A stretch of DNA of 64,000 bases from Hyphomicrobium sp. (GTDB lineage Bacteria; Pseudomonadota; Alphaproteobacteria; Rhizobiales; Hyphomicrobiaceae). The stretch is from positions 124,001-188,000 of the forward strand of contig PERL01000005.1 in NCBI GenBank assembly GCA_002928735.1, read 5' to 3'. The notes beneath the pieces are model-generated. The model was given only the letters and a program-made list of their open reading frames with translations, was not told where the DNA came from and searched no databases. Below are positions 1-64,000 of this stretch, one piece after another; positions within the stretch are counted from its first letter, which is position 1; each line of letters begins with the position of its first letter. Position numbers and translations under genes: made by a program.

Positions 1-547
1 CCAAAGCATCTTCGCGTTTGGTGACAATGACAGGGGGCGGATTGCGGCCCATGCGCTGGAGGGCCGCCAAGAGTGTCGAGATCTGACCGTGGCGCTGGTT
101 GAGGGAGCCGCGGATCATCTTTTCCTGGATGTCGAGTTCGCCCAAGCGCGCTTCGACGACCGACAGGCGGCTTTCGCTGTCCTGGATCTGGCTCGCTGTT
201 TCTTGGAGCCGCTGATTGATCTTGCCGCGCTCTTCGGCCAGCTTGGCGACGTCCTGTTCAATGGCGCCGGCCTTGTCGAGGGTCGACTTGAGGTCCTGAC
301 GGCGGGCATCGAGGGCTTTTTTGACTTCGTCGGCGCTGGGGGCGACCTTGGTGGCCGCTGGGGCGGCTGATGGCGCCTCTGTTTGGGCGTCAGCCGAGGG
401 GACAGGCGTTGCCACGACGGCTACAGAGAGCGCCAGCGCCCGTATGGCGGCGTGCGCATTCTGCGTCGTCCGGCAGCTCAATCCTTTGACCTCAGACGTC
501 ACCCAACAGCCTCTGTCCCGGTTATGGCAGACCCACTTGCTTCCCAT
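1..547 (-). CDS. envC: Murein hydrolase activator EnvC, N-terminal part (cut by window edge)
   Basis: Reverse-strand reading frame open from the window edge up to position 547, so only about 182 N-terminal residues are present. After a hydrophobic, signal-peptide-like stretch ending near ADAQ it becomes a charged coiled coil (DEVKKALDARRQDLKSTLDK). It ends in LQRMGRNPPPVIVTKRE, the conserved block of EnvC/M23-family murein hydrolase activators. The known role of the family is periplasmic activation of amidases at the division septum; the LytM/M23 domain would lie outside the window. ATG at 547 has AGGA four bases upstream; GTG at 502 or TTG at 481 are alternative starts that would give a more ordinary signal peptide length. 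Confidence 0.8.
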   Translation of the reverse strand, partial: MGSKWVCHNRDRGCWVTSEVKGLSCRTTQNAHAAIRALALSVAVVATPVPSADAQTEAPSAAPAATKVAPSADEVKKALDARRQDLKSTLDKAGAIEQDVAKLAEERGKINQRLQETASQIQDSESRLSVVEARLGELDIQEKMIRGSLNQRHGQISTLLAALQRMGRNPPPVIVTKREDAL

Positions 548-817
548 GCGTCCTGCGAAAAGGCGACCTTTTGTAGACATCGAGCCTGCCGCAACGAAAG
601 TCGATTCGTCACCACCTTTCCGTGCTTGGCCAGCGCAATGAGGCGAAATCGGCGATCGGGGGCGCTTTGGCATTTGCCCGGCGCCGCGCCGCACCCTATC
701 CTGCGGCCGTTGTGCTTGCCTCACCGCAACCAAAAAACGGACGGCTGGCGGCCGGCCCGGTTTTGTGTCACTGGCGAGCGGTGTCACCGTCTCTCGGTTT
801 AAAGGTCCCTCATCCGC

Positions 818-1018
818 ATGGAAGGTTTGCTGTTTCACCTGACGACACTCGCTGTTGTCGCGGTCTTTTTCGTGCTGTGCCTCGGCTTGTGGACGATGTC
901 GCGCGGGACGGCGCCCAATCTGAGCCAGAAGCTGATGCGTTGGCGCGTGGGGCTGCAATTTGCCGCCATCGTCATCATCATGCTCTTCGTATTCATTACG
1001 AAGCAGCAGGCGGGCTAA
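818..1018 (+). CDS. HIG1-domain twin transmembrane protein
   Basis: A 66-residue protein with two membrane helices (about residues 5-26 and 46-62) separated by a short polar loop with LSQKLMRWRVGLQF. This is the layout of the small HIG1/twin-transmembrane family common in Alphaproteobacteria, related to the mitochondrial hypoxia-induced HIG1 proteins that associate with cytochrome oxidase. It ends 12 bp before the cobalamin adenosyltransferase start and is probably co-transcribed with it. The family assignment is from overall pattern and length; the function in bacteria is not well defined. Confidence 0.75.
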   Translation: MEGLLFHLTTLAVVAVFFVLCLGLWTMSRGTAPNLSQKLMRWRVGLQFAAIVIIMLFVFITKQQAG

Positions 1019-1030
1019 CGGGACAGAGAC

Positions 1031-1612
1031 GTGGTCAAGCTCAACAAGATTTATACGAAGACCGGCGATGCCGGCACGACTGGGCTCGGGACGGGCGAGC
1101 GCGTGGCAAAGGATGCCGCACGGATCGCCGCGTATGGAACAGTCGATGAAGCGAACTCCGCCATCGGTATGGCCCGCATCCATCTGGGTGGAGGTCATCA
1201 GGGGCTCGATGCGAAACTGGAGCGTATCCAGAACGATTTGTTCGATCTGGGCGCTGACTTGTGCGTGCCGGATCGCGGCGAACCGCTGGGATATGAGCCG
1301 CTGCGCATGAGCGAAGCGCAGGTGGATCGCATTGAAGCGGAGATCGACGAACTCAATGCGGAGTTGCAGCCGCTGAAGTCGTTTGTTCTGCCGGGTGGGT
1401 CGGCTGCTGCGGCGGCGCTGCACGTGGCGCGGACCGTTTGCAGGCGGGCGGAGCGCGAAATGGTGACTTTGTCGGGATTAGCCGGTGAGACGGTCAGTCC
1501 GGCGGCCCTCAAATATATCAATCGCCTGTCTGACTTTCTTTTTGTCGCCAGCCGGTATGTCAACGACCGTGGCCGTAGTGACGTGCTCTGGGTGCCGGGC
1601 CAGAATCGCTGA
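1031..1612 (+). CDS. Cob(I)yrinic acid a,c-diamide adenosyltransferase, PduO type
   Basis: 193 residues from a GTG start. It transfers the adenosyl group of ATP to cob(I)alamin to make coenzyme B12. The N-terminal ATP-binding signature YTKTGDAGTTGLGTGERV is intact, followed by GTVDEANSAIG. The helical C-terminal block with RTVCRRAERE and YINRLSDFLFVASRYVN is also present, matching the full length of the PduO/MMAB family. It lies between the HIG1 gene and rhomboid, and its product supports B12 enzymes such as methylmalonyl-CoA mutase elsewhere in the genome (inference). The ribosome site before GTG is weak, suggesting coupling to the upstream gene. Confidence 0.93.
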   Translation: MVKLNKIYTKTGDAGTTGLGTGERVAKDAARIAAYGTVDEANSAIGMARIHLGGGHQGLDAKLERIQNDLFDLGADLCVPDRGEPLGYEPLRMSEAQVDRIEAEIDELNAELQPLKSFVLPGGSAAAAALHVARTVCRRAEREMVTLSGLAGETVSPAALKYINRLSDFLFVASRYVNDRGRSDVLWVPGQNR

Positions 1613-1642
1613 GACGTCCGGCGCGGGAATGGGGGAACGGCG

Positions 1643-2347
1643 ATGTTCGTGCCGCTGCATGACGACAACGCGCTGAAGGCCATCCGCTTTCAATATGTGA
1701 CGATCGGTCTGATCGTGGCCAACGTCGTGGTGTTCGCCTTCGAAATGCTGGGTTTGCCCGAAGCCGCTATCGCGAGCTTTGCCATTGTTCCCGCCGAGTT
1801 GGTGTCAACAGCCGGAATGATCATGCCTGCGGATATGCCGTTTCAGAGCGTGGCGGTCCCGGAGCGGCTGACGCTGCTGTCGTATATGTTTTTTCACGGC
1901 GACATCTTCCATCTTGCCGGTAACATGCTGTTTTTATGGGTGTTCGGCGACAATGTGGAAGACGCGATGGGGCACTTGAAGTTCCTCGTCTTCTATCTCC
2001 TGTGCGGGATCATCGCCGGGTTGGCGCACACGTTCATGCTGCCTGGGTCGCCCAATCCGCTCATTGGCGCCAGCGGTGCGGTTGCCGGGGTGATCGCGGC
2101 TTATCTGATGCTGCACCCCCGCGTTCGGGTGTGGGTGCTGGCGTTCCAATTCATTCCGCTCAGGCTGTCGGCCGCCCTCGTTCTCGGGGTGTGGGTGGTG
2201 ACCCAGTTCGTGATGGTACTGCTGCCGGAGATCGGGCCGGTGGCCTGGTGGGCACATATCGGCGGGCTGATAGCCGGGGCGGTTTTGATCGTGGTGATGA
2301 AGCGCCGCGACGTGCCGCTCTTCGACAAGGGGTTGTCGATCGGCTGA
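1643..2347 (+). CDS. Rhomboid-family intramembrane serine protease
   Basis: 234 residues, mostly membrane-spanning. The catalytic serine sits in GASGAVAGVIAAY (about residues 135-147) and the catalytic histidine in WAHIGGLIAGAVL near the C-terminus. The loop-1 region contains HGDIFHLAGNMLFLWVFGDNVED, the conserved rhomboid block with an HxxxN arrangement. The family cleaves membrane proteins within the bilayer; the substrate here is unknown. ATG at 1643 is preceded by a GGGGGAA ribosome site. It follows the adenosyltransferase gene by 30 bp and may share its transcript. Confidence 0.92.
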   Translation: MFVPLHDDNALKAIRFQYVTIGLIVANVVVFAFEMLGLPEAAIASFAIVPAELVSTAGMIMPADMPFQSVAVPERLTLLSYMFFHGDIFHLAGNMLFLWVFGDNVEDAMGHLKFLVFYLLCGIIAGLAHTFMLPGSPNPLIGASGAVAGVIAAYLMLHPRVRVWVLAFQFIPLRLSAALVLGVWVVTQFVMVLLPEIGPVAWWAHIGGLIAGAVLIVVMKRRDVPLFDKGLSIG

Positions 2348-2423
2348 CCGGCGGACGGTTTGGCCGAAAACATGGGAATAACTGGCGGTTAATGCTGCTG
2401 CCCGTGGCGCGGCGGGGTGACAA

Positions 2424-2453
2424 TTGACTCGGGTTCCGGGCACACTTAGTGTG
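2424..2453 (+). promoter_or_regulatory. Candidate promoter with palindrome upstream of etfBA
   Basis: TTGACT at 2424-2429 and TAGTGT at 2447-2452 are separated by 17 bp, a plausible sigma70 pair. The perfect 13-bp palindrome CACACTTAGTGTG (2441-2453) overlaps the -10 element and could be an operator. The etfB start is about 150 bp downstream, so a long leader is implied. Confidence 0.4.
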
Positions 2454-2602
2454 TTATTTCGCACATGCGAAGTCGCTGCGTTCACCCCGGTTTCCCGGGC
2501 TGGACCGGGCTTTAGGTTGACGGCTACGATCCTGGTTGGAGCCCCTGGCCACGTGGTCGCACAAGAAGAAAAATCCGTGGGCTGTCGGGGAGCACCTCAG
2601 GA

Positions 2603-3358
2603 ATGAAAATACTCGTCGCGGTGAAACGCGTCGTCGATTACGCCGTCAAAATCCGCGTCAAGGCGGATGGATCGGGCATCGAACTCGCCAACGTCAAAAT
2701 GTCGATGAACCCGTTCGACGAAATTGCCGTCGAAGAGGCTGTCCGGCTGAAGGAAAAAGGTACGGCGACCGAAGTCGTTGTAGTGTCCATCGGCTCTGCA
2801 AAGGCGCAGGAGACGCTTCGGACCGCGCTCGCAATTGGTGCGGACCGCGCCATTCTGGTTGAGACGGCGGAGGGCACGATCATCGAGCCTCTGGCGGTGG
2901 CAAAAATTTTGAAGAGCGTCATCGCGGCTGAACAGCCGCAGATGGTGATCATGGGCAAGCAGGCGATCGACGACGATTGCAACCAGACCGGCCAGATGCT
3001 GGCAGCACTGCTTGGCTGGCCGCAGGGCACGTTCGCATCCAAGATCGAGCCTGCGGGCGACAGCGTGAGCGTGACGCGTGAAGTGGACGGCGGGTTGGAA
3101 ACGCTGAAGCTGCGTTTGCCTGCGATCGTAACGACGGATTTGCGTTTGAACGAGCCGCGCTATCCGACGCTGCCCAACATTATGAAGGCGAAAAAGAAGC
3201 CTTTGGATACGAAGAAACCCGAGGATTTCGGCGTCGATATCGCGCCGCGCCTCCAGGTTCTGAAAACCACCGAGCCTCCGCAGCGCAAGGGTGGCGTGAA
3301 GGTCGCCGATGTCGCTGAACTTGTCGCGAAGCTCAAGACCGAGGCGGGGGTTCTCTAA
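2603..3358 (+). CDS. etfB: Electron transfer flavoprotein subunit beta
   Basis: 251 residues, full length for the family. The N-terminus [20 protein letters not shown] and the middle [26 protein letters not shown] are the typical ETF-beta blocks; AMP and the alpha subunit bind here. It pairs with EtfA to carry electrons from acyl-CoA and other dehydrogenases to ETF:quinone oxidoreductase in the cytoplasm and membrane interface. The stop codon overlaps the etfA start (TAATG), showing translational coupling. A CAGGA motif precedes the ATG. Confidence 0.97.
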
Positions 3359-4302
3359 TGGCAATTCTGGTTCTGGCCGAGCACACGAATTCGGCGTTGA
3401 GTTCCGCCACCGCTAAGGCTGTTACAGCGGCTAAGCAACTGGGTGGCGACGTGCACGTGCTCGTTGCGGGCAGCGGAGCGTCGGCGGCGGCGGCGGATGC
3501 AGCCAAGATCGATGGCGTGGCGAAAGTTCTGCTCGCGGATGCGCCGCAACTGGCCAACCAGTTGGCCGAAGAAGTCTCAGCCGTCGTGGTGCCTTTGATG
3601 GCCAGCTATGACGCGTTTGTGGCGCCGGCGACGGCATCGGGCAAGAACATTGCGCCGCGCGTGGCCGCGCTGCTCGATGTGATGCAGATATCCGACATCA
3701 TCAAGGTCGTGGCGCCGGATACGTTCGAGCGGCCGATTTATGCCGGCAACGCCATTCAGACCGTGAAGTCGGCGGAGGCTAAGAAGGTCATTACCGCGCG
3801 GACGGCGAGCTTTGCGGCAGCGGCAAGCGGTGGGTCGGCTCCGGTGGAGAGCATCTCCGCTCCGGCTGCGGTGGGCGTCTCGACATTCGAGAAGGCGGAA
3901 CTGTCGAAGTCGGACCGGCCGGAATTGACGTCGGCGCGGGTCATCATTTCGGGCGGGCGCGGCATCGGCAATGCCGAGAACTTCAAGACATACATCGAAC
4001 CAGTGGCCGACAAACTCGGTGCCGCCATGGGCGCATCGCGCGCGGCGGTCGATGCTGGGTTTGCGCCGAACGATCTGCAGGTCGGTCAGACCGGCAAGGT
4101 CGTGGCACCGGAACTTTACATTGCGGTTGGCATCTCGGGTGCCATCCAGCATCTAGCCGGCATGAAAGATTCGAAGGTCATCGTCGCCATCAACAAGGAT
4201 GGCGAGGCACCGATCTTCCAGGTCGCGGATTACGGGCTTGTCGCTGATTTGTTCCAGGCTCTGCCGGAACTGGCGAATGAACTCGGAAAATCCGGCGGCT
4301 AA
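3358..4302 (+). CDS. etfA: Electron transfer flavoprotein subunit alpha
   Basis: 314 residues, full length. The C-terminal FAD-binding region is clear: [12 protein letters not shown], then [41 protein letters not shown] and a final [22 protein letters not shown]. These are hallmark ETF-alpha motifs. The start codon overlaps the etfB stop. The operon continues into 3-hydroxybutyryl-CoA dehydrogenase 45 bp downstream, which fits a fatty acid or polyhydroxybutyrate electron-transfer unit. Confidence 0.97.
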
Positions 4303-4347
4303 GTACATTTGAATGGGCCGGGTTCCGGCCAGGGGAAGGACGCCGCC

Positions 4348-5277
<930 letters not shown>

Positions 5278-5307
5278 GCGCGCGGCTGGCACCCCAAAGG
5301 ACCCATC

Positions 5308-6060
5308 ATGGCTGCCGTTCCCCGCGTTGCGATCGTCACCGGTGCCAGTAGCGGGATCGGCCGGGCGGTTGCGGTTCGGCTTGCCCACAATGGCTACCAT
5401 GTGGTTCTGGCCGGACGCCGGAAAGCCGAACTGCAAAAGACGGCCGATGGGTGTCCGGACGGGTCGACGCTGGTTGTGGCGACCGATGTTACCGATTCCG
5501 TGTCCGTGAAGGCGTTGTTCGCCCGGGCGAAGGATGCTTACGGCCGGCTCGACGTACTGTTCAATAATGCTGGCATGTTTGCACCGCAGGCGGCGCTCGA
5601 GGATCTCACCTACGAGCAATGGAAGGCCGTGGTCGATGTCAATTTGAACGGCGCTTTTCTGTGCGCTCAAGCGGCGATCCGGATCATGAAGGCGCAAGAT
5701 CCCCAGGGGGGGCGCATTATCAACAATGGCTCAATTTCGGCGCATGTTCCGCGTCCGAATGCAGCGCCTTACACGGCCACGAAACATGCCCTTTCGGGGC
5801 TCACCAAGTCGATCGCGCTGGACGGGCGGGCGTACAATATTGCCTGCTCGCAGATTGATATCGGCAACGCGGCGACGGAACTGTCGGCGCCTATGGCAGC
5901 CGGGATCCGGCAGGCGGATGGTTCGATCCGGCCGGAACCGGTCATGGACGTGACGCATGTGGCAGATGCCGTTCTTTACATGGCAAACCTTCCGCTGGAT
6001 GCGAACGTATTGTCCATGACGCTGAAGGCGACGGCCATGCCCTATGAAGGGCGCGGTTGA
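5308..6060 (+). CDS. SDR-family NAD(P)-dependent oxidoreductase
   Basis: 250 residues with the classical short-chain dehydrogenase motifs: cofactor site [10 protein letters not shown] (residues about 11-20), NNAG at about residue 89, catalytic Ser in [10 protein letters not shown], and YTATKHAL for the Tyr-Lys pair. The C-terminus lacks the usual VDGG ending and instead has [15 protein letters not shown], which resembles a subgroup of SDRs. Substrate cannot be read from sequence. It sits 30 bp after the hydroxybutyryl-CoA dehydrogenase and may belong to the etf operon. Confidence 0.88.
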
Positions 6061-6203
6061 GACCCGGCGGCTACTGCCACGGATCGCGAAGGCTGCTATA
6101 GAAGTCGCTGATCATTGGGCGTTGGGTGGGCATGAGCGTTCAAGCTTTTCCTTCCAGGCCCATATACAGCATTGTTCTGTCGAGCAAAAATGGATTTTGG
6201 CGC

Positions 6204-6611
6204 ATGGCATACAGACATTCCGCGCTTGGGATGACCGCACTCTTGGGGTTGGTGTTGGCTCTCATGGCCGCGCCGGTCCGGGCCGAAATGGTGAACCTCG
6301 ACGGCGCCTGGAGCGGCGGCGGGTCGGTCAAATTCCCGTCGGGGGCCAAGGAAGCCGCCCGGTGCCGCGCAAACTTCAAGAAGCGCGGGGCGGAGAGCTA
6401 TCTCGTCAACGCGCGGTGCGCGAGCGCGTCGGGCAAGGTGGAGCAGTCGGCGTTGTTGACCTACGTGGGCGGCAACCAGTTCACCGGCAGCTTCTTCAAT
6501 CAAGAGTTCAAGGTGGACGGCACCATTACGGTCACGGTCAGCGGCAACTCGCAGAGTGTCTCGATCTCATCGCCGGCGGGTAGCTCAGCGAATTTCAAGC
6601 TGACGCGCTAG
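6204..6611 (+). CDS. Exported protein of unknown function
   Basis: 135 residues from ATG 6204. This start gives a clean signal peptide (positive MAYRHS, hydrophobic core ALGMTALLGLVLALMAA, cleavage near VRAEM); an in-frame ATG further up (6126) would bury it. The mature part is small, glycine- and serine-rich, with two cysteines (ARCRANF, NARCASAS) likely forming a disulfide and alternating beta-type sequence (KVDGTITVTVSGNSQSVSIS). I do not recognise a specific family. Its stop overlaps the end of the convergent HAD gene by 4 bp. Confidence 0.7.
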   Translation: MAYRHSALGMTALLGLVLALMAAPVRAEMVNLDGAWSGGGSVKFPSGAKEAARCRANFKKRGAESYLVNARCASASGKVEQSALLTYVGGNQFTGSFFNQEFKVDGTITVTVSGNSQSVSISSPAGSSANFKLTR

Positions 6612-7366
6612 GTTCCGGGAACGGGTTCGCCATCGGTTTTTGTGTCGATCATCTGAAGGAAGGCCGTGAGGTCGTCCGTCAGGTGATGCACGTGATCGGG
6701 GAGCGCATTCCAGTTGCGCATGTCGCGCTGGATGGGATGGTCCATGTAGGTTGAGTGGACGAGGACCGTTGCCATGCCCAGCTTGTGCGGCACTTCGAGG
6801 TTCTGTGGCATGTCTTCGAACATCGCGGCGGCGTTTGACGCGACGCCGTGGTGCTTGATCATGCTGTCGAACGCGGCGGCAGAAGGCTTTGGCTCATAGC
6901 CGCATGACGCGATATCCGAGATGCCTTCGAACAGATCGAGGACGCCGAGCTTGCCGGCAACGCGTTCGGCGTGGGCGCGCGACCCGTTGGTGAAGATTAG
7001 CTTGCGGCCGGGCAGGCGCTTGATGGCGGCGCGGAGTTCGGGCGCGTCAGGGACCACCGAAACATCGATATCGTGGACGTAATCGAGGAACGGCTCGGGG
7101 TTCATTTTATGGACGCGCATCAGGCCGGCCAGCGTGGTGCCGAACTGGCGGTAGTAGCTCTTTTGCAGGTGGCGGGCGTAGTCGAAGGGGACACCCAACT
7201 GCTTGGCGATGAATTCGCCCATGCGCTGATCGACCTGGGCGAAGAGGTTGCATTCGGCGGGGTAGAGGGTGTTGTCGAGATCGAAAATCCAGACGCGTTT
7301 GCGCGCCAGGGTTTCCGGCGACGCGGCGCTCTTTAAAGCCAACGATCCCGGCTTGGCGGTGCTCAT
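6608..7366 (-). CDS. HAD-family pyrimidine 5'-nucleotidase
   Basis: 252 residues. HAD motif I is FDLDNTLYP (about residues 29-37), motif II FTNGS, motif III lysine in EPKPSAAAF, and motif [10 protein letters not shown]. This arrangement and length match the pyrimidine 5'-nucleotidase (SDT1/YjjG-like) group commonly found after argB in Hyphomicrobiales. It would dephosphorylate nucleotide monophosphates in the cytoplasm; the substrate is inferred from family. Its start overlaps the argB stop by 4 bp (ATGA), showing coupling. Confidence 0.9.
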
Positions 7367-8322
7367 TCCGCGGCCTTTTTCACCTTCGGCTTGCGGCGGC
7401 CAACGAGGGTGCCGGCACCGTGGTCGGTGAGGAGTTCGAGCAGGACGCAGTGGGGGACCTTGCCGTTGATGATGACTACGGCCTCGACGCCGGCTTCGAC
7501 AACCTCGATGCAGCCTTCGATCTTGGGGATCATGCCGCCGCTGATGGTGCCGTCGCGGATCAGGTCCTGGGCCTGATCGACGGTCAGTTCCTCGATCAGC
7601 TTGCCGTTCTTGTCGAGCACGCCTTCGACGTCGGTGAGCAGCAGGAGGCGCTTGGCTTTGAGACGGGCGGCGAGCGCGGAGGCGAAGCTGTCAGCGTTGA
7701 CGTTCAGCGTCTCGCCGTCGCGCGAGAGTGCGACCGGGGCGATCACGGGAATGAGGTCCGACTTGGAGATGACCTCGACGATGTGCGGGTTGACCTGCAA
7801 GGGATCGCCGACGAAGCCGAGATCGACCTTGCCAACGACGCCGGTTTTGGGGTCAGGCATCTCGGTGATCTTGCGGGCGATCATCAGGTTGGCATCCTTG
7901 CCGCAGATGCCGACGGCCTTGCCGCCCTGACGGTTGATGGCGGTGACGATCTCTTTGTTGATGGCGCCGGCCAGGACCATTTCGACGATTTCGACGGTGG
8001 GCTGGTCGGTGACGCGCAGGCCGTGCACGAACTCGGATTTGATGTTGTGCTTCTTCAGCATTTCGGCGATCTGCGGACCGCCGCCGTGGACGACGATCGG
8101 GTTCACGCCCGACTGCTTCAGATAGACGATGTCTTGGGCGAAGGCGGCGGCGAGGGCTGCGTCGCCCATGGCGTGGCCGCCGAATTTCACAACAACGGTC
8201 TGCTCGTCGTAGCGGAGCATGTTCGGCAAAGCCTCAGCGAGAATCCGCGCCTGGACATGGGCGCTGAGGGGCGAGGATTCGCCGTTGGAACCGTTGGGCG
8301 AGGGATCAGTCGGCTTCGTCAT
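7363..8322 (-). CDS. argB: Acetylglutamate kinase
   Basis: 319 residues, of the family length including an N-terminal extension. [12 protein letters not shown] holds the ATP-phosphate-binding lysine and glycines. [29 protein letters not shown] is the N-acetylglutamate-binding block. The C-terminal [39 protein letters not shown] is typical of arginine-feedback-type enzymes. It catalyses the second step of arginine synthesis. The gene runs leftward and is followed directly by the HAD nucleotidase. Confidence 0.97.
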
Positions 8323-8538
8323 TGCGGGAGAAAAAACCCTGTCAAAGGTTGATCGGTGACCTGGGGTTGCATCGCCCCACGCCGAGCGGGGGTTGGTTGG
8401 CCCGCCAGCGTTATATCCCTTGTGCCGCCTGCCTCAACGGAATTCCCTCACAATCGTTTGCTAGTGACCTGAAAAATAGGCGTGCTTTGCGCGCGTTGAT
8501 GCGGTTTGGCGGCTTGCTCGCTGGGGGCGGATCGCGTT

Positions 8539-8555
8539 CTATCGCAATGCGATAG
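8539..8555. promoter_or_regulatory. Perfect 8-bp inverted repeat, operator-like
   Basis: CTATCGCAATGCGATAG is a perfect palindrome with one central base. It lies between the divergent argB (start 8322) and the Clp-N protein gene (start 8620), about 65 bp before the latter. There is no run of T after it, so a binding site is more likely than a terminator. The cognate regulator is not known. Confidence 0.4.
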
Positions 8556-8619
8556 GTGAGGGCGCCGGACTGCATTTGCCGTTGGGGCAATGCTTTGGCC
8601 GGGAGAGTGGTTCGGGCGG

Positions 8620-10326
8620 ATGATAGTCGATGATCTCGGGCGCATTCCGATGTCGCAGCACCTGGCTGCGACGTTGACGCGCGCCGCCAGCTATGCCGAC
8701 GCCCAGCAGCATCCGGAAGTGACGCTGGAGCACTTGCTGCTTGCTCTCATCGAAGATCAGGACGCGGCAGGCGTGTTGCGGTCATCGAACGTTGACCTGG
8801 CGCGGTTGGCCGGTGAAGTCGCCACCTACATCGGTCAAATTCAGGATCGCCGGGAAGTAAACGGTCCGCCGCAGGTGCTTATTTCACCCGACTTGAAAAG
8901 AATTCTCGAAGCGGCGGCCGCGGCGGCGCGGCAAGGGCGGCGCACGGAGATCAACGGCGCAATTGTGCTGGCGGCCATCGTTGGGGATGGGAAGAGCACG
9001 GCGGCCAATCTGCTGCGCGTACAAGGATTGACGTTCGAGCAGGCCATTCGCGCGTTGCAGCGCGCGGCTCCGGCACCCGCACCGCAGGCGCAGCAGCCCG
9101 CATCGATTCCGGGATCGACGGAAGATATTCTGGCGTCGGCGCGCGAGCGGGTTCAGACACGATCTGGCCAGACTCAACCGGTGCCACCGTCCGCGCCGGC
9201 ACCAGCTGCGCCAAGCGCTGCGCCGCCGCCGCAGCCGTCGCCATCCTCATTTCAAGACGCTGCAAGAGAGCCGACGCAGCGGCCGGATTTTCGGCCTATG
9301 GAGCCTTCGGCTGCTAATCAAGCGCGGCCCGCTCCGCCGCCGCAGTGGGACGTGCCGCCCGGTGCGCCGGCTCCACAGCGCGAGGTGCCTGCCACTCAGC
9401 CGCCGCCGCGCACGGGCCCACCGCCAGCGCCGCAGCCGCCACCATTTCCCGAAGACGTGATGGCGAGTATTAATCACAGGTCTCCATCCGCAACTCCGCC
9501 TCCGCCATTACAGGTGCCGCCGTCGCAACGGACACAGCCTCCGCCTGGGCCTGCACCGCAGGGTTCGATGGCACCTCCGCCGTCCGCGCCGCGCGGGCCG
9601 GCGCCGGGATCGTTTCAGCCGCCGCCGCAGGGTGGGATGCCGCCGATGCCTGCCGGTGGGCCGCCGCCGTCGCTTGGGCAGCCGCCGACTGGCGGGATGA
9701 TGCGTCAGCCGCCGCCGCAACAGCGTCCGCCGCAAGGCGGGCCGCCGGGAGCACAAAGGCAGCGGCGGCCGAGCCGGAACGTTTGGGTCGCGGCGGGACA
9801 ATTTGTCGAGAACATCCCGCGCAAAATGCGGGTCGGCGTGTCGATGGTGGTCGAAGCGCGGATCGGACGGCGGGACGTGAAAGCCATTGCCGAGGGCATG
9901 GATGGCGGGGCGGCAATCGTGCGCCACGAGATTACAGTGACGAAGGCGATGTCGGTGCGCCTGCGGTCGCCGGATGGCGGGTTTTTCATCGAGTCGGCAT
10001 CGCCGGAGACGCAATGGATCGAGGGCGCGCCCGGGTTCGACGCGGATTATGCGAGCTGGCGATGGACGATCACACCGCGCGATCGCGGCAAGCGGCGGCT
10101 CCAGTTGCTCGTGTCGGCGCGCACGGTGGGCGACGATGGATTGACAGCGGAGACGGCGCTGCCGGATCAGGTGATCGACGTGAAGGTGACCGTGAACTAC
10201 GCCAAGACGGCGGCGCGATGGGCCGGATGGATGACAGCGGCCGTCGCCGGTGGCGTGCTGGCGCGCTTTGGTGAAGGCTTGTTCGAACCGTTGATGGCGA
10301 TGATGCGCGGTGGTGGGGCCGGTTAG
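8620..10326 (+). CDS. Clp N-terminal-domain protein with proline-rich linker and C-terminal membrane segment
   Basis: 568 residues from ATG 8620 (ATG 8650 is also possible). Residues about 11-145 form a double Clp-N repeat (LAATLTRAASYADAQQHPEVTLEHLLLALIED; VLISPDLKRILEAAA). About 240 residues follow that are extremely rich in Pro, Ala and Gln, certainly disordered. A compact domain follows (FVENIPRKMRVGVSMVVEARIGRR), and the C-terminus has a hydrophobic segment (WAGWMTAAVAGGVLARFGEGLF). No AAA+ ATPase module is present, so this is not ClpA/B/C itself. The compact domain may bind a partner; the function is unknown. Confidence 0.8.
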   Translation: MIVDDLGRIPMSQHLAATLTRAASYADAQQHPEVTLEHLLLALIEDQDAAGVLRSSNVDLARLAGEVATYIGQIQDRREVNGPPQVLISPDLKRILEAAAAAARQGRRTEINGAIVLAAIVGDGKSTAANLLRVQGLTFEQAIRALQRAAPAPAPQAQQPASIPGSTEDILASARERVQTRSGQTQPVPPSAPAPAAPSAAPPPQPSPSSFQDAAREPTQRPDFRPMEPSAANQARPAPPPQWDVPPGAPAPQREVPATQPPPRTGPPPAPQPPPFPEDVMASINHRSPSATPPPPLQVPPSQRTQPPPGPAPQGSMAPPPSAPRGPAPGSFQPPPQGGMPPMPAGGPPPSLGQPPTGGMMRQPPPQQRPPQGGPPGAQRQRRPSRNVWVAAGQFVENIPRKMRVGVSMVVEARIGRRDVKAIAEGMDGGAAIVRHEITVTKAMSVRLRSPDGGFFIESASPETQWIEGAPGFDADYASWRWTITPRDRGKRRLQLLVSARTVGDDGLTAETALPDQVIDVKVTVNYAKTAARWAGWMTAAVAGGVLARFGEGLFEPLMAMMRGGGAG

Positions 10327-10336
10327 GCGGGCGAGC

Positions 10337-10999
10337 CTAGCTGTGTTCGCGCGTGACGCGGGCGGCTTGAGCGCGCAAGTCGTCGATGCCTGTGCCGACT
10401 TCCGATGATGTGGCAATGATGAGCGGATAGGCGGCCGTTTGCTTGGCAATGGCGAGCTGTGTGCGCTGCATCAGGGTCGTGAGATCGGTCGGCTTGATCT
10501 TGTCGGATTTGGTCAGGACGATCTGGTACGACACGGCGGCTTCGTCCAAGAGCTTCATGATCTCTTCGTCGACCTTCTTGATGCCGTGGCGGGCGTCGAT
10601 CAACAGGAAGACGCGGGCCAAGCGCTGGCGGCCGGCGAGGTAGTTTTTGACGAGCTTCGTCCAGGCTTCGACTTTATCGCGGGGTGCTTCGGCGAAGCCG
10701 TAGCCCGGCATGTCGACGAGGAAGGGCCTGCCTGCTTCGGGGACGAAGTAATTCAGTTCCTGGGTGCGGCCCGGCGTGTTGGACGTGCGGGCGAGACCGT
10801 TCTGGCGGACGAGTGCATTGATCAGGCTCGACTTGCCGACGTTCGAGCGGCCGGCGAAGGCGAACTCGACCGGGCCAGAGTCGGGCAAGTGTTCGAGAGC
10901 GACCACGCCTTTGACGAAGGTCCAGCGCTGTTCGAACAGCGCTTTGCCATCGGCATAGTCTTCGGCCGTGAACGCAAACGGGTCGGCCGCGCCGGTCAT
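10337..10999 (-). CDS. engB: Ribosome biogenesis GTP-binding protein YihA/EngB
   Basis: 220 residues with all five GTPase motifs: G1 [15 protein letters not shown]2 [14 protein letters not shown]3 [12 protein letters not shown]4 [10 protein letters not shown]5 TSSEVGTGI. The family is essential for 50S ribosomal subunit assembly. Its ATG overlaps the yidC stop by 4 bp, and it is the last gene in the rpmH-rnpA-yidC-engB series. The gene converges with the Clp-N protein gene, leaving 10 bp between stops. Confidence 0.96.
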
Positions 11000-12837
11000 C
11001 CCTTGGTCTCTTTGCCGATGCCGATCAATCTCAGCACCGGGCCAAACGTGCGGCGGAAGTTGGCGCCGAGGTGGATTTCAGCGCCCTGTTTCTTGGTGAT
11101 GTACCACTGCTGCATGATCGAGAGCACGTTGTTCCAAGCCCAGTAGATGACGAGGCCGGCCGGGAAGGTGGCGAGCAGGAACGTGAAGATCAGCGGCATC
11201 CAGCTGAAGATCTGCTGCTGCACCGGATCGGGCTGCGGCGGGTTCAACTGCATCTGGATCCACATGGTTGCGCCCATGATGATCGGCCACACGCCGACGA
11301 GCAGGAAGTCGGGCACGCCGAAGGGCAGCAAGCCAAACAGATTAAAGATCGAGGTGGGGTCGGGCGCGGAGAGGTCCTTGATCCAGCCGATAAACGGCGC
11401 GTGGCGCATGTCAATCGACGTGTAGAGGACCTTATAGAGGGCAAAGAACACGGGGATCTGGACGAGGATCGGCAAGCAGCCGGCAGCAGGATTGATCTTT
11501 TCTTTTTGGTAGAGCTGCATGAGCTCCTGCTGCATGCGGGACTTGTCGTCCTTGTAGCGTTCGCGCAGGGCTTCCATCTGCGGCTGCAGCTTCTTCATCT
11601 TCGCCATGGATTCGTAGGACTTGTTGGCGAGCGGGTAGAAGAGCAATTTGACGATAACGGTGAGCGCCAGAATGGCGAAGCCGAAGTTGCCGATGATGCC
11701 GTAGAGCCACGTCAGAGCGTGGTTCATGGGTTTGGTCAGGAAGTAGAACCAGCCCCAGTCGATCATGAGATCGAACTTCTCGATGCCGAGCTTGTCCTGG
11801 TACTCTTCGATGATGGCTGCCTGCTTGGCGCCGGCATAAAGATTGGTTTTGACTGATGCCACGCTGCCGGCGGCGACGACGGTCGGTTCGGTCTCGAACT
11901 CAGCGAGGAACATCGGCAGGCTCTTGGCATCCTTGGGGGCTTCGCCCTCGAGTGTTGCCGAATAGGCCACCTTCTGATCGGGGATGATGGCAGCGGCCCA
12001 ATATTTGTCGGTGATGCCGACCCAGCCGCCGGTCTTGCCTTCAAAACGAACCGGCGGTTCCGCGGTGGCCGTGGCGAATGTAATTTCCTGAAGGCCGGCA
12101 TCGCCGGGGACGCCGAGAAGTCCTTCGTGCTGAATCCAGACGGCGGGGATCTTCGGAGCGCCGAAGCGGAACAGGCGCGCGAAGGGGCGAAGCGCGATGT
12201 CGCCGGGGCTCTTGTTTTCGACCTCTTCGTTGATCGAGAACATGTAGTTTTCATCGACCGAGATGTTGCGGCGGAAGGTGAGACCTTCGCCATTCGACCA
12301 TTCGAGCGTGACGGGTGATGACGGTGTCAGGGGCCCCGGCGTCTTGGCGGTCCACAATGTTTCGCTATCTGGAACCTTCACGGGCTTGCCGGATGCGATC
12401 CAACCGAGACGGGCGAAGTATCCGCCGCCCTCATAGAGCGGCGAGAAGAGAACGATGTTGGGGCTCTTGGGATCAACCGTCTCGTGATGTTTGAGCAGCG
12501 ATAGGTCGTCGATTGCACCGCCCTTCAGTGCGATCGAGCCTTTCAGCGATGGTGTTTCGATCGCAACGCGGGGTGAGGCAGCGATGCCTTGTTCGCGGGT
12601 GGCAGGTTTGACATCGGCGATGCTTGCAGCTGGAGCGGGGGCCGCGGCCGTCGGACCAGCGCCGGCAGCGGCCGGTGCGGCGGTGTTGGTGTTCTTCGAT
12701 TGCTGCGCGGTTTGACGGGCCTTTTCCGCTTCCATCTGAGGGCCGGCCACGAAGTAGCTCCAGGCCAATAGGACGGCCATCGACAGGACGATGGCGATCA
12801 AGATGTTGGACTGGTTGTCTGGCTGCTGGCTCTTCAT
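10996..12837 (-). CDS. yidC: Membrane protein insertase YidC
   Basis: 613 residues, the long proteobacterial form. It has an N-terminal membrane anchor ([20 protein letters not shown]), then an Ala/Pro-rich linker. A large periplasmic beta-domain (about residues 80-360) contains [18 protein letters not shown]. The conserved C-terminal 60KD_IMP core has [60 protein letters not shown] and [15 protein letters not shown]. It inserts inner-membrane proteins with or without Sec. It is transcribed with rnpA upstream and engB downstream. Confidence 0.97.
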
Positions 12838-12996
12838 CGTGGCCTCGGTTCGGCGGTGGGGCGGCCATCAGGCGCGCACGGTCTTCATTGTCGTGTGGCG
12901 GCGCTTGTGCGTCTCACAAATGCGCACCGCGGGCAAAGGGGCATGCGGTCACTGCACCGGCGCGGTCCCTTTTGAATTGCGCGCCGCGGACCCTGG

Positions 12997-13371
12997 TCAC
13001 GTCGGTTTTGACCGTGGTTTCGCCGCGGGGGCGTGATGCACGCGATGGAAGGCGCGTTCAAGGTCTTTCTTGAGGGAGTCGAAGGAGATTTCGAGCGCGG
13101 ACTTGCGGGCGATCAGAACGTAGTCGTGTCCGGGGCGCGCTGCTGCTTCGGCGACGGCAGCGACGGCGGCTTTGAGGCGGCGGCGGATGCGATTGCGCTC
13201 GACTGCGCCGCCGATGGCTTTGGTGACGGTGAAACCGAACCGGGGCTCTTGCGTGCCGGACGGAAGGCCGTCACGTGGCTTCGTTTCCAAAACAAACGGG
13301 GGCGTTGGGCACCTGGCCCCGCCCCTGATGCGAAGGAATTCGGATCGCTTCTTGAGGGTGGTAAGTTTCAT
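12997..13371 (-). CDS. rnpA: Ribonuclease P protein component
   Basis: 124 residues from ATG 13371, where MKLTTLKKRSEFLRIRGG begins the standard RnpA N-terminus; a longer open frame to 13527 overlaps rpmH and is rejected. The RNR motif is VERNRIRRRLKAAV, preceded by FGFTVTKAIGGA. It binds RNase P RNA to process tRNA 5' ends. The C-terminal tail is Lys/Arg/Pro-rich. It lies 50 bp after rpmH. About 160 bp separate it from yidC, and no yidD is seen there. Confidence 0.94.
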   Translation of the reverse strand: MKLTTLKKRSEFLRIRGGARCPTPPFVLETKPRDGLPSGTQEPRFGFTVTKAIGGAVERNRIRRRLKAAVAAVAEAAARPGHDYVLIARKSALEISFDSLKKDLERAFHRVHHAPAAKPRSKPT

Positions 13372-13420
13372 CGGTCCCACCCCGGCTTGCGGCGGGCGCC
13401 TGGGGCGCCCAGGCCGGCAG

Positions 13421-13555
13421 CTAGGCCGAAAGGCGCTTACGGCCCTTGGCGCGGCGGCGGGCAAGGACCCGGACGCCACCTGGCGTTTCCATGCGCTTGC
13501 GGAAGCCATGGCGACGCTTGCGCACAAGCTTGCTGGGTTGATACGTGCGCTTCAC
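13421..13555 (-). CDS. rpmH: 50S ribosomal protein L34
   Basis: 44 residues from a GTG start at 13555: [20 protein letters not shown], then [18 protein letters not shown]. This is the complete L34 sequence, almost entirely basic and conserved across bacteria. The GTG start is chosen because upstream in-frame residues do not belong to L34. It heads the rpmH-rnpA cluster. Confidence 0.97.
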
Positions 13556-13835
13556 GGTACTCTCCGTCTCGTCGTTACACCCGGCTCGCAGAGGTCGGCA
13601 AGCGACCACGCGCGGGGCGATTTGGTTGCGAATTCAATTTCTTGCCAGAAAACGTCCGGTGGACCGCAACACTGGTGAGCGGTCCGAACCCGTTCCGGCA
13701 GGACTGGAAGACGCCACTCTATAGGGGGCGCACCGGTTCAAGTCAATCAGGGGACTTGCCGGCGAAACTGATCACCGGCTTGCCCGTAAACCCTGGCACA
13801 CTCGTTCAGCAACAGCGATTCAGGGACCTCGTCCA

Positions 13836-14708
13836 ATGTTTGCAGATGCATCAATACGCGGAATTGGCCGGCGGGGCGCGGCGAGCGTTTGCGTTGCGAT
13901 GGTCCTGACGCTGCTTTTGCATGTTGCTCCAGCGCACAGCGAGGAATTGGCGAAACGTTTTGGACGCGCAGCCGATGGGGCGGGGGTGACCGTCGATCAT
14001 GCCGCTTTTGCCGGTCTGCTGCGGACGTACGCCGTGGCGGGTCCGGATGGCGTGGTGCGGGTGGACTATGGCGCGTTCAAGCAGCGTGGTCAGGCGGCCT
14101 TGAAGACGTACGTCGCTCAGCTTGAGGCAGTGGATGTTGGCGCGCTCAACAGCGGCGAACAATTCGCGTTCTGGGCCAATCTCTATAATGCAAAGACGCT
14201 CGACATCGTGCTCGAGCACTATCCGGTAGCGTCGATCAAGGACATTTCGTTGGGTGGCGGCGTCGTTGCGGCGCTGACCGGAGGTCCGTGGAAGGCGAAG
14301 GTGGTGACGGTCGGGGGCGTGGCGCTCAGCCTCGACGACATCGAGCACGGGATCATGCGGCCGGTCTCCAAGGACCCGCGCGTGCACTACGCCGTCAACT
14401 GCGCATCGATCGGGTGTCCCAATTTGCCGTTGGCGCCGTTCACGGGTGCGCTGCTCGAGGAGCAATTGGATGCGGCGGCGCGCGCGTTCGTCAATCATCC
14501 GCGGGGCGTGACGGTTGAAGGCGCGGATGTGATCGTCTCGTCGATTTATCACTGGTACAAGACGGACTTCGGCGGCAACGACGCGGGTCTTCTGGCGCAT
14601 TTGCGGCGTTTTGCAGAACCACCGTTGCGGGCGAAATTGAAGTCCGCATCGCAGATCGCCGATCACCGCTATGACTGGTCGCTTAATGATCTCACATCTG
14701 TGCGCTAA
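13836..14708 (+). CDS. Exported DUF547 domain protein
   Basis: 290 residues with an N-terminal signal sequence (ASVCVAMVLTLLLHVAPAHSEE). DUF547 blocks are visible: NSGEQFAFWANLYNAKTLDIVLEHYP, then LSLDDIEHGIMRPVSKDPRVHYAVNCASIGCPNL, and near the end VIVSSIYHWYKTDFGG. The role of the domain is unknown; conserved Cys, His and Glu suggest a transglutaminase-like fold by analogy. It lies 23 bp upstream of a TVP38 gene and a flavoprotein gene, and these three commonly occur together, suggesting a shared membrane or redox function. Confidence 0.88.
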   Translation: MFADASIRGIGRRGAASVCVAMVLTLLLHVAPAHSEELAKRFGRAADGAGVTVDHAAFAGLLRTYAVAGPDGVVRVDYGAFKQRGQAALKTYVAQLEAVDVGALNSGEQFAFWANLYNAKTLDIVLEHYPVASIKDISLGGGVVAALTGGPWKAKVVTVGGVALSLDDIEHGIMRPVSKDPRVHYAVNCASIGCPNLPLAPFTGALLEEQLDAAARAFVNHPRGVTVEGADVIVSSIYHWYKTDFGGNDAGLLAHLRRFAEPPLRAKLKSASQIADHRYDWSLNDLTSVR

Positions 14709-14731
14709 ACTTGTTTTCGGAGGGTCTTGCC

Positions 14732-15535
14732 GTGGCGGATGCTGAGACGACGCGATCTTCAAGCGTGACACGATGGGTGCCGCTCGTAGTGCTTGTCGCG
14801 GTCATGGCGCTCGTGTTCGGCATGGGCTGGCACCGCCTTTTGTCCTTCGAGACGATCGGGCGGAATTACGCGGAATTGCGCGCGTTCATCGCGTCCAATC
14901 TCGTGGCTGCTCTGGCGATTTATATAGCGCTCTACATTGCCGTGGTGGCGCTGTCGCTGCCCGGCGGGTTGGTGATGACGCTGTCGGGCGGTTTGCTGTT
15001 TGGCTGGAAGATCGGTGCGCCGGCGACGGTGGTTGCGGCGACGGCAGGCGCGGCGGTTCTGTTTCTTATTGCCAAGTCGTCGTTGGGCGAGACGCTCGCT
15101 GCACGCGCGGGGCCTTGGTTGGCGCGGCTGCGAGATGGCTTTCAGGAGAATGCGCTCAGTTACATGCTCTTCCTGCGGCTGGTGCCGGTGTTTCCGTTTT
15201 TTATCGTCAACCTGGCGCCGGCTCTACTTGGCGTGCCGTTTTCGACTTATGTTCTCGGCACGTTTTTCGGGATCATCCCCGGGACGGTCGCGTTTTCGGT
15301 AGCAGGTTCGGGGCTTGGCAGCGTGGTCGAGGCGCAGAATGCTGTGCATGCCGCCTGTTTGGAGCGGCAGTCGCGCGAGCCAAATCTCGATTGCGTCTAT
15401 ACGATCGATACGGGACATCTCATCACCGGCGAGTTGATCGCGGCGTTTGTGCTGATTGGCGTGGTTGCGCTCATCCCGGTTGCCGTCAAGAGATGGAATG
15501 CCCGCAATGGGAGCACACGCAATGAAGCCCAGTGA
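14732..15535 (+). CDS. TVP38/TMEM64 (DedA-like/SNARE-associated) membrane protein
   Basis: 267 residues from GTG 14732, chosen because GGAGGG lies 7 bp upstream; a TTG at 14711 has no such site. It has about five to six membrane helices. The conserved TVP38 signature lies around LPGGLVMTLSGGLLFGWKIGAPATVVAATAGAAVLFLIAKSSLG, followed by FLRLVPVFPFFIVNLAPALLGVPFSTYVLGTFFGIIPGTV. Members act in membrane lipid or anion transport; the exact role here is unknown. It overlaps the following flavoprotein gene by 14 bp. Confidence 0.9.
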   Translation: MADAETTRSSSVTRWVPLVVLVAVMALVFGMGWHRLLSFETIGRNYAELRAFIASNLVAALAIYIALYIAVVALSLPGGLVMTLSGGLLFGWKIGAPATVVAATAGAAVLFLIAKSSLGETLAARAGPWLARLRDGFQENALSYMLFLRLVPVFPFFIVNLAPALLGVPFSTYVLGTFFGIIPGTVAFSVAGSGLGSVVEAQNAVHAACLERQSREPNLDCVYTIDTGHLITGELIAAFVLIGVVALIPVAVKRWNARNGSTRNEAQ

Positions 15536-16988
15536 TTCCATGCCGACAGCGGGCGAATCGTCCCCGACCACGCGTCTCGACGTCGACATTTGTGTGATCG
15601 GCGCGGGATCAGGCGGACTTTCCGTTGCGGCGGGCGCGGCCGCCTTCGGCCGCCGGGTCGTGCTGATCGAGAAGCACAAGATGGGCGGCGACTGCTTGAA
15701 TTACGGCTGTGTGCCGTCGAAGGCCCTCATTGCGGCGGCGCGGCGTGCGCACGCCATGCGGACGTCGGCGCCGTTCGGTATCGCACCTGTGGAGCCCATG
15801 GTCGATCCGGTGGCGTTGAACCGGCATGTCCAATCGGTGATTGCCGCGATTGCGCCGAACGACAGCGTGGAGCGGTTTCAGGGCCTTGGCGTGCAGGTCA
15901 TCCAGGCCGCGGGGCGATTCGTGGACAAGCGCACGGTGGCGGCCGGCGATTATCTGATCAGCGCGCGCCGGTTTGTCATTGCGACGGGCTCGTCGCCGGT
16001 GGTGCCGCCCATTCCCGGTCTCGATGAGGTGGCCTATTTCACCAACGAGACACTGTTTGAAAATACGGTCCGGCCGGATCATCTCATCATCATTGGTGGT
16101 GGGCCGATTGGCATGGAGATGGCGCAAGCCCACCGGCGGCTCGGAAGCCGCGTGACGGTGATCGAAGGCGCCAAGGCGCTGGGCAAGGATGACCCGGAGC
16201 TAACAGCGCCGCTCTTGGATCTCATTCGCGGGGAAGGCGTCGACGTGCGCGAGGGGACGAGTGCGCAGCGCGTGGCGCGAACCGCGACCGGCGTGCGCGT
16301 CGAGGTCAAAGGGCCCAACGGAAACGAGGCCATTGATGGATCGCATCTGCTATTGGCGGTGGGGCGCAAGCCCAATCTCTCCGACCTCAATCTCGCCGCG
16401 GCCGGCGTACGGTTCGAGAAAGGCGGGATCGTCGTCGATCGTGGGCTGAGGACAAGCAACGGGAAGATCTTCGCCATTGGCGACGTCGCGGGCGGCCCGC
16501 AATTTACGCATGTGGCCAACTATCATGCGGGGATCGTGCTGCGGCGGGCCCTGTTTCGGTTGCCTGCGAACGTCGAAGCGGGACACATTCCGTGGGTTAC
16601 ATTCACCGAACCTGAACTGGCGCATGTGGGTCTCAGCGAGGCCGAGGCGACGGCGAAGAAGATCAAGGTGCGCGTTCTGCGGTGGCCGTTTCATGAGAAC
16701 GACCGGGCGCAGGCGGAGCGGGAGACGCACGGGCACGTCAAGGTCGTGACGGACGGCAAAGGGCGCATTTTAGGTGCGACCATTCTCGGCGCGCATGCCG
16801 GCGAACTCATTCAGATGTGGTCGCTGGCGATTTCGCAGGGAATGAAAATCCGGGCGATGACGGGCTGGATTTCGCCCTATCCGACCTTCAGCGAGGCGAA
16901 CAAGCGGGCGGCCTACCGGTTCTATGTGGACAGTGCCGGCAGTCCTTTGTTGCGGCGCATTATCGGGTGGCTGGCCAAATTGGGTTGA
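15522..16988 (+). CDS. FAD-dependent pyridine nucleotide-disulfide oxidoreductase (MerA/Lpd-like)
   Basis: 488 residues from ATG 15522, which overlaps the TVP38 gene. FAD site GAGSGGLSVAAGAA (about residue 25). Redox-active disulfide GGDCLNYGCVPSKAL. NAD(P) site IGGGPIGMEMAQAH, and AIGDVAGGPQFTHVA for the flavin ribityl region. In the C-terminal dimerisation domain the HPTxSE motif of lipoamide dehydrogenase is replaced by YPTFSE, so the usual catalytic His is a Tyr. There is no HMA domain and no merA-type terminal Cys pair. It is therefore a mercuric-reductase-like flavoprotein of the kind that accompanies TVP38 proteins; its substrate is unknown. Confidence 0.9.
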   Translation: MKPSDSMPTAGESSPTTRLDVDICVIGAGSGGLSVAAGAAAFGRRVVLIEKHKMGGDCLNYGCVPSKALIAAARRAHAMRTSAPFGIAPVEPMVDPVALNRHVQSVIAAIAPNDSVERFQGLGVQVIQAAGRFVDKRTVAAGDYLISARRFVIATGSSPVVPPIPGLDEVAYFTNETLFENTVRPDHLIIIGGGPIGMEMAQAHRRLGSRVTVIEGAKALGKDDPELTAPLLDLIRGEGVDVREGTSAQRVARTATGVRVEVKGPNGNEAIDGSHLLLAVGRKPNLSDLNLAAAGVRFEKGGIVVDRGLRTSNGKIFAIGDVAGGPQFTHVANYHAGIVLRRALFRLPANVEAGHIPWVTFTEPELAHVGLSEAEATAKKIKVRVLRWPFHENDRAQAERETHGHVKVVTDGKGRILGATILGAHAGELIQMWSLAISQGMKIRAMTGWISPYPTFSEANKRAAYRFYVDSAGSPLLRRIIGWLAKLG

Positions 16989-17104
16989 GACGCGCGAGGC
17001 CGCCGGCGAGAGAGCCTTGGCGCGGGGGCCATTCCCGCCTATCTTAACGATCAGAAAACCGCTTAGGGCTATCCGGGGCGAGCGGCTGACAAGTTGCTCC
17101 CGAA

Positions 17105-18697
17105 ATGTCACATTCCCGTCCGCTGCGGGAAGAGGGCCCTGACGCCGTGTTGCAGGATTTGGAACGCCAGAAAGCTGCCGACGGGAAGGCTCATGCCTTG
17201 CCGCCGGACACGCTTGTGCGGCGTGCCGCTAAAACTGTTTCGGGTGCGTGGCGCTCTATCCGCGGGCGGATCAGATTTGGTTTGCCGGCCCGGTTGCTGG
17301 TCATCACGGGTGTGTTCGTGATGATCGCGCAGATCCTCATTTTCCTGCCGGCGCTGGCCAGTTTCCGCGTCAACTGGTTGAACGATCGGATCAATACAGC
17401 CCTCGTGTCCGCCCTGGCGGCAGATGCCGTGCCTGGGCGAGAGGTCCCGCCGGCCTTGCGTAACGAGCTTCTGCGGACGGCGCTCGTGCGCGCGATCGCT
17501 GTGCGGCGCGGGGGTGCGCGGCGCGTGATCCTCCCGCCGGTGCAGGAGATCAGCATCGACGTCACCTACGACATGCGGCTGCCGGCGCGTGTCGGGTTGT
17601 CGGACCAGTTCGGACTGAGGCTGGTCAATATCAGCGATGCGCTTGATGTCATGCGGTCCGATGGCGAGCGGACGATGCGGGTGATCGGGCTTGTCGGGCC
17701 GCGTTTCGACGACGTGATCGAAGTCGTGATGCCGGAGGAGCCGCTGCAGCGGGCGATGTGGCGCTACGGTACGGAGATCTTCTGGCTGTCGCTGTTCGTG
17801 GCGCTGGCGACGGCGGCTCTCGTTTATATCGTGATCAGTCAGCTGCTCGTGAAGCCGATCCGCCGGTTGTCACGCAATATCGTGGATTACAGCGCCAATC
17901 CGGAAGATCCCTCGCGCGTTGTGGTTCCCTCGGGGCGATCCGACGAGATCGGGCGTGCGGAGGAAGAGCTGGCGCAGATGCAGCGGCAGCTGTCGCAGCT
18001 TTTGAAGCAGAAAACGCGGCTGGCGCAACTGGGTCTCGCGGTCTCCAAGATCAATCATGATTTGCGCAACATGCTGGCCAACGCGCAGTTGATTTCGGAT
18101 CGCCTGGCGGACAGTTCCGACCCCACTGTTCAGCGCGTGGCGCCCAAACTCATCGCGTCTCTCGACCGGGCGATTAACTTCTGCAACGAGACGCTTCGGT
18201 TCGGGCGCACGGAAGAATCGATCCAACGGCGCGAAGTTTTCCCGCTGCGGCCGCTGATCGAGGATGTCGCCGAGACGTTGGCCTTGGGCCACGATGGCGC
18301 GGTGACGTTGGCGCTCGATGTGGACCCGGCGTTGCAGATCGACGCCGACCGGGAACATTTGTTCCGCATCTTTTCCAACCTGGGCCGCAACGCGGTACAG
18401 GCGATCGAGAGCCGGGACGAGGGATCGGGGGGTGGCCGGATCGAGATCCGGGGCTGGCGCGAGGGCGAAACTGTGATTGTTGTGGTGAGCGACAACGGGC
18501 CCGGAATTCCGGCGCGGGCGCGGGAGAAGCTCTTCCAGCCGTTCCAGGGTTCGACGCGGCGGGGCGGGACGGGCTTGGGGCTGCCCATTTCGGCTGAGTT
18601 GGCTCAGGCGCACGGCGGCAGTCTGAAGTTGATCGACACCCTTTCGGGGGCCGCCTTCGAACTGCGGATTCCGGATCGGCCGCCTCTGGCGTCTTGA
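17105..18697 (+). CDS. HAMP-domain sensor histidine kinase
   Basis: 530 residues. A cytosolic N-terminal leader of about 60 residues, TM1 (LLVITGVFVMIAQILIFLPAL), a periplasmic sensor of about 150 residues, TM2 (FWLSLFVALATAALVYIVISQLL), then HAMP. The phospho-accepting helix is LGLAVSKINHDLRNMLANAQ, an unusual H-box in which His is followed by DLRN rather than ExR/P. The ATPase has N box FSNLGRNAVQAIE, G1 VSDNGPGIP and G2 GGTGLGLPISAEL. No response regulator adjoins it, so it is an orphan sensor within this window. Confidence 0.9.
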   Translation: MSHSRPLREEGPDAVLQDLERQKAADGKAHALPPDTLVRRAAKTVSGAWRSIRGRIRFGLPARLLVITGVFVMIAQILIFLPALASFRVNWLNDRINTALVSALAADAVPGREVPPALRNELLRTALVRAIAVRRGGARRVILPPVQEISIDVTYDMRLPARVGLSDQFGLRLVNISDALDVMRSDGERTMRVIGLVGPRFDDVIEVVMPEEPLQRAMWRYGTEIFWLSLFVALATAALVYIVISQLLVKPIRRLSRNIVDYSANPEDPSRVVVPSGRSDEIGRAEEELAQMQRQLSQLLKQKTRLAQLGLAVSKINHDLRNMLANAQLISDRLADSSDPTVQRVAPKLIASLDRAINFCNETLRFGRTEESIQRREVFPLRPLIEDVAETLALGHDGAVTLALDVDPALQIDADREHLFRIFSNLGRNAVQAIESRDEGSGGGRIEIRGWREGETVIVVVSDNGPGIPARAREKLFQPFQGSTRRGGTGLGLPISAELAQAHGGSLKLIDTLSGAAFELRIPDRPPLAS

Positions 18698-18930
18698 GGC
18701 GCTCTCGCGCCGCCGGGTCATCCAGCTCGCCCCTTTGGCCGAGATGGGCTCAAAGCCTGCTGCGTGCCGGGTTGATGGGCGGCGTTTTGGGCGCGACCAT
18801 CAGACAATCAGGTGTGCATCCGGCACCCCTTGCGCCGGGAGGGCTCTGCCAGTAGAAGGGGCGCTCTTGCCGCTCAGGTCCGCGCCGGGTCACCACCTGC
18901 CGCCGGCCGCAGCACCGTTCCGCAAGACGT

Positions 18931-19007
18931 GCGCCCGTAGCTCAGCTGGATAGAGCACCAGACTACGAATCTGGGGGTCAGAGGTTCGAATCCTTTCGGG
19001 CGCGCCA
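18931..19007 (+). tRNA. tRNA-Arg (anticodon ACG), CCA encoded
   Basis: 77 nt cloverleaf. Acceptor GCGCCCG pairs with CGGGCGC, the discriminator is G, and CCA is encoded at 19005-19007. The D-arm has TAGCTCAGCTGGATAGAGC, the anticodon loop CTACGAA reads ACG, and the T-arm has GAGGTTCGAATCC. Its 3' half is repeated at 27088 and 48422 as an integration site, and this is the only copy that keeps the complete tRNA. Confidence 0.97.
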
Positions 19008-19011
19008 ATTA
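18962..19011 (+). repeat. Attachment site copy 1 (in tRNA-Arg 3' end)
   Basis: 50-bp direct repeat beginning ACTACGAATCTGGGGGTCAG and ending CGCGCCAATTA. It is identical to 27088-27137, and all but its first few bases match 48422-48471. It spans the anticodon loop to just past CCA, a standard target for tyrosine recombinases. Confidence 0.93.
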
Positions 19012-19406
19012 AATCAAGCACTTATGGCATTCCAGAAGTCAGGGTCGCAGTCAGATTCTGGTCCAAACTACCACCCGACTACCACGAACCATGAACTTCC
19101 CCACCGGCCTGCGGCCTTCGTAGTCCCGTCACCTCGCTGCGCTCGGTTCCTCCCCGCCCTCGCCTTCGGCTCGGTCGGGTGGTGCTCTATTCCTCCAGCT
19201 ACGAACTCGGGCCGTTCGGACCCCCAATCTCTGTATAGGTACACTTAGTTACGGCTACCCTTGGTAGGCTGTGGACAACCCTATGTACGGGGGGTGGGGG
19301 GTGCACACAGGGGAGGGAACCACCCAGTCAAAATTGCTCACAGAAATTCAACGTTTTTCGGAACGCATTGCTTGTTCGACTGAAGATTTCGCTCGAAAAT
19401 CATACG
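19012..19406. other. Left end of element 1, no gene; integrase arm-site candidates
   Basis: No convincing coding sequence. At 19068-19085 the motif CTACCACCCGACTACCAC matches 26973-26990 at the right end in 17 of 18 bases. At 19010-19026 TAAATCAAGCACTTATG matches 26835-26851 in 16 of 17. The rest contains a G-rich run (ACGGGGGGTGGGGGGTG) and an AT-rich segment before the cargo gene. Confidence 0.6.
19068..19085 (+). repeat. Candidate integrase arm-type site, left end
   Basis: CTACCACCCGACTACCAC holds two CTACCAC units 11 bp apart. The near-identical partner is at 26973-26990, in the same orientation and on the opposite side of the element. It sits 57 bp inside the left attachment site. Confidence 0.55.
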
Positions 19407-20195
19407 ATGGCAAAAGGCAAACCAAGGTGCTTCGTCATTGCTCCCATCGGGGACGCGGGTAGTCCAATTCGCGAACACTCGGACTTCGTTCTGCATGGCT
19501 TGATCGAGGAAGCTCTCCCAGATTTCGCGGTGATGCGGTCCGATAAGTTTGGCAAGCCTGAGATGATTACCACTCAAATATTTCAGGCACTACACGAGTG
19601 CGAGCTTGCCGTTGCTGATCTGACGTTCCTGAATCCAAATGTATTCTATGAACTCGCCATTCGTCACATGGTGGGTAAGCCTGTCGTAGTTCTTGCGTCG
19701 GTCGGTACGAGTATTCCGTTCGACAATGCACCAGTAAATACGATCTTTTTCAATCATCACAATTGGGAAAGCCTTAAAGCTGCTACGGCAGCCTTACGAG
19801 CGGCAGCCGATGAAGCGATGAAGCCGGGATACAAAGTATCCAACCCAGTGACTGCTGCTCTAGGCGAATTGCGGATGGCTCAGAGTGGTGACAGCAAAGA
19901 GCAGATGCTTGCGGGTGTGATGGCACGTCTGTCAGCGCTCGAATCTGAGTTTAAAAGCCTTGAGAGTAGTTACCGCGTTCAAAACCTCACAGCAGACTTG
20001 TTTGCGCAGCCGCCGCCGTATAAGCCTCCACCTACATATCGCAATGCCCTGGAGTCTTATCGGACGGGGCCACCCCTTCAGTCGTGGCTCTCTTCGCAGG
20101 GAGTCGACAGCCCCACTGTTTCCACACCAGATGACAAAAGCACCGGCAGCAAAGCTAGCCAATCTGAGCCACCGAAGCAGAAACGAGCCGACTAA
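19407..20195 (+). CDS. Nucleoside 2-deoxyribosyltransferase/TIR-like domain protein (cargo)
   Basis: 262 residues from ATG 19407; an upstream TTG at 19368 is less likely. Residues about 5-110 form a Rossmann-type domain: CFVIAPIGDAGSPIREHSDF, then ADLTFLNPNVFYELAIRHM and KPVVVLASVG. The ADLT...NVFYELAIRH block, with its likely catalytic Glu, is shared by nucleoside deoxyribosyltransferases and TIR-like nucleotide-binding proteins. A helical, coiled-coil-like part (EQMLAGVMARLSALESEFKSLESSY) and a Pro/Ser-rich disordered tail follow. Enzymes of this fold cleave N-glycosidic bonds in nucleotides or NAD, and some serve in phage defence; that role here is inference. It is the only gene in the left part of element 1 and points right. 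Confidence 0.75.
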   Translation: MAKGKPRCFVIAPIGDAGSPIREHSDFVLHGLIEEALPDFAVMRSDKFGKPEMITTQIFQALHECELAVADLTFLNPNVFYELAIRHMVGKPVVVLASVGTSIPFDNAPVNTIFFNHHNWESLKAATAALRAAADEAMKPGYKVSNPVTAALGELRMAQSGDSKEQMLAGVMARLSALESEFKSLESSYRVQNLTADLFAQPPPYKPPPTYRNALESYRTGPPLQSWLSSQGVDSPTVSTPDDKSTGSKASQSEPPKQKRAD

Positions 20196-20219
20196 AGCTT
20201 TATCAAATAAGACTTGCTG

Positions 20220-20242
20220 AAAGCCCGTATATACTGGGCTTT
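20220..20242 (+). terminator. Terminator hairpin after the cargo gene
   Basis: AAAGCCC-GTATATACT-GGGCTTT forms a 7-bp stem with a 9-nt loop, 25 bp after the stop of the gene ending at 20195. The T-rich 3' side of the stem acts as a short U tract. Confidence 0.6.
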
Positions 20243-20253
20243 GCCCCAGGGTA

Positions 20254-20336
20254 GTGTAGACGAGTGTATACCTTTATATTCTTTTCCTATACTCTCTCTA
20301 TAGAAAAGTAATTATAGGTCTACACTGGTCTACACA
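20254..20336. other. Candidate replication origin: iterons and AT-rich hairpin
   Basis: GTGTAGAC (20254-20261) and the related GTGTATAC (20264-20271) face two tandem copies of GGTCTACAC (20317-20325 and 20327-20335). Between them is an AT-rich inverted repeat, CTTTTC at 20281 paired with GAAAAG at 20303. The block lies just downstream of the primase-helicase gene, the place where P4-like elements can carry an origin. The role is inferred from layout only. Confidence 0.4.
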
Positions 20337-20354
20337 GGTGCCCGACTTCATCGC

Positions 20355-20388
20355 CCACTTATGGAGGGCCGGAGCCCCTCAATAGTGG
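20355..20388 (-). terminator. Hairpin after the primase gene
   Basis: CCACT at 20355-20359 pairs with AGTGG at 20384-20388, extended inward by GGAGGG against CCCCTC with mismatches. It lies 13 bp beyond the primase stop and would end the leftward operon. There is no strong T run. Confidence 0.4.
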
Positions 20389-20400
20389 TGGTGTTGGTCC

Positions 20401-21870
20401 TTAAAACCTTTGTCCGTTCTTCTCCCACTTTCCGTATGACATGGCGCTCGGGTTATCCCGCCGAAAGTCATTCAAAGAGGGCCGGGGTGGCTGAGTAACC
20501 TCAGCTAGTTTGATGCGATAGCCCGTATAGACTTGCCCTTTATTGGTCCGCTTTCGCGCGACGCCCCTTTCTTCCATATTCTGAGGAAAGAAGTTCTTGT
20601 TGTCCGGGCTAATGTCCGACGTCTCACACCATTGAAGATAGAGGTCATACATTTCACTAGCGCCAATTTGACTCCGTATATCCCGAACCAGACAGTCACT
20701 TATGAAAACTCCTAAAGTATCATTGGCCATAATATAGTCCTCCGTCGCTTCCTGCATAATTGCAGGTGTGTCATCTAATCCAATTTCATGGTATCTGAGG
20801 GCACCCTCAACCAACCAACTGAACACGCCTTCGGGGTCAAACCGATCGGCAATATTCTTGTCTCGTTTCTCGCCGGAGAAGATCACCATGAAGGGTACGA
20901 CCCTAATACGTCGCTTGAACCCGTGTGATCCATCTTTAAAGGCAGGTAGTCGGTTTGTCAGAAAATACAGATGGTGTGTAGGGTCAAAGTCAAAGTAGTC
21001 ACAATATAGTTTGGCACCCCTTAGCTTATCCCCGCCGGTTGCCGTCTTGACTACCTTCTCGTCCCACTTCTCGTTACCGGCTTCTGAGGCAACGGCGAAC
21101 CGAATACCCTTCAAATCGCCAATAGCTACGTGACCACGTAGATTACTGCCTCCCGTCGATTGAAAAATATCGAAAGGCGTTATGGTCCCGTAATCACCAA
21201 CGATATCGCAGATTGTATTGATTAGCTTGCTCTTACCGTTCTCTCCTTGTCCGTGAAGAATGAAGAATACTTGCTCGCTAACGCTGCCAGTGATCGAGTA
21301 GCCAAGGGCTCTCTGTATCCAGTCCACCATTTCGGTATCGTGGTTGAAGATTTCACTGACAAACTTCTCCCAATGATGACACCGCTTGGAAGGATTGTAT
21401 TTGACCCTTGTCCGCTTCATCAAAAGCATGTCGGGGTTATGTGGAGTAAGCTCACCTGTCTTGAGGTTCACCAACCCATTCTTGCAGTTGATAGCGTAGG
21501 GGTCGGTGTCAAACCGATGCAGCGACTCTCCTAATTCGTCTTTGCTTAGATTGAGCATTGAATTGAGGCGGCCTTCACTCTGACTCGCATGAGCCCACTT
21601 ATATAGCTCTTGCTGCCCTTGCGTATTCTTACACTGGCGCGCCTCTGCAAAGATGCTCTGGGCTGTCTTCTTGGCTCTAGTCAGCTTTTCATTCTCGTTG
21701 AGGTTCCACCTGGTACCATCCCAGCGGACCCACTTCTTTAGTTCTCGAATGAATTTGATGTCATTCTTGTTCTGGTCAATAAACCTTTGGCTATTACCAG
21801 TATCAGTGCAGGGATACAGCAAGCCCTTATGAGCTAGCTCGGGCACCCCATTAAAATTGTCATCACTCAT
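20401..21870 (-). CDS. P4-type DNA primase/helicase (phage/plasmid primase, SF3 ATPase)
   Basis: 489 residues from ATG 21870, with AAGGA upstream; a GTG at 21891 is an alternative. The N-terminal half has the D5-N/P4 primase C-terminal features (KKWVRWDGTRWNL, FDTDPYAINCKNGLVNLKTGELTPHNP). The SF3 helicase core carries Walker A GQGENGKSKLINTI, and FASEAG-like Walker B FAVASEAGNEKWDEKVVKTATGGD. The sensor region is LYFLTNRLPAFKDGSHGFKRRIRVVPF. No TOPRIM or archaeo-eukaryotic primase domain is evident, so it may be helicase only. It is the last gene of the leftward operon and implies that element 1 can replicate. Confidence 0.9.
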   Translation of the reverse strand: MSDDNFNGVPELAHKGLLYPCTDTGNSQRFIDQNKNDIKFIRELKKWVRWDGTRWNLNENEKLTRAKKTAQSIFAEARQCKNTQGQQELYKWAHASQSEGRLNSMLNLSKDELGESLHRFDTDPYAINCKNGLVNLKTGELTPHNPDMLLMKRTRVKYNPSKRCHHWEKFVSEIFNHDTEMVDWIQRALGYSITGSVSEQVFFILHGQGENGKSKLINTICDIVGDYGTITPFDIFQSTGGSNLRGHVAIGDLKGIRFAVASEAGNEKWDEKVVKTATGGDKLRGAKLYCDYFDFDPTHHLYFLTNRLPAFKDGSHGFKRRIRVVPFMVIFSGEKRDKNIADRFDPEGVFSWLVEGALRYHEIGLDDTPAIMQEATEDYIMANDTLGVFISDCLVRDIRSQIGASEMYDLYLQWCETSDISPDNKNFFPQNMEERGVARKRTNKGQVYTGYRIKLAEVTQPPRPSLNDFRRDNPSAMSYGKWEKNGQRF

Positions 21871-21877
21871 AACTCTA

Positions 21878-22090
21878 TTATTCCTTTTCACTACAATTGT
21901 TACTCATTTGGATTGAAATAGTCTCGCCAGGGAACGCTTTCATTAGCGTGTCGTATTGCTCATATGAGCCGGTGTAGTCTCTCAAATGTTTATTGTGGAA
22001 TGATGCGGCCTGTTGCTCGGAGTTGAATGGACCCCATATATTCTTACCAGCCACTTTGTCTTTCAAAACCAAATACCAATTGCTCACCAC
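21878..22090 (-). CDS. Small protein of unknown function in replication operon
   Basis: 70 residues from GTG 22090 with GGAGGGC upstream; a second GTG at 22087 is possible. It begins MVSNWYLVLKDKVAGKNIWGPFNSEQQAASFHNKH, possibly a small alpha/beta fold, and is rich in Trp, Tyr and Asn. It overlaps the end of the HNH-like gene and stops 7 bp before the primase start, so it is translated as part of that operon. No family is recognised. Confidence 0.6.
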   Translation of the reverse strand: MVSNWYLVLKDKVAGKNIWGPFNSEQQAASFHNKHLRDYTGSYEQYDTLMKAFPGETISIQMSNNCSEKE

Positions 22091-22449
22091 GCCCTCCGTA
22101 GAGGAACGTATGCAATGTCATTCGTGATCTTCTTATGAGCCGTATCTTTGAGATACAGGTTTTCACGTCTCAGGTTCAACGGATTGCCGTCTCGATACAT
22201 AACTCGCTGCTCAGGCTCTGCATCCATAAGCAGTCGAGCAATCATAATTCGCTTGTTCTGCTTCCCTACGACGAGAGGGTAGTTGTCGTTATTGCAATAC
22301 CAACGGGTATTGATTCCCTTCTTCACCAGAAGACGATCAAGGTCGTCTCGATATAGGATTGCTGCCTTACCGGTATTCCGACCAAGCGGCATATAGACAA
22401 CTTCGTTTCCTTGCTCGCTGAGTTGAATAGTTGCTTTCTGTGCGTACAT
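22084..22449 (-). CDS. HNH-endonuclease-like small protein
   Basis: 121 residues with GGAGG 11 bp before ATG 22449. The C-terminal part VMYRDGNPLNLRRENLYLKD matches the second half of the HNH/AP2-type motif (typically DGNPLNNRRENL). RIMIARLLMD before it resembles the preceding helix. The usual first His (HRLV) is replaced by IARL, so nuclease activity is doubtful; it may be a DNA-binding relative. It sits inside the element 1 replication operon. Confidence 0.6.
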   Translation of the reverse strand: MYAQKATIQLSEQGNEVVYMPLGRNTGKAAILYRDDLDRLLVKKGINTRWYCNNDNYPLVVGKQNKRIMIARLLMDAEPEQRVMYRDGNPLNLRRENLYLKDTAHKKITNDIAYVPLRRAW

Positions 22450-22455
22450 ACTGGA

Positions 22456-22797
22456 TCACCCCTCCACAACGACGTTGCGCAACTCGGGATGGCCAGAAAG
22501 ATATTGCTCGATAGCAACCCTAGTTGACTCTCGACCTGCGAATGAGCCCTGTAGCTCGGGAGGTAGGTCCATACCCTCAGGGGCAGTGATGGTCCAAAGT
22601 CTTGGTCCGGTACTCGGACAAGTAGCTACCCAACTGCCAATGAATAGAATGTCCCTTGCTAGGTCCTGCGGTTCTTCATTGCCACTCATAAGCTGGTGCA
22701 TCATTTCTTCTGGCACCCGCACTTGTATCTTAGGTTGACCACGACCCTTAGGGGCGTAAGTCATGCGAAGCATCTTCTCTTCGTCTTCGTTACTCAT
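22456..22797 (-). CDS. Unknown protein, element 1 operon
   Basis: 113 residues. A clear AGGAG lies 9 bp before ATG 22797. The N-terminus is acidic (MSNEDEEKMLRM), then QPKIQVRVPEEMMHQLMSG suggests a ribbon or helix pair, and GPRLWTITAPEGMDLPPELQG follows. No family is recognised. The stop falls within the ribosome site of the HNH-like gene, so the two are coupled. Confidence 0.6.
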   Translation of the reverse strand: MSNEDEEKMLRMTYAPKGRGQPKIQVRVPEEMMHQLMSGNEEPQDLARDILFIGSWVATCPSTGPRLWTITAPEGMDLPPELQGSFAGRESTRVAIEQYLSGHPELRNVVVEG

Positions 22798-22863
22798 TTA
22801 AAATACTCCTATAAGAAAAATGGTACCCAAGAGAGTGACCGATCTCCCTTGGGTACTTGTGTG

Positions 22864-23217
22864 TTATCGGTTGCGATCAAATAGAGAGCCGGAAGGGCCA
22901 TTGCCCACAGGCTCCCCCCCGTGGAAGTCGCCACCACGGAAGGTGCCATCTGGGTTCCGATTGGACCCGGCTTGGGTGTGAAGGTCCTGGGCCTTGCCAG
23001 CCTTGCGGGCGTCAGCCTGAAGGCGTTCCTGGGCTTGGGCTTCAATTTCCCGAGCCAAGGCGATCAGGAAGTCAGGGGAGTTCCGGGAGTTCCGCTGAGT
23101 GATCACGCTGGCAGCGTTCCGGGCCTCCATCCTGTAGGCAGCCTGTTCAACATCTGAGAGGCTATCCCACTGACGCTGGCTTACGGGGAGGTAGTTAGGT
23201 TTAGTTGACATAGTCAT
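22864..23217 (-). CDS. Unknown hydrophilic protein, element 1 operon
   Basis: 117 residues, ATG 23217 preceded by AAAGGA. The start is MTMSTKPNYLPVSQRQWDSL. A long charged helix in the middle (FLIALAREIEAQAQERLQADARKAGKA) is followed by a Gly/Asn-rich flexible tail (GSNRNPDGTFRGGDFHGGEP). It could be an adaptor or nucleoid-type protein, but no family is recognised. Confidence 0.6.
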   Translation of the reverse strand: MTMSTKPNYLPVSQRQWDSLSDVEQAAYRMEARNAASVITQRNSRNSPDFLIALAREIEAQAQERLQADARKAGKAQDLHTQAGSNRNPDGTFRGGDFHGGEPVGNGPSGSLFDRNR

Positions 23218-23357
23218 ATTATCCTTTGGTTATATAATTAAATGTTGCTGCAATAATTGATACCCCCCGACCTTCGGTCAGTAGGGATCAAGATTTTACC
23301 CCTCTAAAAACCTAGTAAAATCAATGGTTTATGAAGGGCATATATGCCGAAATAGCA

Positions 23358-23750
23358 CTATAGGGTACTATTACCCGTACTTTGCTTATTTCGACCTTTC
23401 TTCCCCTTGATGCGGTAATGCTTGCTGTCAGGGGGGAAGCTTGGAAAAGGCGGCTCCAAGTACCTAAAGGTCTTGGCTGTTGCCTTAAGTTGGTTGATAG
23501 TTATAGGACCCAAGTCCGAGACGTGGTTGAACTCCCTGAGGCATAGGTGCTCAGGTGCCGTAATCCCATATTCTACGGGGGTCCTACGATCATGCTGGTG
23601 TGCTGGGGCAATCTTACCGGCCATGTTCAAGCGGATAAGCGTCACCCATACATATAGCTGGTCTTCGTATGATAGCCTTGTCCGAACGGGTTCGGAATCG
23701 AAAGCAGTTGCCTCAAGCTCAATTGCTTGGGACTCAATTAGATCAAACAT
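23358..23750 (-). CDS. Unknown protein, first gene of the element 1 leftward operon
   Basis: 130 residues. An acidic N-terminus (MFDLIESQAIELEATAFD), then YEDQLYVWVTLIRLNMAGKIAPAHQHD and LGPITINQLKATAKTFRYLE, suggest a mixed helical fold; the tail is basic (KGKKGRNKQS). The ribosome site is weak. About 75-160 bp upstream are two tandem consensus-like promoters, so this is the first gene transcribed. About 140 bp of AT-rich sequence separates it from the next gene. The family is not recognised. Confidence 0.55.
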   Translation of the reverse strand: MFDLIESQAIELEATAFDSEPVRTRLSYEDQLYVWVTLIRLNMAGKIAPAHQHDRRTPVEYGITAPEHLCLREFNHVSDLGPITINQLKATAKTFRYLEPPFPSFPPDSKHYRIKGKKGRNKQSTGNSTL

Positions 23751-23830
23751 TTCAATATCTTAAATTGACGTAGCCCTGGTTTAATCTCTAAGGGCAGGGT
23801 TAGAGAATGCTTTTAACACTCTATAATATT

Positions 23831-23859
23831 AGTATGACATACTTTAAGTTAGTTGTCAA
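23831..23859 (-). promoter_or_regulatory. Sigma70-type promoter P2 with operator-like palindrome
   Basis: On the minus strand TTGACA (23859-23854), a 17-bp spacer and CATACT (23836-23831), with an extended TG element before the -10. The perfect palindrome AGTATGACATACT (23831-23843) covers the -10. It drives the leftward operon starting at 23750. Confidence 0.6.
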
Positions 23860-23918
23860 GTTAAATCGTACATACTTAGAAAGTTGTCGAAAATGTTCGA
23901 GATACCATACTATGAAAC

Positions 23919-23947
23919 ATTGTAACATATATTAAGTGGTTTGTCAA
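23919..23947 (-). promoter_or_regulatory. Sigma70-type promoter P1
   Basis: On the minus strand TTGACA (23947-23942), a 17-bp spacer and TACAAT (23924-23919), with TG one base before the -10. The -35 region shares TTAACTTGACAA with P2, 88 bp away. This is a strong consensus promoter reading toward the primase operon. Confidence 0.65.
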
Positions 23948-24230
23948 GTTAATAGTGCACTCTTAGTACCCTAAGCCATTGATACTTAAGCAAAGTATTT
24001 TTACGTAGGCGGACTAATAGCCATATGAGTCTGGAAGGGCGCTAGGAGGCCCACAGAGGGCCAAGAGGCTTCGTTGGCTGTCCGGTACTCACAAACTGTG
24101 AAACGGCCTGTACGGCTCTCCTAGAGTCAGCAAACGGCATGCCGATTTGACGGATTGCGCCGACTCACCCATCCTATCAGCAACAAGAAAAACACTATCG
24201 ACGGGATGGACGCCCAGAACTGTAAGCAGC

Positions 24231-24252
24231 GACCCCTCAGGCAACAGGGGTC
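24231..24252. other. Stable hairpin upstream of small ORFs
   Basis: GACCCCT-CAGGCAAC-AGGGGTC is a perfect 7-bp stem with an 8-nt loop. It is followed by a short A run and, 18 bp later, by the ATG at 24271. It could be an attenuator, a structured small RNA or a protein site. About 300 bp to its left (23948-24230) I see no gene. Confidence 0.35.
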
Positions 24253-24270
24253 CGCAAAAAGGTTGCAACG

Positions 24271-24402
24271 ATGTCCATTCTTGCCTTGCTCCATGTGGTG
24301 CTGAGCACCGTGGATACGATCCTCAATCTTCATAACCGGTACAGGGCCTATCGACGCTACAAGCGCCGAAAGGAATGTATCTGCGCGAAGACGACCAAGT
24401 GA
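24271..24402 (+). CDS. Possible small membrane-associated peptide
   Basis: 43 codons: a hydrophobic N-terminal helix (MSILALLHVVLSTVDTILNL) then a strongly basic tail (HNRYRAYRRYKRRKE) with two Cys near the end. This resembles small toxin-like or membrane peptides of mobile elements. The ribosome site is weak (AAAAAGG about 7 bp upstream). It ends 20 bp before the next gene. It might also be non-coding leader; confidence is low. Confidence 0.35.
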   Translation: MSILALLHVVLSTVDTILNLHNRYRAYRRYKRRKECICAKTTK

Positions 24403-24422
24403 AACCAAAGGAGTTTTCAAAT

Positions 24423-24632
24423 ATGCCAGAGACGCCGGCCGAGCAGGCTAAGGCCCTACTAATGCAACGACTGGAAGCCGATTTCGTCCCCGCCGGAAGT
24501 TTTACCTCGGACGCTAAAGGCGAGGAAAAGAGGATCGCGTGGGCGGCTGAGTATTCGGCCTTCCAGCTAGGTAAGATCAACCAGAGCCTCAAGAGCATTG
24601 CTGAGAGCTTGAAGCTACTTACAACACGGTAG
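24423..24632 (+). CDS. Small unknown protein, element 1
   Basis: 69 residues from ATG 24423, chosen because AAAGGAG stands 9 bp upstream. The sequence is helical and charged (MPETPAEQAKALLMQRLEAD; ending INQSLKSIAESLKLLTTR). No family is recognised. It is followed by a strong hairpin at 24644-24674. It is one of the few rightward genes of element 1. Confidence 0.6.
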   Translation: MPETPAEQAKALLMQRLEADFVPAGSFTSDAKGEEKRIAWAAEYSAFQLGKINQSLKSIAESLKLLTTR

Positions 24633-24643
24633 ATCAATAGGAA

Positions 24644-24674
24644 GGGCGCTCCCGGCAGATGGCTAGGAGCGCCC
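24644..24674. terminator. Bidirectional terminator-like hairpin
   Basis: GGGCGCTCC and GGAGCGCCC form a perfect 9-bp stem with a 13-nt loop, lying between the convergent genes ending at 24632 and 24695. There is no clear T tract. Confidence 0.55.
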
Positions 24675-24694
24675 CTATCGCGTTGCTTAGAACG

Positions 24695-24982
24695 TCATGA
24701 CGGTAGAGGCACGATCCGGTCCGCAATCAGCAGGACAAAGCCAAACCACGCCGCTACGATAAACAGGAACACCGATAGCTCACGCAGCTTGAGGCCCATG
24801 ACGCCCCCTGGAATGTGATACGTGAGCTTCACCGGCTGTATTCGATTGGTGATGCCGGGGTAGTAGGTGGCAGCGGCAATGATGGCCGCCGTCATGGATG
24901 GATACACACCTAACTGGTTGTAGGTGGACACGTACTCCCCGGTATGGGGGTGCAGCAATAAGATAAGATATGCCGTTCGCAT
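24695..24982 (-). CDS. Unknown protein with C-terminal membrane helix, element 1
   Basis: 95 residues from ATG 24982 (AAGGA 7 bp upstream; an ATG at 25000 lacks a site). The N-terminal part MRTAYLILLLHPHTGEYVST is followed by a soluble region with GVYPSMTAAIIAAATYYPGI. A hydrophobic helix near the end (LSVFLFIVAAWFGFVLLIAD) could anchor it in the membrane. No family is recognised. It lies between two DNA-transaction genes and a terminator, possibly with its own promoter. Confidence 0.55.
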   Translation of the reverse strand: MRTAYLILLLHPHTGEYVSTYNQLGVYPSMTAAIIAAATYYPGITNRIQPVKLTYHIPGGVMGLKLRELSVFLFIVAAWFGFVLLIADRIVPLPS

Positions 24983-25076
24983 AGGTTGATCCTTGTCCAA
25001 GAAGGGTTAGCCTTAGGGGCCTCAGGGGTGTTAGCGCACCCTTGTGGTCCTGCTTATTACTCTAACTCTTACGCTA

Positions 25077-25421
25077 CTAATCCTTGACGCGGTTAGCCTT
25101 AGTAGCCCACTCAGGCTTCTTGGCCCCTTTACCGCCCTTGTGCTGGTAAATCTCACCCGTTTCAGGGTTCTTATACTTCGGCTTCTCTCCGTCTTCTTTG
25201 AAGACATTAATTGCGCCGATAGAAACCTCAGGGAAGTCTCGCGCAAGCAATGCTAGGACAGCCCGCTTAGCTTCCTTAACTCTAGCAGGATCGACCTTGG
25301 GCTTACCTGCTTCGGATACTCGGTAGCCTTGGCTTGCCAGCCATGCCTTTACTTCCTCGATCTTATAGCCTCTATCCTCCTTTATAGGAGCATCCTTAGA
25401 CTGCTTTATCTGCGCATTCAT
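25077..25421 (-). CDS. H-NS-like DNA-binding protein
   Basis: 114 residues, AGGAG upstream of ATG 25421. The C-terminus KYKNPETGEIYQHKGGKGAKKPEW resembles the H-NS DNA-binding domain (consensus Y-NPETGE-W-GRGR-P-W). The aromatic core and NPETGE are kept, while the QGR-type loop is altered to HKGGKGAKK. The N-terminal part is charged and helical (YKIEEVKAWLASQGYRV). Proteins of this type silence AT-rich foreign DNA by minor-groove binding. In this low-GC element it may regulate the element itself. The assignment rests on the C-terminal motif only. Confidence 0.6.
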   Translation of the reverse strand: MNAQIKQSKDAPIKEDRGYKIEEVKAWLASQGYRVSEAGKPKVDPARVKEAKRAVLALLARDFPEVSIGAINVFKEDGEKPKYKNPETGEIYQHKGGKGAKKPEWATKANRVKD

Positions 25422-25483
25422 GGTCCTATTCTCCTATTTAAGGGCAGCATTGCCCTACTAATATAGTAGCCTTATTTGTATAC

Positions 25484-26767
25484 TTAAGCAACTACATTAC
25501 CTATATCGGACCACATAAATCGTTTGTGTAGTCTGTTCTTGCTGGCTTCCTCGACGGCACAAGCCCAATCACTCAGGGCGTCCCTGCGCTTATCAATATA
25601 CTCATGTCGTTGGTACACACCGACTAGGCCACCAGTGGAGCCGCTGACGTGGTTCAAGATGCGTTCGATAATGAAGGGCTGCGCTCCTAATGCAGCCATG
25701 CCGCTAGCAGCAGTCCGCCTCAGGTCGTGAACTCTCCAAGGTGTCTTGAATAGAACGATGCTGTCTAGGTTCGCCTTGGCTTTGGAGAAGCCGGATATGT
25801 GCGTCTCACCCGTAGTGGTGAAGACGTATCGAGAGTTCGTCTTAGGGATCGACGTGAGTATGTCGATAACCTGAGGGGAGAGGTGGACCAAATGAGATTT
25901 GCTGTTCTTCGTTCGCTCTTTCGGAATGACCCACTCCCCACGGACTAGATCAAGTTCTTCCCATCGCATCCCAGCTACTTCATCCCTGCGTTGCGCTGTC
26001 AGGAGTAGCAACTTGTAGAAGGGTCCGAAGGGATACGAGAAGCACGCCTTCTGTTCTTTCGTAGCTTGGGGCTTGGATGTGAGGGCCTGCCACAACACGG
26101 CGACTTCTTCTTCGCTGAGTACCCTATCGCGTGCCACAGGTGGGGAAGGCGGTTGTAAGCCATCCATCGGGTTTAACGCGATTAGCTCACGCCTCAGTGC
26201 CCACTTAAAGAAGGGGCGTAGCGTGGCGAAGATAGAGCGACCAGACGAGAGTGTGGACCTCCCCTCGATAAGGTTCAGGACCAAGCGTTTGGTTATATCT
26301 GAGACGGGGAGCTTAGGTCCGAAGAAGGGGATAATGTCTGCTTTGAAGATGCGGCGGACCTCTCCCCAATAGCGTGCTGAGTGGTTGCCCTTCTGCTTCT
26401 CCAGATACTCATGCGAGACGGCTTCAAGGGTGTTGTCCGAGTTGAAGGCTTGGACCTTGCGAGTGGTCCGCCTCTCGGTGTTGAGGTTCTTGCCTTCACC
26501 GATAGCGAGCAAGTGGAGCTTGGCTTGCTCTCTTGCTTCTCCGAGCGGGAGCTTGTCTGAGTGACCGAACACATGCCAGACGGTCTTAGCTTTCCTGCCA
26601 CCCTCACCTAGGCGTCGTTTGGCTTGGTAAGAAGCCCTACCGTTCTGAAGGCACCGGACACCAAAGCCCTTTACCTCTGAGTCCCATAGCCAGATGGACT
26701 TGCCCTTAGCCACGGCTTCTTTGAGGGTGGTTTGGATAAGTTGATTAGTTATCTTAACCGTGGCCAT
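25484..26767 (-). CDS. int: Tyrosine-type site-specific integrase
   Basis: 427 residues. The N-terminal arm-binding domain of DUF4102 type has WLWDSEVKGFGVRCLQNG. The core-binding SAM-like domain covers about residues 115-205. In the catalytic domain the Arg is in TAQRRDEVAGMRWEEL, Lys in TKNSKSHLVHL, HxxR in VHDLRRTAASGM, His in ILNHVSG and the nucleophile Tyr in GVYQRHEY. It catalyses integration and excision at the tRNA-Arg site. It lies next to the right attachment copy, as expected for tRNA-targeting elements. Confidence 0.95.
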   Translation of the reverse strand: MATVKITNQLIQTTLKEAVAKGKSIWLWDSEVKGFGVRCLQNGRASYQAKRRLGEGGRKAKTVWHVFGHSDKLPLGEAREQAKLHLLAIGEGKNLNTERRTTRKVQAFNSDNTLEAVSHEYLEKQKGNHSARYWGEVRRIFKADIIPFFGPKLPVSDITKRLVLNLIEGRSTLSSGRSIFATLRPFFKWALRRELIALNPMDGLQPPSPPVARDRVLSEEEVAVLWQALTSKPQATKEQKACFSYPFGPFYKLLLLTAQRRDEVAGMRWEELDLVRGEWVIPKERTKNSKSHLVHLSPQVIDILTSIPKTNSRYVFTTTGETHISGFSKAKANLDSIVLFKTPWRVHDLRRTAASGMAALGAQPFIIERILNHVSGSTGGLVGVYQRHEYIDKRRDALSDWACAVEEASKNRLHKRFMWSDIGNVVA

Positions 26768-27087
26768 CGCAGACCTATTGAGTAGCTAGGTAAGTGTAAT
26801 GGACTTGGATTGTTAGAGCGCCATAAACGCCATATAAATCAAGAACTTATGCCCTTTGAATACTTGAGTGGTGTCGCCCTAGTGGCTCTTTGTCCAACGA
26901 ATTCAATAGCTTAATGCTCAGACTCTCACATGCGCTCTTACAACATGTGTGGTCGAGGCCAACCACCCGAAGCTACCACCAGACTACCACATTCGAGGGG
27001 AAAAGGGCGATCTAAGATCGCAGGAAAAGACGCTAAGTATCTGAAATATTACGGTTGTACAGACTCAAGAAAATAGGCGAGTCTCCT
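26768..27087. other. Right end of element 1, no gene
   Basis: AT-rich, no supported coding sequence. It holds two short repeats that match the left end: TAAATCAAGAACTTATG (26835-26851) and CTACCACCAGACTACCAC (26973-26990). The latter is 98 bp inside the attachment site. The integrase promoter should also lie here. Confidence 0.6.
26973..26990 (+). repeat. Candidate integrase arm-type site, right end
   Basis: CTACCACCAGACTACCAC, differing by one base from 19068-19085, with two CTACCAC units 11 bp apart. Its position inside the attachment site fits a P-arm. Confidence 0.55.
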
Positions 27088-27137
27088 ACTACGAATCTGG
27101 GGGTCAGAGGTTCGAATCCTTTCGGGCGCGCCAATTA
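27088..27137 (+). repeat. Attachment site copy 2 (between element 1 and element 2)
   Basis: 50 bp identical to 18962-19011. It continues as CCAATTATTTC, identical to copy 3 past the CCA, before the flanks diverge. It lacks the tRNA 5' half, so it is not a gene. It marks the right end of element 1 and the left end of element 2. Confidence 0.93.
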
Positions 27138-27181
27138 TTTCAATCAGTTAAGTGAAGTCAGTCGCCGCGCATACTGGCTTG

Positions 27182-27202
27182 AGGTAACACCTCAGGTAAC
27201 AC
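27182..27202 (+). repeat. Short tandem repeat near left end of island 2
   Basis: AGGTAACACCTCAGGTAACAC holds two AGGTAACAC units 12 bp apart, with another GGTAAC near 27221. Near the right end, GGTTAC occurs twice (48253-48269). These may be old arm-type sites; the match is short. Confidence 0.3.
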
Positions 27203-27385
27203 AATAAGCACGCGTTCTTGGGTAACTGCGAAAACCACCGTGCGCTGGCGCTTGTTTCGACGGTCGTTCCGACAATCAGGTCGTCCCCATCGCCGCTGAT
27301 CGCAAGTCGATCGTCTGAAACTAATCGTCGGGAGTGGGGGAGCCCGCCACGATCCGCGCCAAATGGTTACAAGGAAGATGGTGTC

Positions 27386-27592
27386 ATGATCGTCATCTAT
27401 CGCAACGGAGTTCCGACCGTCATTACTGGTTGGCGCGCGTGGCTCATCATGTTGGGGGCCGCGCTCGTGTTTGTCGTCGTCATGGGCCTAGTTCTCGGTC
27501 TGGCGCTGACGGTTTGGACAATCCTACTGTTCGCGCTGCCGGTGATGGTGCTGTTTGGGCTGGTTGCCACCTGGTTTCAGTCGCGAAGGTAG
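27386..27592 (+). CDS. Small membrane protein
   Basis: 68 residues from ATG 27386 with AAGGAAG about 8 bp upstream. The N-terminus MIVIYRNGVPTVITGWRAW is followed by two membrane helices (LIMLGAALVFVVVMGLVLGLAL and WTILLFALPVMVLFGLVATW). No family is recognised beyond a generic small two-helix membrane protein. It is the first gene inside island 2. Confidence 0.6.
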   Translation: MIVIYRNGVPTVITGWRAWLIMLGAALVFVVVMGLVLGLALTVWTILLFALPVMVLFGLVATWFQSRR

Positions 27593-27738
27593 TTTTCGAA
27601 CCTTGCGGCCGGGGCATTGATTTGACGGGTACGCATAGTCCGTAGCGACGGACGTGTTGGGAGCAGCATTAATAGCTGGGAAAGGTTTCCGGTCGTCACT
27701 CTTTGACTGCCAAGGTGCCGGGCCTCACCATCGTTGGC

Positions 27739-28002
27739 ATGAATACCCAGCCCGCTAGCATCGCCGCCGCTGCACTCTGCCGTCGCTTTCGCTTGCGCTG
27801 GCATGAGTCGACTGACGTTCGCGCCGAAGTCATCGGGGACGGGGTAGCAATCTACTTGCGTGGCGAGTGTCTTGGGACATGGCTGGCGGTTGATCGCCAG
27901 TATGAGTTCCGCCCGTCAGGCGATTGGACGGACGGTGTCCTCGCTCACACGATTCTTGGCGCAGTCGCTTTCACCGAGGGCATCATCCAAAGCAGGATGT
28001 GA
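27739..28002 (+). CDS. Possible small unknown protein
   Basis: 87 residues from ATG 27739; 27703 is an alternative start. The sequence has a plausible globular middle (AEVIGDGVAIYLRGECLGTWLAVDRQYEFRP) and an amphipathic end. The ribosome site is poor and no family is recognised. It could be a remnant. Confidence 0.4.
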   Translation: MNTQPASIAAAALCRRFRLRWHESTDVRAEVIGDGVAIYLRGECLGTWLAVDRQYEFRPSGDWTDGVLAHTILGAVAFTEGIIQSRM

Positions 28003-28154
28003 TTACGGACGGGGTTCTGGGGGGCTCCGGAATTTCCGGCGGCCACGGTTCATCTACTTGAGTCGCGACGACCTCAGAAGATACCGGATTTTTCCGTACT
28101 GGCGATTGCTTGCCCTCCGCAAGTACCTTTTGACGGGATGCGGGGGAGCGAACG

Positions 28155-28403
28155 GTGAACGATCGGGTACGAACAAATCCAACTGCGCCTGTGTCACTCG
28201 ACGAGTACGTCGCCACGCTTCCGGTCAGCCGGTTCGATGGAATGTGTGAAGACAGTCGAGCATCTGTCATCCGAATCGCAGAATCCCGGGCCCACGACAT
28301 GGCACGCCGTCTTGGCGTTGATGCTCGATCTGGACGGTTGCCCGCCTATGTCTGGGCGATTGCCTTTGCAGCTGGCGACCAACGACGAAGCTTGGTCGAT
28401 TGA
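28155..28403 (+). CDS. Possible small unknown protein
   Basis: 82 residues from GTG 28155. It contains SVIRIAESRAHDMARRLGVDARSGRLPAYVWAIAFAAGD, which reads like a real helical domain. No ribosome site or family is evident. It stands alone before a gene-poor stretch. Confidence 0.4.
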   Translation: MNDRVRTNPTAPVSLDEYVATLPVSRFDGMCEDSRASVIRIAESRAHDMARRLGVDARSGRLPAYVWAIAFAAGDQRRSLVD

Positions 28404-29117
28404 GCCGAAAAGGCTTTTTCACATAACCTGCAGAGCAGGGGGTGCAGTAGGTAAGTCCGCTGTCCTAACGGTCTCTGCCGGCGCTGACGTTCTGCTCCGG
28501 GAAAAAAGTAAGCTTCGCCAGCCGGTCTCCGCAGGTTCGGTTTGGTCTCAGCTGCTTGTACGTCGCCCCCTATGACCGCTGGTCATGCGACTGTTGGCAT
28601 CGAGGTGCGTCGAGCAGGAGTCAGCTTGGGGCCAATTCCTTCCGTCGAGACGCACGGACGATCAGACGACATGAGCTTTTCACACACAACAGGCGGTTAC
28701 TGGCGCTAAGCATCTCAGCACCGCGTCAAAATATGCGTCTGGCGAATGCTTTCTGCTCCACCGCTTCGCTCGATGAGTGGCGGATCATCGAACGCCGCAG
28801 AGAATATATATGTCATGGCAATTCAAGTTGGGTTGCATCTGACTTCGCCCAAGAGTCTCGACGCAAATGCGAAACAGCGGACATAGCCGGGTGCGTTTCG
28901 ATCAACGTCGGCGCTCGACAATCACGGCGGCGAGAGCAGGACCTTCATCTTCGCCTATAGGCCCCGCGCCGCTGACACATCAGCACGCCGAATCACCCGC
29001 TCTCCAAGCGAGTTGGTTCGGTTTCCACTTCCCCGACCTCGTCAACTGCTCCACGGACCGGTCATTGGCGCAACTCGCCACGTCATTGGGCTTCGTCTAC
29101 CGCCGCCGCGCGCGCAC
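28404..29117. other. About 700 bp with no supported gene
   Basis: Open frames here are short, lack ribosome sites and show no recognisable domains. The sequence is of average GC. It probably represents decayed island DNA. Confidence 0.5.
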
Positions 29118-29540
29118 TTACCAGATGCACGCGGCGAGCGCTTCGTCCTCGTCCACGCGCTCGATTTCGGCGCCGAGGAAGTCGCCGCGCGACACGATGC
29201 CAAAGATGCGGCCATTCTCCACGACGGGTAGATGCCGAAATCCGCTATCGGACATGACCCGCAGCGCGTCGATGGCCCGTGAGCGCGGCGTGATCGTCAC
29301 GGGAGATCGCGTCATCACGCACGACAGCGGTGTCCGGGCAGGATCGCAGCACTGAGACAATGCGCGCACCGCATCGCGTCCGGTGAAAATGCCGGCGAGC
29401 TGGCGACTGTCGTCGACCACAAGAACGGATCCCGTTCGCTTCCGGCACATCGCCGCGCACGCCTCCTGAACCGTGTCGTCCTCGTTCATGATGAGAGCGT
29501 CTTGATCGCGAATGATGGTTAGGAGCTTGCGGTTGGTCAT
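29118..29540 (-). CDS. CBS-domain protein
   Basis: 140 residues from ATG 29540, with GGGAGG 10 bp upstream. It is made almost entirely of two CBS motifs: VQEACAAMCRKRTGSVLVVDDSRQLAGIFTGRDAVRAL, and RAIDALRVMSDSGFRHLPVVENGRIFGIVSRGDFLG. Such stand-alone pairs bind adenine nucleotides and sense energy status. It is divergent from the PHA synthase gene, and both could respond to the same FNR-type site at 29663. Confidence 0.9.
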   Translation of the reverse strand: MTNRKLLTIIRDQDALIMNEDDTVQEACAAMCRKRTGSVLVVDDSRQLAGIFTGRDAVRALSQCCDPARTPLSCVMTRSPVTITPRSRAIDALRVMSDSGFRHLPVVENGRIFGIVSRGDFLGAEIERVDEDEALAACIW

Positions 29541-29662
29541 GGCACCGTGGCCTCCCATTTTTCATTGTTTGGGAGCGCCCACTGCGCGGCCTGGGGAGCG
29601 GGTAGCCGCGGCCGAGCGCGCCTATAAGTTTATTAATTTACACCCTTGGTGAGGGATTGCGC

Positions 29663-29705
29663 TTGATTCAACTCAAGCCGGAGAATGCGCGCGACCGGGT
29701 ATGAT
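29663..29705 (+). promoter_or_regulatory. FNR/FixK-type promoter of phaC
   Basis: TTGATTCAACTCAA (29663-29676) matches the FNR/FixK box TTGAT-N4-ATCAA in 9 of 10 positions. TATGAT (29700-29705) is a good -10, placing the transcription start near 29711. The box is then centred at about -41.5, the class II activator position. It implies induction under low oxygen. Confidence 0.6.
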
Positions 29706-29766
29706 GCCGGGCATTCAATTTTAAGATCGACGCAATCCTACGTTCATCGGAAAGGAGTTCGCTCAC

Positions 29767-31701
29767 ATGGTCCGTCCCGTAATCGTGCCGTTGAGATCTG
29801 ACTCCGCCGCTGCATTCCCCGTCCCTTCGGACGCGGGCGAGTTGGAACTTCCCCTCGATCTTCCCCGTACGCCCGTGCCAGTCTCGCCGCTAGATGTCCA
29901 GACCGCTCCGGAGGTGCCTCGCGCCGCAGTCTGGCAGCGCCGCGAACCCTCCCTCGCCGAACGCGATTCCTATTCGTCCACAGCCTTGGCTGAACTCCTC
30001 GACCGCGCCACCCACTCCTCCATCGCGAAGCTCACGTTAGGGCTGTCGCCCGCCTCCCTCATCGGCGCATATCTCGATTGGGCGACGCATTTGGCAGCCT
30101 CTCCTGGCAAGCGGCTTCAACTTGCGGAGAAATCGTGGCGCAAGTGGATGCGCTTACAGCAGTTCGCGGCCCGCTGCGCCTTCGAGCCGCCCGGCGTCGC
30201 GCCCTGCGTCGAGCCGCTGCCGCAAGATAAGCGCTTCTCTTCGCCCGCTTGGGGCAAGTGGCCCTTTAGCGTATATGCTCAATCGCATCTGCTGGCCCAG
30301 CAGTGGTGGCACGTGGCGACAACCGGCGTACCCGGTGTTTCGATCCAGCATCAGCGCATGCTGGAATTCACCGCTCGCCAGGTGCTCGACGTGTTTGCGC
30401 CGTCGAACTTTATCATGACGAACCCCGACGTTCTCGACCGGACTCTACGCGAGAACGGCCGCAATCTGGTGCGCGGGTGGCAGCATTTCGCTGAAGACTG
30501 GGACCGGCTTCAGGGCGGCCGTCCGCCCGTCGGCGCGGAGGCCTACGTGCCGGGTCGCGACGTTGCCATCACGCCGGGCAAAGTCGTGCTGCGTAACGAA
30601 CTCGTCGAGCTCATCCAATATTTGCCGTCGACGGGGCAGGTGCGTCCTGAGCCGGTACTCGTCGTCCCGGCCTGGATCATGAAATACTATATTCTCGACC
30701 TGTCGCCGCGGAACTCGCTCATCAAGTATCTCGTCGACAGCGGCTACACGGTCTTTGCGATCTCGTGGAAGAATCCTGAGCCCGACCTGCGCGACACCTC
30801 GCTCGAAGACTACCGCCGTCTCGGCATTATGGCAGCCCTCGACGCCATTTCAGCAATCGTGCCCGACACCAAGGTCCACGGTGCGGGATACTGTCTGGGC
30901 GGCACACTCTTGGCGATCGCCGCCTCGGCACTGGCGCGCAACGGCGCCTCGCCCTTCGCCACCTTGTCCTTCCTCGCCGCGCAAGTCGATTTCACCGAGC
31001 CCGGCGAATTGCAGCTTTTCATCAACGAGAGCCAGTTGCGGTTTCTTGAGGACATGATGTGGGAGCAGGGTTTTCTCGACGCCAAGCAGATGGCGGGTGC
31101 GTTCCAACTTCTGCGCTCCAACGATCTCTTCTGGTCACGCGTGATGCGCGAGTATCTCCTTGGCGAACGCACGCCAATGACGGACATGATGGCCTGGAAC
31201 GCCGATTCCACGCGCCTGCCCTACCGCATGCACTCGGAATACCTGCGGCGGCTCTACCTCGACAACGACCTCGCCGAAGGCCGCTACAAGGTGGACGGCC
31301 GGCCGGTCACCATCCACGACATCCGCCAGCCGCTGTTTTGCGTCGGTACGCTGAGCGACCACGTTGCGCCCTGGCGTTCGGTCTACAAATGGACGCAGCT
31401 TGCCGACACAGAGGTCACGTTCGCGCTGACAACGGGCGGCCACAACGCTGGCATCGTTTCAGAACCGGGCCATGCCAACCGCAGCTACCGCATTGCGACT
31501 CATCATGAGGCGGACATGCATCCCGACGCCGAAACTTGGATGGCTGAGGTTCCGTTGCGCGAAGGCTCTTGGTGGCCGGCGTGGGCCGAGTGGCTCGCCG
31601 CGCGGTCGGGCCAGCCGGTGCCGCCACCACCGATGGGATCGCCCGCGTGCGGCTACGCACCTGTCTGCGACGCGCCCGGGCACTACGTCCTCGAAGCGTG
31701 A
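29767..31701 (+). CDS. phaC: Polyhydroxyalkanoate synthase (PhaC family)
   Basis: 644 residues, AAGGAG before ATG 29767. An N-terminal region of about 70 residues is Pro-rich and disordered. The alpha/beta-hydrolase core has the PhaC lipase-like box GYCLGGT with nucleophile Cys, the Asp in GTLSDHVAPWRSVYKW and the His in TTGGHNAGIVSEPG. VLVVPAWIMKYYILDLSPRNSLIKYLVDSGYTVFAISWKNP is typical of class I synthases. It polymerises 3-hydroxyacyl-CoA into granules. No phaE or phasin lies nearby. Confidence 0.92.
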   Translation: MVRPVIVPLRSDSAAAFPVPSDAGELELPLDLPRTPVPVSPLDVQTAPEVPRAAVWQRREPSLAERDSYSSTALAELLDRATHSSIAKLTLGLSPASLIGAYLDWATHLAASPGKRLQLAEKSWRKWMRLQQFAARCAFEPPGVAPCVEPLPQDKRFSSPAWGKWPFSVYAQSHLLAQQWWHVATTGVPGVSIQHQRMLEFTARQVLDVFAPSNFIMTNPDVLDRTLRENGRNLVRGWQHFAEDWDRLQGGRPPVGAEAYVPGRDVAITPGKVVLRNELVELIQYLPSTGQVRPEPVLVVPAWIMKYYILDLSPRNSLIKYLVDSGYTVFAISWKNPEPDLRDTSLEDYRRLGIMAALDAISAIVPDTKVHGAGYCLGGTLLAIAASALARNGASPFATLSFLAAQVDFTEPGELQLFINESQLRFLEDMMWEQGFLDAKQMAGAFQLLRSNDLFWSRVMREYLLGERTPMTDMMAWNADSTRLPYRMHSEYLRRLYLDNDLAEGRYKVDGRPVTIHDIRQPLFCVGTLSDHVAPWRSVYKWTQLADTEVTFALTTGGHNAGIVSEPGHANRSYRIATHHEADMHPDAETWMAEVPLREGSWWPAWAEWLAARSGQPVPPPPMGSPACGYAPVCDAPGHYVLEA

Positions 31702-31862
31702 ATGATCCGCAAAGCCTGGATGGCCTCCTTAGTCGACTGGCCTTTCCGTCTGAGATGGGTCGTGGCGAGACTTAGCAAGGAAGATCCGTCAGCAGATCCT
31801 ATCCGCTCGTTAATTTGAACGACAACTGTCAGAAAATGACAATAAATGCCACTTCATTGTAG

Positions 31863-34160
31863 TCAGCCCGTGGAAGCATGCTCGTAGATATCTTCCTCTT
31901 GCGCGTTGTGAATGCGAACAAGAGACTCGATAGCTTCGATCACGCGCTGTGCATCCCGAATGAGATAGCGATCAGCGTTCTCAGACTTAAGGCCTTCTGA
32001 AATCCGCTTCAGCAGCCGTGCGAGGTGGAGGATCTCACGATGCGCCCGGCTCATTGCGGCTAGGCCATGCCCATCGTGCAGAAACTTCGCAAGACGAGGA
32101 TAAATGCGACCTTCATCGTCACGCTCGTGCTCAACGATCTTGGTTGTTACCAAAGCGGCAGCTTCGCGAATGAGCTCCGTCGCTGAATCGGGCGGCGCAT
32201 CATCAAGCGCATCGGCAATCTCGCGAAGTCGATCAAGTGAAGCGTCCAGCTGTAAATGCTCTTGTTGCAGGACCCGCACAGCTGCGGGCTGCATGGTTTC
32301 GCGCCCGAGCCGCCATTCCGGCGTCAGCGCACGCAAAGCATTAAAAATAACGGCCACGTCGATGGCTTCCTGAGTCAAAGCGCCAGCAACCGGCGTCAAA
32401 TAGCCGAACGCCGCTGCAATCATAGCGATGCCCGAAAGTCCAATGCCGACCACGATGCTCTGAATGGCTATGCCGCGGGCGCGGCGTGCAATGATGACAG
32501 CCTGGGACACCCGATCTAGGCGATCGACAAGAATGACCACGTCGGCCGCTTCCGAAGAGGCGCTAGCACCTCTGGCGCCCATCGCAATGCCTACATCGGC
32601 TGCTGCAAGGGCCGGGGCATCGTTGATCCCATCGCCCACCATCACGGTTGGATGCAAACGCTGCTCAAAAGCAACCGCATCTACCTTGTCTGATGGCTCC
32701 CGATTGGCAAGAACGGCATCAAGATCGAGAGCTGCGCCGATCGTCTCGGCCGCATCGGCCCGATCGCCGGTCACCATGACGATCCGGCGAACGCCCGCGG
32801 TCCGAAGGGATTGAACGGCCCGTGGGGTTTCACGACGCAGCTCGTCACCGAGGAGAATGGCTCCGATCAAGCGCCCGTCGATTGAGACGAACACACTCAG
32901 CGCAGACCGCCACGACGCGCGGCGCAGAGCCCGGACTGCCCACGGATCCAGGCTTCCCGGACCACACACAAGTTGACGCGAGCCAGCCTTCACAATTTTC
33001 CCGGAGATCATCCCCTCAAGCCCCGATCCCATGGTCTCACGCACCTTGTCGGGCACCTCGAGCGTCAGACCCCGAGAAATCGCTGAATTGACGATTGCAG
33101 CAGCGACAACATGTTGCGAGGCCTGTTCCAGTGAGGCGGCCAGCCGAAGCACGTCATCCGGATTCTCTCCCGGCGCCGGCTCAACAGCAACGAGACGAGC
33201 TCCTCCCACAGTCAATGTCCCAGTCTTATCGAACATGACGGTATGGGTTCTCGCGAGTGCTTCGAGTGGTCCGCCGCCTTTGATCAAGATGCCCAGCCGA
33301 GCCGCCTGCGATACTCCCGCAATGAATGCCACGGGCGCTGCAAGGATCAACGGGCATGGGGTTGAGGCGACGAGCACGGCAAGGCCTCGTATAGGGTCAC
33401 CTGAGAACAACCACGCCGCGCCCGCGATGGCCAACGTGACAGGCAACAATATGAGCGCGTAACGATCGGCGAGGCGAATGAACGGCGCCCTCGCCGTCTG
33501 CGCGGCAGTTACAAGCCGAACTATTCCCGCGTAAGTGCTTTCGCCAGCGGTGGCGTTCGCCTTAAGCTCGAATGTTGCTCCGGCATTGATCGTGCCACTG
33601 CGCGCCAATTCTCCCATGTTGCGGGTCACGGGGATGGGTTCGCCCGTGAGGGCAGCCTCATCGAGCGCTGCGTTGGAGGCCAATATGACGCCATCGACGG
33701 GCACGACCTCGCCGGCGCGAACGAGGATGGAGTCACCAACAGCTACTTGCTCGATTGGCACATCCTCGATTGAGCTATCGTGACGTCTGTGAGCAATCCG
33801 AGGCGCACGATCGACCAGTGATTTTAGATCGCGCTCGGCGCGAGCAACAGCGAAGTCCTCCAAAAGATTGCCGCCCGCGTACATGACTGCGACGACGGCG
33901 CCCGCCAAAGGCTCGCCGAGAAGAATCGCGGCGGACATCGAGATGAACGCGACGGCATCGACGCCCAGTCGGCCCGCACGAAGATCGCGCATGATTGAGA
34001 TCGCAAGGCCGATAGTCACCGGGATAGTTGCAATGGCCCAAACACGATCAGCCCAAACCCCGTACCCATCAACCCAAACGAGAGTGCCCAGAGCCAGGCC
34101 CGCGACTGCAATTGCAAATAGAGCTCTTTTGACGAAACGATCTGTTTTCAAGTGGTTCAT
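31863..34160 (-). CDS. P1B-5-type metal ATPase with C-terminal hemerythrin domain (Nia-like)
   Basis: 765 residues from ATG 34160 (AAGG upstream; GTG 34178 possible). There is no N-terminal HMA domain. The transport motif is STPCPLIL (TPC type), the phosphorylation site MFDKTGTLT, and the hinge MVGDGINDAPALAAADVGIAMG. The C-terminal 150 residues form a hemerythrin-like four-helix domain with His/Glu ligands in LQQEHLQLD, IVEHERDDEGRIYPRL, SRAHREILHLARLL and RIHNAQEEDIYEH. TPC plus hemerythrin defines the P1B-5 group, whose known member Nia exports nickel and iron. The substrate here is inferred. Confidence 0.9.
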   Translation of the reverse strand: MNHLKTDRFVKRALFAIAVAGLALGTLVWVDGYGVWADRVWAIATIPVTIGLAISIMRDLRAGRLGVDAVAFISMSAAILLGEPLAGAVVAVMYAGGNLLEDFAVARAERDLKSLVDRAPRIAHRRHDSSIEDVPIEQVAVGDSILVRAGEVVPVDGVILASNAALDEAALTGEPIPVTRNMGELARSGTINAGATFELKANATAGESTYAGIVRLVTAAQTARAPFIRLADRYALILLPVTLAIAGAAWLFSGDPIRGLAVLVASTPCPLILAAPVAFIAGVSQAARLGILIKGGGPLEALARTHTVMFDKTGTLTVGGARLVAVEPAPGENPDDVLRLAASLEQASQHVVAAAIVNSAISRGLTLEVPDKVRETMGSGLEGMISGKIVKAGSRQLVCGPGSLDPWAVRALRRASWRSALSVFVSIDGRLIGAILLGDELRRETPRAVQSLRTAGVRRIVMVTGDRADAAETIGAALDLDAVLANREPSDKVDAVAFEQRLHPTVMVGDGINDAPALAAADVGIAMGARGASASSEAADVVILVDRLDRVSQAVIIARRARGIAIQSIVVGIGLSGIAMIAAAFGYLTPVAGALTQEAIDVAVIFNALRALTPEWRLGRETMQPAAVRVLQQEHLQLDASLDRLREIADALDDAPPDSATELIREAAALVTTKIVEHERDDEGRIYPRLAKFLHDGHGLAAMSRAHREILHLARLLKRISEGLKSENADRYLIRDAQRVIEAIESLVRIHNAQEEDIYEHASTG

Positions 34161-34243
34161 CCGTCGCCTTGCTGCCACGTCACTGGATTGCCGATCTTGC
34201 CGGGTTCAATTTATGCCTTCAGACGAAGTTGGAGGGCCACTTT

Positions 34244-34275
34244 AGTTTGCTCAAATTGGAGTTTGCTCAAATTGG
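34244..34275. repeat. 16-bp perfect tandem repeat upstream of the ATPase gene
   Basis: AGTTTGCTCAAATTGG occurs twice head to tail (34244-34259, 34260-34275), about 85-115 bp before the ATPase start. It could be a pair of operator sites or a slippage duplication. Confidence 0.7.
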
Positions 34276-34589
34276 CTAAGAGGCCAAGTCTTCTCAGCCT
34301 ATCTTCACATGGCGCCCAGATTATAGCCTTGGCTTGGGGCCCGCGGTGGCCGAGAATGTCGGCAGCCCGTGTCCCTACCGTCACCGGCAAAACCGAATCG
34401 ACGTGACAAAGCACAAGCGTCTGCAGAAATGTTAGCCCTTGGTTCCTGCCATGGCCTTGATGAGTTCTGGCCGTAAAGGAATTCCCCGTTCAGTAAGCTT
34501 TAATTGTCCGTCGCGGCTCACGTCAGCGCCATCGCTGCAAGCGACGACATCCGCAATCCAGTGCTACATCATTATGGCAAGGCCAACAA

Positions 34590-34689
34590 ACATACCGATC
34601 GGTCTCTCGATCGTAGCGCAGGGGATGGGTCAGACGCCCAACCTTCTCGAGCGCATGAACGGACCAACCTTTCAGCCCAGCCAAGCTGT
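34590..34689 (-). pseudogene. Fragment copied from the YdeP-like molybdoenzyme gene
   Basis: About 100 bp that match 47404-47503 with only a few differences, in the same orientation. The match includes the whole run CATACCGATCGGTCTCTCGA and continues to CCAAGCTGT. The parent segment encodes residues near ERVGRL in the intact gene. No surrounding gene sequence is present, so it is a non-functional fragment. Confidence 0.8.
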
Positions 34690-34708
34690 ATTTATTCGGT
34701 GAACCGCT

Positions 34709-35710
34709 TCACGGAAGCGGAGTTCTTGCAGTGGAAAAGTCGAATTCGGCCACGATGGGTGCGTGGGGGGAGCCGGGCTCCTGCCGCACGCGGCCGAATG
34801 TCAAAAGTTCATCGGGCACGGTTTCATTGTGCGCTTCTATCTCCCGAAAATATGCGAGCATCGGCCTACTGACGAGAATATGGTCTAGCATCTGAGCGCG
34901 CCCGTGATGGACGACGCTGAACCGCCGGTCAACGGCCAGAGATCGGTCAAGCACTACTAGCGCACGTTTGGCGAGAACCCCGTTCCCAGTGTCTTCTTCA
35001 GCACCAATGAGTATTTTGAGCGGTGTCTCGTGGTCCTCTGCGTTGAAGTCGCCGGCGGTGACGATGAACCGATCGCCATCCTCATCCATCAGTTTTTCGA
35101 TCAAGAGGCGTGTCTCCAAGGCCTGCGCCGTCCGCTTCCACGCCGCAACCGCATATCCTTCCGCCCAACCAGCGACGGACTTCCAGACAAGTGCACTTTC
35201 CTTCTGCCCGGAAATCGGTGCTGCGATCGGCGCCCGGAAGTGAACGTTGATAACGGTAAGAATTTGCCCTGCCGCAAACTCGATATCCGTGACAAGGATC
35301 GGCCGCTCGAAGGCGAGCTCCATTTGGAGAGCAGCGGTCGGGAGCGATGTGAGCGAACGATAGGAGAGAGGGGGCACAATCGCATTCCGGATGGACTGGG
35401 ATTTCAAGATCGGCCAACGGGTCAAGGTGACGAGGTTGTGCACGTCGGCGGGTCCCGCATCGTTCTGCGCCGTCGACACCGCGCGCGTGTAGCCCTGATA
35501 ACGCGTGCCTTCAAGAAGCTTGTCGAGCGCCAGCAGCGCGCGCGGGCCACCTGAAGGAAGGTGTTGTCCGTTGATTTCTTGCAGACACAGAACATCGGCC
35601 CTCAGCCGCTCCAGTTGCGGCCTTAGGATTGGGATGCGATCGTTTAGCGACACAGCTACCTTGGGCCGAATATCGAGACTATCAAGGTTGAAAGAGGCAA
35701 GACGCATCAC
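34709..35710 (-). CDS. Endonuclease/exonuclease/phosphatase (EEP) family protein
   Basis: 333 residues. The catalytic EEP motifs are complete: ASFNLDSLD (Asn), LCLQEING (Glu), NVHFRAP, TAGDFNAEDHE (Asp-x-Asn), MLDHILVSRP (Asp-His) and a final GSPHAPIVAEF (His). Metal-dependent phosphodiester or phosphomonoester hydrolysis is expected; the substrate may be DNA, a lipid or a sugar phosphate. There is no signal peptide. A truncated second copy of its first 65 residues lies at 39041-39262. Confidence 0.85.
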   Translation of the reverse strand: MMRLASFNLDSLDIRPKVAVSLNDRIPILRPQLERLRADVLCLQEINGQHLPSGGPRALLALDKLLEGTRYQGYTRAVSTAQNDAGPADVHNLVTLTRWPILKSQSIRNAIVPPLSYRSLTSLPTAALQMELAFERPILVTDIEFAAGQILTVINVHFRAPIAAPISGQKESALVWKSVAGWAEGYAVAAWKRTAQALETRLLIEKLMDEDGDRFIVTAGDFNAEDHETPLKILIGAEEDTGNGVLAKRALVVLDRSLAVDRRFSVVHHGRAQMLDHILVSRPMLAYFREIEAHNETVPDELLTFGRVRQEPGSPHAPIVAEFDFSTARTPLP

Positions 35711-35923
35711 TTTACGATCCCTGTGAGTGTGAGCCCACCCGGCACTTCTGGGCTGGCCGAGACATCAACGAGAGTGCGAAGGTTGCAGGACACTCTTCAT
35801 CGCGTATGCTGCCCGGCTCGATCGTTTAGGAGCTCATCTTCGCCTGTAGGAGCCTGTAGGCCGGAAGACGTCGAGTTTGATCAAGAACAGTTTCCACAAC
35901 AGCATTTCGAAAGTGGTTGAGAG

Positions 35924-36241
35924 ATGAAAATACCGGCATGGGCGTTAGCAGTGCAAATTCTTGTCATTTGTATCACCGGGCCCGCTCGCTCGGAAGAGAC
36001 CGGCGGCCAATCGATCCTCAAGGACAGATGCGGCCGGTGCCATGCCGTCACGCCGCAATCAAAAAGTCCGATTGGTCTGGCCCCCAATTTATGGGAGAAA
36101 CTTCGCTCCTATCCCTCGGATCGACTGGAACTTGAACTGGCTGAAGGTATAGGGTCGCGACATCCGGCAATGCCACAGATACAATTCTCATCCGAAGAAA
36201 TCGCTGAAGTGCAGAGCTATCTCGCTGATGAACGGAAGTAG
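35924..36241 (+). CDS. Small periplasmic cytochrome c
   Basis: 105 residues. A signal peptide (MKIPAWALAVQILVICITGPARSEE) is followed by the heme site DRCGRCH and a likely axial Met in HPAMPQIQFSSEEIAEVQSYL. It is a class I cytochrome c of minimum size. It lies back-to-back with the EEP gene and converges with another cytochrome gene of the same layout (36271-36609), so the pair may be paralogous. The electron partner is unknown. Confidence 0.88.
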   Translation: MKIPAWALAVQILVICITGPARSEETGGQSILKDRCGRCHAVTPQSKSPIGLAPNLWEKLRSYPSDRLELELAEGIGSRHPAMPQIQFSSEEIAEVQSYLADERK

Positions 36242-36270
36242 CCGCTGCGGTAACTCAGCAGGTGGTCTCA

Positions 36271-36609
36271 TCACTTCTTCTCCCTCAAAGACATGATGTA
36301 GGAGATGACATCCCGGAGTTCGCTGTTGGTGAATGAGACCTTTGGCATCTCGGGATGCGGGAAGATGATGGCTGACGCCAATCTCTCTCGGGATTGATCA
36401 ACGCGGTTGGCGATTGAGAAGAAGCTGGAAATATCAGACTTGGCGATGTTTCCTGGGCTCGCATCCACGATATGACATGTAGAGCAAAGGCTCTCAGACA
36501 GCTCCCTACCTCGACCTGGGTCAGCGACAACTGACTGAGCAATTGCGGGACTTGTCAAAACCGCCCCCATCGAAACCGCGGCCAGCCATTGTAACCATCT
36601 TCTCGGCAT
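36271..36609 (-). CDS. Small periplasmic cytochrome c
   Basis: 112 residues. Signal peptide MPRRWLQWLAAVSMGAVLTSPAIAQ, heme site SLCSTCH, and a Met ligand in HPEMPKVSFTNSELRDVISYIMSL. It shares the HPxMPxxxFxxxE pattern with the convergent cytochrome at 35924, suggesting an old duplication. It could accept electrons from a periplasmic dehydrogenase; no such partner adjoins it. Confidence 0.88.
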   Translation of the reverse strand: MPRRWLQWLAAVSMGAVLTSPAIAQSVVADPGRGRELSESLCSTCHIVDASPGNIAKSDISSFFSIANRVDQSRERLASAIIFPHPEMPKVSFTNSELRDVISYIMSLREKK

Positions 36610-36638
36610 TGATCATTCTCCTTGGCGGTTAGAGCCTG

Positions 36639-36740
36639 CTACTTGTTGGACTCAGCCGAAACTGTTTGAGCAAGTCCTGCACGTGAGACAATGGCCGTCA
36701 TCAAGACCGCGATCAACCGTTGGCTCCACCTTCTAGTCAT
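36639..36740 (-). CDS. Tiny exported peptide or remnant of a cytochrome gene
   Basis: 33 codons: MTRRWSQRLIAVLMTAIVSR then AGLAQTVSAESNK. The N-terminal MxRRW...A..M pattern resembles the signal peptide of the cytochrome gene just downstream (MPRRWLQWLAAVSMGAVL). It ends soon after the predicted cleavage site. It is more likely a broken third paralogue than a functional peptide. GGAG lies about 10 bp upstream. Confidence 0.35.
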   Translation of the reverse strand: MTRRWSQRLIAVLMTAIVSRAGLAQTVSAESNK

Positions 36741-37316
36741 TGATACTGCTCCAGTGACTAAACGTGGCAGAACACTTGCTCTGCTCTATTGAGGTCAGAG
36801 GTGACAAGCGGCCATCGCCGCCGAGATCCATAAAAGTGGGGCTGTTGCGATGTACACGGCGCATGTTTTCGTGATCTGAGAGTTCGCAACATGAGTGTTG
36901 AGCACCGGCACGATGGGAGCGCAGGGCCACGATCGAGGTAGCCGCCTCGACTCGCAAGGGTCTGCTCGGACTACAGAAGCGGTAACGCCGCGCATCGACG
37001 CCGCTCTTCATTCGAGCGGCCAGCATGGTTTGCATTGCTGAGGTCCGCGTCGGGCCAGGAGCCGACGCGTGTCTGCCCCGCGTCCACAGCGGCTAATGGT
37101 AGGCGAACAGACACGTAAGATTAATTTGTCCGCTGTTTCCAGCCTGCCTTGTAGGTAACCAGCGGATGACAAGCAGATCCATTCAATGTTCGAGTTTGCG
37201 CTGCCAAACTCTCTTCTTTGAACCCGTACCTTAAATCACAATTATGCTGTAGCGTGCTGAAGTCACCGCATGTAATTAGAGTTACCTCTATTGTTTCATT
37301 TAGAGAGTGACAGATT
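36741..37316. other. About 580 bp with no supported gene
   Basis: No gene-like frame. A stretch at 36886-36925 resembles 48111-48150 (GCAACATGRGTGTTGAG and flanks), hinting at a decayed repeated segment. The end should hold the promoter of the DUF1254 gene. Confidence 0.5.
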
Positions 37317-38828
37317 ATGTCCAGTCCGGCGCTCAGAGTTCTATCCTCGATGTCATTTCTGGTTCTAATGGCACTTCCCGCCGTTGCCCAGTCGCCCAAG
37401 TTTAAGGCCAATCCCCCAACTTCGATCCTTACGCCCGACACGGTGGAAACCAGCGTCGGCACGCTCCGCTTCAAGGACGGCGCGCCGGACGAGAAGACTG
37501 CGCAGCTCGCCTTCAACCAGCTCGACCTCGCCCGAGGCATCGAGACGTTCTTGAAGGGTATGCCCGCCACCTCCGTCTGGGCTGCCTGCAATGGCCTCGC
37601 GAGCGCGGGCATCAAAGAGAACGAGGGCGTAGGCCTCACCGAGGACCTGATGGACGCCAGGAGCTTGTTTCTGACGCCCAACACGACAACACCTTACGGC
37701 TTTGCCTGCATGAACCTTGCAACGGGCCCCATGGTGCTGGAAATCCCGCCCGGCATCCTAGGTCCTGTGGATGACGCCTACTTCCGCTGGGTCGTCGACC
37801 TCGGCCTCACCGGACCCGACCAAGGACGCGGCGGGCGCTACCTGTTCCTGCCGCCGGGCTATGACGGCCCCGTGCCGAGCATGGGTTTCCATGTGGTACG
37901 GCCGAAGACCAACCGCTTGCTGATGTTCTTCCGCGCCTTCGTCAAGGACGGCGACCTCAAGGGCGCCATCAACAACGTGAAGGCCAATACCAAGCTCTAT
38001 CCGCTGGCCGATTTCGGAAAGCCGGTGACGACCACCTTCGTCAACACCTCCGGCAAGCAGTTCAACACCGTTAGCGGGAATACCTTTGAGTTCTTCAACG
38101 AATTGAACAACACGGTTCAGAATGAGCCGGCCGATTTCGTCGAGCCTGAGACGGTGGGGCTGTTCGCCTCCGTCGGCATCCGCAAGGGCAAGCCCTTTGA
38201 GCCGGATGCGCGCATGACGAAGATCTTGACCGATGCGGTGGCACTCGGCAATGCCGCGGCGCGCTCCTTCCTATGGGCGCCGCGAGACAAGCGCGTCTTC
38301 CTCTATCCCGACCGCCAATGGCTGACCCCCTTTGTCGGCGGCAGCTACCTGTTCATGGACGGCGCCGAACTGATGCTCGACGTGCGCGCAATGTTCTTCT
38401 ACTACGCAACCGGCATCACGCCCGCGATGGCGGATGCGAAGCCCGGCACCGGTTCGGCTTATGCCGGGGCTTTCCGCGACAAGAACGGCAACTATCTCGA
38501 CGGGTCGAAGACCTACAAGATCACCCTCCCAGGGCCGATCCCGATGAACAATTTCTGGTCCTTTACAGTCTACTCCAATCAGACGCGCTCCCTGCTGGAG
38601 ACAGACCAGAAGCTCGCAGGACTCGACAGCAACTCGAAGGACCTCAAGATGAATTCCGACGGCTCGGCCACCATCTGGTTCGGCCCAAAGTCGCCCGAAG
38701 GCTATCAGGGGAACTGGGTGCAGACGACGCCTGGCAAGGGTTGGAACGTGCTGCTTCGCCTGTATGGCCCGCTCGAACCGTGGTTCGACAAGAGCTGGAA
38801 ACCGGGCGACTTCGAGGAGGTAAACTAA
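37317..38828 (+). CDS. Exported DUF1254/DUF1214 protein
   Basis: 503 residues. The signal peptide ends near LPAVAQS. The DUF1254 part is about residues 60-190 (AFNQLDLARGIETFLKGMP; LFLTPNTTTPYGFACMNLATGPMVLEIPPGILGPVDDAYFRWVVDLG). The DUF1214 part is at the C-terminus (KITLPGPIPMNNFWSFTVYSNQTRSLLETDQ; STIWFGPKSPEG-like ATIWFGPKSPEG). The domain pair forms a two-part periplasmic beta-fold of unknown function. A second DUF1254 protein lies at 41321-42718. Confidence 0.9.
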   Translation: MSSPALRVLSSMSFLVLMALPAVAQSPKFKANPPTSILTPDTVETSVGTLRFKDGAPDEKTAQLAFNQLDLARGIETFLKGMPATSVWAACNGLASAGIKENEGVGLTEDLMDARSLFLTPNTTTPYGFACMNLATGPMVLEIPPGILGPVDDAYFRWVVDLGLTGPDQGRGGRYLFLPPGYDGPVPSMGFHVVRPKTNRLLMFFRAFVKDGDLKGAINNVKANTKLYPLADFGKPVTTTFVNTSGKQFNTVSGNTFEFFNELNNTVQNEPADFVEPETVGLFASVGIRKGKPFEPDARMTKILTDAVALGNAAARSFLWAPRDKRVFLYPDRQWLTPFVGGSYLFMDGAELMLDVRAMFFYYATGITPAMADAKPGTGSAYAGAFRDKNGNYLDGSKTYKITLPGPIPMNNFWSFTVYSNQTRSLLETDQKLAGLDSNSKDLKMNSDGSATIWFGPKSPEGYQGNWVQTTPGKGWNVLLRLYGPLEPWFDKSWKPGDFEEVN

Positions 38829-39040
38829 AACGGCAGCCTTGAAGGGAAGTGCCAACCTGCAAGGGTAGCTGGGAAACTGCTCGCCGTGATGGTGAGAACT
38901 AGCCAGAAGCAGATATGCGGCGTCAACGAGCGGAGAGCTGCTTGGGGTCATTCACGTCGCCTCTGAAGAAGGCGACGGAGACTGTGCAGAGATAGCGGAC
39001 GTCGGTTATGTAGCTTGGCGCGCGAACGACCCGCCTGCAC

Positions 39041-39262
39041 TCACGTCCGTTCAACAATCGGAAGTTGCAGCTTGTCGAGTGCGAGAAGCGTGCGAGGACC
39101 GCCCCCAGGTAAATGTTGTCCATTGATTTCCTGAAGGCACAGGACATCTGCCCTAAGCCGCTCCAGCTGAGGTCGCAAGATCCGGATGCGATCGTCGAGC
39201 GATATGTCTGATTTTGTCAGCATATCCAAACTGTCGACGTTGAAGGTCGCAATGCGCATCAC
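39041..39262 (-). pseudogene. Truncated copy of the EEP-family gene
   Basis: The first 65 or so residues (MMRIATFNVDSLDMLTKSDI, then DRIRILRPQLERLRADVLCLQEINGQHLPGGGPRTLLALDKL) closely match the intact EEP protein at 34709-35710. The frame then ends after a few unrelated residues (QLPIVERT). The later catalytic motifs are missing. It is a broken duplicate within the same island. Confidence 0.85.
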
Positions 39263-39438
39263 GTCTTTTCGATCTCCGCTGGATTTCGCTCTGTGCCTAG
39301 GAGATCAGCCGGTAGGAGGCATGGCAGCTGATGCAGTTGCTCGCCTACGGCGTTTTGAAGACTGTTCCGACTGCGGGTATCGAAAGGAGCAGGTCCTGTT
39401 TCGTCGTTATCTTTGCGCTTCCAATCTAAAGATGTTGG

Positions 39439-41304
39439 TCAGTACGGATAGGTCGGGGTCTTGCTGAGCGCGGCCACCAGTTTATCCCGGTCAAGAAAAT
39501 CGCTTTGATCGAAAGCCTGCCCGAAGTCGGGCAGAACGCCGCCGGGAAGCGGCGCGGTCCCTAGTACGAAATCGGCAAGTTCATCGGGTGTCGCAGAGAC
39601 ATGGATCGGACCCGGTTCCGTGGCCGCCGAGCGGATCAGTACGCCGTTGCGCAACTGGACTTGGTGGATGGCCGTATCGCCCTCGACCGAAAGCGTGAAG
39701 GCGACGCGCCTGTCGCCAGCCGCCCGCGGATCGACGAGAAAGGCCAGATAGTCGAGCACCTGGGCCGGCGACGCCGACTTGAGCAACTGGCGCCGCGGCG
39801 TGCCAAGTACGCGCCGCAGAAGGTCGATTGTGACTGGCTGGCCTTCGAACATCATGGCGCCTTCGAGCTGGAGCGCCTCGGTGATGTAGAAGCCGCGGGC
39901 GTTGGCTGAGGTCGTGCGCTGGCCCAGCGACCGCGCAGCTACGATCCTCGCCGCGCGGGCGGCCTGATCGTCCGGATCGAGCGCGAGCAGCAATGAGGTT
40001 TGCTTCAGCCCCCAACGCCAGTTGTCTATGCCGCCCTCTGCCACTGCTTTTGCCGCGTCGTCGCGAACGGCGTCCACGCCCCCCATCGCGGCCACTAGGC
40101 GGGCCGCCTCCTGACGTTCCGATAGAGGGTTGATGTCATAGACATCCCAGCCGAACCAACCGCGCCGGTTGTTCCAAACCGCGCGCACGTGGCTTTCGAC
40201 CTGCCCGTAAAGCTCCGCCCCGCCGCGCAGGCTGGGCGACATGGTGATTGCCTCGGCGGCCTGCCGCGCATCGTATCCCTGCGCAATCAGCCGGATCGTC
40301 TGGTCCCAGATCTGCTTCAATTGGTCGACGTTGCGTTCGATCGCCGCCCGGATCGCCGCGCCCCCGAGAACGGGCATGTTGTGAATATCGAGCAGCACCT
40401 CCGCGTCCTTGCTTTCCAGCCAACGAGCGTCCTCGATCATCACGGTCGGGTCGCGGAACGTGTTGCCGCGCAGGGTGAAGATGTTGAAGATAACGGGGGT
40501 CACCATGAAGTTCGTGACGAGAAGCTTTCGCCCCGGAAACCAAAAGCCGACGCTGTCTGTAGTGTCAGAGCGGTTTGGGGCCACCTCGACCTCTTCACCA
40601 GCGATCGTCAGACGCACGATCTGCCCGTCAGGGAAGGTGTTGCGGGGAGGCTGGTAGCTGCTTTCGCCGCTCAGCTTCTCCGGCCCGAAACCCAGCACGT
40701 TTGGAAAGGCGTCGGGACCGGTTCGCGGGTGCAGGATGCCGAACTGGGCGATGGCCCGCGACTGGGCGACGCCGATGAAGGGCGAGAGCCCCGATTCGAC
40801 CGCACGGTTCGCGTCGAGGAGAACGTGGCCCCAGGTCTGGGTCCCCTCGTCAAGGAAGGCGCCCTGGCCGTTGGCATAGTGCCAGTGTGTCATCAGAATT
40901 GCGGCGACGCGGATGGGCTTGCCGAGGTTTTCCTCTAGCTGCGCCCGCATTTCCGCTGCGGCCTGCATGGTGTCGCCGGTATCGATGATAATCCAGCCCT
41001 CGGGGGCGTCGATGGCCATGGCGTGCCCGATCCCCCAGCCCCGCATCTGATAGACGCCGGGGGCGACCTCGACGACGACCTTGCTTTTTGCGCCCATTCG
41101 CTCGCTGACGGTCAGCGTATCAGCGGCGGCGACGACACCGCCCGGACCTTCGGCCGGCTGATCGACCAGCGACTGGCTGCGCCAGTGCGGCCCCGAAGTC
41201 GCCACTGCTTGCGCGCGAACTGGCGTGGACAGCGCAGCCGGGCCGGCAGCCAGAAGCGCGCCGGCTATTGGTACCGCCGATAGGAAATCGCGACGTGTCG
41301 TCAT
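39439..41304 (-). CDS. Alkyl-sulfatase-like MBL-fold protein with degenerate metal motif
   Basis: 621 residues with a Tat-like signal peptide (MTTRRDFLSAVPIAGALLAA). The order is MBL domain, alkyl-sulfatase dimerisation domain (GWFGWDVYDINPLSERQEAARLVAAMGG) and SCP2-like C-terminal domain (RRQLLKSASPAQVLDYLAFLVDPRAAGDRRVAFTL). This is the architecture of SdsA1-type alkyl sulfatases. The key motif THSHxDHxGG is THWHYANGQG here, so the Asp and third His of HxHxDH are lost. Metal binding may be altered or absent. It lies between two DUF1254 genes, 17 bp from the downstream one. Confidence 0.85.
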   Translation of the reverse strand: MTTRRDFLSAVPIAGALLAAGPAALSTPVRAQAVATSGPHWRSQSLVDQPAEGPGGVVAAADTLTVSERMGAKSKVVVEVAPGVYQMRGWGIGHAMAIDAPEGWIIIDTGDTMQAAAEMRAQLEENLGKPIRVAAILMTHWHYANGQGAFLDEGTQTWGHVLLDANRAVESGLSPFIGVAQSRAIAQFGILHPRTGPDAFPNVLGFGPEKLSGESSYQPPRNTFPDGQIVRLTIAGEEVEVAPNRSDTTDSVGFWFPGRKLLVTNFMVTPVIFNIFTLRGNTFRDPTVMIEDARWLESKDAEVLLDIHNMPVLGGAAIRAAIERNVDQLKQIWDQTIRLIAQGYDARQAAEAITMSPSLRGGAELYGQVESHVRAVWNNRRGWFGWDVYDINPLSERQEAARLVAAMGGVDAVRDDAAKAVAEGGIDNWRWGLKQTSLLLALDPDDQAARAARIVAARSLGQRTTSANARGFYITEALQLEGAMMFEGQPVTIDLLRRVLGTPRRQLLKSASPAQVLDYLAFLVDPRAAGDRRVAFTLSVEGDTAIHQVQLRNGVLIRSAATEPGPIHVSATPDELADFVLGTAPLPGGVLPDFGQAFDQSDFLDRDKLVAALSKTPTYPY

Positions 41305-41320
41305 CGACGGTTCTCCCCAG

Positions 41321-42718
41321 TTAACGCTTTGTCACCGGCGGCGGCAGCCAGTCACCGGTTAGTATTGCCGATTTAGGCGAGTAGTGCCGGATGAGCAGGT
41401 AGAATGGTCCTTTGGGCGCCGGCAGCCAGTTCGTCCGCTCCTGTGGATCGCTCGGCTCGTCAGCTTGAAGAAAGATCTCAATCGATCCGTCCTTGCCGAC
41501 CACCGTGCCATCCGTGCGATTGCCGACCGAGTAGCGGTTGATTGCGTTGGGCACGAAGATCTGCGTCTCCGTCGAGTACATCGTCAGCGACCAGAAAGCG
41601 TTGACCGGCGGCTGCTCTTGGAACCGGATGACATATCGATTGCGCCCATCCAGCGGCGAGCCGCTGCCGTCGAGAAAGGCGACGTCGTAGGTGCTGACAT
41701 CCTTGGGATTCCAAAGAAGCCCAAGCATCGCGCCAGCGGCCGCCACCATCGGTTCTCCGCTCATGCGCTTGTCGAGACGTACGATTTGCCAGTTGTTGAT
41801 GATCGGTACGACGCGGGGCATGCGGTCCGTGATTGCTTTGTGCGCGTCCGTTGCCGCCCGTTCAAGTCCGCGCTGCGTCTGGGGCGAAAGGATCTCCCAG
41901 TCGAACTTTGTTGCGGGGTGCATCCCGATCTCGCGCAGCCATCCGGCCATCGCTTCGTCCACTGGGTGGCCGAAGCGCGGGGAAAGACGCAGCAGGGTGT
42001 TCAACGTCGTGAAGTACTCTTTTGCATTGGTCAGTTCGTTGCGGGTAAAGCGCGGGAAGTCGGCGGAATCGGGCTTCGGTCGCATCACTCCGGCGGCGCC
42101 CCACTGGCTGAGAGGAATGAAACGGACCTGCTTCTGCACCTCAAGGGCGCCCGGCAGATCGGTGTCGCCGTTGACGGCGAAGCGGGGCAGCATCCAGCCG
42201 AGCGGCGTGCCCATGTCGACCCGCTCCACGCCTCCGGGCAAAACGCCCTGCCAGCCCGGTGCGCATAGCGCAAAGGCGCCGCCACGTGCGCCGACGGTGT
42301 CCCACGATAGGTTGGCGTCGAAGTCGTGCCGTATGTCGCTGATGGGGAACCAGTACTGTCTGGTCGTTGGCGGAATGACGAGGATCATCGGCTCCTTGCG
42401 GAGGTCGAAGAACATCCGCGAATAAATCGTGTCCTCGTTCGGCGTGACGACCCAGTCGTCCTTGCTCGTTATTAGGCGCTCGAAATTGAAGAACTCGTTG
42501 ACCGTTCGGTCATGACCGCGATTGGGATCAAACGACGTTTCCCATAGCGTCTGGTAGAGGTCCATCATCGGAAAGCCGTAGATGTAGGTCTGCACGCCGA
42601 TATTGTAGGCGAGTGTCTCATCCTGCGCAGGTTCGGTCGCTCGCGCGGGCGCTGACGCAGAACTCGCAAGCACGACGTAAATAAATATCGATAATGCGCA
42701 CTTGCGCACTATCGTCAT
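41321..42718 (-). CDS. Exported DUF1254/DUF1214 protein
   Basis: 465 residues from ATG 42718, which gives a signal peptide (VRKCALSIFIYVVLASSASAPARA); the longer open frame upstream lacks one. DUF1254 region: NIGVQTYIYGFPMMDLYQTLWETSFDPNRGHDRTVNEF, ending in TPNEDTIYSRMFFDLRKEPMILVIPP. DUF1214 region: YVIRFQEQPPVNAFWSLTMYSTETQIFVPNAINRY. It is only distantly similar to the other DUF1254 protein. It directly precedes the MBL gene, so the two are likely co-transcribed. Confidence 0.9.
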   Translation of the reverse strand: MTIVRKCALSIFIYVVLASSASAPARATEPAQDETLAYNIGVQTYIYGFPMMDLYQTLWETSFDPNRGHDRTVNEFFNFERLITSKDDWVVTPNEDTIYSRMFFDLRKEPMILVIPPTTRQYWFPISDIRHDFDANLSWDTVGARGGAFALCAPGWQGVLPGGVERVDMGTPLGWMLPRFAVNGDTDLPGALEVQKQVRFIPLSQWGAAGVMRPKPDSADFPRFTRNELTNAKEYFTTLNTLLRLSPRFGHPVDEAMAGWLREIGMHPATKFDWEILSPQTQRGLERAATDAHKAITDRMPRVVPIINNWQIVRLDKRMSGEPMVAAAGAMLGLLWNPKDVSTYDVAFLDGSGSPLDGRNRYVIRFQEQPPVNAFWSLTMYSTETQIFVPNAINRYSVGNRTDGTVVGKDGSIEIFLQADEPSDPQERTNWLPAPKGPFYLLIRHYSPKSAILTGDWLPPPVTKR

Positions 42719-42940
42719 GACTGAAAAATGGCGACGAAAAATGTCATTAGCAAAAACGTCAGCGCACTCGCGGCGGCATAGCATGAGGCGCTCCAAAATC
42801 AAGACACGCAGACAATTGCAATAATAGAGGCGTGCAGCCCAAACTCGCATCCTTCGATCGCGACTGACATCGGGTGCCGACAGCCCAATTGCATCATTAA
42901 AGACAGCGACCTCTTTCGAAGTCGCCGCCATTGTGTCGGC

Positions 42941-43177
42941 TTACTTGCAGGTGCAGTCGACATCGCGTGCGCCTTGTGCACCGCCGACGCACGTCGCGGT
43001 CTTGCCTTCCGGGCAAGTTACAGAACAGGATTGAAGTCGATCTGCGCTATTTGCCGAGCAGGATCGAGCTGACGCGGCAGGGGCCGGTTTTGTGACGTTT
43101 TCGGCAGCAAAGGAAGGTGAGATGCTGAACGCGAGGGCGGCAGCAGCGACTGCGAGAAGCGGTTTTGTATTGCGCAT
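42941..43177 (-). CDS. Small exported cysteine-rich protein
   Basis: 78 residues from ATG 43177, chosen because AAGGAG is 8 bp upstream. The signal peptide is MRNTKPLLAVAAAALAFSIS, cleaved near SFAAE. The mature part has six Cys (ARSCSAN, LQSCSVTCPEG, TATCVGG, VDCTCK), probably three disulfides. I do not recognise a family. It has a good ribosome site and stands alone between DUF1254 and the ligase region. Confidence 0.7.
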   Translation of the reverse strand: MRNTKPLLAVAAAALAFSISPSFAAENVTKPAPAASARSCSANSADRLQSCSVTCPEGKTATCVGGAQGARDVDCTCK

Positions 43178-43813
43178 GGCTTTCTCCTTAGGTTCTTTTT
43201 TGTGCTCACGCCTCATTCAAGAGTTCTCGTGATTTTCGGCAGTATGTGCGACGAACCGTTTCGCCAATCGAATTGGCGCAAGCAAATATGATGGTCAGCA
43301 AACAGAACAATAGACGACAAAACTGAACGCGATTCGGATCAGGGAAATTCGACCTGATTTAAACTGGCAGGCGATTTTTCGAGGAAGAAAATTTTCGATA
43401 AGAAGCTGTATGTATTTGTTTCTGGAAATTTGCGACGGACACAGCGCTATAGCCATATACGAAGCACTCAGATTGACAGCCCACCTCGAGATGTTCGACA
43501 AGATCCGCCCGGCTAGCATGCTTTTGCAGGTTACGCCAAGGCTGCGTCCCCGGCGAAAGGTGGAGATCGAGGCAGATTCTCCCACCCACTTCGAGAAATT
43601 TTGAATGTCAGCGTGACTCGTCTGCTTGGGGTGCGGCTGGATTTGATGCCGTTGTAAGGCGATAAGCGGACGTTGCGTCGCGACGGCGAAGCTCCGGGCT
43701 CGGAGCACCATTTCTTTCCGGGCGTCACGTTGGACGAATAGCGGACGCTAGCTGTCGGGCGCGATCGGCAAATTGCTGCCCTTAAGCGTTTCAAAAGCGG
43801 CCGACAAGTACAA
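43178..43813. other. About 630 bp with no supported gene
   Basis: Only short frames without ribosome sites. A plus-strand stretch near 43677-43740 reads RRDGEAPGSEHHFFPGVTLDE before a stop, possibly a gene remnant, but I could not assign it. Confidence 0.45.
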
Positions 43814-45355
43814 TCACTTCCTGCCACCCTCGCGGTCGAGAACAACTACGGATTTACGGTAGAGCGCGTCCGCGCGCTCATGTGTTTCGCCGATGGCGAC
43901 AATGCCGAGCTTTCCAAACTCCGAAAGGGCCCCGATGAGATGAAATGCGACGCCTTCGCCCTTCGCGGCGTTGAAATGGAGACCGTTCAATACAGAAATG
44001 TCGATCAGATCGTCAGGCGTTAGGCCGCGATAGTTTTCTGATTCAAGATTGTCGGACGCATAATAGCAACGTGGCCTGCCGGAGGGCGCTAGAAAGATCC
44101 CCGTCGTGGGATCATAATGACCGTCCGTCAGGAACTGGAGCATCTGAAACGGGTGGGTCGTTCCCCCCTTGCGCAGGTTGATTTCTATCGCGATGTGCCG
44201 CCAAGCGTCGTTGTGTTTGACGGAAACGAAGTCGATGCCAAAGCGGCCGAGCACGCCCTTTTGCGCGAGTGCTTGTGCCGCTTTCTGCCCGTCTCTCTGT
44301 ATATCGAGCCGGTAAGCATCAGAAGCCGGAAACCGTGCACCGAGAAAAATCTGGCCGTTTTTACCTCCCAGCACCTGATCGTGCGTAGAAATTATTTCTA
44401 GCCGCCTTAAAGGATCAACTCGGAATTGAACGGATGGGCTTTCTTTAACCGCACCAGGAATCCATTCTTCAACAATACCTCCCATGGCAGTGAGCTTTTC
44501 CTCATAAAGCTCGAAGGTCATGTCTTTAGCTTCGAATGCGAGATCTGGAAGTCGTGATTTCACCCATGGCAGCAGTGCAGAACCTTGCGGTGCGCCCGAA
44601 AAATCAAGGACTGCGTTTCCCTCACCCGAAAAGCCTTCATTGATTTTGACGACAGCCTTCGCAAGGTCGTGTCGTGCAGCCTTCAGCTGCGAAAGAGCGT
44701 ACGCTATGTCATCCATGGTGCTGAGATCTTCATAACCAGCAGGATAGTCGATGTCGGCTTCGCGGAAGATTTTGCGCGACCCGCTTTTCGAACCCCAATG
44801 GAGAAGGGACGGATCGCATCCATAAATGGGGATGCCGAGGGCGAGGGCGAGCCGGCGTTCCAGTTCTGACACCGTGAAGCATGTCATGTGCGCAAGCACG
44901 GGATCGCCGATGGCGTCTTTAACCCGCTGGAGCAGGCGCGGCCGATCAAGTATTTTCTGCGTTAGGGGCGCGAACTGGGAGTCATCGCAGGACAAGAGGG
45001 TCAAGCGGCGGCGCGCATGCTCGCTCGGGACGCCAGGCAGCAGATGGAGATAATAGTCGATAATAGTCGAAGAAATCGGAGTACTCGAAACATAAATTAC
45101 CCGCGTTCGCGGCAACCGCAGAAGCATCAGCAGGCACAGCATCCGTTCTTCGTAGTGAGCGACACCGGACACTTTGGCCATGACCTGCGGATCGAGGCTT
45201 AGACTCGGGACGATAAGGACCGTGCGGGGTGCGTTTGGGTCGTCAAATACGGCTTCGTACTGGTGGGCCAGAACCGATTGCAGGGCGTCGAACCGCTCCT
45301 GCTCCGTATTGGCGACACCGGTAGAATCGCGAGGCTGGTTATCCCATTGCAACAT
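43814..45355 (-). CDS. PGM1-type ATP-grasp peptide ligase homologue
   Basis: 513 residues from ATG 45355 (a longer frame to 45505 has no signal of being coding). The C-terminal half is ATP-grasp-like: KAVVKINEGFSGEGNAVLDF (ATP lysine and glycine loop), GGIVEEWIPGAVKESPSVQFRVDP, RFGIDFVSVK, and EINLRKGGTTHPFQMLQFL (metal ligands). This pattern matches the peptide ligases related to PGM1 of pheganomycin biosynthesis. PGM1 joins nonproteinogenic amino acids to ribosomal peptides; the substrate here is unknown. No obvious precursor peptide adjoins it. The start is uncertain. Confidence 0.75.
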   Translation of the reverse strand: MLQWDNQPRDSTGVANTEQERFDALQSVLAHQYEAVFDDPNAPRTVLIVPSLSLDPQVMAKVSGVAHYEERMLCLLMLLRLPRTRVIYVSSTPISSTIIDYYLHLLPGVPSEHARRRLTLLSCDDSQFAPLTQKILDRPRLLQRVKDAIGDPVLAHMTCFTVSELERRLALALGIPIYGCDPSLLHWGSKSGSRKIFREADIDYPAGYEDLSTMDDIAYALSQLKAARHDLAKAVVKINEGFSGEGNAVLDFSGAPQGSALLPWVKSRLPDLAFEAKDMTFELYEEKLTAMGGIVEEWIPGAVKESPSVQFRVDPLRRLEIISTHDQVLGGKNGQIFLGARFPASDAYRLDIQRDGQKAAQALAQKGVLGRFGIDFVSVKHNDAWRHIAIEINLRKGGTTHPFQMLQFLTDGHYDPTTGIFLAPSGRPRCYYASDNLESENYRGLTPDDLIDISVLNGLHFNAAKGEGVAFHLIGALSEFGKLGIVAIGETHERADALYRKSVVVLDREGGRK

Positions 45356-45515
45356 GATCAGTTCTCGACCAAACGCGATCCGGCACGCGCAATACGATGC
45401 ATCAGGTAACCTGGACAGTCGAGCCGAATAGAGTGGCTGTCGCATGTCAGCATGCGGGAATGGCGGGCTGGGGGTGGCCCATAGTACGGGCCTTTCAACT
45501 GCCACGCCGGAAATT

Positions 45516-47795
45516 TCATGCGACGATCCTCACCGGCACTCCTTTATACGCCGGCGTTTTCGACAGGATGTCATGGTAGCTCAATGGAATGAGCGGGTTG
45601 ATCTCGGGATAATAGGCGGCGACACAGCCGCGGGGCAGATCATAGGCCGTGACCGTCAAGGGCTGCGAAACGCGCCGATGCCCGTCTTCGACGGCGCAAA
45701 CGATCCTGACAATCTGTCCTTCGACGAGCCCGGCATCTGCGATCTCTTCAGGACTTATAAGCAGGATGTCGCGCTGGCCCTTGAGGCCACGCAAGCGGTC
45801 GCTGAACCCGTAAATCGTGGTGTTGAACTGATCATTGGATCGGAGCGTGATCAGCGTGAGTTCGTCGGTTTTCAAAGGCCCTTTGAGCGACGACAAACTC
45901 TCGGGCGTGGTGAAGTCGGCTTTGCCGCTCTCCGTTTTCCATTCGCGGCGCCGGGCCGCGTTACCCCGATAAAAGCCGCCGGGCGTAAACATGCGCGCAT
46001 TGAAATCATGAAATTCTTCCGGATAGGTCTTCGCGATCAGGTCGCGGATCAGACCGTAATCTCCAGTCCAATCATCCCAGTGGACATGGGGGTTGTCCGG
46101 CAAGGCCGCCTTGGCCATGCCAGCCACAATGGCCACTTCTGAGCGCAGATCTGGACTGGCGGGCGGACGTTCGCCGAGCGAGCCGTGGACATGGCTCAGG
46201 CTGCACTCTATTGAAACGGCCTGCGGACCTGTGGCTTGGCGATCCTCCTCGGCGCGTACGAGGCAGGGAAGCAAAAATGCCGCCTTGCCTGGATGAAGAT
46301 GCGTGCGATTCAATCGGGTCGCAATTTGGACCGTGAGATCGAGGCGCTCCCAGGCGGGTTCGGCGCGTCCGCTATCGGATATGGCATGGGCGAAGTTTCC
46401 GCCGAGACCGATAAACGCCTTGACCGACCCGTCGATGACGCCCTCCACGACCTCGACTGTGGTGCGGCCCTTCTCGCGCGGCGGCTCGAAACCAAAGAGC
46501 TCTTTTAGCTTGTCGAGCGGCGCAAGTTCAGGCTTCTCAGTAATGCCAACGCTGCGCTGGCCCTGCACATTGGAATGGCCTCGTATTGGCGAGATGCCCG
46601 CGCCTTCACGCCCAATATTGCCGCGCAGCAGGAGCAAGTTGACCAGCATGCCGATGCTAACCGAGCCATGGACGTGTTGCGTCAGACCCATGCCATAGAT
46701 GCCGATGACACAACGCGCATTCGCATAAATTTCCGCGACCTCTTCGAGGCTGGCGCGCGAGAGCCCTGCGTTCTCCTCGATTTCCTCCCACGAAGCGAGC
46801 TGGATGCGGGAGATGAAATTTTCGAAGCCCTGCGTGTGCTGGCGGATGAAGTCATGGTCGAGCACACCGCTATTCTCGGCTTCAATCTCGAGCAAGCGCT
46901 TGACGACGCCCGCCATCGCCGCGACATCCCCGCCAGGGCGGACTTGGAGATATATCTGCGAGATCTCAGTCGCCGGCTGAAGCGTCATCTGCAGCGGATT
47001 TTGCGGGTTGACGAATTTTATGAGGCCCGCTTCCCGCACTGGATTGAATGTGACGATGCGGCAACCGCGCTCTACGGCTTTCTGCAGTGTGTGCAGGAAG
47101 CGCGGTGAGTTCGAGCCCGTGTTCTGGCCGAAGAAGAGGATCAAGTCGCAGTGATCGAAGTCGGAGAGGATGCAGGTGCCGACGGGGGAACCCGTCACCT
47201 TTTTGAGCCCGACGCTGGTCGTCTCGTGGCACATATTGGAGCTATCGGGCAGGTTATTGTGCCCGTAGAGACGGGCAAAGAGCGCGTAAAGGTATGATGT
47301 CTCCAGGCTAGCGCGCCCAGAAGCGTAGAAGACGACAGACTTAGGATTTAAGGACTTTAGGGATGAGCCGATCGCGGCGAAAGCCTGCTCCCAAGTGCAG
47401 GGCACATACCGATCGGTCTCTCGATCGTAGCGCAGGGGATGGGTCAGACGCCCAACCTTCTCGAGCGCATGATCGGACCAACCTTTGAGCTCAGCCAAGC
47501 TGTGATTGGCAAAGAATTCTGGACCGCAACGATCCTGTGTTAAATCCCAGATCGTCGCTTTGGCGCCGTTTTCGCAAAACTCAAAAAGATGTGGCTCCGG
47601 CGGCTTTGTCCATGCGCACGAGGTGCACATATGGCCCTTCGGCTTGTTCTGCCGCCAAAGCGTCTGGATCACGCCGGGATCCGGTCGCTCCGTAGAAAGT
47701 ATACTCGACACGCTTCCGACTGAGCCCCACCCGCCGGCGGAACCTTCGTAATAAGGAGTATCCTGGCGCTGGCTCGATTCGTCGTTGTCACCCAT
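45516..47795 (-). CDS. FdhF/YdeP-family molybdopterin oxidoreductase
   Basis: 759 residues from ATG 47795, with AAGGTG upstream. The N-terminal region has CTSCAWTKPPEPHLFEFCENGAK, a CxxC...C iron-sulfur-type motif. The molybdopterin part has NNLPDSSNMCHETTSVGLKKVTGSPVG, LILFFGQNTGSNSPRFLHTLQ and VGGNFAHA-like FIGLGGNFAHAISDSG. The C-terminal molydopterin-binding fold ends in SYHDILSKTPAYKGVPVRI. YdeP-like proteins are formate-dehydrogenase relatives linked to acid resistance in E. coli; the substrate is unproven. A 100-bp piece of this gene is repeated at 34590-34689. Confidence 0.88.
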   Translation of the reverse strand: MGDNDESSQRQDTPYYEGSAGGWGSVGSVSSILSTERPDPGVIQTLWRQNKPKGHMCTSCAWTKPPEPHLFEFCENGAKATIWDLTQDRCGPEFFANHSLAELKGWSDHALEKVGRLTHPLRYDRETDRYVPCTWEQAFAAIGSSLKSLNPKSVVFYASGRASLETSYLYALFARLYGHNNLPDSSNMCHETTSVGLKKVTGSPVGTCILSDFDHCDLILFFGQNTGSNSPRFLHTLQKAVERGCRIVTFNPVREAGLIKFVNPQNPLQMTLQPATEISQIYLQVRPGGDVAAMAGVVKRLLEIEAENSGVLDHDFIRQHTQGFENFISRIQLASWEEIEENAGLSRASLEEVAEIYANARCVIGIYGMGLTQHVHGSVSIGMLVNLLLLRGNIGREGAGISPIRGHSNVQGQRSVGITEKPELAPLDKLKELFGFEPPREKGRTTVEVVEGVIDGSVKAFIGLGGNFAHAISDSGRAEPAWERLDLTVQIATRLNRTHLHPGKAAFLLPCLVRAEEDRQATGPQAVSIECSLSHVHGSLGERPPASPDLRSEVAIVAGMAKAALPDNPHVHWDDWTGDYGLIRDLIAKTYPEEFHDFNARMFTPGGFYRGNAARRREWKTESGKADFTTPESLSSLKGPLKTDELTLITLRSNDQFNTTIYGFSDRLRGLKGQRDILLISPEEIADAGLVEGQIVRIVCAVEDGHRRVSQPLTVTAYDLPRGCVAAYYPEINPLIPLSYHDILSKTPAYKGVPVRIVA

Positions 47796-48421
47796 GACGC
47801 CACCTTGAGCTTGATCTGTGCCCAGAACGCCAATACCCCACAATCGGTTCCGAACCCGAATTTTCCTATTACGTAAGACCGCGCGTCGGCAGGCTCCGTG
47901 AAGGCGTTCTCATACAGCAAGATGAACGTGCGCGCGGCTCTCCTGCCGGCATCTGCTTCGAGACCTAGCCCGCGCACGATGCTTGATAATATAGAAGATG
48001 GCTCTTAGCGGACGTCGTGACGGTCCGTGGTGCAATCATTGAGAAGAGCCTCTGCCTCAGGCCGGCGACCTCACATGATTGCTAGCCAAAGACGTCGTGC
48101 TTTGCACACATGCAACATGGGTGTTGAGGATCAGCACGACGGCCGGAGGGTCAAGAGCCGGCGTCGTCTGCTATCAAGATCCATGTCTGCTGTGGTGCGG
48201 CTTCCTGACGAGCGATAGGTAGGTCGCCTTCCACCCCGTCCATTTAGGCTCGGGTTACATCACGGTTACTGACTTCTCGCCTTCATGGCGTTACACGCGG
48301 GTACACGTTCGTGCATCTCGGTTCATCGATCAGTGATGGAGGAGGTCCCGTAAGGGCGTGTTCTCTGACATCTCGGAATGTCTCAACGTGAACGAGGACA
48401 ACTGGCGGTCTTAGCCGCCTG
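47796..48421. other. Right end of island 2, no supported gene
   Basis: No convincing coding sequence. It contains GGTTAC twice (48253-48269) and the stretch 48111-48150 that resembles 36886-36925. It ends at att copy 3. Confidence 0.5.
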
Positions 48422-48471
48422 CGAATCTGGGGGTCAGAGGTTCGAATCCTTTCGGGCGCGCCAATTATTTC
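48422..48471 (+). repeat. Attachment site copy 3 (right end of island 2)
   Basis: 50 bp, CGAATCTGGGGGTCAGAGGT through CCAATTATTTC, identical to copy 2 (27092-27141). To the left it differs (CTGCGAAT instead of CTACGAAT). To the right lies normal chromosome. Confidence 0.9.
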
Positions 48472-48541
48472 TTGGTTCGATGAAAACTGGATCGGTTGGA
48501 TGGCAAGCTTGCCTTCTGGTTGGTGCTTGCCGCGTGGCCGA

Positions 48542-49960
48542 TCACGGCTTGAGATACCAGCCCCAAGGCTCGGCCGACGTGTAGCTTGTGGTCTGCTTGG
48601 GTTCGAGAAAGTTGTTGAGACCCCACAGACCCAATTCGCGGCCAACGCCGCTCTTCTTGATGCCACCCCAAGGCGGCTCAAGGAAATTTGGTTGCGAGCA
48701 GTTGATCCACACCACTCCGGCCTCCAGCTGTCCCGCCACGCGCTCGGCCCGGTCGAGGTCTGCGGACATGACGGCCGCCGCGAGCCCGAATTCGGTGTCG
48801 TTGGCCAATTGCAGCGCTTCGGCTTCGGTGTCGAACGCCGCCATTGACAGGACGGGTCCAAAAATCTCTTCCTTCCAGATCCGAGCTTGCGGCGGCACAT
48901 CCACGAAAATGGTGGGCTCGACGAAATAGCCGGCATCCAAGCCGGGGGGCCGCTTGCCACCGCAGACAAGTTTTGCCTCGCGTTGGCCCTCGGCGATATA
49001 GCCGAGCACCTTGTCGTATTGCGGCTTGCTGACCAAAGGGCCGAGCAGTACGCCCGCGTCCATGCCGTCGCCGATGGTGATTTTGCCGGCTTCGGCGACA
49101 AGCCGCTCGATCAAGCGCGGGGCCATCGATCGCTGCACGATCAAGCGCGAGGTCGCGCTGCACACTTGGCCCTGGTTCCAGAAAATGCCGAACATGACCC
49201 ACTCGACGACTTGCTCGAGATCGGCATCGTCGAACACAATGATGGGCGATTTTCCGCCCAGTTCCAGGCTCACGCTCTTGATGTCGCGTGCGGCGGCCAA
49301 AGCGACGTTGACCCCCGTCGCCACTGAGCCCGTGAACGCAAGTTTGCGCACGCCGGGATGGGCGGCGAGCCGCGCGCCTGCTTCGCGCCCGTAGCCCGTA
49401 ACGACGTTGAGCACCCCGCCGGGCAGCCCCACGTCCCGGGCGATGCGCGCCAATTCCAGCGCCGTCAGGGAGGTGAATTCGGAGGGCTTTAGAACCATTG
49501 TGCATCCCGCCGCAATCGCGGGCGCGACTTTCCACGCGGCCATGAGGAGCGGGTAATTCCATGGCACGATCAGTCCCGCCACGCCGGACGGCATATACGT
49601 TACGCGGGTTTCGAACCGCGCATCGGGAACAGTGATGCGTTCGCCCTGCCGGTGATCGAGATCTTCCGCGTAGGTGGCGTAGAGATTGAAGCAGTAGGCG
49701 GCGTCGGATATGTCGCCTAAGGCTTCAGGCAGTGGTTTGCCGTTGTCGCGCACCTCCAACGCCGCAAGGGTCTGCTTCTCAGTCTCGATCATCTCGGCGA
49801 TTGCGCGGAGGAAGAAGGCCCGCTCCCGCCCGCTTGTGCCGCGCCATGCACCGGCCAGCGCCGCCTTAGCGTTTGCCACGGCGCGGTCAACGTCCTCCTC
49901 AGTCCCCTGCGGGATTGTGGTGAAAGCTTTTTCCGTCGCTGGGTTGATGACCTCTATCAT
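48542..49960 (-). CDS. Aldehyde dehydrogenase (NAD(P)-dependent)
   Basis: 472 residues from ATG 49960, preceded by GAGGACC; the longer frame to 50065 would overlap the aminotransferase gene. Key motifs: MPSGVAGLIVPWNYPLLMA, KLAFTGSVATGVNV, SLELGGKSPIIVFDDADLE (catalytic Glu) and NQGQVCSATSRLIVQ (catalytic Cys). The C-terminal WINCSQPNFLEPPWGGIKKSG is of the betaine-aldehyde type, so the substrate is probably an aminoaldehyde or short aldehyde (inference). It follows the class III PLP enzyme gene by 31 bp, in the same operon. Confidence 0.93.
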   Translation of the reverse strand: MIEVINPATEKAFTTIPQGTEEDVDRAVANAKAALAGAWRGTSGRERAFFLRAIAEMIETEKQTLAALEVRDNGKPLPEALGDISDAAYCFNLYATYAEDLDHRQGERITVPDARFETRVTYMPSGVAGLIVPWNYPLLMAAWKVAPAIAAGCTMVLKPSEFTSLTALELARIARDVGLPGGVLNVVTGYGREAGARLAAHPGVRKLAFTGSVATGVNVALAAARDIKSVSLELGGKSPIIVFDDADLEQVVEWVMFGIFWNQGQVCSATSRLIVQRSMAPRLIERLVAEAGKITIGDGMDAGVLLGPLVSKPQYDKVLGYIAEGQREAKLVCGGKRPPGLDAGYFVEPTIFVDVPPQARIWKEEIFGPVLSMAAFDTEAEALQLANDTEFGLAAAVMSADLDRAERVAGQLEAGVVWINCSQPNFLEPPWGGIKKSGVGRELGLWGLNNFLEPKQTTSYTSAEPWGWYLKP

Positions 49961-49991
49961 CTGACGGTCCTCGTCTAATGCGTCGGTATAT

Positions 49992-51344
49992 TCATCGGAA
50001 GCTGCCCTTATGCGAGCTGCGAATTGAAGCGGCGAATGCTTCGAGGAAAATGTCGGCGTGGTCACGCCGGAACGCGAGGGGCGGCCTGATTTTCAGAATG
50101 TTGCCATTGATGCCTGCCGTTCCGATCAGCAAGCCCCGCTCGCGCATCGCGTTGACGAGTTGGTCGGCAAGGACCGGGTTGGGCGATTTGGCATCGTCTC
50201 CGGTCACGCATTCGACGCCGATATAGAGACCCGCGCCGCGTACATCGCCGATCTGCGCCGTACCCTTGCCCACGGCCGCGATTTGATCGCGGAGATATTG
50301 GCCGGTCTCGTGCGCGTTCTGTTGGAGGCCTTCAGATTGCAACGTCTCCAAAACCGCCAGCCCGGCAGCGGCTGCAACGGGATTGCCGCCAAACGTATTG
50401 AAGTAGCCGGCGCGATTCCCGAAGTCGGCGAGTAGATCGGGCTTGATGACAACGCCGCCCATTGGGAACCCGTTGCCCATGGGTTTGCCCATGATGACGA
50501 TATCGGGGATGACGCCGTGGCGCTCGAACCCCCACATGTGGCCGCCGGTGCGGCCGAAGCCCGGCTGCACCTCGTCGGCGATGTAAAGGCCGCCTGCGGC
50601 TCGCACGGCGTCCACAGCCTCCTTCAGGAAGCCGCCTTCGCCGGGATAGACGCCGTCGCTGGAAAAGATGCTGTCGGCCATGAATCCGGCAAGCTTGATG
50701 CCGCGTGATGAAAGTTCGTCGATGGCTGTGCGGACGTGGCCGGCAAAGGACTGGGATAGCCCATCGATTCCCCACCGGTAGGTATCGGGGGCTGGAATGA
50801 CGGCGACATGCGGTGGCCGGGGCTCGGCGCTGGCCGAAGATGGTGAGACCTCGGTCACGGCGCTCGTGTTGCCATGATAGGCGTTGGCGGTGACGATGAA
50901 GCCGGTGCCGCCGGTGAGCCCGCGTACCGCGCGCAGGGCGAAGTCGGCGCTCTCTGAACCCGTGCACGTGAAGACAATATTGGAAAGTTCGGACGGCAGG
51001 GTCGCGAGTAGCCGCTCGGCGTAGGTGTAGACGCCGTCGTACAGATAGCGGGTGTGAATGTTGAGAATTCCGATCTGCCGCGAGACGGCGGCGACAACGG
51101 CCGGATGGCAATGGCCGATCGATGGCACGTTATTGTAGGCATCCAACACGCGGGTTCCATCGGCCTCATAGAGCCAGACGCCTTCGGCGCGCACGACGTT
51201 CAGGGGGCGCTTGTAGAACAGCATCGATGTTGGGCCGAACGTCCGGCGGCGGCGTTCGACGAGGCGGGCCGTATCGGGATCTAGCCCGGCCGTCGAGCGC
51301 ATGTCGAAGGCGTTGAGTTCGAGGATTTTCGGCTGGGTGCTCAT
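49992..51344 (-). CDS. Class III PLP-dependent aminotransferase/phospho-lyase
   Basis: 450 residues from ATG 51344. It contains YNNVPSIGHCHPAVVAAVSRQ and LNIHTRYLYDGVYTYAERL, both typical of ethanolamine-phosphate and hydroxylysine-phosphate phospho-lyases. The PLP lysine is in IVIMGKPMGNGFPMGGVV, and DEVQPGFGRTGGHMWGFERH is the adjoining Asp region. These fit a lyase of the AGXT2L group better than a GABA aminotransferase, but activity cannot be decided by eye. The neighbouring kinase and aldehyde dehydrogenase support phospho-lyase. Confidence 0.88.
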   Translation of the reverse strand: MSTQPKILELNAFDMRSTAGLDPDTARLVERRRRTFGPTSMLFYKRPLNVVRAEGVWLYEADGTRVLDAYNNVPSIGHCHPAVVAAVSRQIGILNIHTRYLYDGVYTYAERLLATLPSELSNIVFTCTGSESADFALRAVRGLTGGTGFIVTANAYHGNTSAVTEVSPSSASAEPRPPHVAVIPAPDTYRWGIDGLSQSFAGHVRTAIDELSSRGIKLAGFMADSIFSSDGVYPGEGGFLKEAVDAVRAAGGLYIADEVQPGFGRTGGHMWGFERHGVIPDIVIMGKPMGNGFPMGGVVIKPDLLADFGNRAGYFNTFGGNPVAAAAGLAVLETLQSEGLQQNAHETGQYLRDQIAAVGKGTAQIGDVRGAGLYIGVECVTGDDAKSPNPVLADQLVNAMRERGLLIGTAGINGNILKIRPPLAFRRDHADIFLEAFAASIRSSHKGSFR

Positions 51345-51556
51345 GGGATGTCGATCCGTGACAATCGCGTGTGTCACAGCATACGACGTGACCCGCACGC
51401 TGTCTTGACTGGACCGGCGGCGGCCTGCCAACTCTGGAGCCCTCCGGGTCAAGTCGGCACACCCTGCAAGCATTAGGGTGATCGCTCAAATAGCCGGAGA
51501 GGCGTGCTGCCCACGCCGCATCCGTTGCCATGACCGCTTTGAAGGAGTGGAATCCA

Positions 51557-52333
51557 ATGTCGTCATCACTCGCCGGCCGCTCTGTCATCGTCACCGGGGG
51601 CAGCAAAGGCATCGGCAAAGGCATTGCTCGCGTCTTCGGCAAGGCCGGAGCTAAAGTGCTCATCGTGTCGCGTACCCTCGCCGAGGCGGAAGCTGCGGCG
51701 GAGGAGATTTGCCGCGGCGGCGGCACCGCCAAGGGATTTGCAGCCGATATCTCTGACGCCGGCGGCACACAGATGATGGCCGAGGCGGCGATTGCGGCAT
51801 TCGGCGCGATCGATGTGCTGTGCGCCAACGCCGGCATTTTCCCCCAGGCCAAGATCGAGGATCTGAGTGCGGAGGACTGGGATCACGTGATGTCCACGAA
51901 CCTCAAGGGCACATTCTTGTCTTTGAAATCCTGCCTTCCCTATCTGAAGAAATCCGATCAGCCGCGCGTCGTCATTACGTCGTCGATCACGGGGCCGGTG
52001 ACTGGGTTTCCTGGCTGGACTCACTACGGTGCCAGCAAGGCGGCGCAGCTGGGCTTCATGCGCACCGCCTGCCTCGAGGTCGCCAAATATGGGATCACGG
52101 TCAATGCGGTCCTACCCGGCAACATTCTCACTGAAGGCCTGATCGCGCTTGGCCCGGACTACGAGAAATCCATGGCCGCATCGATCCCGCTGAAAAAGCT
52201 TGGAACCGTTGAAGATATCGGTCACGCGGCGCTGTTCCTCGCATCGAAGGAGGCGGGCTACATCACAGGCCAGACGATCATCGTGGATGGCGGACAAATT
52301 TTGCCCGAGAGCCTCGATGCTTTGAACGCGTGA
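51557..52333 (+). CDS. SDR-family oxidoreductase
   Basis: 258 residues from ATG 51557 (AGGAG about 10 bp upstream; the ATG at 51530 is less likely). Cofactor site TGGSKGIGKGIA, CANAGIF, catalytic Ser in ITSSITGPVTG, YGASKAAQ for Tyr-Lys, and an intact C-terminal YITGQTIIVDGGQILPES. Substrate unknown. It is divergent from the aminotransferase gene, so both may share a control region, and it stops 8 bp before the convergent AraC-type regulator. Confidence 0.92.
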   Translation: MSSSLAGRSVIVTGGSKGIGKGIARVFGKAGAKVLIVSRTLAEAEAAAEEICRGGGTAKGFAADISDAGGTQMMAEAAIAAFGAIDVLCANAGIFPQAKIEDLSAEDWDHVMSTNLKGTFLSLKSCLPYLKKSDQPRVVITSSITGPVTGFPGWTHYGASKAAQLGFMRTACLEVAKYGITVNAVLPGNILTEGLIALGPDYEKSMAASIPLKKLGTVEDIGHAALFLASKEAGYITGQTIIVDGGQILPESLDALNA

Positions 52334-52341
52334 AGGCGCAG

Positions 52342-53424
52342 CTACTCGGCTGCCCCGCGCAACAGATTGGCGCGCACACTGCGCGGCGATGAGCCGGTCC
52401 AGCGGCGTACCGCGCGGCTAAACGCAGATAGCTCCGAATAGCCCAGCAGGAAGGCGATTTCGGACAGTGATAGTTGGCGCTGGCGCAGGTAGGTCAGTGC
52501 AAGATCGCGCCGCGCCGTCTCCACGAGACCCATAAAGGTCAAACCGTCGAAGTGCAATTCACGCTGGATATGGGTTGGGGCCAGTCGCAATTCCGCGGCG
52601 ATTTCGTCTAGCGATGGAACCCCTTCAGCAAGCCGGGCCCGCACGGCGGCCCGCACCTGATCGGAGATGCGCGCTCGCAGGCCGGGCCGCGCGCCGATCT
52701 GCTCCAGGCAATGGCGCATCGCCACCATCAGGCGCGGATCGTGCGTGGGCATCGGGATGCGGAGAACGTCGGCGGTGAACAGCAGCGCATTGGATGGCCG
52801 GGAGAAATAAACGGGTGCTCCGAAGGCCTGCTCATGCTCGCGCCAGCCTTCCGGCCGGGGATGTTCGAAGTGAACTTCCTCCGGTGCCCACCGTGCGCCT
52901 AAGCTGGTGCGCATGAAGGTGACGATCTGGCCCAGGGTGAGTTCCGCATCCTGACGCCGCTCCAAGATCGCCGGCGCCTCGATCCTGTACTCGAACCGCA
53001 CCGGCCCGGTGGCATCGCGGCCAAGCCGCATGGAGGACGACTGCTGATGCAGAGGAAACAGCTCAACCAGTGTTGTCAGGGCTGACCCCAGGGTCGGCGC
53101 CGACAGGGCCGCATAGCCCCACACGCCGAGGTCGCGGGGGTCAAACTTCACGCCGAACCATAGCCCGAAATTATCAGACTGCGTGGACCGCGCACTTTCT
53201 TCGAACAATTTGCAAAACGATTGGAGGTCGAGCACGAGAGTCGGCAATCCGGCCATTTCGGGTGCGATGCCCGCCTCGCCAAAAATGCGATCGACGTCGC
53301 CGTTCAGCCGTTCGATCCAAGACACCACACCAGTGGCTGACGCGGCAATGACACCGGGCGCCGGACTGCGGCGCGTCTCGCCCTTTTCAGAAATCGGTTC
53401 TGTTGCGCCCCGGCTCCAGCCCAT
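52342..53424 (-). CDS. AraC-family transcriptional regulator (OruR-type)
   Basis: 360 residues. The N-terminal arabinose-binding-like DUF region has NFGLWFGVKFDPRDLGVWGYAALSAPTLGSAL. The C-terminal HTH pair has VPSLDEIAAELRLAPTHIQRELHFDGLTFMGLVETARRDLALTYLR and LSLSEIAFLLGYSELSAFSRAVRRWTGSSP. It is the GbpR/OruR group that senses metabolites. Its position in the amino-alcohol cluster suggests it controls it (inference). Exact start uncertain. Confidence 0.9.
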   Translation of the reverse strand: MGWSRGATEPISEKGETRRSPAPGVIAASATGVVSWIERLNGDVDRIFGEAGIAPEMAGLPTLVLDLQSFCKLFEESARSTQSDNFGLWFGVKFDPRDLGVWGYAALSAPTLGSALTTLVELFPLHQQSSSMRLGRDATGPVRFEYRIEAPAILERRQDAELTLGQIVTFMRTSLGARWAPEEVHFEHPRPEGWREHEQAFGAPVYFSRPSNALLFTADVLRIPMPTHDPRLMVAMRHCLEQIGARPGLRARISDQVRAAVRARLAEGVPSLDEIAAELRLAPTHIQRELHFDGLTFMGLVETARRDLALTYLRQRQLSLSEIAFLLGYSELSAFSRAVRRWTGSSPRSVRANLLRGAAE

Positions 53425-53529
53425 CCATCACCTCGGTCCCAAGGGATGTCGAGGCTAGCAGAGGCCCTTCAGTGGTCAAGCGCAAGGGGTGGGCAACCTT
53501 AGGCGGACATGCCCAGGAGATAGGCAGGA

Positions 53530-54600
53530 TCAGCCAAAAATCCTCTTCCATAACGTTTTGGACGTGCCAGCCGACGCGAATGGACGTGCCGACGCGAACC
53601 GCGAAAGGTAAGCGTGGCAGAGCGGTACGGTGCCTTGCGTGTAGGCCACGCCCATTGATCGGGCGAGATCCGTTTCGGAGTGGGAGCCGATCCAGGCCAC
53701 TAGAAGAATGCGCCGAAGCATGACAAACGTTGCGATCTCCGCCTCTTCCTCGGCGCTCAAGGCGCCGATACGACGGTATCCACGCACCCACGCCTTAATG
53801 AGGTCGGGCACTTCGGTCTCATGTTCAAAAAACGACACCGTCGTTGCGCAGTCGTAGAGATACCAGGAGAAGCCGCAGTCGTCGAAATCGATGACCTTCA
53901 CTTTGCCGCCGTCCATCAAGAGGTTGGCAAGCCGCATATCGCCATGCACCAGCCCGAACACAGCGTCGCCCTTGCCGATGCCGCGCAACCGCTGTTCGAT
54001 GACCGACACCGTTTCGGCCAAGACCGCCTCGATCTCCGGCGTCATGCCCATGCCGTCGCGCCACCGGCCCCAGTGCGGCGCGTTTCCAATACTGGTTTCG
54101 AAGTCCCACACGTGGCGCTCAAACCACGGGGGGCGGCTCCAGTTCTTTACATGGGCGTGCATGCGCGCCGCCGTTTCGCCGAGTTTTTCGAATCCGGCCA
54201 CGTCGTTCGCGGCCGGTTCCGCACCCTCCTCCCAACCGAACAGCACGACGTTGCGCGGTAACGCGCCGTCGAGCGCTAGTGTTTGGATAAAGTCACCGTC
54301 GAGACCTGGTACGGGTGCTGGCGTCGTGATCGTTCCGCTTTGTTTGAGCGAGCGCACCCAGGCTAGTTCGGAGGCGATAGCGCGACGGGAGTGATAGCCG
54401 TCCCGGTGCACGCGAAGCGCCCATCGGCCGCCAGACGCGGGATCATCGACCCGATATGTGATGTTCTCGGAGATATTGATCAGCGTGACGGTGGCGGCCG
54501 GAGACAGGCCGTAGCGGCCAAGTGCGCGGATGGCCAGTTGTTCGATCTGGCGGTTGCCAGACTGTGGGCCCGCGGTGCCGACTAGAGCATTTTGGTCCAT
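53530..54600 (-). CDS. APH-family phosphotransferase (amino-alcohol or hydroxylysine kinase type)
   Basis: 356 residues from ATG 54600; the longer open frame lacks a coding look. The kinase motifs are LVHGDMRLANLLMDGG (catalytic loop HGD) and VKVIDFDDCGFSWYLYD (metal-binding D). ITYRVDDPASGGRWALRVHRDGY is the N-lobe. It resembles the AGPHD1/hydroxylysine-kinase branch more than antibiotic kinases. The nearby class III PLP enzyme and aldehyde dehydrogenase suggest it phosphorylates an amino alcohol before beta-elimination (inference). Confidence 0.85.
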   Translation of the reverse strand: MDQNALVGTAGPQSGNRQIEQLAIRALGRYGLSPAATVTLINISENITYRVDDPASGGRWALRVHRDGYHSRRAIASELAWVRSLKQSGTITTPAPVPGLDGDFIQTLALDGALPRNVVLFGWEEGAEPAANDVAGFEKLGETAARMHAHVKNWSRPPWFERHVWDFETSIGNAPHWGRWRDGMGMTPEIEAVLAETVSVIEQRLRGIGKGDAVFGLVHGDMRLANLLMDGGKVKVIDFDDCGFSWYLYDCATTVSFFEHETEVPDLIKAWVRGYRRIGALSAEEEAEIATFVMLRRILLVAWIGSHSETDLARSMGVAYTQGTVPLCHAYLSRFASARPFASAGTSKTLWKRIFG

Positions 54601-54803
54601 TTCCAACACCGTTGTGCAGTTTGCAAAAACCACACTAACTGAGAGTGAGGCCCAAAACTTGACACCACCCATTCCCTCTTTGACGGTTTGGCTATGCACT
54701 CCATCGAAGATCGGAGAGGAGTGTACATCATGATAATTGGAATTCGAACCGCCGGAATTCTGGTCCGGTGCTTGAGTACGGTTGGTTGCGACTTTACGGC
54801 GGG

Positions 54804-55940
54804 CTATGGTTTGCCGCCGGCGGTGGCCACCGTCATTTCGTTGCCGCGCCAGGTGAAGCGGTTGCCCATGAAGCCTTGGATCCAGAGCACGGGGAGTGCG
54901 AGATCGCGCGCGAGCCAAGCGGCGGGGGATGCGAGGGTCATGTGCCAGTCCGCGGATTTGGCGAGGGCGGCTTCGGCGCCGTACCAGACGACCCAAAGCG
55001 CGGCGATACTGGCGACAGGGTTTAGGCCGAAGCTTGCGCCAGCATAGGCAGCGGCAAGAGCGGGCGCGAGGCTGCCAGAGAGAATTTCCAATAGGTAGTA
55101 TGGAATGAACGTTGAGCGGCGGAGGCGGGCCCAGCGGACTTGGCGCTGCCAGACCTGAGCAGCGGTCTTGCGTCCCAGGGGCTGCGCATAGGGGCGGTCG
55201 ACGAGGCGGACACGAAGGCCGCGCTGACGGACGATCTTGGTGGCGGCCGCATCTTCAGCGATTTCCAGTGCGAGTGCGCCGATGCCGCCAGCTTCATCGA
55301 GATCGGATTTTTTCCAGAGCATCGACTTGCCTTGGGCAAAGCCGAAACCGAACGCGTCGGCGGCGAGCTGCCAGCGGGCTTGATAGGTGTTGAGGAAGGC
55401 GCATTCCATTTCGGCCCAGGCGCCATCGGGTTGGCTGCCGACGGGGGGCGAGCAGACGAGGCCCGTTCCCGACCGGAAGGCTGCCAACATTTCACCGATG
55501 TAGGTGGGCGGCATCAGAACATTGCTGTCGGCCATGATGACCCACGGCGTGGTGGCGGCGTTCCAGCCTTTGATCAGGTTGTTAAGTTTAGGATTGGGCG
55601 TGGAGCGGTCGTCGCCGATTAAGAGGCGCGACCGGATACCGGGATACTGCTGCATGAGCGCGCGGACGAGCGGAACGGCGGGATCGTGCTCGCGGGCCGA
55701 GCAGAAGATGATCTCGTAGTTGGGATGATCGAGATGAAATGTGGTTCTCAGCGTGGCTTCGTCGAAGGGGTCTAGGCCGCAAATGGGGCGGAGGATCGTG
55801 ACCGGTTCGGCGTTCCATCTAGCGCGGCTGGGTGCGCGGTTCGGTTTCAGCGTGCGGACGATGCCGATTCCCGTCGTTAACAGATGGACCAGAAGTGCGC
55901 TGGCGGTGAAAATCAGAGCTGTGACGGTCAGTGCGTCCAT
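54804..55940 (-). CDS. Ceramide-glucosyltransferase-like lipid glycosyltransferase (GT21)
   Basis: 378 residues. An N-terminal membrane helix (TVTALIFTASALLVHLLTTGIGI), then a GT-A domain with ADSNVLMPPTYIG, EIAEDAAATKIV and the QxxRW motif in QVRWARLRR. Hydrophobic C-terminal helices follow (GSLAPALAAAYAGASFGLN; VASIAALWVVWYGAEAALA). It glycosylates a lipid acceptor such as diacylglycerol. It follows btaB by 42 bp, in the same direction, as in phosphate-stress glycolipid operons. Confidence 0.85.
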   Translation of the reverse strand: MDALTVTALIFTASALLVHLLTTGIGIVRTLKPNRAPSRARWNAEPVTILRPICGLDPFDEATLRTTFHLDHPNYEIIFCSAREHDPAVPLVRALMQQYPGIRSRLLIGDDRSTPNPKLNNLIKGWNAATTPWVIMADSNVLMPPTYIGEMLAAFRSGTGLVCSPPVGSQPDGAWAEMECAFLNTYQARWQLAADAFGFGFAQGKSMLWKKSDLDEAGGIGALALEIAEDAAATKIVRQRGLRVRLVDRPYAQPLGRKTAAQVWQRQVRWARLRRSTFIPYYLLEILSGSLAPALAAAYAGASFGLNPVASIAALWVVWYGAEAALAKSADWHMTLASPAAWLARDLALPVLWIQGFMGNRFTWRGNEMTVATAGGKP

Positions 55941-55982
55941 GGCGGTCGTCCTTCAATCGGAGTCGCAGCGCGGCAATCCGAT

Positions 55983-56642
55983 CTAGATCTTGCGCGTGAG
56001 CACGGCGTAGTCGGTGTAGCCGCGATGCATTCGGCTAAACGAGAGCGTGAGGCCTTTGGTTGCCGCGACGCGGCGGCAGACGTTTTCGAGATCGGGGCGC
56101 GGTGTGACGGTATAGTGGTTGAGAAAGGCGAACAGCGCGGTTTTGAATGCGCCGGGCAGACGGCCACATTGGCCGAAGTCGACGATGTGGAGGCTGCCGC
56201 CGGGGGCGGTGTGCGCGGCGCCGATATCGAGGGCTTCCTGCCAACCGGGAATCATCGACAGGGCGTAGGAGAAGACGACACGGTCGAATTGGGGGATGCC
56301 GATGGCGTCTGCGGCAGAGAAGGCCGTTGCGTCGGCCTGGGCGACTTGGATGCGCCGGGCGAGGCGCTTGCGCTCGATGGATGCGCGGGCCGTGTCGAGC
56401 ATCGCGTTGGAGACGTCGACGCCATAAATGTTCGCAGCCGGATAGCGTTCGGCGATGCGGATCAGGTTCCACGCCGTGCCGCAGCCGATTTCAAGGATCG
56501 TTTCGCCCGGATTGGGCTTTAGATCCGTAATCAAGTGCTTGCGGCCGATCAGATAGTGGGTGCGCGTTAGGTCGTAGATGAAGCGCTGATAGCGGTAGTG
56601 CCGATCCATGCGCTCTGCGTCGGATGGGCGTGTCGACGTCAT
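55983..56642 (-). CDS. btaB: Betaine-lipid N-methyltransferase BtaB
   Basis: 219 residues. The SAM motif is ILEIGCGTAWNLIRIAERYP, with YGVDVSNAMLDTARASI and VVFSYALSMIPGWQEAL. It methylates diacylglycerylhomoserine three times to give DGTS. The start overlaps the btaA stop by one base. As expected for BtaB, it lies next to btaA and lacks membrane segments. Confidence 0.9.
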   Translation of the reverse strand: MTSTRPSDAERMDRHYRYQRFIYDLTRTHYLIGRKHLITDLKPNPGETILEIGCGTAWNLIRIAERYPAANIYGVDVSNAMLDTARASIERKRLARRIQVAQADATAFSAADAIGIPQFDRVVFSYALSMIPGWQEALDIGAAHTAPGGSLHIVDFGQCGRLPGAFKTALFAFLNHYTVTPRPDLENVCRRVAATKGLTLSFSRMHRGYTDYAVLTRKI

Positions 56643-57898
56643 CAGGCTTTATCCTTCAAAACGTAGAGGTGGAAACCGCCGTAGATCGCCGAGCGGTCGC
56701 GGGCAACCCACGCCCGAGAGGCTTCGGCTGCATAGGTCCACTGGTTCAGGATGGTGTCGGGTATGCGGCCCGGCAAGATGCTCTCCTCGCCGGCGGTGCG
56801 GAAAATAACGCGGGCTCCCGGGCGGGCGGTGCGGGTGATTTCGGTCCACAGCTCGGTGAGGACAGCGTCGTTCATCCAGTCTTGTGCATCGAGCAGAACG
56901 TAGCGGTCGAGGTGCTGGGCCGGCAGGGCGCGCAGCTGTTCGGTGTAGGACATATTGCGCATGTGGATGCGCGACGCGCGCGCGCGGATGGCTTCGTAAT
57001 TCTCAGGCTGCAAGTAGATCGGCAGCGGACCCTTCTCGTCTGACGCATAGCCTCGGTTGAAGGCCTGCCAGGCGAAGTAGTTGTCTTTAAGGTCGAAGCC
57101 GCAGGCAAGGCGAGCAAGGCGCTCTTCGACGACCTCATGCATGGGGCGGCCGCCGGAGAGCGCATCGTACTGGGCGGGCGGAATACCGAGGCCGAAGAGC
57201 GACGAGCGTAGATTCAAAATGGCGCGGACGGCGCGCTTCTCGAAAAGTGGCTTCAATTCGCGGGCATAGATTTCGCGCTGTTCTTCGAGCGTGGTGGCCT
57301 TGAGTATGTTGCGCGGGTCGCGGCCGTAGAGCTTGGCGGCAGTATGGCCAGCGGCGATGAAGCGGCCGAGAAGGCCGTAGCGGTAGAAGCCGCGTGCGAA
57401 GCGCTCAATGTTGCGGCGGCCGGTGATGTCCCGGCTGTTCCAGAACGTGCGCGTGACGTCATCGAGGCGGTCGCTGATGTGGGTGTCGAAGAGCGCGACG
57501 TTCGATTTCTTGTCGGCGGCGCCGAAGAAGGCGTAAAATGAGTCGTAATCGGGAAGGTGGCGCAGGGCCGCATTTTTGAGGCGGTTCAGGGCTGCGTGCG
57601 ATGCGTTAAGGTCAACGGCGATTATTTCGGCTGGGTCGGCGACCAGATAGGAGAGCGCGTTGCACCCGCCGGATGCGATCGTGATGACGCGGTGGCCGCT
57701 TTCAATCCGCAGGGCTTCGAGATCGACGACCGGGTCTTCCCAGATTTGGGGATAGACGAGACTGGAGAACGCGAACGTGAATGCGCGTTCGTTGAGGCCA
57801 GCAATGGAGAATAGACCGTTTTGTTGAACGGCTGCGCCGACCAGCGTGCTGCTCTTGCGGCGCGGGAGTTCGGCGGCATCAATTTCGGCTGGGTTCAT
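56642..57898 (-). CDS. btaA: SAM:diacylglycerol 3-amino-3-carboxypropyltransferase BtaA (DUF3419)
   Basis: 418 residues, full length. It has LVYPQIWEDPVVDLEALRIESGHRVITIASGGCNALSYLVADPAEIIAVDLN, the BtaA/DUF3419 signature with a SAM-binding fold. DAQDWMNDAVLTELWTEITRTARPGARVIFRTA follows near the C-terminus. It moves the aminocarboxypropyl group of SAM to diacylglycerol, the first step of betaine-lipid (DGTS) synthesis. It lies 11 bp after plcP. Confidence 0.95.
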   Translation of the reverse strand: MNPAEIDAAELPRRKSSTLVGAAVQQNGLFSIAGLNERAFTFAFSSLVYPQIWEDPVVDLEALRIESGHRVITIASGGCNALSYLVADPAEIIAVDLNASHAALNRLKNAALRHLPDYDSFYAFFGAADKKSNVALFDTHISDRLDDVTRTFWNSRDITGRRNIERFARGFYRYGLLGRFIAAGHTAAKLYGRDPRNILKATTLEEQREIYARELKPLFEKRAVRAILNLRSSLFGLGIPPAQYDALSGGRPMHEVVEERLARLACGFDLKDNYFAWQAFNRGYASDEKGPLPIYLQPENYEAIRARASRIHMRNMSYTEQLRALPAQHLDRYVLLDAQDWMNDAVLTELWTEITRTARPGARVIFRTAGEESILPGRIPDTILNQWTYAAEASRAWVARDRSAIYGGFHLYVLKDKA

Positions 57899-57909
57899 GG
57901 GGAGCTTTC

Positions 57910-58731
57910 TTAGGCCGCTTCGGACAATGAGCCGTCTGGCGGGGCGCTATCGGGTTTCGCAATAAGACCGGCATTGCGCGCTGGAATTTGCCAGTGGATC
58001 ACTTTGATCTCGCCGGAATGGGTTTCGACGAGCGCGGTGGCGCTTTCGACCCAATCGCCGCAATTGAGATAGTGGACGCCGTCGATCATGCGGTCGGCCG
58101 CATGATGGATGTGGCCGCAGATGACGCCATCGACGTCATAGCGCCGGGCTACACCAGACAGCGCCGTTTCGAATTCGCCGATGAAGTTGACGGCCGATTT
58201 CACGCGGCTCTTGAGGTAGCTGGAGAGTGACCAGTAGCCGAGGCCACATTTGTTGCGCAGCCAGTTCAGGGGCGCGTTGGCCCACAAGGCCAGCTCGTAG
58301 CCACGGTCGCCGAGGAAGGCGAGCCACTTGGCATAGCGTACGACGATATCGAACTCGTCGCCATGAAGGACGACGTATTTCTTGCCGGCGGCGGACTCGA
58401 AAATTGCGTCGCGTCGGATTTCAATGCTGCCGAAATTCAGGCCGCAATAGTCGCGCAGGCCTTCGTCGTGATTTCCGGGGATATAGATAACGCGCGATCC
58501 CTTGCGGGCTTTGCGGAGCAGCTTTTGTATGACGTCGTTGTGAGATTGTGCCCAGACGGGGCCGCGGCGGACTTTCCAGAAATCGACGATATCGCCGACG
58601 AGATAATATGTGTCGGCGTCGACGCGCTTGAGGAAATCCAACAGGGCCGGAGCCTGGGCGGCACGGGTGCCGAGGTGAACATCGGAAATGAAAACCGTGC
58701 GGTAATTCATTTCGGCGCAGGCGTCGGTCAC
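57910..58731 (-). CDS. plcP: Metallophosphoesterase, PlcP-type phospholipase C
   Basis: 273 residues. The calcineurin-like metal ligands are complete: FISDVHLGT, LVGDIVDFWKVRRGP, YIPGNHDEGLRDY, VLHGDEFD and VICGHIHHA. The sequence is close to PlcP, which removes phosphocholine or similar headgroups from phospholipids to release diacylglycerol in phosphate starvation. UDP-2,3-diacylglucosamine hydrolase (LpxH-like) is an alternative by fold. The operon with btaA-btaB favours PlcP. ATG at 58710 is another possible start. A Pho-box-like site lies upstream. Confidence 0.87.
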   Translation of the reverse strand: MTDACAEMNYRTVFISDVHLGTRAAQAPALLDFLKRVDADTYYLVGDIVDFWKVRRGPVWAQSHNDVIQKLLRKARKGSRVIYIPGNHDEGLRDYCGLNFGSIEIRRDAIFESAAGKKYVVLHGDEFDIVVRYAKWLAFLGDRGYELALWANAPLNWLRNKCGLGYWSLSSYLKSRVKSAVNFIGEFETALSGVARRYDVDGVICGHIHHAADRMIDGVHYLNCGDWVESATALVETHSGEIKVIHWQIPARNAGLIAKPDSAPPDGSLSEAA

Positions 58732-58785
58732 AGGGCGCCTCGATTCGCTGCTTCTCTCATACGTGAGGGAGAAAGACGAATTTGT

Positions 58786-58803
58786 GTTTCAGGCGTGTGA
58801 CAG
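58786..58803 (-). promoter_or_regulatory. Pho-box-like site upstream of plcP-btaA-btaB
   Basis: On the minus strand CTGTCACACGCCTGAAAC matches the PhoB box CTGTCAT-N4-CTGTCA(T/C) well: the first half is perfect allowing C at the last base, the second keeps 5 of 7. It lies 55 bp before the plcP start. It fits induction by phosphate starvation. Confidence 0.55.
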
Positions 58804-58913
58804 ACGCTGGTCTGCGGCGTTTTGGGGCCGTCTGGTCAGGGGATATTGCCCTTCGCCCAGCCACGCTTGCGACGGTAGCGTTAACACTTCGTGATTGATA
58901 TGCGGCGGCGAAG

Positions 58914-59105
58914 TCAGTTTGCTGAGCTTTGGAGCGGCAGCGTCGGATGGCGGGCGTCGCCGCGGCGGTTCATCGGCCGGACATACGTGATGCGGGCTTC
59001 GGGATGTTGTGATTTTACCCGCAGCGCTGCGACTAGGGCGTCGTCACCCTCGGTCGTGACATGGCGGGCGCGTCCGTCGAGATTGAGGCCGACCGTGAAT
59101 TGCAT
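58914..59105 (-). CDS. Small conserved-looking protein of unknown function
   Basis: 63 residues with a strong ribosome site (GGAGG 5 bp before ATG 59105). The start is MQFTVGLNLDGRARHVTTEGDD and it continues DALVAALRVKSQHPEARITYVRPMNRRGDARHP, suggesting an alpha/beta fold of the small rhizobial type. No family is assigned. It lies between plcP and the cupin gene, read leftward. Confidence 0.6.
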   Translation of the reverse strand: MQFTVGLNLDGRARHVTTEGDDALVAALRVKSQHPEARITYVRPMNRRGDARHPTLPLQSSAN

Positions 59106-59181
59106 GGTGTCCTCCGGCTTTCTTAAAGAGCCTGCGTGAAGATTAGCACCTCGCGTGCGATGCGACGACCCGCAAACTGCC

Positions 59182-59643
59182 TTAGGGCGTCGCGTGAGAC
59201 AGAGACCGCTGGCGGAGCAGTTCAGCGATGCGCGCTTCGGCGATGGCTTCTAGATCGGGGCGCAGGACGACGCTTTCCTGCTCGTTGGGATCGGTGCGTG
59301 CAATGACGGCCGATGTGGGGGCGTCGCTGATGTTCACCGGCAGATGCGGAACGCCGGCGGGGATGTAGACGAGGTCGCCCTTGCGGGTGTGGAAGTGGTG
59401 CTCGAGCCGGTCGCCATAGAGCGTGACGGCTTCGCCATCGAGGACGTAGATGGCGGTTTCGTGGTTTTCGTGAAGGTGCGCTTTGGCGCGGCCGCCGGGC
59501 GGGACGGTCAGCAGATGCATGCAGATCGCGCGCGACCCAACAGTTTCGGCAGCGATGCCGCAGAAGTAGGTCAGTCCCTGCTTTCCGTCATAGGTGCCTT
59601 CGGCGCGAACAACGCGGCAGGTGTTTTGGTCTGTGTGCGTCAT
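59182..59643 (-). CDS. Cupin-domain protein
   Basis: 153 residues from ATG 59643; the larger frame to 60186 runs antisense to another gene and is rejected. The cupin motifs are HLHENHETAIYVLDGEAVTLYG and GDLVYIPAGVPHLPVNIS, with a complete His/Glu metal set. Its role is unknown, possibly a small-molecule isomerase or dioxygenase relative. Confidence 0.85.
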   Translation of the reverse strand: MTHTDQNTCRVVRAEGTYDGKQGLTYFCGIAAETVGSRAICMHLLTVPPGGRAKAHLHENHETAIYVLDGEAVTLYGDRLEHHFHTRKGDLVYIPAGVPHLPVNISDAPTSAVIARTDPNEQESVVLRPDLEAIAEARIAELLRQRSLSHATP

Positions 59644-59791
59644 GGACGGGGTCCTTGAGCTTATTGGACCAAGTATATGGGTTTGAGATCGCGCAGCTGC
59701 AATTGTCTCTGCCGCCTTTGTTCCTTCGCGTTCACGTCCTATATTGATCAGCAAAGGCGCCTGCTGGCGCCACAATGTGGAGACGTGCCCC

Positions 59792-60271
59792 ATGATGCTG
59801 CGACCCCTTCTGGTTATTGCTGCCGCTGCGTTCTTCGTGTCGCCGCTGGCGGCGCAGGAGACACCGCCGCCGCTTGTTTCGCCGCCGGCCGTCGAGGGGC
59901 AGTCTCCTCCCGCGGCACCGGCTGATCCGGTGGACAAGACCGTCGATGAAACGAACGCAGCAATCGACGAGGCCAAGAAGGCTGCCATCGAGGCGATCGA
60001 GAAGGCGCGCGAGGCCTTCAAGAAGGCATTGAGTGCGGCGAAGGAAAATGCCGGGCCGGCCATCGACAAGGCCAAGGAAGCCACCATCGATGCGCTGGAG
60101 AAAGCGAAGAAGGCCACGAGCGACGTGCTCGACAAGGCCAAGCAGGCGACGGAAGAAGCGCTCGAAGCGGCAGAAGGCGAGGGCAAATCTGGCGCGCCAG
60201 CTCCCGATGCAGCGAAGCCTTCGCCGCCTGCCGATACGCCGGTTGATCCGAACGCGCCGCGCGAACTTTAG
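59792..60271 (+). CDS. Exported Ala/Lys-rich helical repeat protein
   Basis: 159 residues from ATG 59792 (an in-frame start at 59744 would bury the signal). Signal peptide MMLRPLLVIAAAAFFVSPLAAQ. A Pro-rich region precedes about 70 residues of 11-residue-type amphipathic repeats (AIDEAKKAAIEAIEKAREAF, EATIDALEKAKKATSDVLDKAKQATEEAL), then a Pro/Ala tail. This resembles LEA-like or apolipoprotein-like helices that bind membranes or protect proteins. No named family. Confidence 0.75.
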   Translation: MMLRPLLVIAAAAFFVSPLAAQETPPPLVSPPAVEGQSPPAAPADPVDKTVDETNAAIDEAKKAAIEAIEKAREAFKKALSAAKENAGPAIDKAKEATIDALEKAKKATSDVLDKAKQATEEALEAAEGEGKSGAPAPDAAKPSPPADTPVDPNAPREL

Positions 60272-60272
60272 C

Positions 60273-60286
60273 CCGCGTTCGCGCGG
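60273..60286. terminator. UUCG-tetraloop terminator between convergent genes
   Basis: CCGCG-TTCG-CGCGG, then CTGCTTTTC, lying 2 bp after the helical repeat protein stop and 11 bp before the end of the convergent gene. The stable UUCG loop and T-rich tail suit a rho-independent terminator. Confidence 0.6.
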
Positions 60287-60296
60287 CTGCTTTTCG

Positions 60297-60953
60297 CTAC
60301 TTGCCTTGCCAGTCAGTTTTGACTTCGTCGCACTTGGCGGTGACGAAGTCGTTGACGTCGGCGGCGATCATGGAGCCGAGGACGTTGACGGTGTTGTCGG
60401 TGGCGGTGGCGGTCCACATGAGGCCCTTGACGAGGGTGGGACCCTCGACCTTACCCCAGTTCATGACGGCCTTGGTAGCTTTGCCTTTTTCGAAGGTGAC
60501 TTCGGGGGTCATTTCAGCGGTGATTTTGGAGGGGGCCTCGCCGTCGTGTTCGATATCGCAGGAGACGGTGTGGGGTGCGAATTTGACGGCTTGCTTTGCG
60601 GCGGCCAGCGCCGAGGAGAGTGCGGCCCGGTCGGCCTTCAGGTCGGCGGTGCAGACAACGCGGCCCCAGGGCCAAGAGACTTTTGCCTTGGAGACGATCT
60701 TTTCCAGCTGCTCCTTGCGGAGGCTTTTTTTGACCGTGCAGGCGACGTTCTGACCGTTGGCCGGGTTGCGGAAGGCGGCGCACAGGGCAGCCTTACAGGC
60801 GCGGCGGCCTTCGCGCTCGGCAACTTCTTCTGGCGTTAAGTCGATTTTCGAGGACGACAATGTGGCTGTGTCGACAGCGGGCGTGTCGGCGGCAACGGCC
60901 GGGAGCGCCGCCGCGAGTGTGGCTGCCAGGATAAGTGCCAGTTTATTCAACAT
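60297..60953 (-). CDS. Exported protein of unknown function
   Basis: 218 residues from ATG 60953, which starts a signal peptide (MLNKLALILAATLAAALPAVAADT); longer frames run into the Hsp20 region. The mature part contains RRACKAALCAAFRNPANGQNVACTVKKSLRKEQ and VVCTADLK, with several Cys likely in disulfides, and ends in DFVTAKCDEVKTDWQGK. No family is recognised. Antisense frames are shadows. Confidence 0.75.
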   Translation of the reverse strand: MLNKLALILAATLAAALPAVAADTPAVDTATLSSSKIDLTPEEVAEREGRRACKAALCAAFRNPANGQNVACTVKKSLRKEQLEKIVSKAKVSWPWGRVVCTADLKADRAALSSALAAAKQAVKFAPHTVSCDIEHDGEAPSKITAEMTPEVTFEKGKATKAVMNWGKVEGPTLVKGLMWTATATDNTVNVLGSMIAADVNDFVTAKCDEVKTDWQGK

Positions 60954-61154
60954 GTTATATGTGTCCTGTGGTGCGAAGCGACGTTGCATAGCGGGCAAGT
61001 GGCGCTGAACTGAGGCGGGTGACGTTAACGCTTGGCAACGTGGCTTGAACGACCCCAATCTGCCCCCATATCTGACGTAACAGATCGAAAGGCGGCGCCG
61101 AATGCTTCGGGCCGTTTGATCGACGGGTCGCTTCTTCACAAGGGCCGCAAGCGA

Positions 61155-61592
61155 ATGACCAGAATGACCATGCTCTCTAACCCGCTGCTGCTCGGGTTCG
61201 AAGAAATCGAGCGGATGATCGAGCGGGCCGGCAAAAGCGCCGGTGGCGGCTATCCGCCCTACAATATCGAACGCATCGCCGGGGATAGATCGCGGCCAGA
61301 AGTGTTGCGCATCACGCTTGCCGTCGCCGGCTTCACGCGCGAAGACCTCGATGTGACCCTGGAAGACAGACAACTCATCGTTCGCGGTAAGGCGCAGGAC
61401 GATACAGAACGCGATTATCTGTATCGCGGCATTGCGGCCCGTCAGTTCAGCAAGACCTTCCTTCTGGCGGACGGAATTGAAGTGCAGGCGGCCGATTTGC
61501 AGAACGGCCTGCTGTCCATCGATCTCGTGCGGCACGAACCGGAGCGGTTTGTGCGGAAGATTGAGATCGGATTGGAGAAAAAGGGGCGGTAG
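61155..61592 (+). CDS. Small heat-shock protein, Hsp20 family
   Basis: 145 residues from ATG 61155. The alpha-crystallin domain spans about residues 35-130: YNIERIAGDRSRPEVLRITLAVAGFTREDLDVTLEDRQLIVRGKAQ, then RGIAARQFSKTFLLADGIEVQAADLQNGLLSIDLVRHEPE. It is an ATP-independent chaperone. A DUF1150 gene follows about 160 bp downstream, the usual pair in Alphaproteobacteria. A longer upstream frame is not supported. Confidence 0.92.
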   Translation: MTRMTMLSNPLLLGFEEIERMIERAGKSAGGGYPPYNIERIAGDRSRPEVLRITLAVAGFTREDLDVTLEDRQLIVRGKAQDDTERDYLYRGIAARQFSKTFLLADGIEVQAADLQNGLLSIDLVRHEPERFVRKIEIGLEKKGR

Positions 61593-61748
61593 GTGCCGCG
61601 CCGCTACAGCCAAGCCGTTTGAATCGTAGGACGATCACTGCTGTTCGGGTGAGACTGCCAAGACGCCGCGCGGGCTATTCCCGCCTAGGCATCGGCGCCC
61701 GCCAGCACGTGACGGCCCACCAGCTCTCCTCAAGGAGGATTGTGCGTC

Positions 61749-62054
61749 ATGAATAATACGACCCCGGATAAGAAGACCAAGTCCCGCTCCTCGCGGCCGT
61801 CCGCTACCGCTGCACCGCCCGTGATGAGCGAAATTGAACTCGCGCGACTTGGCGGTGGCGAGGTTGCCTACATCAAGGTGCTGAGCGTCGAGGAAGCGCG
61901 GCAGATGTTTCCCGCGATCGAGGGATTGCCGGCCGGAGTGAGGCTGTTCGCGCTGCATGGCGCGGATGGTACGCCGATCGCGCTGACAGACTCGCGGCAG
62001 GCTGCACTCAGCCACGCGATGGACGGCGAACTGGCGATCGCCAGCGTGCACTGA
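61749..62054 (+). CDS. DUF1150 family protein
   Basis: 101 residues with a perfect AAGGAGG before ATG 61749. After a basic, Ser-rich leader comes the DUF1150 core: MSEIELARLGGGEVAYIKVLSVEEARQMFPAI and GVRLFALHGADGTPIALTDSRQAALSHAMDGEL. The family commonly accompanies Hsp20 in Alphaproteobacteria. Its function is unknown. A strong terminator ends the transcript at 62079-62108. Confidence 0.9.
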   Translation: MNNTTPDKKTKSRSSRPSATAAPPVMSEIELARLGGGEVAYIKVLSVEEARQMFPAIEGLPAGVRLFALHGADGTPIALTDSRQAALSHAMDGELAIASVH

Positions 62055-62078
62055 TCGCCATCTGATCGCATGATATAG

Positions 62079-62108
62079 AAAAGGCCCCGGTGATGACCGG
62101 GGCCTTTT
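62079..62108 (+). terminator. Rho-independent terminator after DUF1150
   Basis: AAAAGGCCCCGG-TGATGA-CCGGGGCCTTTT is a perfect 12-bp stem with a 6-nt loop and T-rich tail. It also works for the leftward NDUFA9-like gene ending at 62130. Confidence 0.93.
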
Positions 62109-62129
62109 CCTTTTGGGTTTTCGCAACTG

Positions 62130-63143
62130 TCAGCCGCGATAGGACGCGTATTGGCCCTTGGCCTTGAAGCGTTCGAGATAGGCCGGGACGATTGAGGCCA
62201 CCGAATGCGGATTGGCGATGCCGAGACCGGCGAGCGTACGGGCGTCGCTGGCTGCTTTTTGGCTGACGACGTTGTCGCGCTGAAGAAGACGGATTTGGTC
62301 GAGTGTGACGGGACGCAGCGCGTTGGGCAGTGGTGAGGTCGCGATGGCTTGTAGTTTGGCGGCCCAGAACGGCAGCGGGAGATAGAAGCGCTTGCGGCCG
62401 GCGTAGCTGAGCGTGCGGTCGAGCAGCTCGCGGAACGACAGAACTTCCGGTCCGCCGAGTTCGTAGATGGTGCCGGGTTTGGCTTTGCCATCGATGGCGG
62501 CTTTCACCGCCGCAGCAACGTCGCCAACATAGACGGGCTGAAACTTCGTCTCGCCTCCGCCGATGAGGGGAAGGAACGGTGACATTTGCGCCATCGCGGC
62601 GAAGCGGTTGAAGAACTCGTCTTCCGGTCCAAAGACGATGGAGGGGCGCAGGATGATCGCTTCGGGAAATTCTTCCAGCACCGCGCGTTCGCCCTCGGCT
62701 TTGGTGCGCGCGTATTTGGCGTTGGACTGGGCATCGGCGCCGATGGCGGAGATGTGAATGAACGTCGTAGCACCGGCGGCTTTGGCTGCCTTGGCGACAG
62801 CGCGGGCGCCCTCGTCGTGGATCTTGTCAAAGGTCTGCTTGCCGGTGGAGGCCAAAACGCCAACCGAATTGATGACGACGCTCGCCCCATTGACGGCCTC
62901 GGCCACGGACGCGGGGTAGCGGAGGTTGGCCTGGACGGCGTGGATCTGGCCGACGGCGCCCATGGGCTGCAGGTAGCCGGCGAGGTCGGGACGGCGCGTT
63001 GCAGAGCGGATGCGCCAGCCATCGCGGGCGAGTGCGCGGACAATGTGCCGGCCGACGAATCCCGAGCCGCCGAAAATCGTGACCAGACCAGACGTGCCCG
63101 GAACCTGAGCCATTGCGTTTCCTGCCTGTTTTGCCGACGCCAT
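62130..63143 (-). CDS. NDUFA9-like NAD(P)-binding complex I assembly-type protein
   Basis: 337 residues from ATG 63143; the longer frame to 63272 overlaps tRNA-Leu. The nucleotide-binding motif is TIFGGSGFVGRHIVRALARDGW. It has VNGASVVINSVGVLASTGKQTFDKIHDEGARAVAKAA and HISAIGADAQSNAKYARTKAEGE, the extended-SDR pattern of NDUFA9-like proteins of Alphaproteobacteria. A role at complex I or in coenzyme Q metabolism is family knowledge only. An ATG at 63113 is also possible. Confidence 0.88.
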   Translation of the reverse strand: MASAKQAGNAMAQVPGTSGLVTIFGGSGFVGRHIVRALARDGWRIRSATRRPDLAGYLQPMGAVGQIHAVQANLRYPASVAEAVNGASVVINSVGVLASTGKQTFDKIHDEGARAVAKAAKAAGATTFIHISAIGADAQSNAKYARTKAEGERAVLEEFPEAIILRPSIVFGPEDEFFNRFAAMAQMSPFLPLIGGGETKFQPVYVGDVAAAVKAAIDGKAKPGTIYELGGPEVLSFRELLDRTLSYAGRKRFYLPLPFWAAKLQAIATSPLPNALRPVTLDQIRLLQRDNVVSQKAASDARTLAGLGIANPHSVASIVPAYLERFKAKGQYASYRG

Positions 63144-63244
63144 GGGGTCGAGGATGGCCGGCGTTTGGGTCGCTGTGTAGTCGCCGCGGGCGCAATTGAC
63201 AACGTGACCGGCTGCCACTAAACCCCGGTCTCTTGCCGGATGTT

Positions 63245-63329
<85 letters not shown>

Positions 63330-63474
63330 CTTTGGTTTGCGCGCGGCCTCCGTGGTTCTGCGCGCCGGTTCCTAATCTGTATCGCGCCGTCCCTAAGAGG
63401 TACGGCGCGTTTTGTCATCGGATCGGTCGCCGGCCGGTTTCGGCGGGAACCTCCGCCCGGAGAATGAGGCCCCG

Positions 63475-64000
63475 ATGAGCGCTCCTATCATCAAGCTGCA
63501 CAAAGGCGATTTGGCCGCGAACATCGGGTTCGGGCCGGCGGTCGCCATCGACACGGAGACGATGGGGCTCAATCCTCACCGGGACCGGCTGTGCGTGGTG
63601 CAACTCTCGGCCGGAGACGGGACAGCGCACATCGTGCAAATCTTGAAGGACGGTCCGGAGCCGGTGCGGCTGAAAGCCCTTCTGGCGGATGAAAAAGTTT
63701 TGAAGATCTTCCATTTCGCGCGGTTTGACCTGGCCGCACTCTATCAGCACCTCGGTGTCATGACGGCCCCGGTTTACTGCACCAAGATCGCGTCCAAGCT
63801 AGCGCGCACCTACACCGACCGGCATGGGCTCAAGGATCTCGCGCATGAGGTTTTGGGAGTCGAACTGTCGAAACAGCAGCAGAGTTCGGACTGGGGGGCG
63901 GCAGAGCTGACGCAGCAGCAGCTCGCTTATGCGGCGCATGATGTGCTGCATCTGCATGCCATCAAGGACAAGCTGGATGCCATGCTTGCCCGTGAGGGAC
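63475..64000 (+). CDS. rnd: Ribonuclease D-like 3'-5' exonuclease (cut by window end)
   Basis: 175 residues from ATG 63475, running off the right edge without a stop. DEDDy exonuclease motifs: VAIDTETMGLNPHRDRLCVVQLS (Exo I), ILKIFHFARFDLAALYQHLG (Exo II), and QLAYAAHDVLHLHAIKDKL (Exo III with Tyr and Asp). It is the short alphaproteobacterial type without HRDC domains. It acts on tRNA 3' ends; fitting that tRNA-Leu lies next to it is probably chance. The symbol rnd is by family. Confidence 0.9.
   Translation, partial: MSAPIIKLHKGDLAANIGFGPAVAIDTETMGLNPHRDRLCVVQLSAGDGTAHIVQILKDGPEPVRLKALLADEKVLKIFHFARFDLAALYQHLGVMTAPVYCTKIASKLARTYTDRHGLKDLAHEVLGVELSKQQQSSDWGAAELTQQQLAYAAHDVLHLHAIKDKLDAMLAREG

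Follow-up and report, generated by a model that had tools for sequence, protein, structure and literature searches.

The four genes analysed here, found in a genome of Hyphomicrobium sp., raise the question of whether they form an operon devoted to the remodelling of membrane lipids when phosphate is scarce. In the initial annotation, made on a stretch of 64,000 nt (the window; Table 1), they had been read as a complete operon containing plcP, btaA, btaB and a gene for a GT21 glycosyltransferase, preceded by a Pho box and active under phosphate starvation. Our analysis indicates that this locus is, with high probability, a PhoB-controlled membrane-remodelling operon, for which we infer the binding of PhoB, the co-transcription of the genes and the exact lipid products. 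The 3.34-Mb assembly (30 contigs; G000), whose nearest named relatives are Hyphomicrobium MAGs, was compared with five congeneric genomes (G001-G005), and genome-wide questions were approached through pattern searches.

Table 1. Features of the locus and its surroundings; positions are those of the window unless a contig is given.
Feature	Position	Strand	Description
Window	GCA_002928735.1, contig PERL01000005.1, 124,001-188,000	forward	64,000-nt stretch of Hyphomicrobium sp. hosting the operon
Promoter island	58768-58803	-	Conserved, 36 bp, upstream of plcP; aligned in 6/6 congeneric genomes
Pho box	58786-58803	-	CTGTCAC-ACGC-CTGAAAC (CTGTCACACGCCTGAAAC), putative PhoB dimer site; 12/14 to consensus
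Possible -10	58770-58775	-	CTTTCT; suggested by position in the box-anchored promoter alignment
Candidate RBS	58738-58741	-	GAGG, 6 nt 5' of the plcP GTG start; direct reading
plcP	57910-58731	-	Predicted intracellular phospholipase C, calcineurin-like metallophosphoesterase
btaA	56642-57898	-	Predicted SAM:diacylglycerol 3-amino-3-carboxypropyl transferase; PF11899, 3e-109
btaB	55983-56642	-	Predicted N-methyltransferase completing DGTS; Methyltransf_25
GT21 gene	54804-55940	-	Predicted Pgt-type diacylglycerol galactosyl/glucosyl transferase; PF13506, 2e-56
APH-type kinase	53530-54600	-	Phospho-lyase cluster
Phospho-lyase-like protein	49992-51344	-	Nearest to O-phosphoethanolamine phospho-lyases (5g4i, 6tor)
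Aldehyde dehydrogenase	48542-50065	-	Phospho-lyase cluster

Organisation of the operon

The four open reading frames are intact and follow one another, in the direction of transcription, as plcP, btaA, btaB and the GT21 gene. Only 11 nt separate plcP from btaA, the btaA stop overlaps btaB by 1 nt, and 42 nt lie between btaB and the GT21 gene. No terminator-like site was found on the minus strand between any of these genes, the sole one detected in the scan of the operon being a 5-bp stem within btaA. The start of plcP has been placed at the GTG at 58731, with an alternative ATG at 58710.

Identity of the enzymes

PlcP matches PF00149 (Metallophos; 1e-15, above the cut-off) and conserves the metal-binding motifs DVH, GDIVD, GNH, GDEFD and HIH. 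Its nearest solved structure is LpxH (2e-6), while for the GT21 protein the best NCBIfam model is HpnI and the nearest solved structure is a ceramide glucosyltransferase (2e-38) belonging to the same CAZy family. These resemblances would suit a cluster unrelated to phosphate, composed of an LpxH-like lipid A enzyme and an HpnI or ceramide glycosyltransferase. However, PlcP reaches 46 bits with the LpxH models, whose curated cut-offs are 134 and 190, and the GT21 protein 172 bits with HpnI, whose cut-off is 310, and both identities were rejected on this basis; plcP and btaAB are clustered in many genomes, and Pho-like boxes accompany stand-alone GT21 orthologues far above chance, so that this explanation can hardly be sustained. 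PlcP is better described as a calcineurin-like metallophosphoesterase distinct from LpxH which, by analogy with its counterparts, would release diacylglycerol from phospholipid in this organism.

The assignment of BtaA relies on its DUF3419 domain (PF11899, the BtaA family; 366 bits against a cut-off of 28) and on the neighbouring btaB, which adjoins btaA in all 34 related btaA loci. The product of btaB falls among the class I SAM methyltransferases (PF13649, 1e-16); this being a general methyltransferase model, not specific for BtaB, its probable identity rests on the pairing with btaA.

The glycosyltransferase contains a Glyco_transf_21 domain (PF13506, 191 bits against a cut-off of 22) with the (Q/R)xxRW motif as RQVRW at residue 266, and shares some 50% identity with GT21 proteins of Mesorhizobium, among which the characterised Pgt may figure. 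Agt, represented by Atu2297 and the SAR11 enzyme, belongs to GT4 and carries the motifs GRVAxEKN and FPSxTDTFG, whereas Pgt belongs to GT21 (PMC8231724). Since the literature separates both enzymes in this way, the operon protein, which does not display the GT4 fold with GRVxxEKN and FPSxTDTFG, is on sequence grounds Pgt-type, i.e., a processive galactosyl/glucosyl-diacylglycerol synthase, and the name agt has been discarded for its gene. The sugar donor and acceptor would be those expected for the family. Judged by sequence alone, the location of the gene in an operon behind a Pho box points to the phosphate-starvation control proper to Pgt. Outside the genus, 28 genomes with stand-alone GT21 orthologues were compared, and in 16 of them a Pho-like box scoring at least 11/14 lies within 300 bp upstream of the gene; random stretches taken from these loci reach that score in about 4% of cases. 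The figure serves as a guide and not as a probability, related genomes being non-independent. These boxes fit what would be expected of a phosphate-starvation enzyme.

The promoter of plcP and its regulator

The box located 54 nt 5' of the plcP start (58803-58786) matches 12 of the 14 positions of CTGTCAY-N4-CTGTCAY, its second half-site being degenerate. A bare match to the consensus proves nothing, because sites with two or fewer mismatches number 38 in the 3.34-Mb genome and 29 with the reversed-pattern control; in the lack of any Pho-box excess, the whole-genome scan has been rejected as a stand-alone proof. Such numbers would be compatible with a constitutive operon and a box matching by chance. 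However, the conservation of the box, its position and the specificity of the motif make a chance match highly improbable. A score of 12 or more is reached by just 0.6% of random 300-bp stretches, and a 36-bp island, extending from the box to TCTCC, stands out in all six congeneric genomes, while in the three more distant congeners the intergenic DNA flanking it does not align. The pattern STGTCACAYGNNTGAAAC, with one mismatch at most, has exactly nine matches in the six genomes (none with the control), six of them upstream of plcP and three upstream of relocated GT4 genes, with none elsewhere; the matches themselves are expected, since these sites served to build the pattern, and the information resides in the absence of others. 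Outside the genus, a box scoring at least 11/14 lies within 300 bp upstream of plcP in eight of nine genomes (2.8% of random stretches), mostly 63-90 bp before the gene.

Promoters exist in which PhoB replaces the -35 element, and a hexamer 10 bp past the box fits this architecture. In the congeners, the hexamer at the putative -10 position is CTATCT or CTATGT, and throughout the genus a distance of exactly 10 bp separates it from the box upstream. The plcP promoter combines CTGTCAY-like half-sites, an 11-bp register, a spacing of about 10 bp to a possible -10, and conservation among relatives.

Regarding the regulator, a PhoB above the TIGR02154 cut-off is encoded in the six congeneric genomes, and in this one phoB forms part of a phoR-pstS-pstC-pstA-pstB-phoU-phoB locus. 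The box upstream of pstS (CTGTCAYAAAAGRTTTG; locus L103, pstS at 15505 on the minus strand) is present in 6/6 genomes, with one minor variant (L108); it has the CTGTCAY half-site in common with the plcP box and a different second half. This difference in shape, together with the restriction of CTGTCACAYGNNTGAAAC to the regions upstream of plcP and GT4 in the six genomes, could indicate that the operon does remodel lipids, with its island binding a dedicated regulator other than PhoB. Against this proposal, which we regard as quite unlikely, it has to be noted that the first half-site and the 11-bp register are PhoB-like, that outside the genus the second halves at the same position are CTGCAAY or CTGATAY, that the stand-alone GT21 gene of G004 is preceded by four near-canonical repeats spaced by 11 bp, and that plcP and btaAB have been tied to PhoB in Sinorhizobium (PMC3972451). 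The most probable regulator of the plcP island, and the protein expected to bind it, is PhoB.

In consequence, the Pho box of the initial annotation is upheld, through its conservation, position and specificity and not through the consensus match; it is convincing only because of the comparison across genomes. The regulation by phosphate starvation postulated at the same time is supported by the phylogenetic footprint, by the relocated genes bearing the same box, and by the presence of phoB-pst in the genome.

Pho-like sites were also observed at other positions of this genome. One of them, CTGTCATCGACGAGTCAT (L089 1501-1518; G000:C11:43146), precedes by 67 bp an ORF of 465 aa whose start resembles a signal peptide; this ORF, which might encode a porin, is a possible further Pho target. 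Another one, CAGTCATCAAACAGTCAT (L072 1501-1518; G000:C4:47489), precedes by 68 bp an ORF for a membrane protein of 483 aa, and a second Pho-like site (L073) lies 2 bp from it on the opposite strand.

Glycosyltransferase genes across the genus

A GT4 gene is inserted between plcP and btaA in G002, G004 and G005, and the plcP-GT4-btaA order also occurs in a genome of another family (G059). In the genome studied here the GT4 gene (72% identical) is located on contig C14, at 51302-52306, and its product carries the Agt motifs GRVSREKN and FPSRTDTFG, which identify this separate protein as Agt-type. Upstream of it (G000:C14:51200-52306; L123 1399-1416, with the gene from 1501 onward) lies CTGTCACACGTGTGAAAC, nearly the plcP box CTGTCACACGCCTGAAAC, and the relocated GT4 has its own box in G003 and G001 as well. 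The reverse situation is found in G004, whose operon is devoid of GT21 and whose GT21 gene stands alone elsewhere, behind four half-sites in perfect 11-bp register (CCGTCAC-AAAC-CTGACGT-CCAA-TTGTCAT-GTAG-CTGATAC; L133 2671-2710); the GT21 copies located in the operon group together in a single clade (100/99), with the G004 copy outside.

Thus, the genus constitutes a natural experiment in which glycosyltransferase genes move into and out of the operon. In the genus genomes, those lying outside it are each equipped with a Pho-like box of their own, and therefore membership of the regulon should be predictable from sequence. A candidate member, OlsB, was rejected on these grounds: a PF13444 gene exists in 6/6 genomes, but no box of at least 12/14 was found near it.

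Regarding the locus as first described, the packing and order of the four genes hold, with intact frames and exact coordinates, and their identities, at the level of families, are supported, as is the operon layout. A four-gene operon stands; calling it complete is too strong, because the gene for the Agt-type GT4 is at another place in the genome, where a near-identical box precedes it. The lipid-remodelling set is a dispersed five-enzyme regulon.

Proposed pathway and comparison with known systems

The functions of PlcP, BtaAB, Pgt and Agt have been established in Sinorhizobium, Phaeobacter, Agrobacterium, Mesorhizobium and SAR11 (PMC4796936, PMC3972451, PMC8231724), and deletion of plcP abolishes DGTS in Phaeobacter (PMC4796936). 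Taking these enzymes as a reference for every chemical step, the following sequence can be proposed for this organism. Low phosphate would activate PhoR/PhoB, and PhoB would bind the box at 58786-58803, which would substitute for a -35 element and is followed, 10 bp further on, by a putative weak -10; plcP-btaA-btaB-GT21 would then be transcribed as a single unit. PlcP would then split phospholipids into diacylglycerol and the phospho-headgroup; BtaA and BtaB would convert diacylglycerol into the betaine lipid DGTS, and the Pgt-type GT21 would transfer galactose and/or glucose onto diacylglycerol, yielding neutral glycolipids. The distant Agt-type GT4, behind its near-identical box, would contribute glucosyl or glucuronosyl lipids. 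Under this scheme the operon would dismantle phospholipids and turn them into betaine and sugar lipids that contain no phosphorus. The expected set comprises DGTS, Pgt-type glycolipids and Agt-type glucosyl/glucuronosyl lipids.

Clusters of plcP with btaAB, agt or other glycosyltransferase genes, together with Pho boxes, have already been published (PMC4796936). In the account of cluster types given there by Sebastian et al. (2016), type 1, from Phaeobacter sp. MED193, presents plcP followed by btaA and btaB, as here, and Pho boxes are likewise reported upstream of plcP-cluster genes; the locus of this work differs in having GT21 added downstream and in its host, which is Hyphomicrobium-type and not a marine roseobacter. 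In types 3 and 5, described there as well, plcP precedes other glycosyltransferase genes; these types share with the present locus the supply of PlcP-derived diacylglycerol to an adjacent glycosyltransferase, one of which was shown to make di- and tri-glycosyl diacylglycerols (Mesorhizobium loti; Devers et al. 2011), whereas here btaAB is interposed between both genes. Type 2 (plcP-agt), known from SAR11 and Methylosinus trichosporium OB3b (PMC9239053; for the biochemistry of Agt, PMC8231724) and general in type II methanotrophs (PMC9239053), also couples PlcP to a diacylglycerol glycosyltransferase and is induced by low phosphate, as predicted here; however, the glycosyltransferase of the operon described here is GT21 and not a GT4 Agt, the Agt-type gene being on contig C14. 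Homologues of PlcP, BtaAB, Pgt and Agt all participate in the phosphate-starvation lipids of Agrobacterium tumefaciens, where Pho control has been predicted for pgt and is expected for btaAB, but in that species they do not lie together (atu1649, atu2119-2120, atu2297; PMC3972451), while here four of them are contiguous.

Of the six genus genomes, three have the contiguous plcP-btaA-btaB-GT21 arrangement and two more have it with GT4 inserted; among the sampled genomes it is restricted to this genus, since at 28 GT21 loci from the rest of the order btaB was beside GT21 in none and plcP in one. Known components may thus be combined here in a novel way. Taking into account that the enzymes and their logic are known from other bacteria, the locus is a well-supported new example and not a new mechanism. 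The evidence on its regulation is strong, and with it the range of PlcP-driven lipid remodelling is extended to the Hyphomicrobium group.

Genes downstream of the operon

Downstream of the operon, on the same strand, lies a cluster encoding a phospho-lyase-like protein, an aldehyde dehydrogenase, an APH-type kinase and an AraC regulator. The first of these is close to 5g4i (9e-111) and human ETNPPL (3e-95), the next families being at about 1e-52. Since PlcP acting on phosphatidylethanolamine would release phosphoethanolamine, a link can be envisaged in which this cluster would split it into phosphate, ammonia and acetaldehyde, closing a phosphate salvage route. If true, the cluster would fill a step that an Agrobacterium review assigns to "yet unknown phosphatases" (PMC3972451). 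This link is weak and improbable: among the six genus genomes the cluster and the operon are neighbours in just two, G000 and the closely related G003, while G002 and G005 lack the phospho-lyase, and the search for a Pho box ahead of its gene gave none. As a part of the regulon, the cluster is thus unsupported by either synteny or box.

As regards the composition of the window, the GC content falls to 0.48-0.54 between 20001 and 28000, the initial 20 kb and the final 16 kb being at about 0.61, and this segment was possibly acquired.
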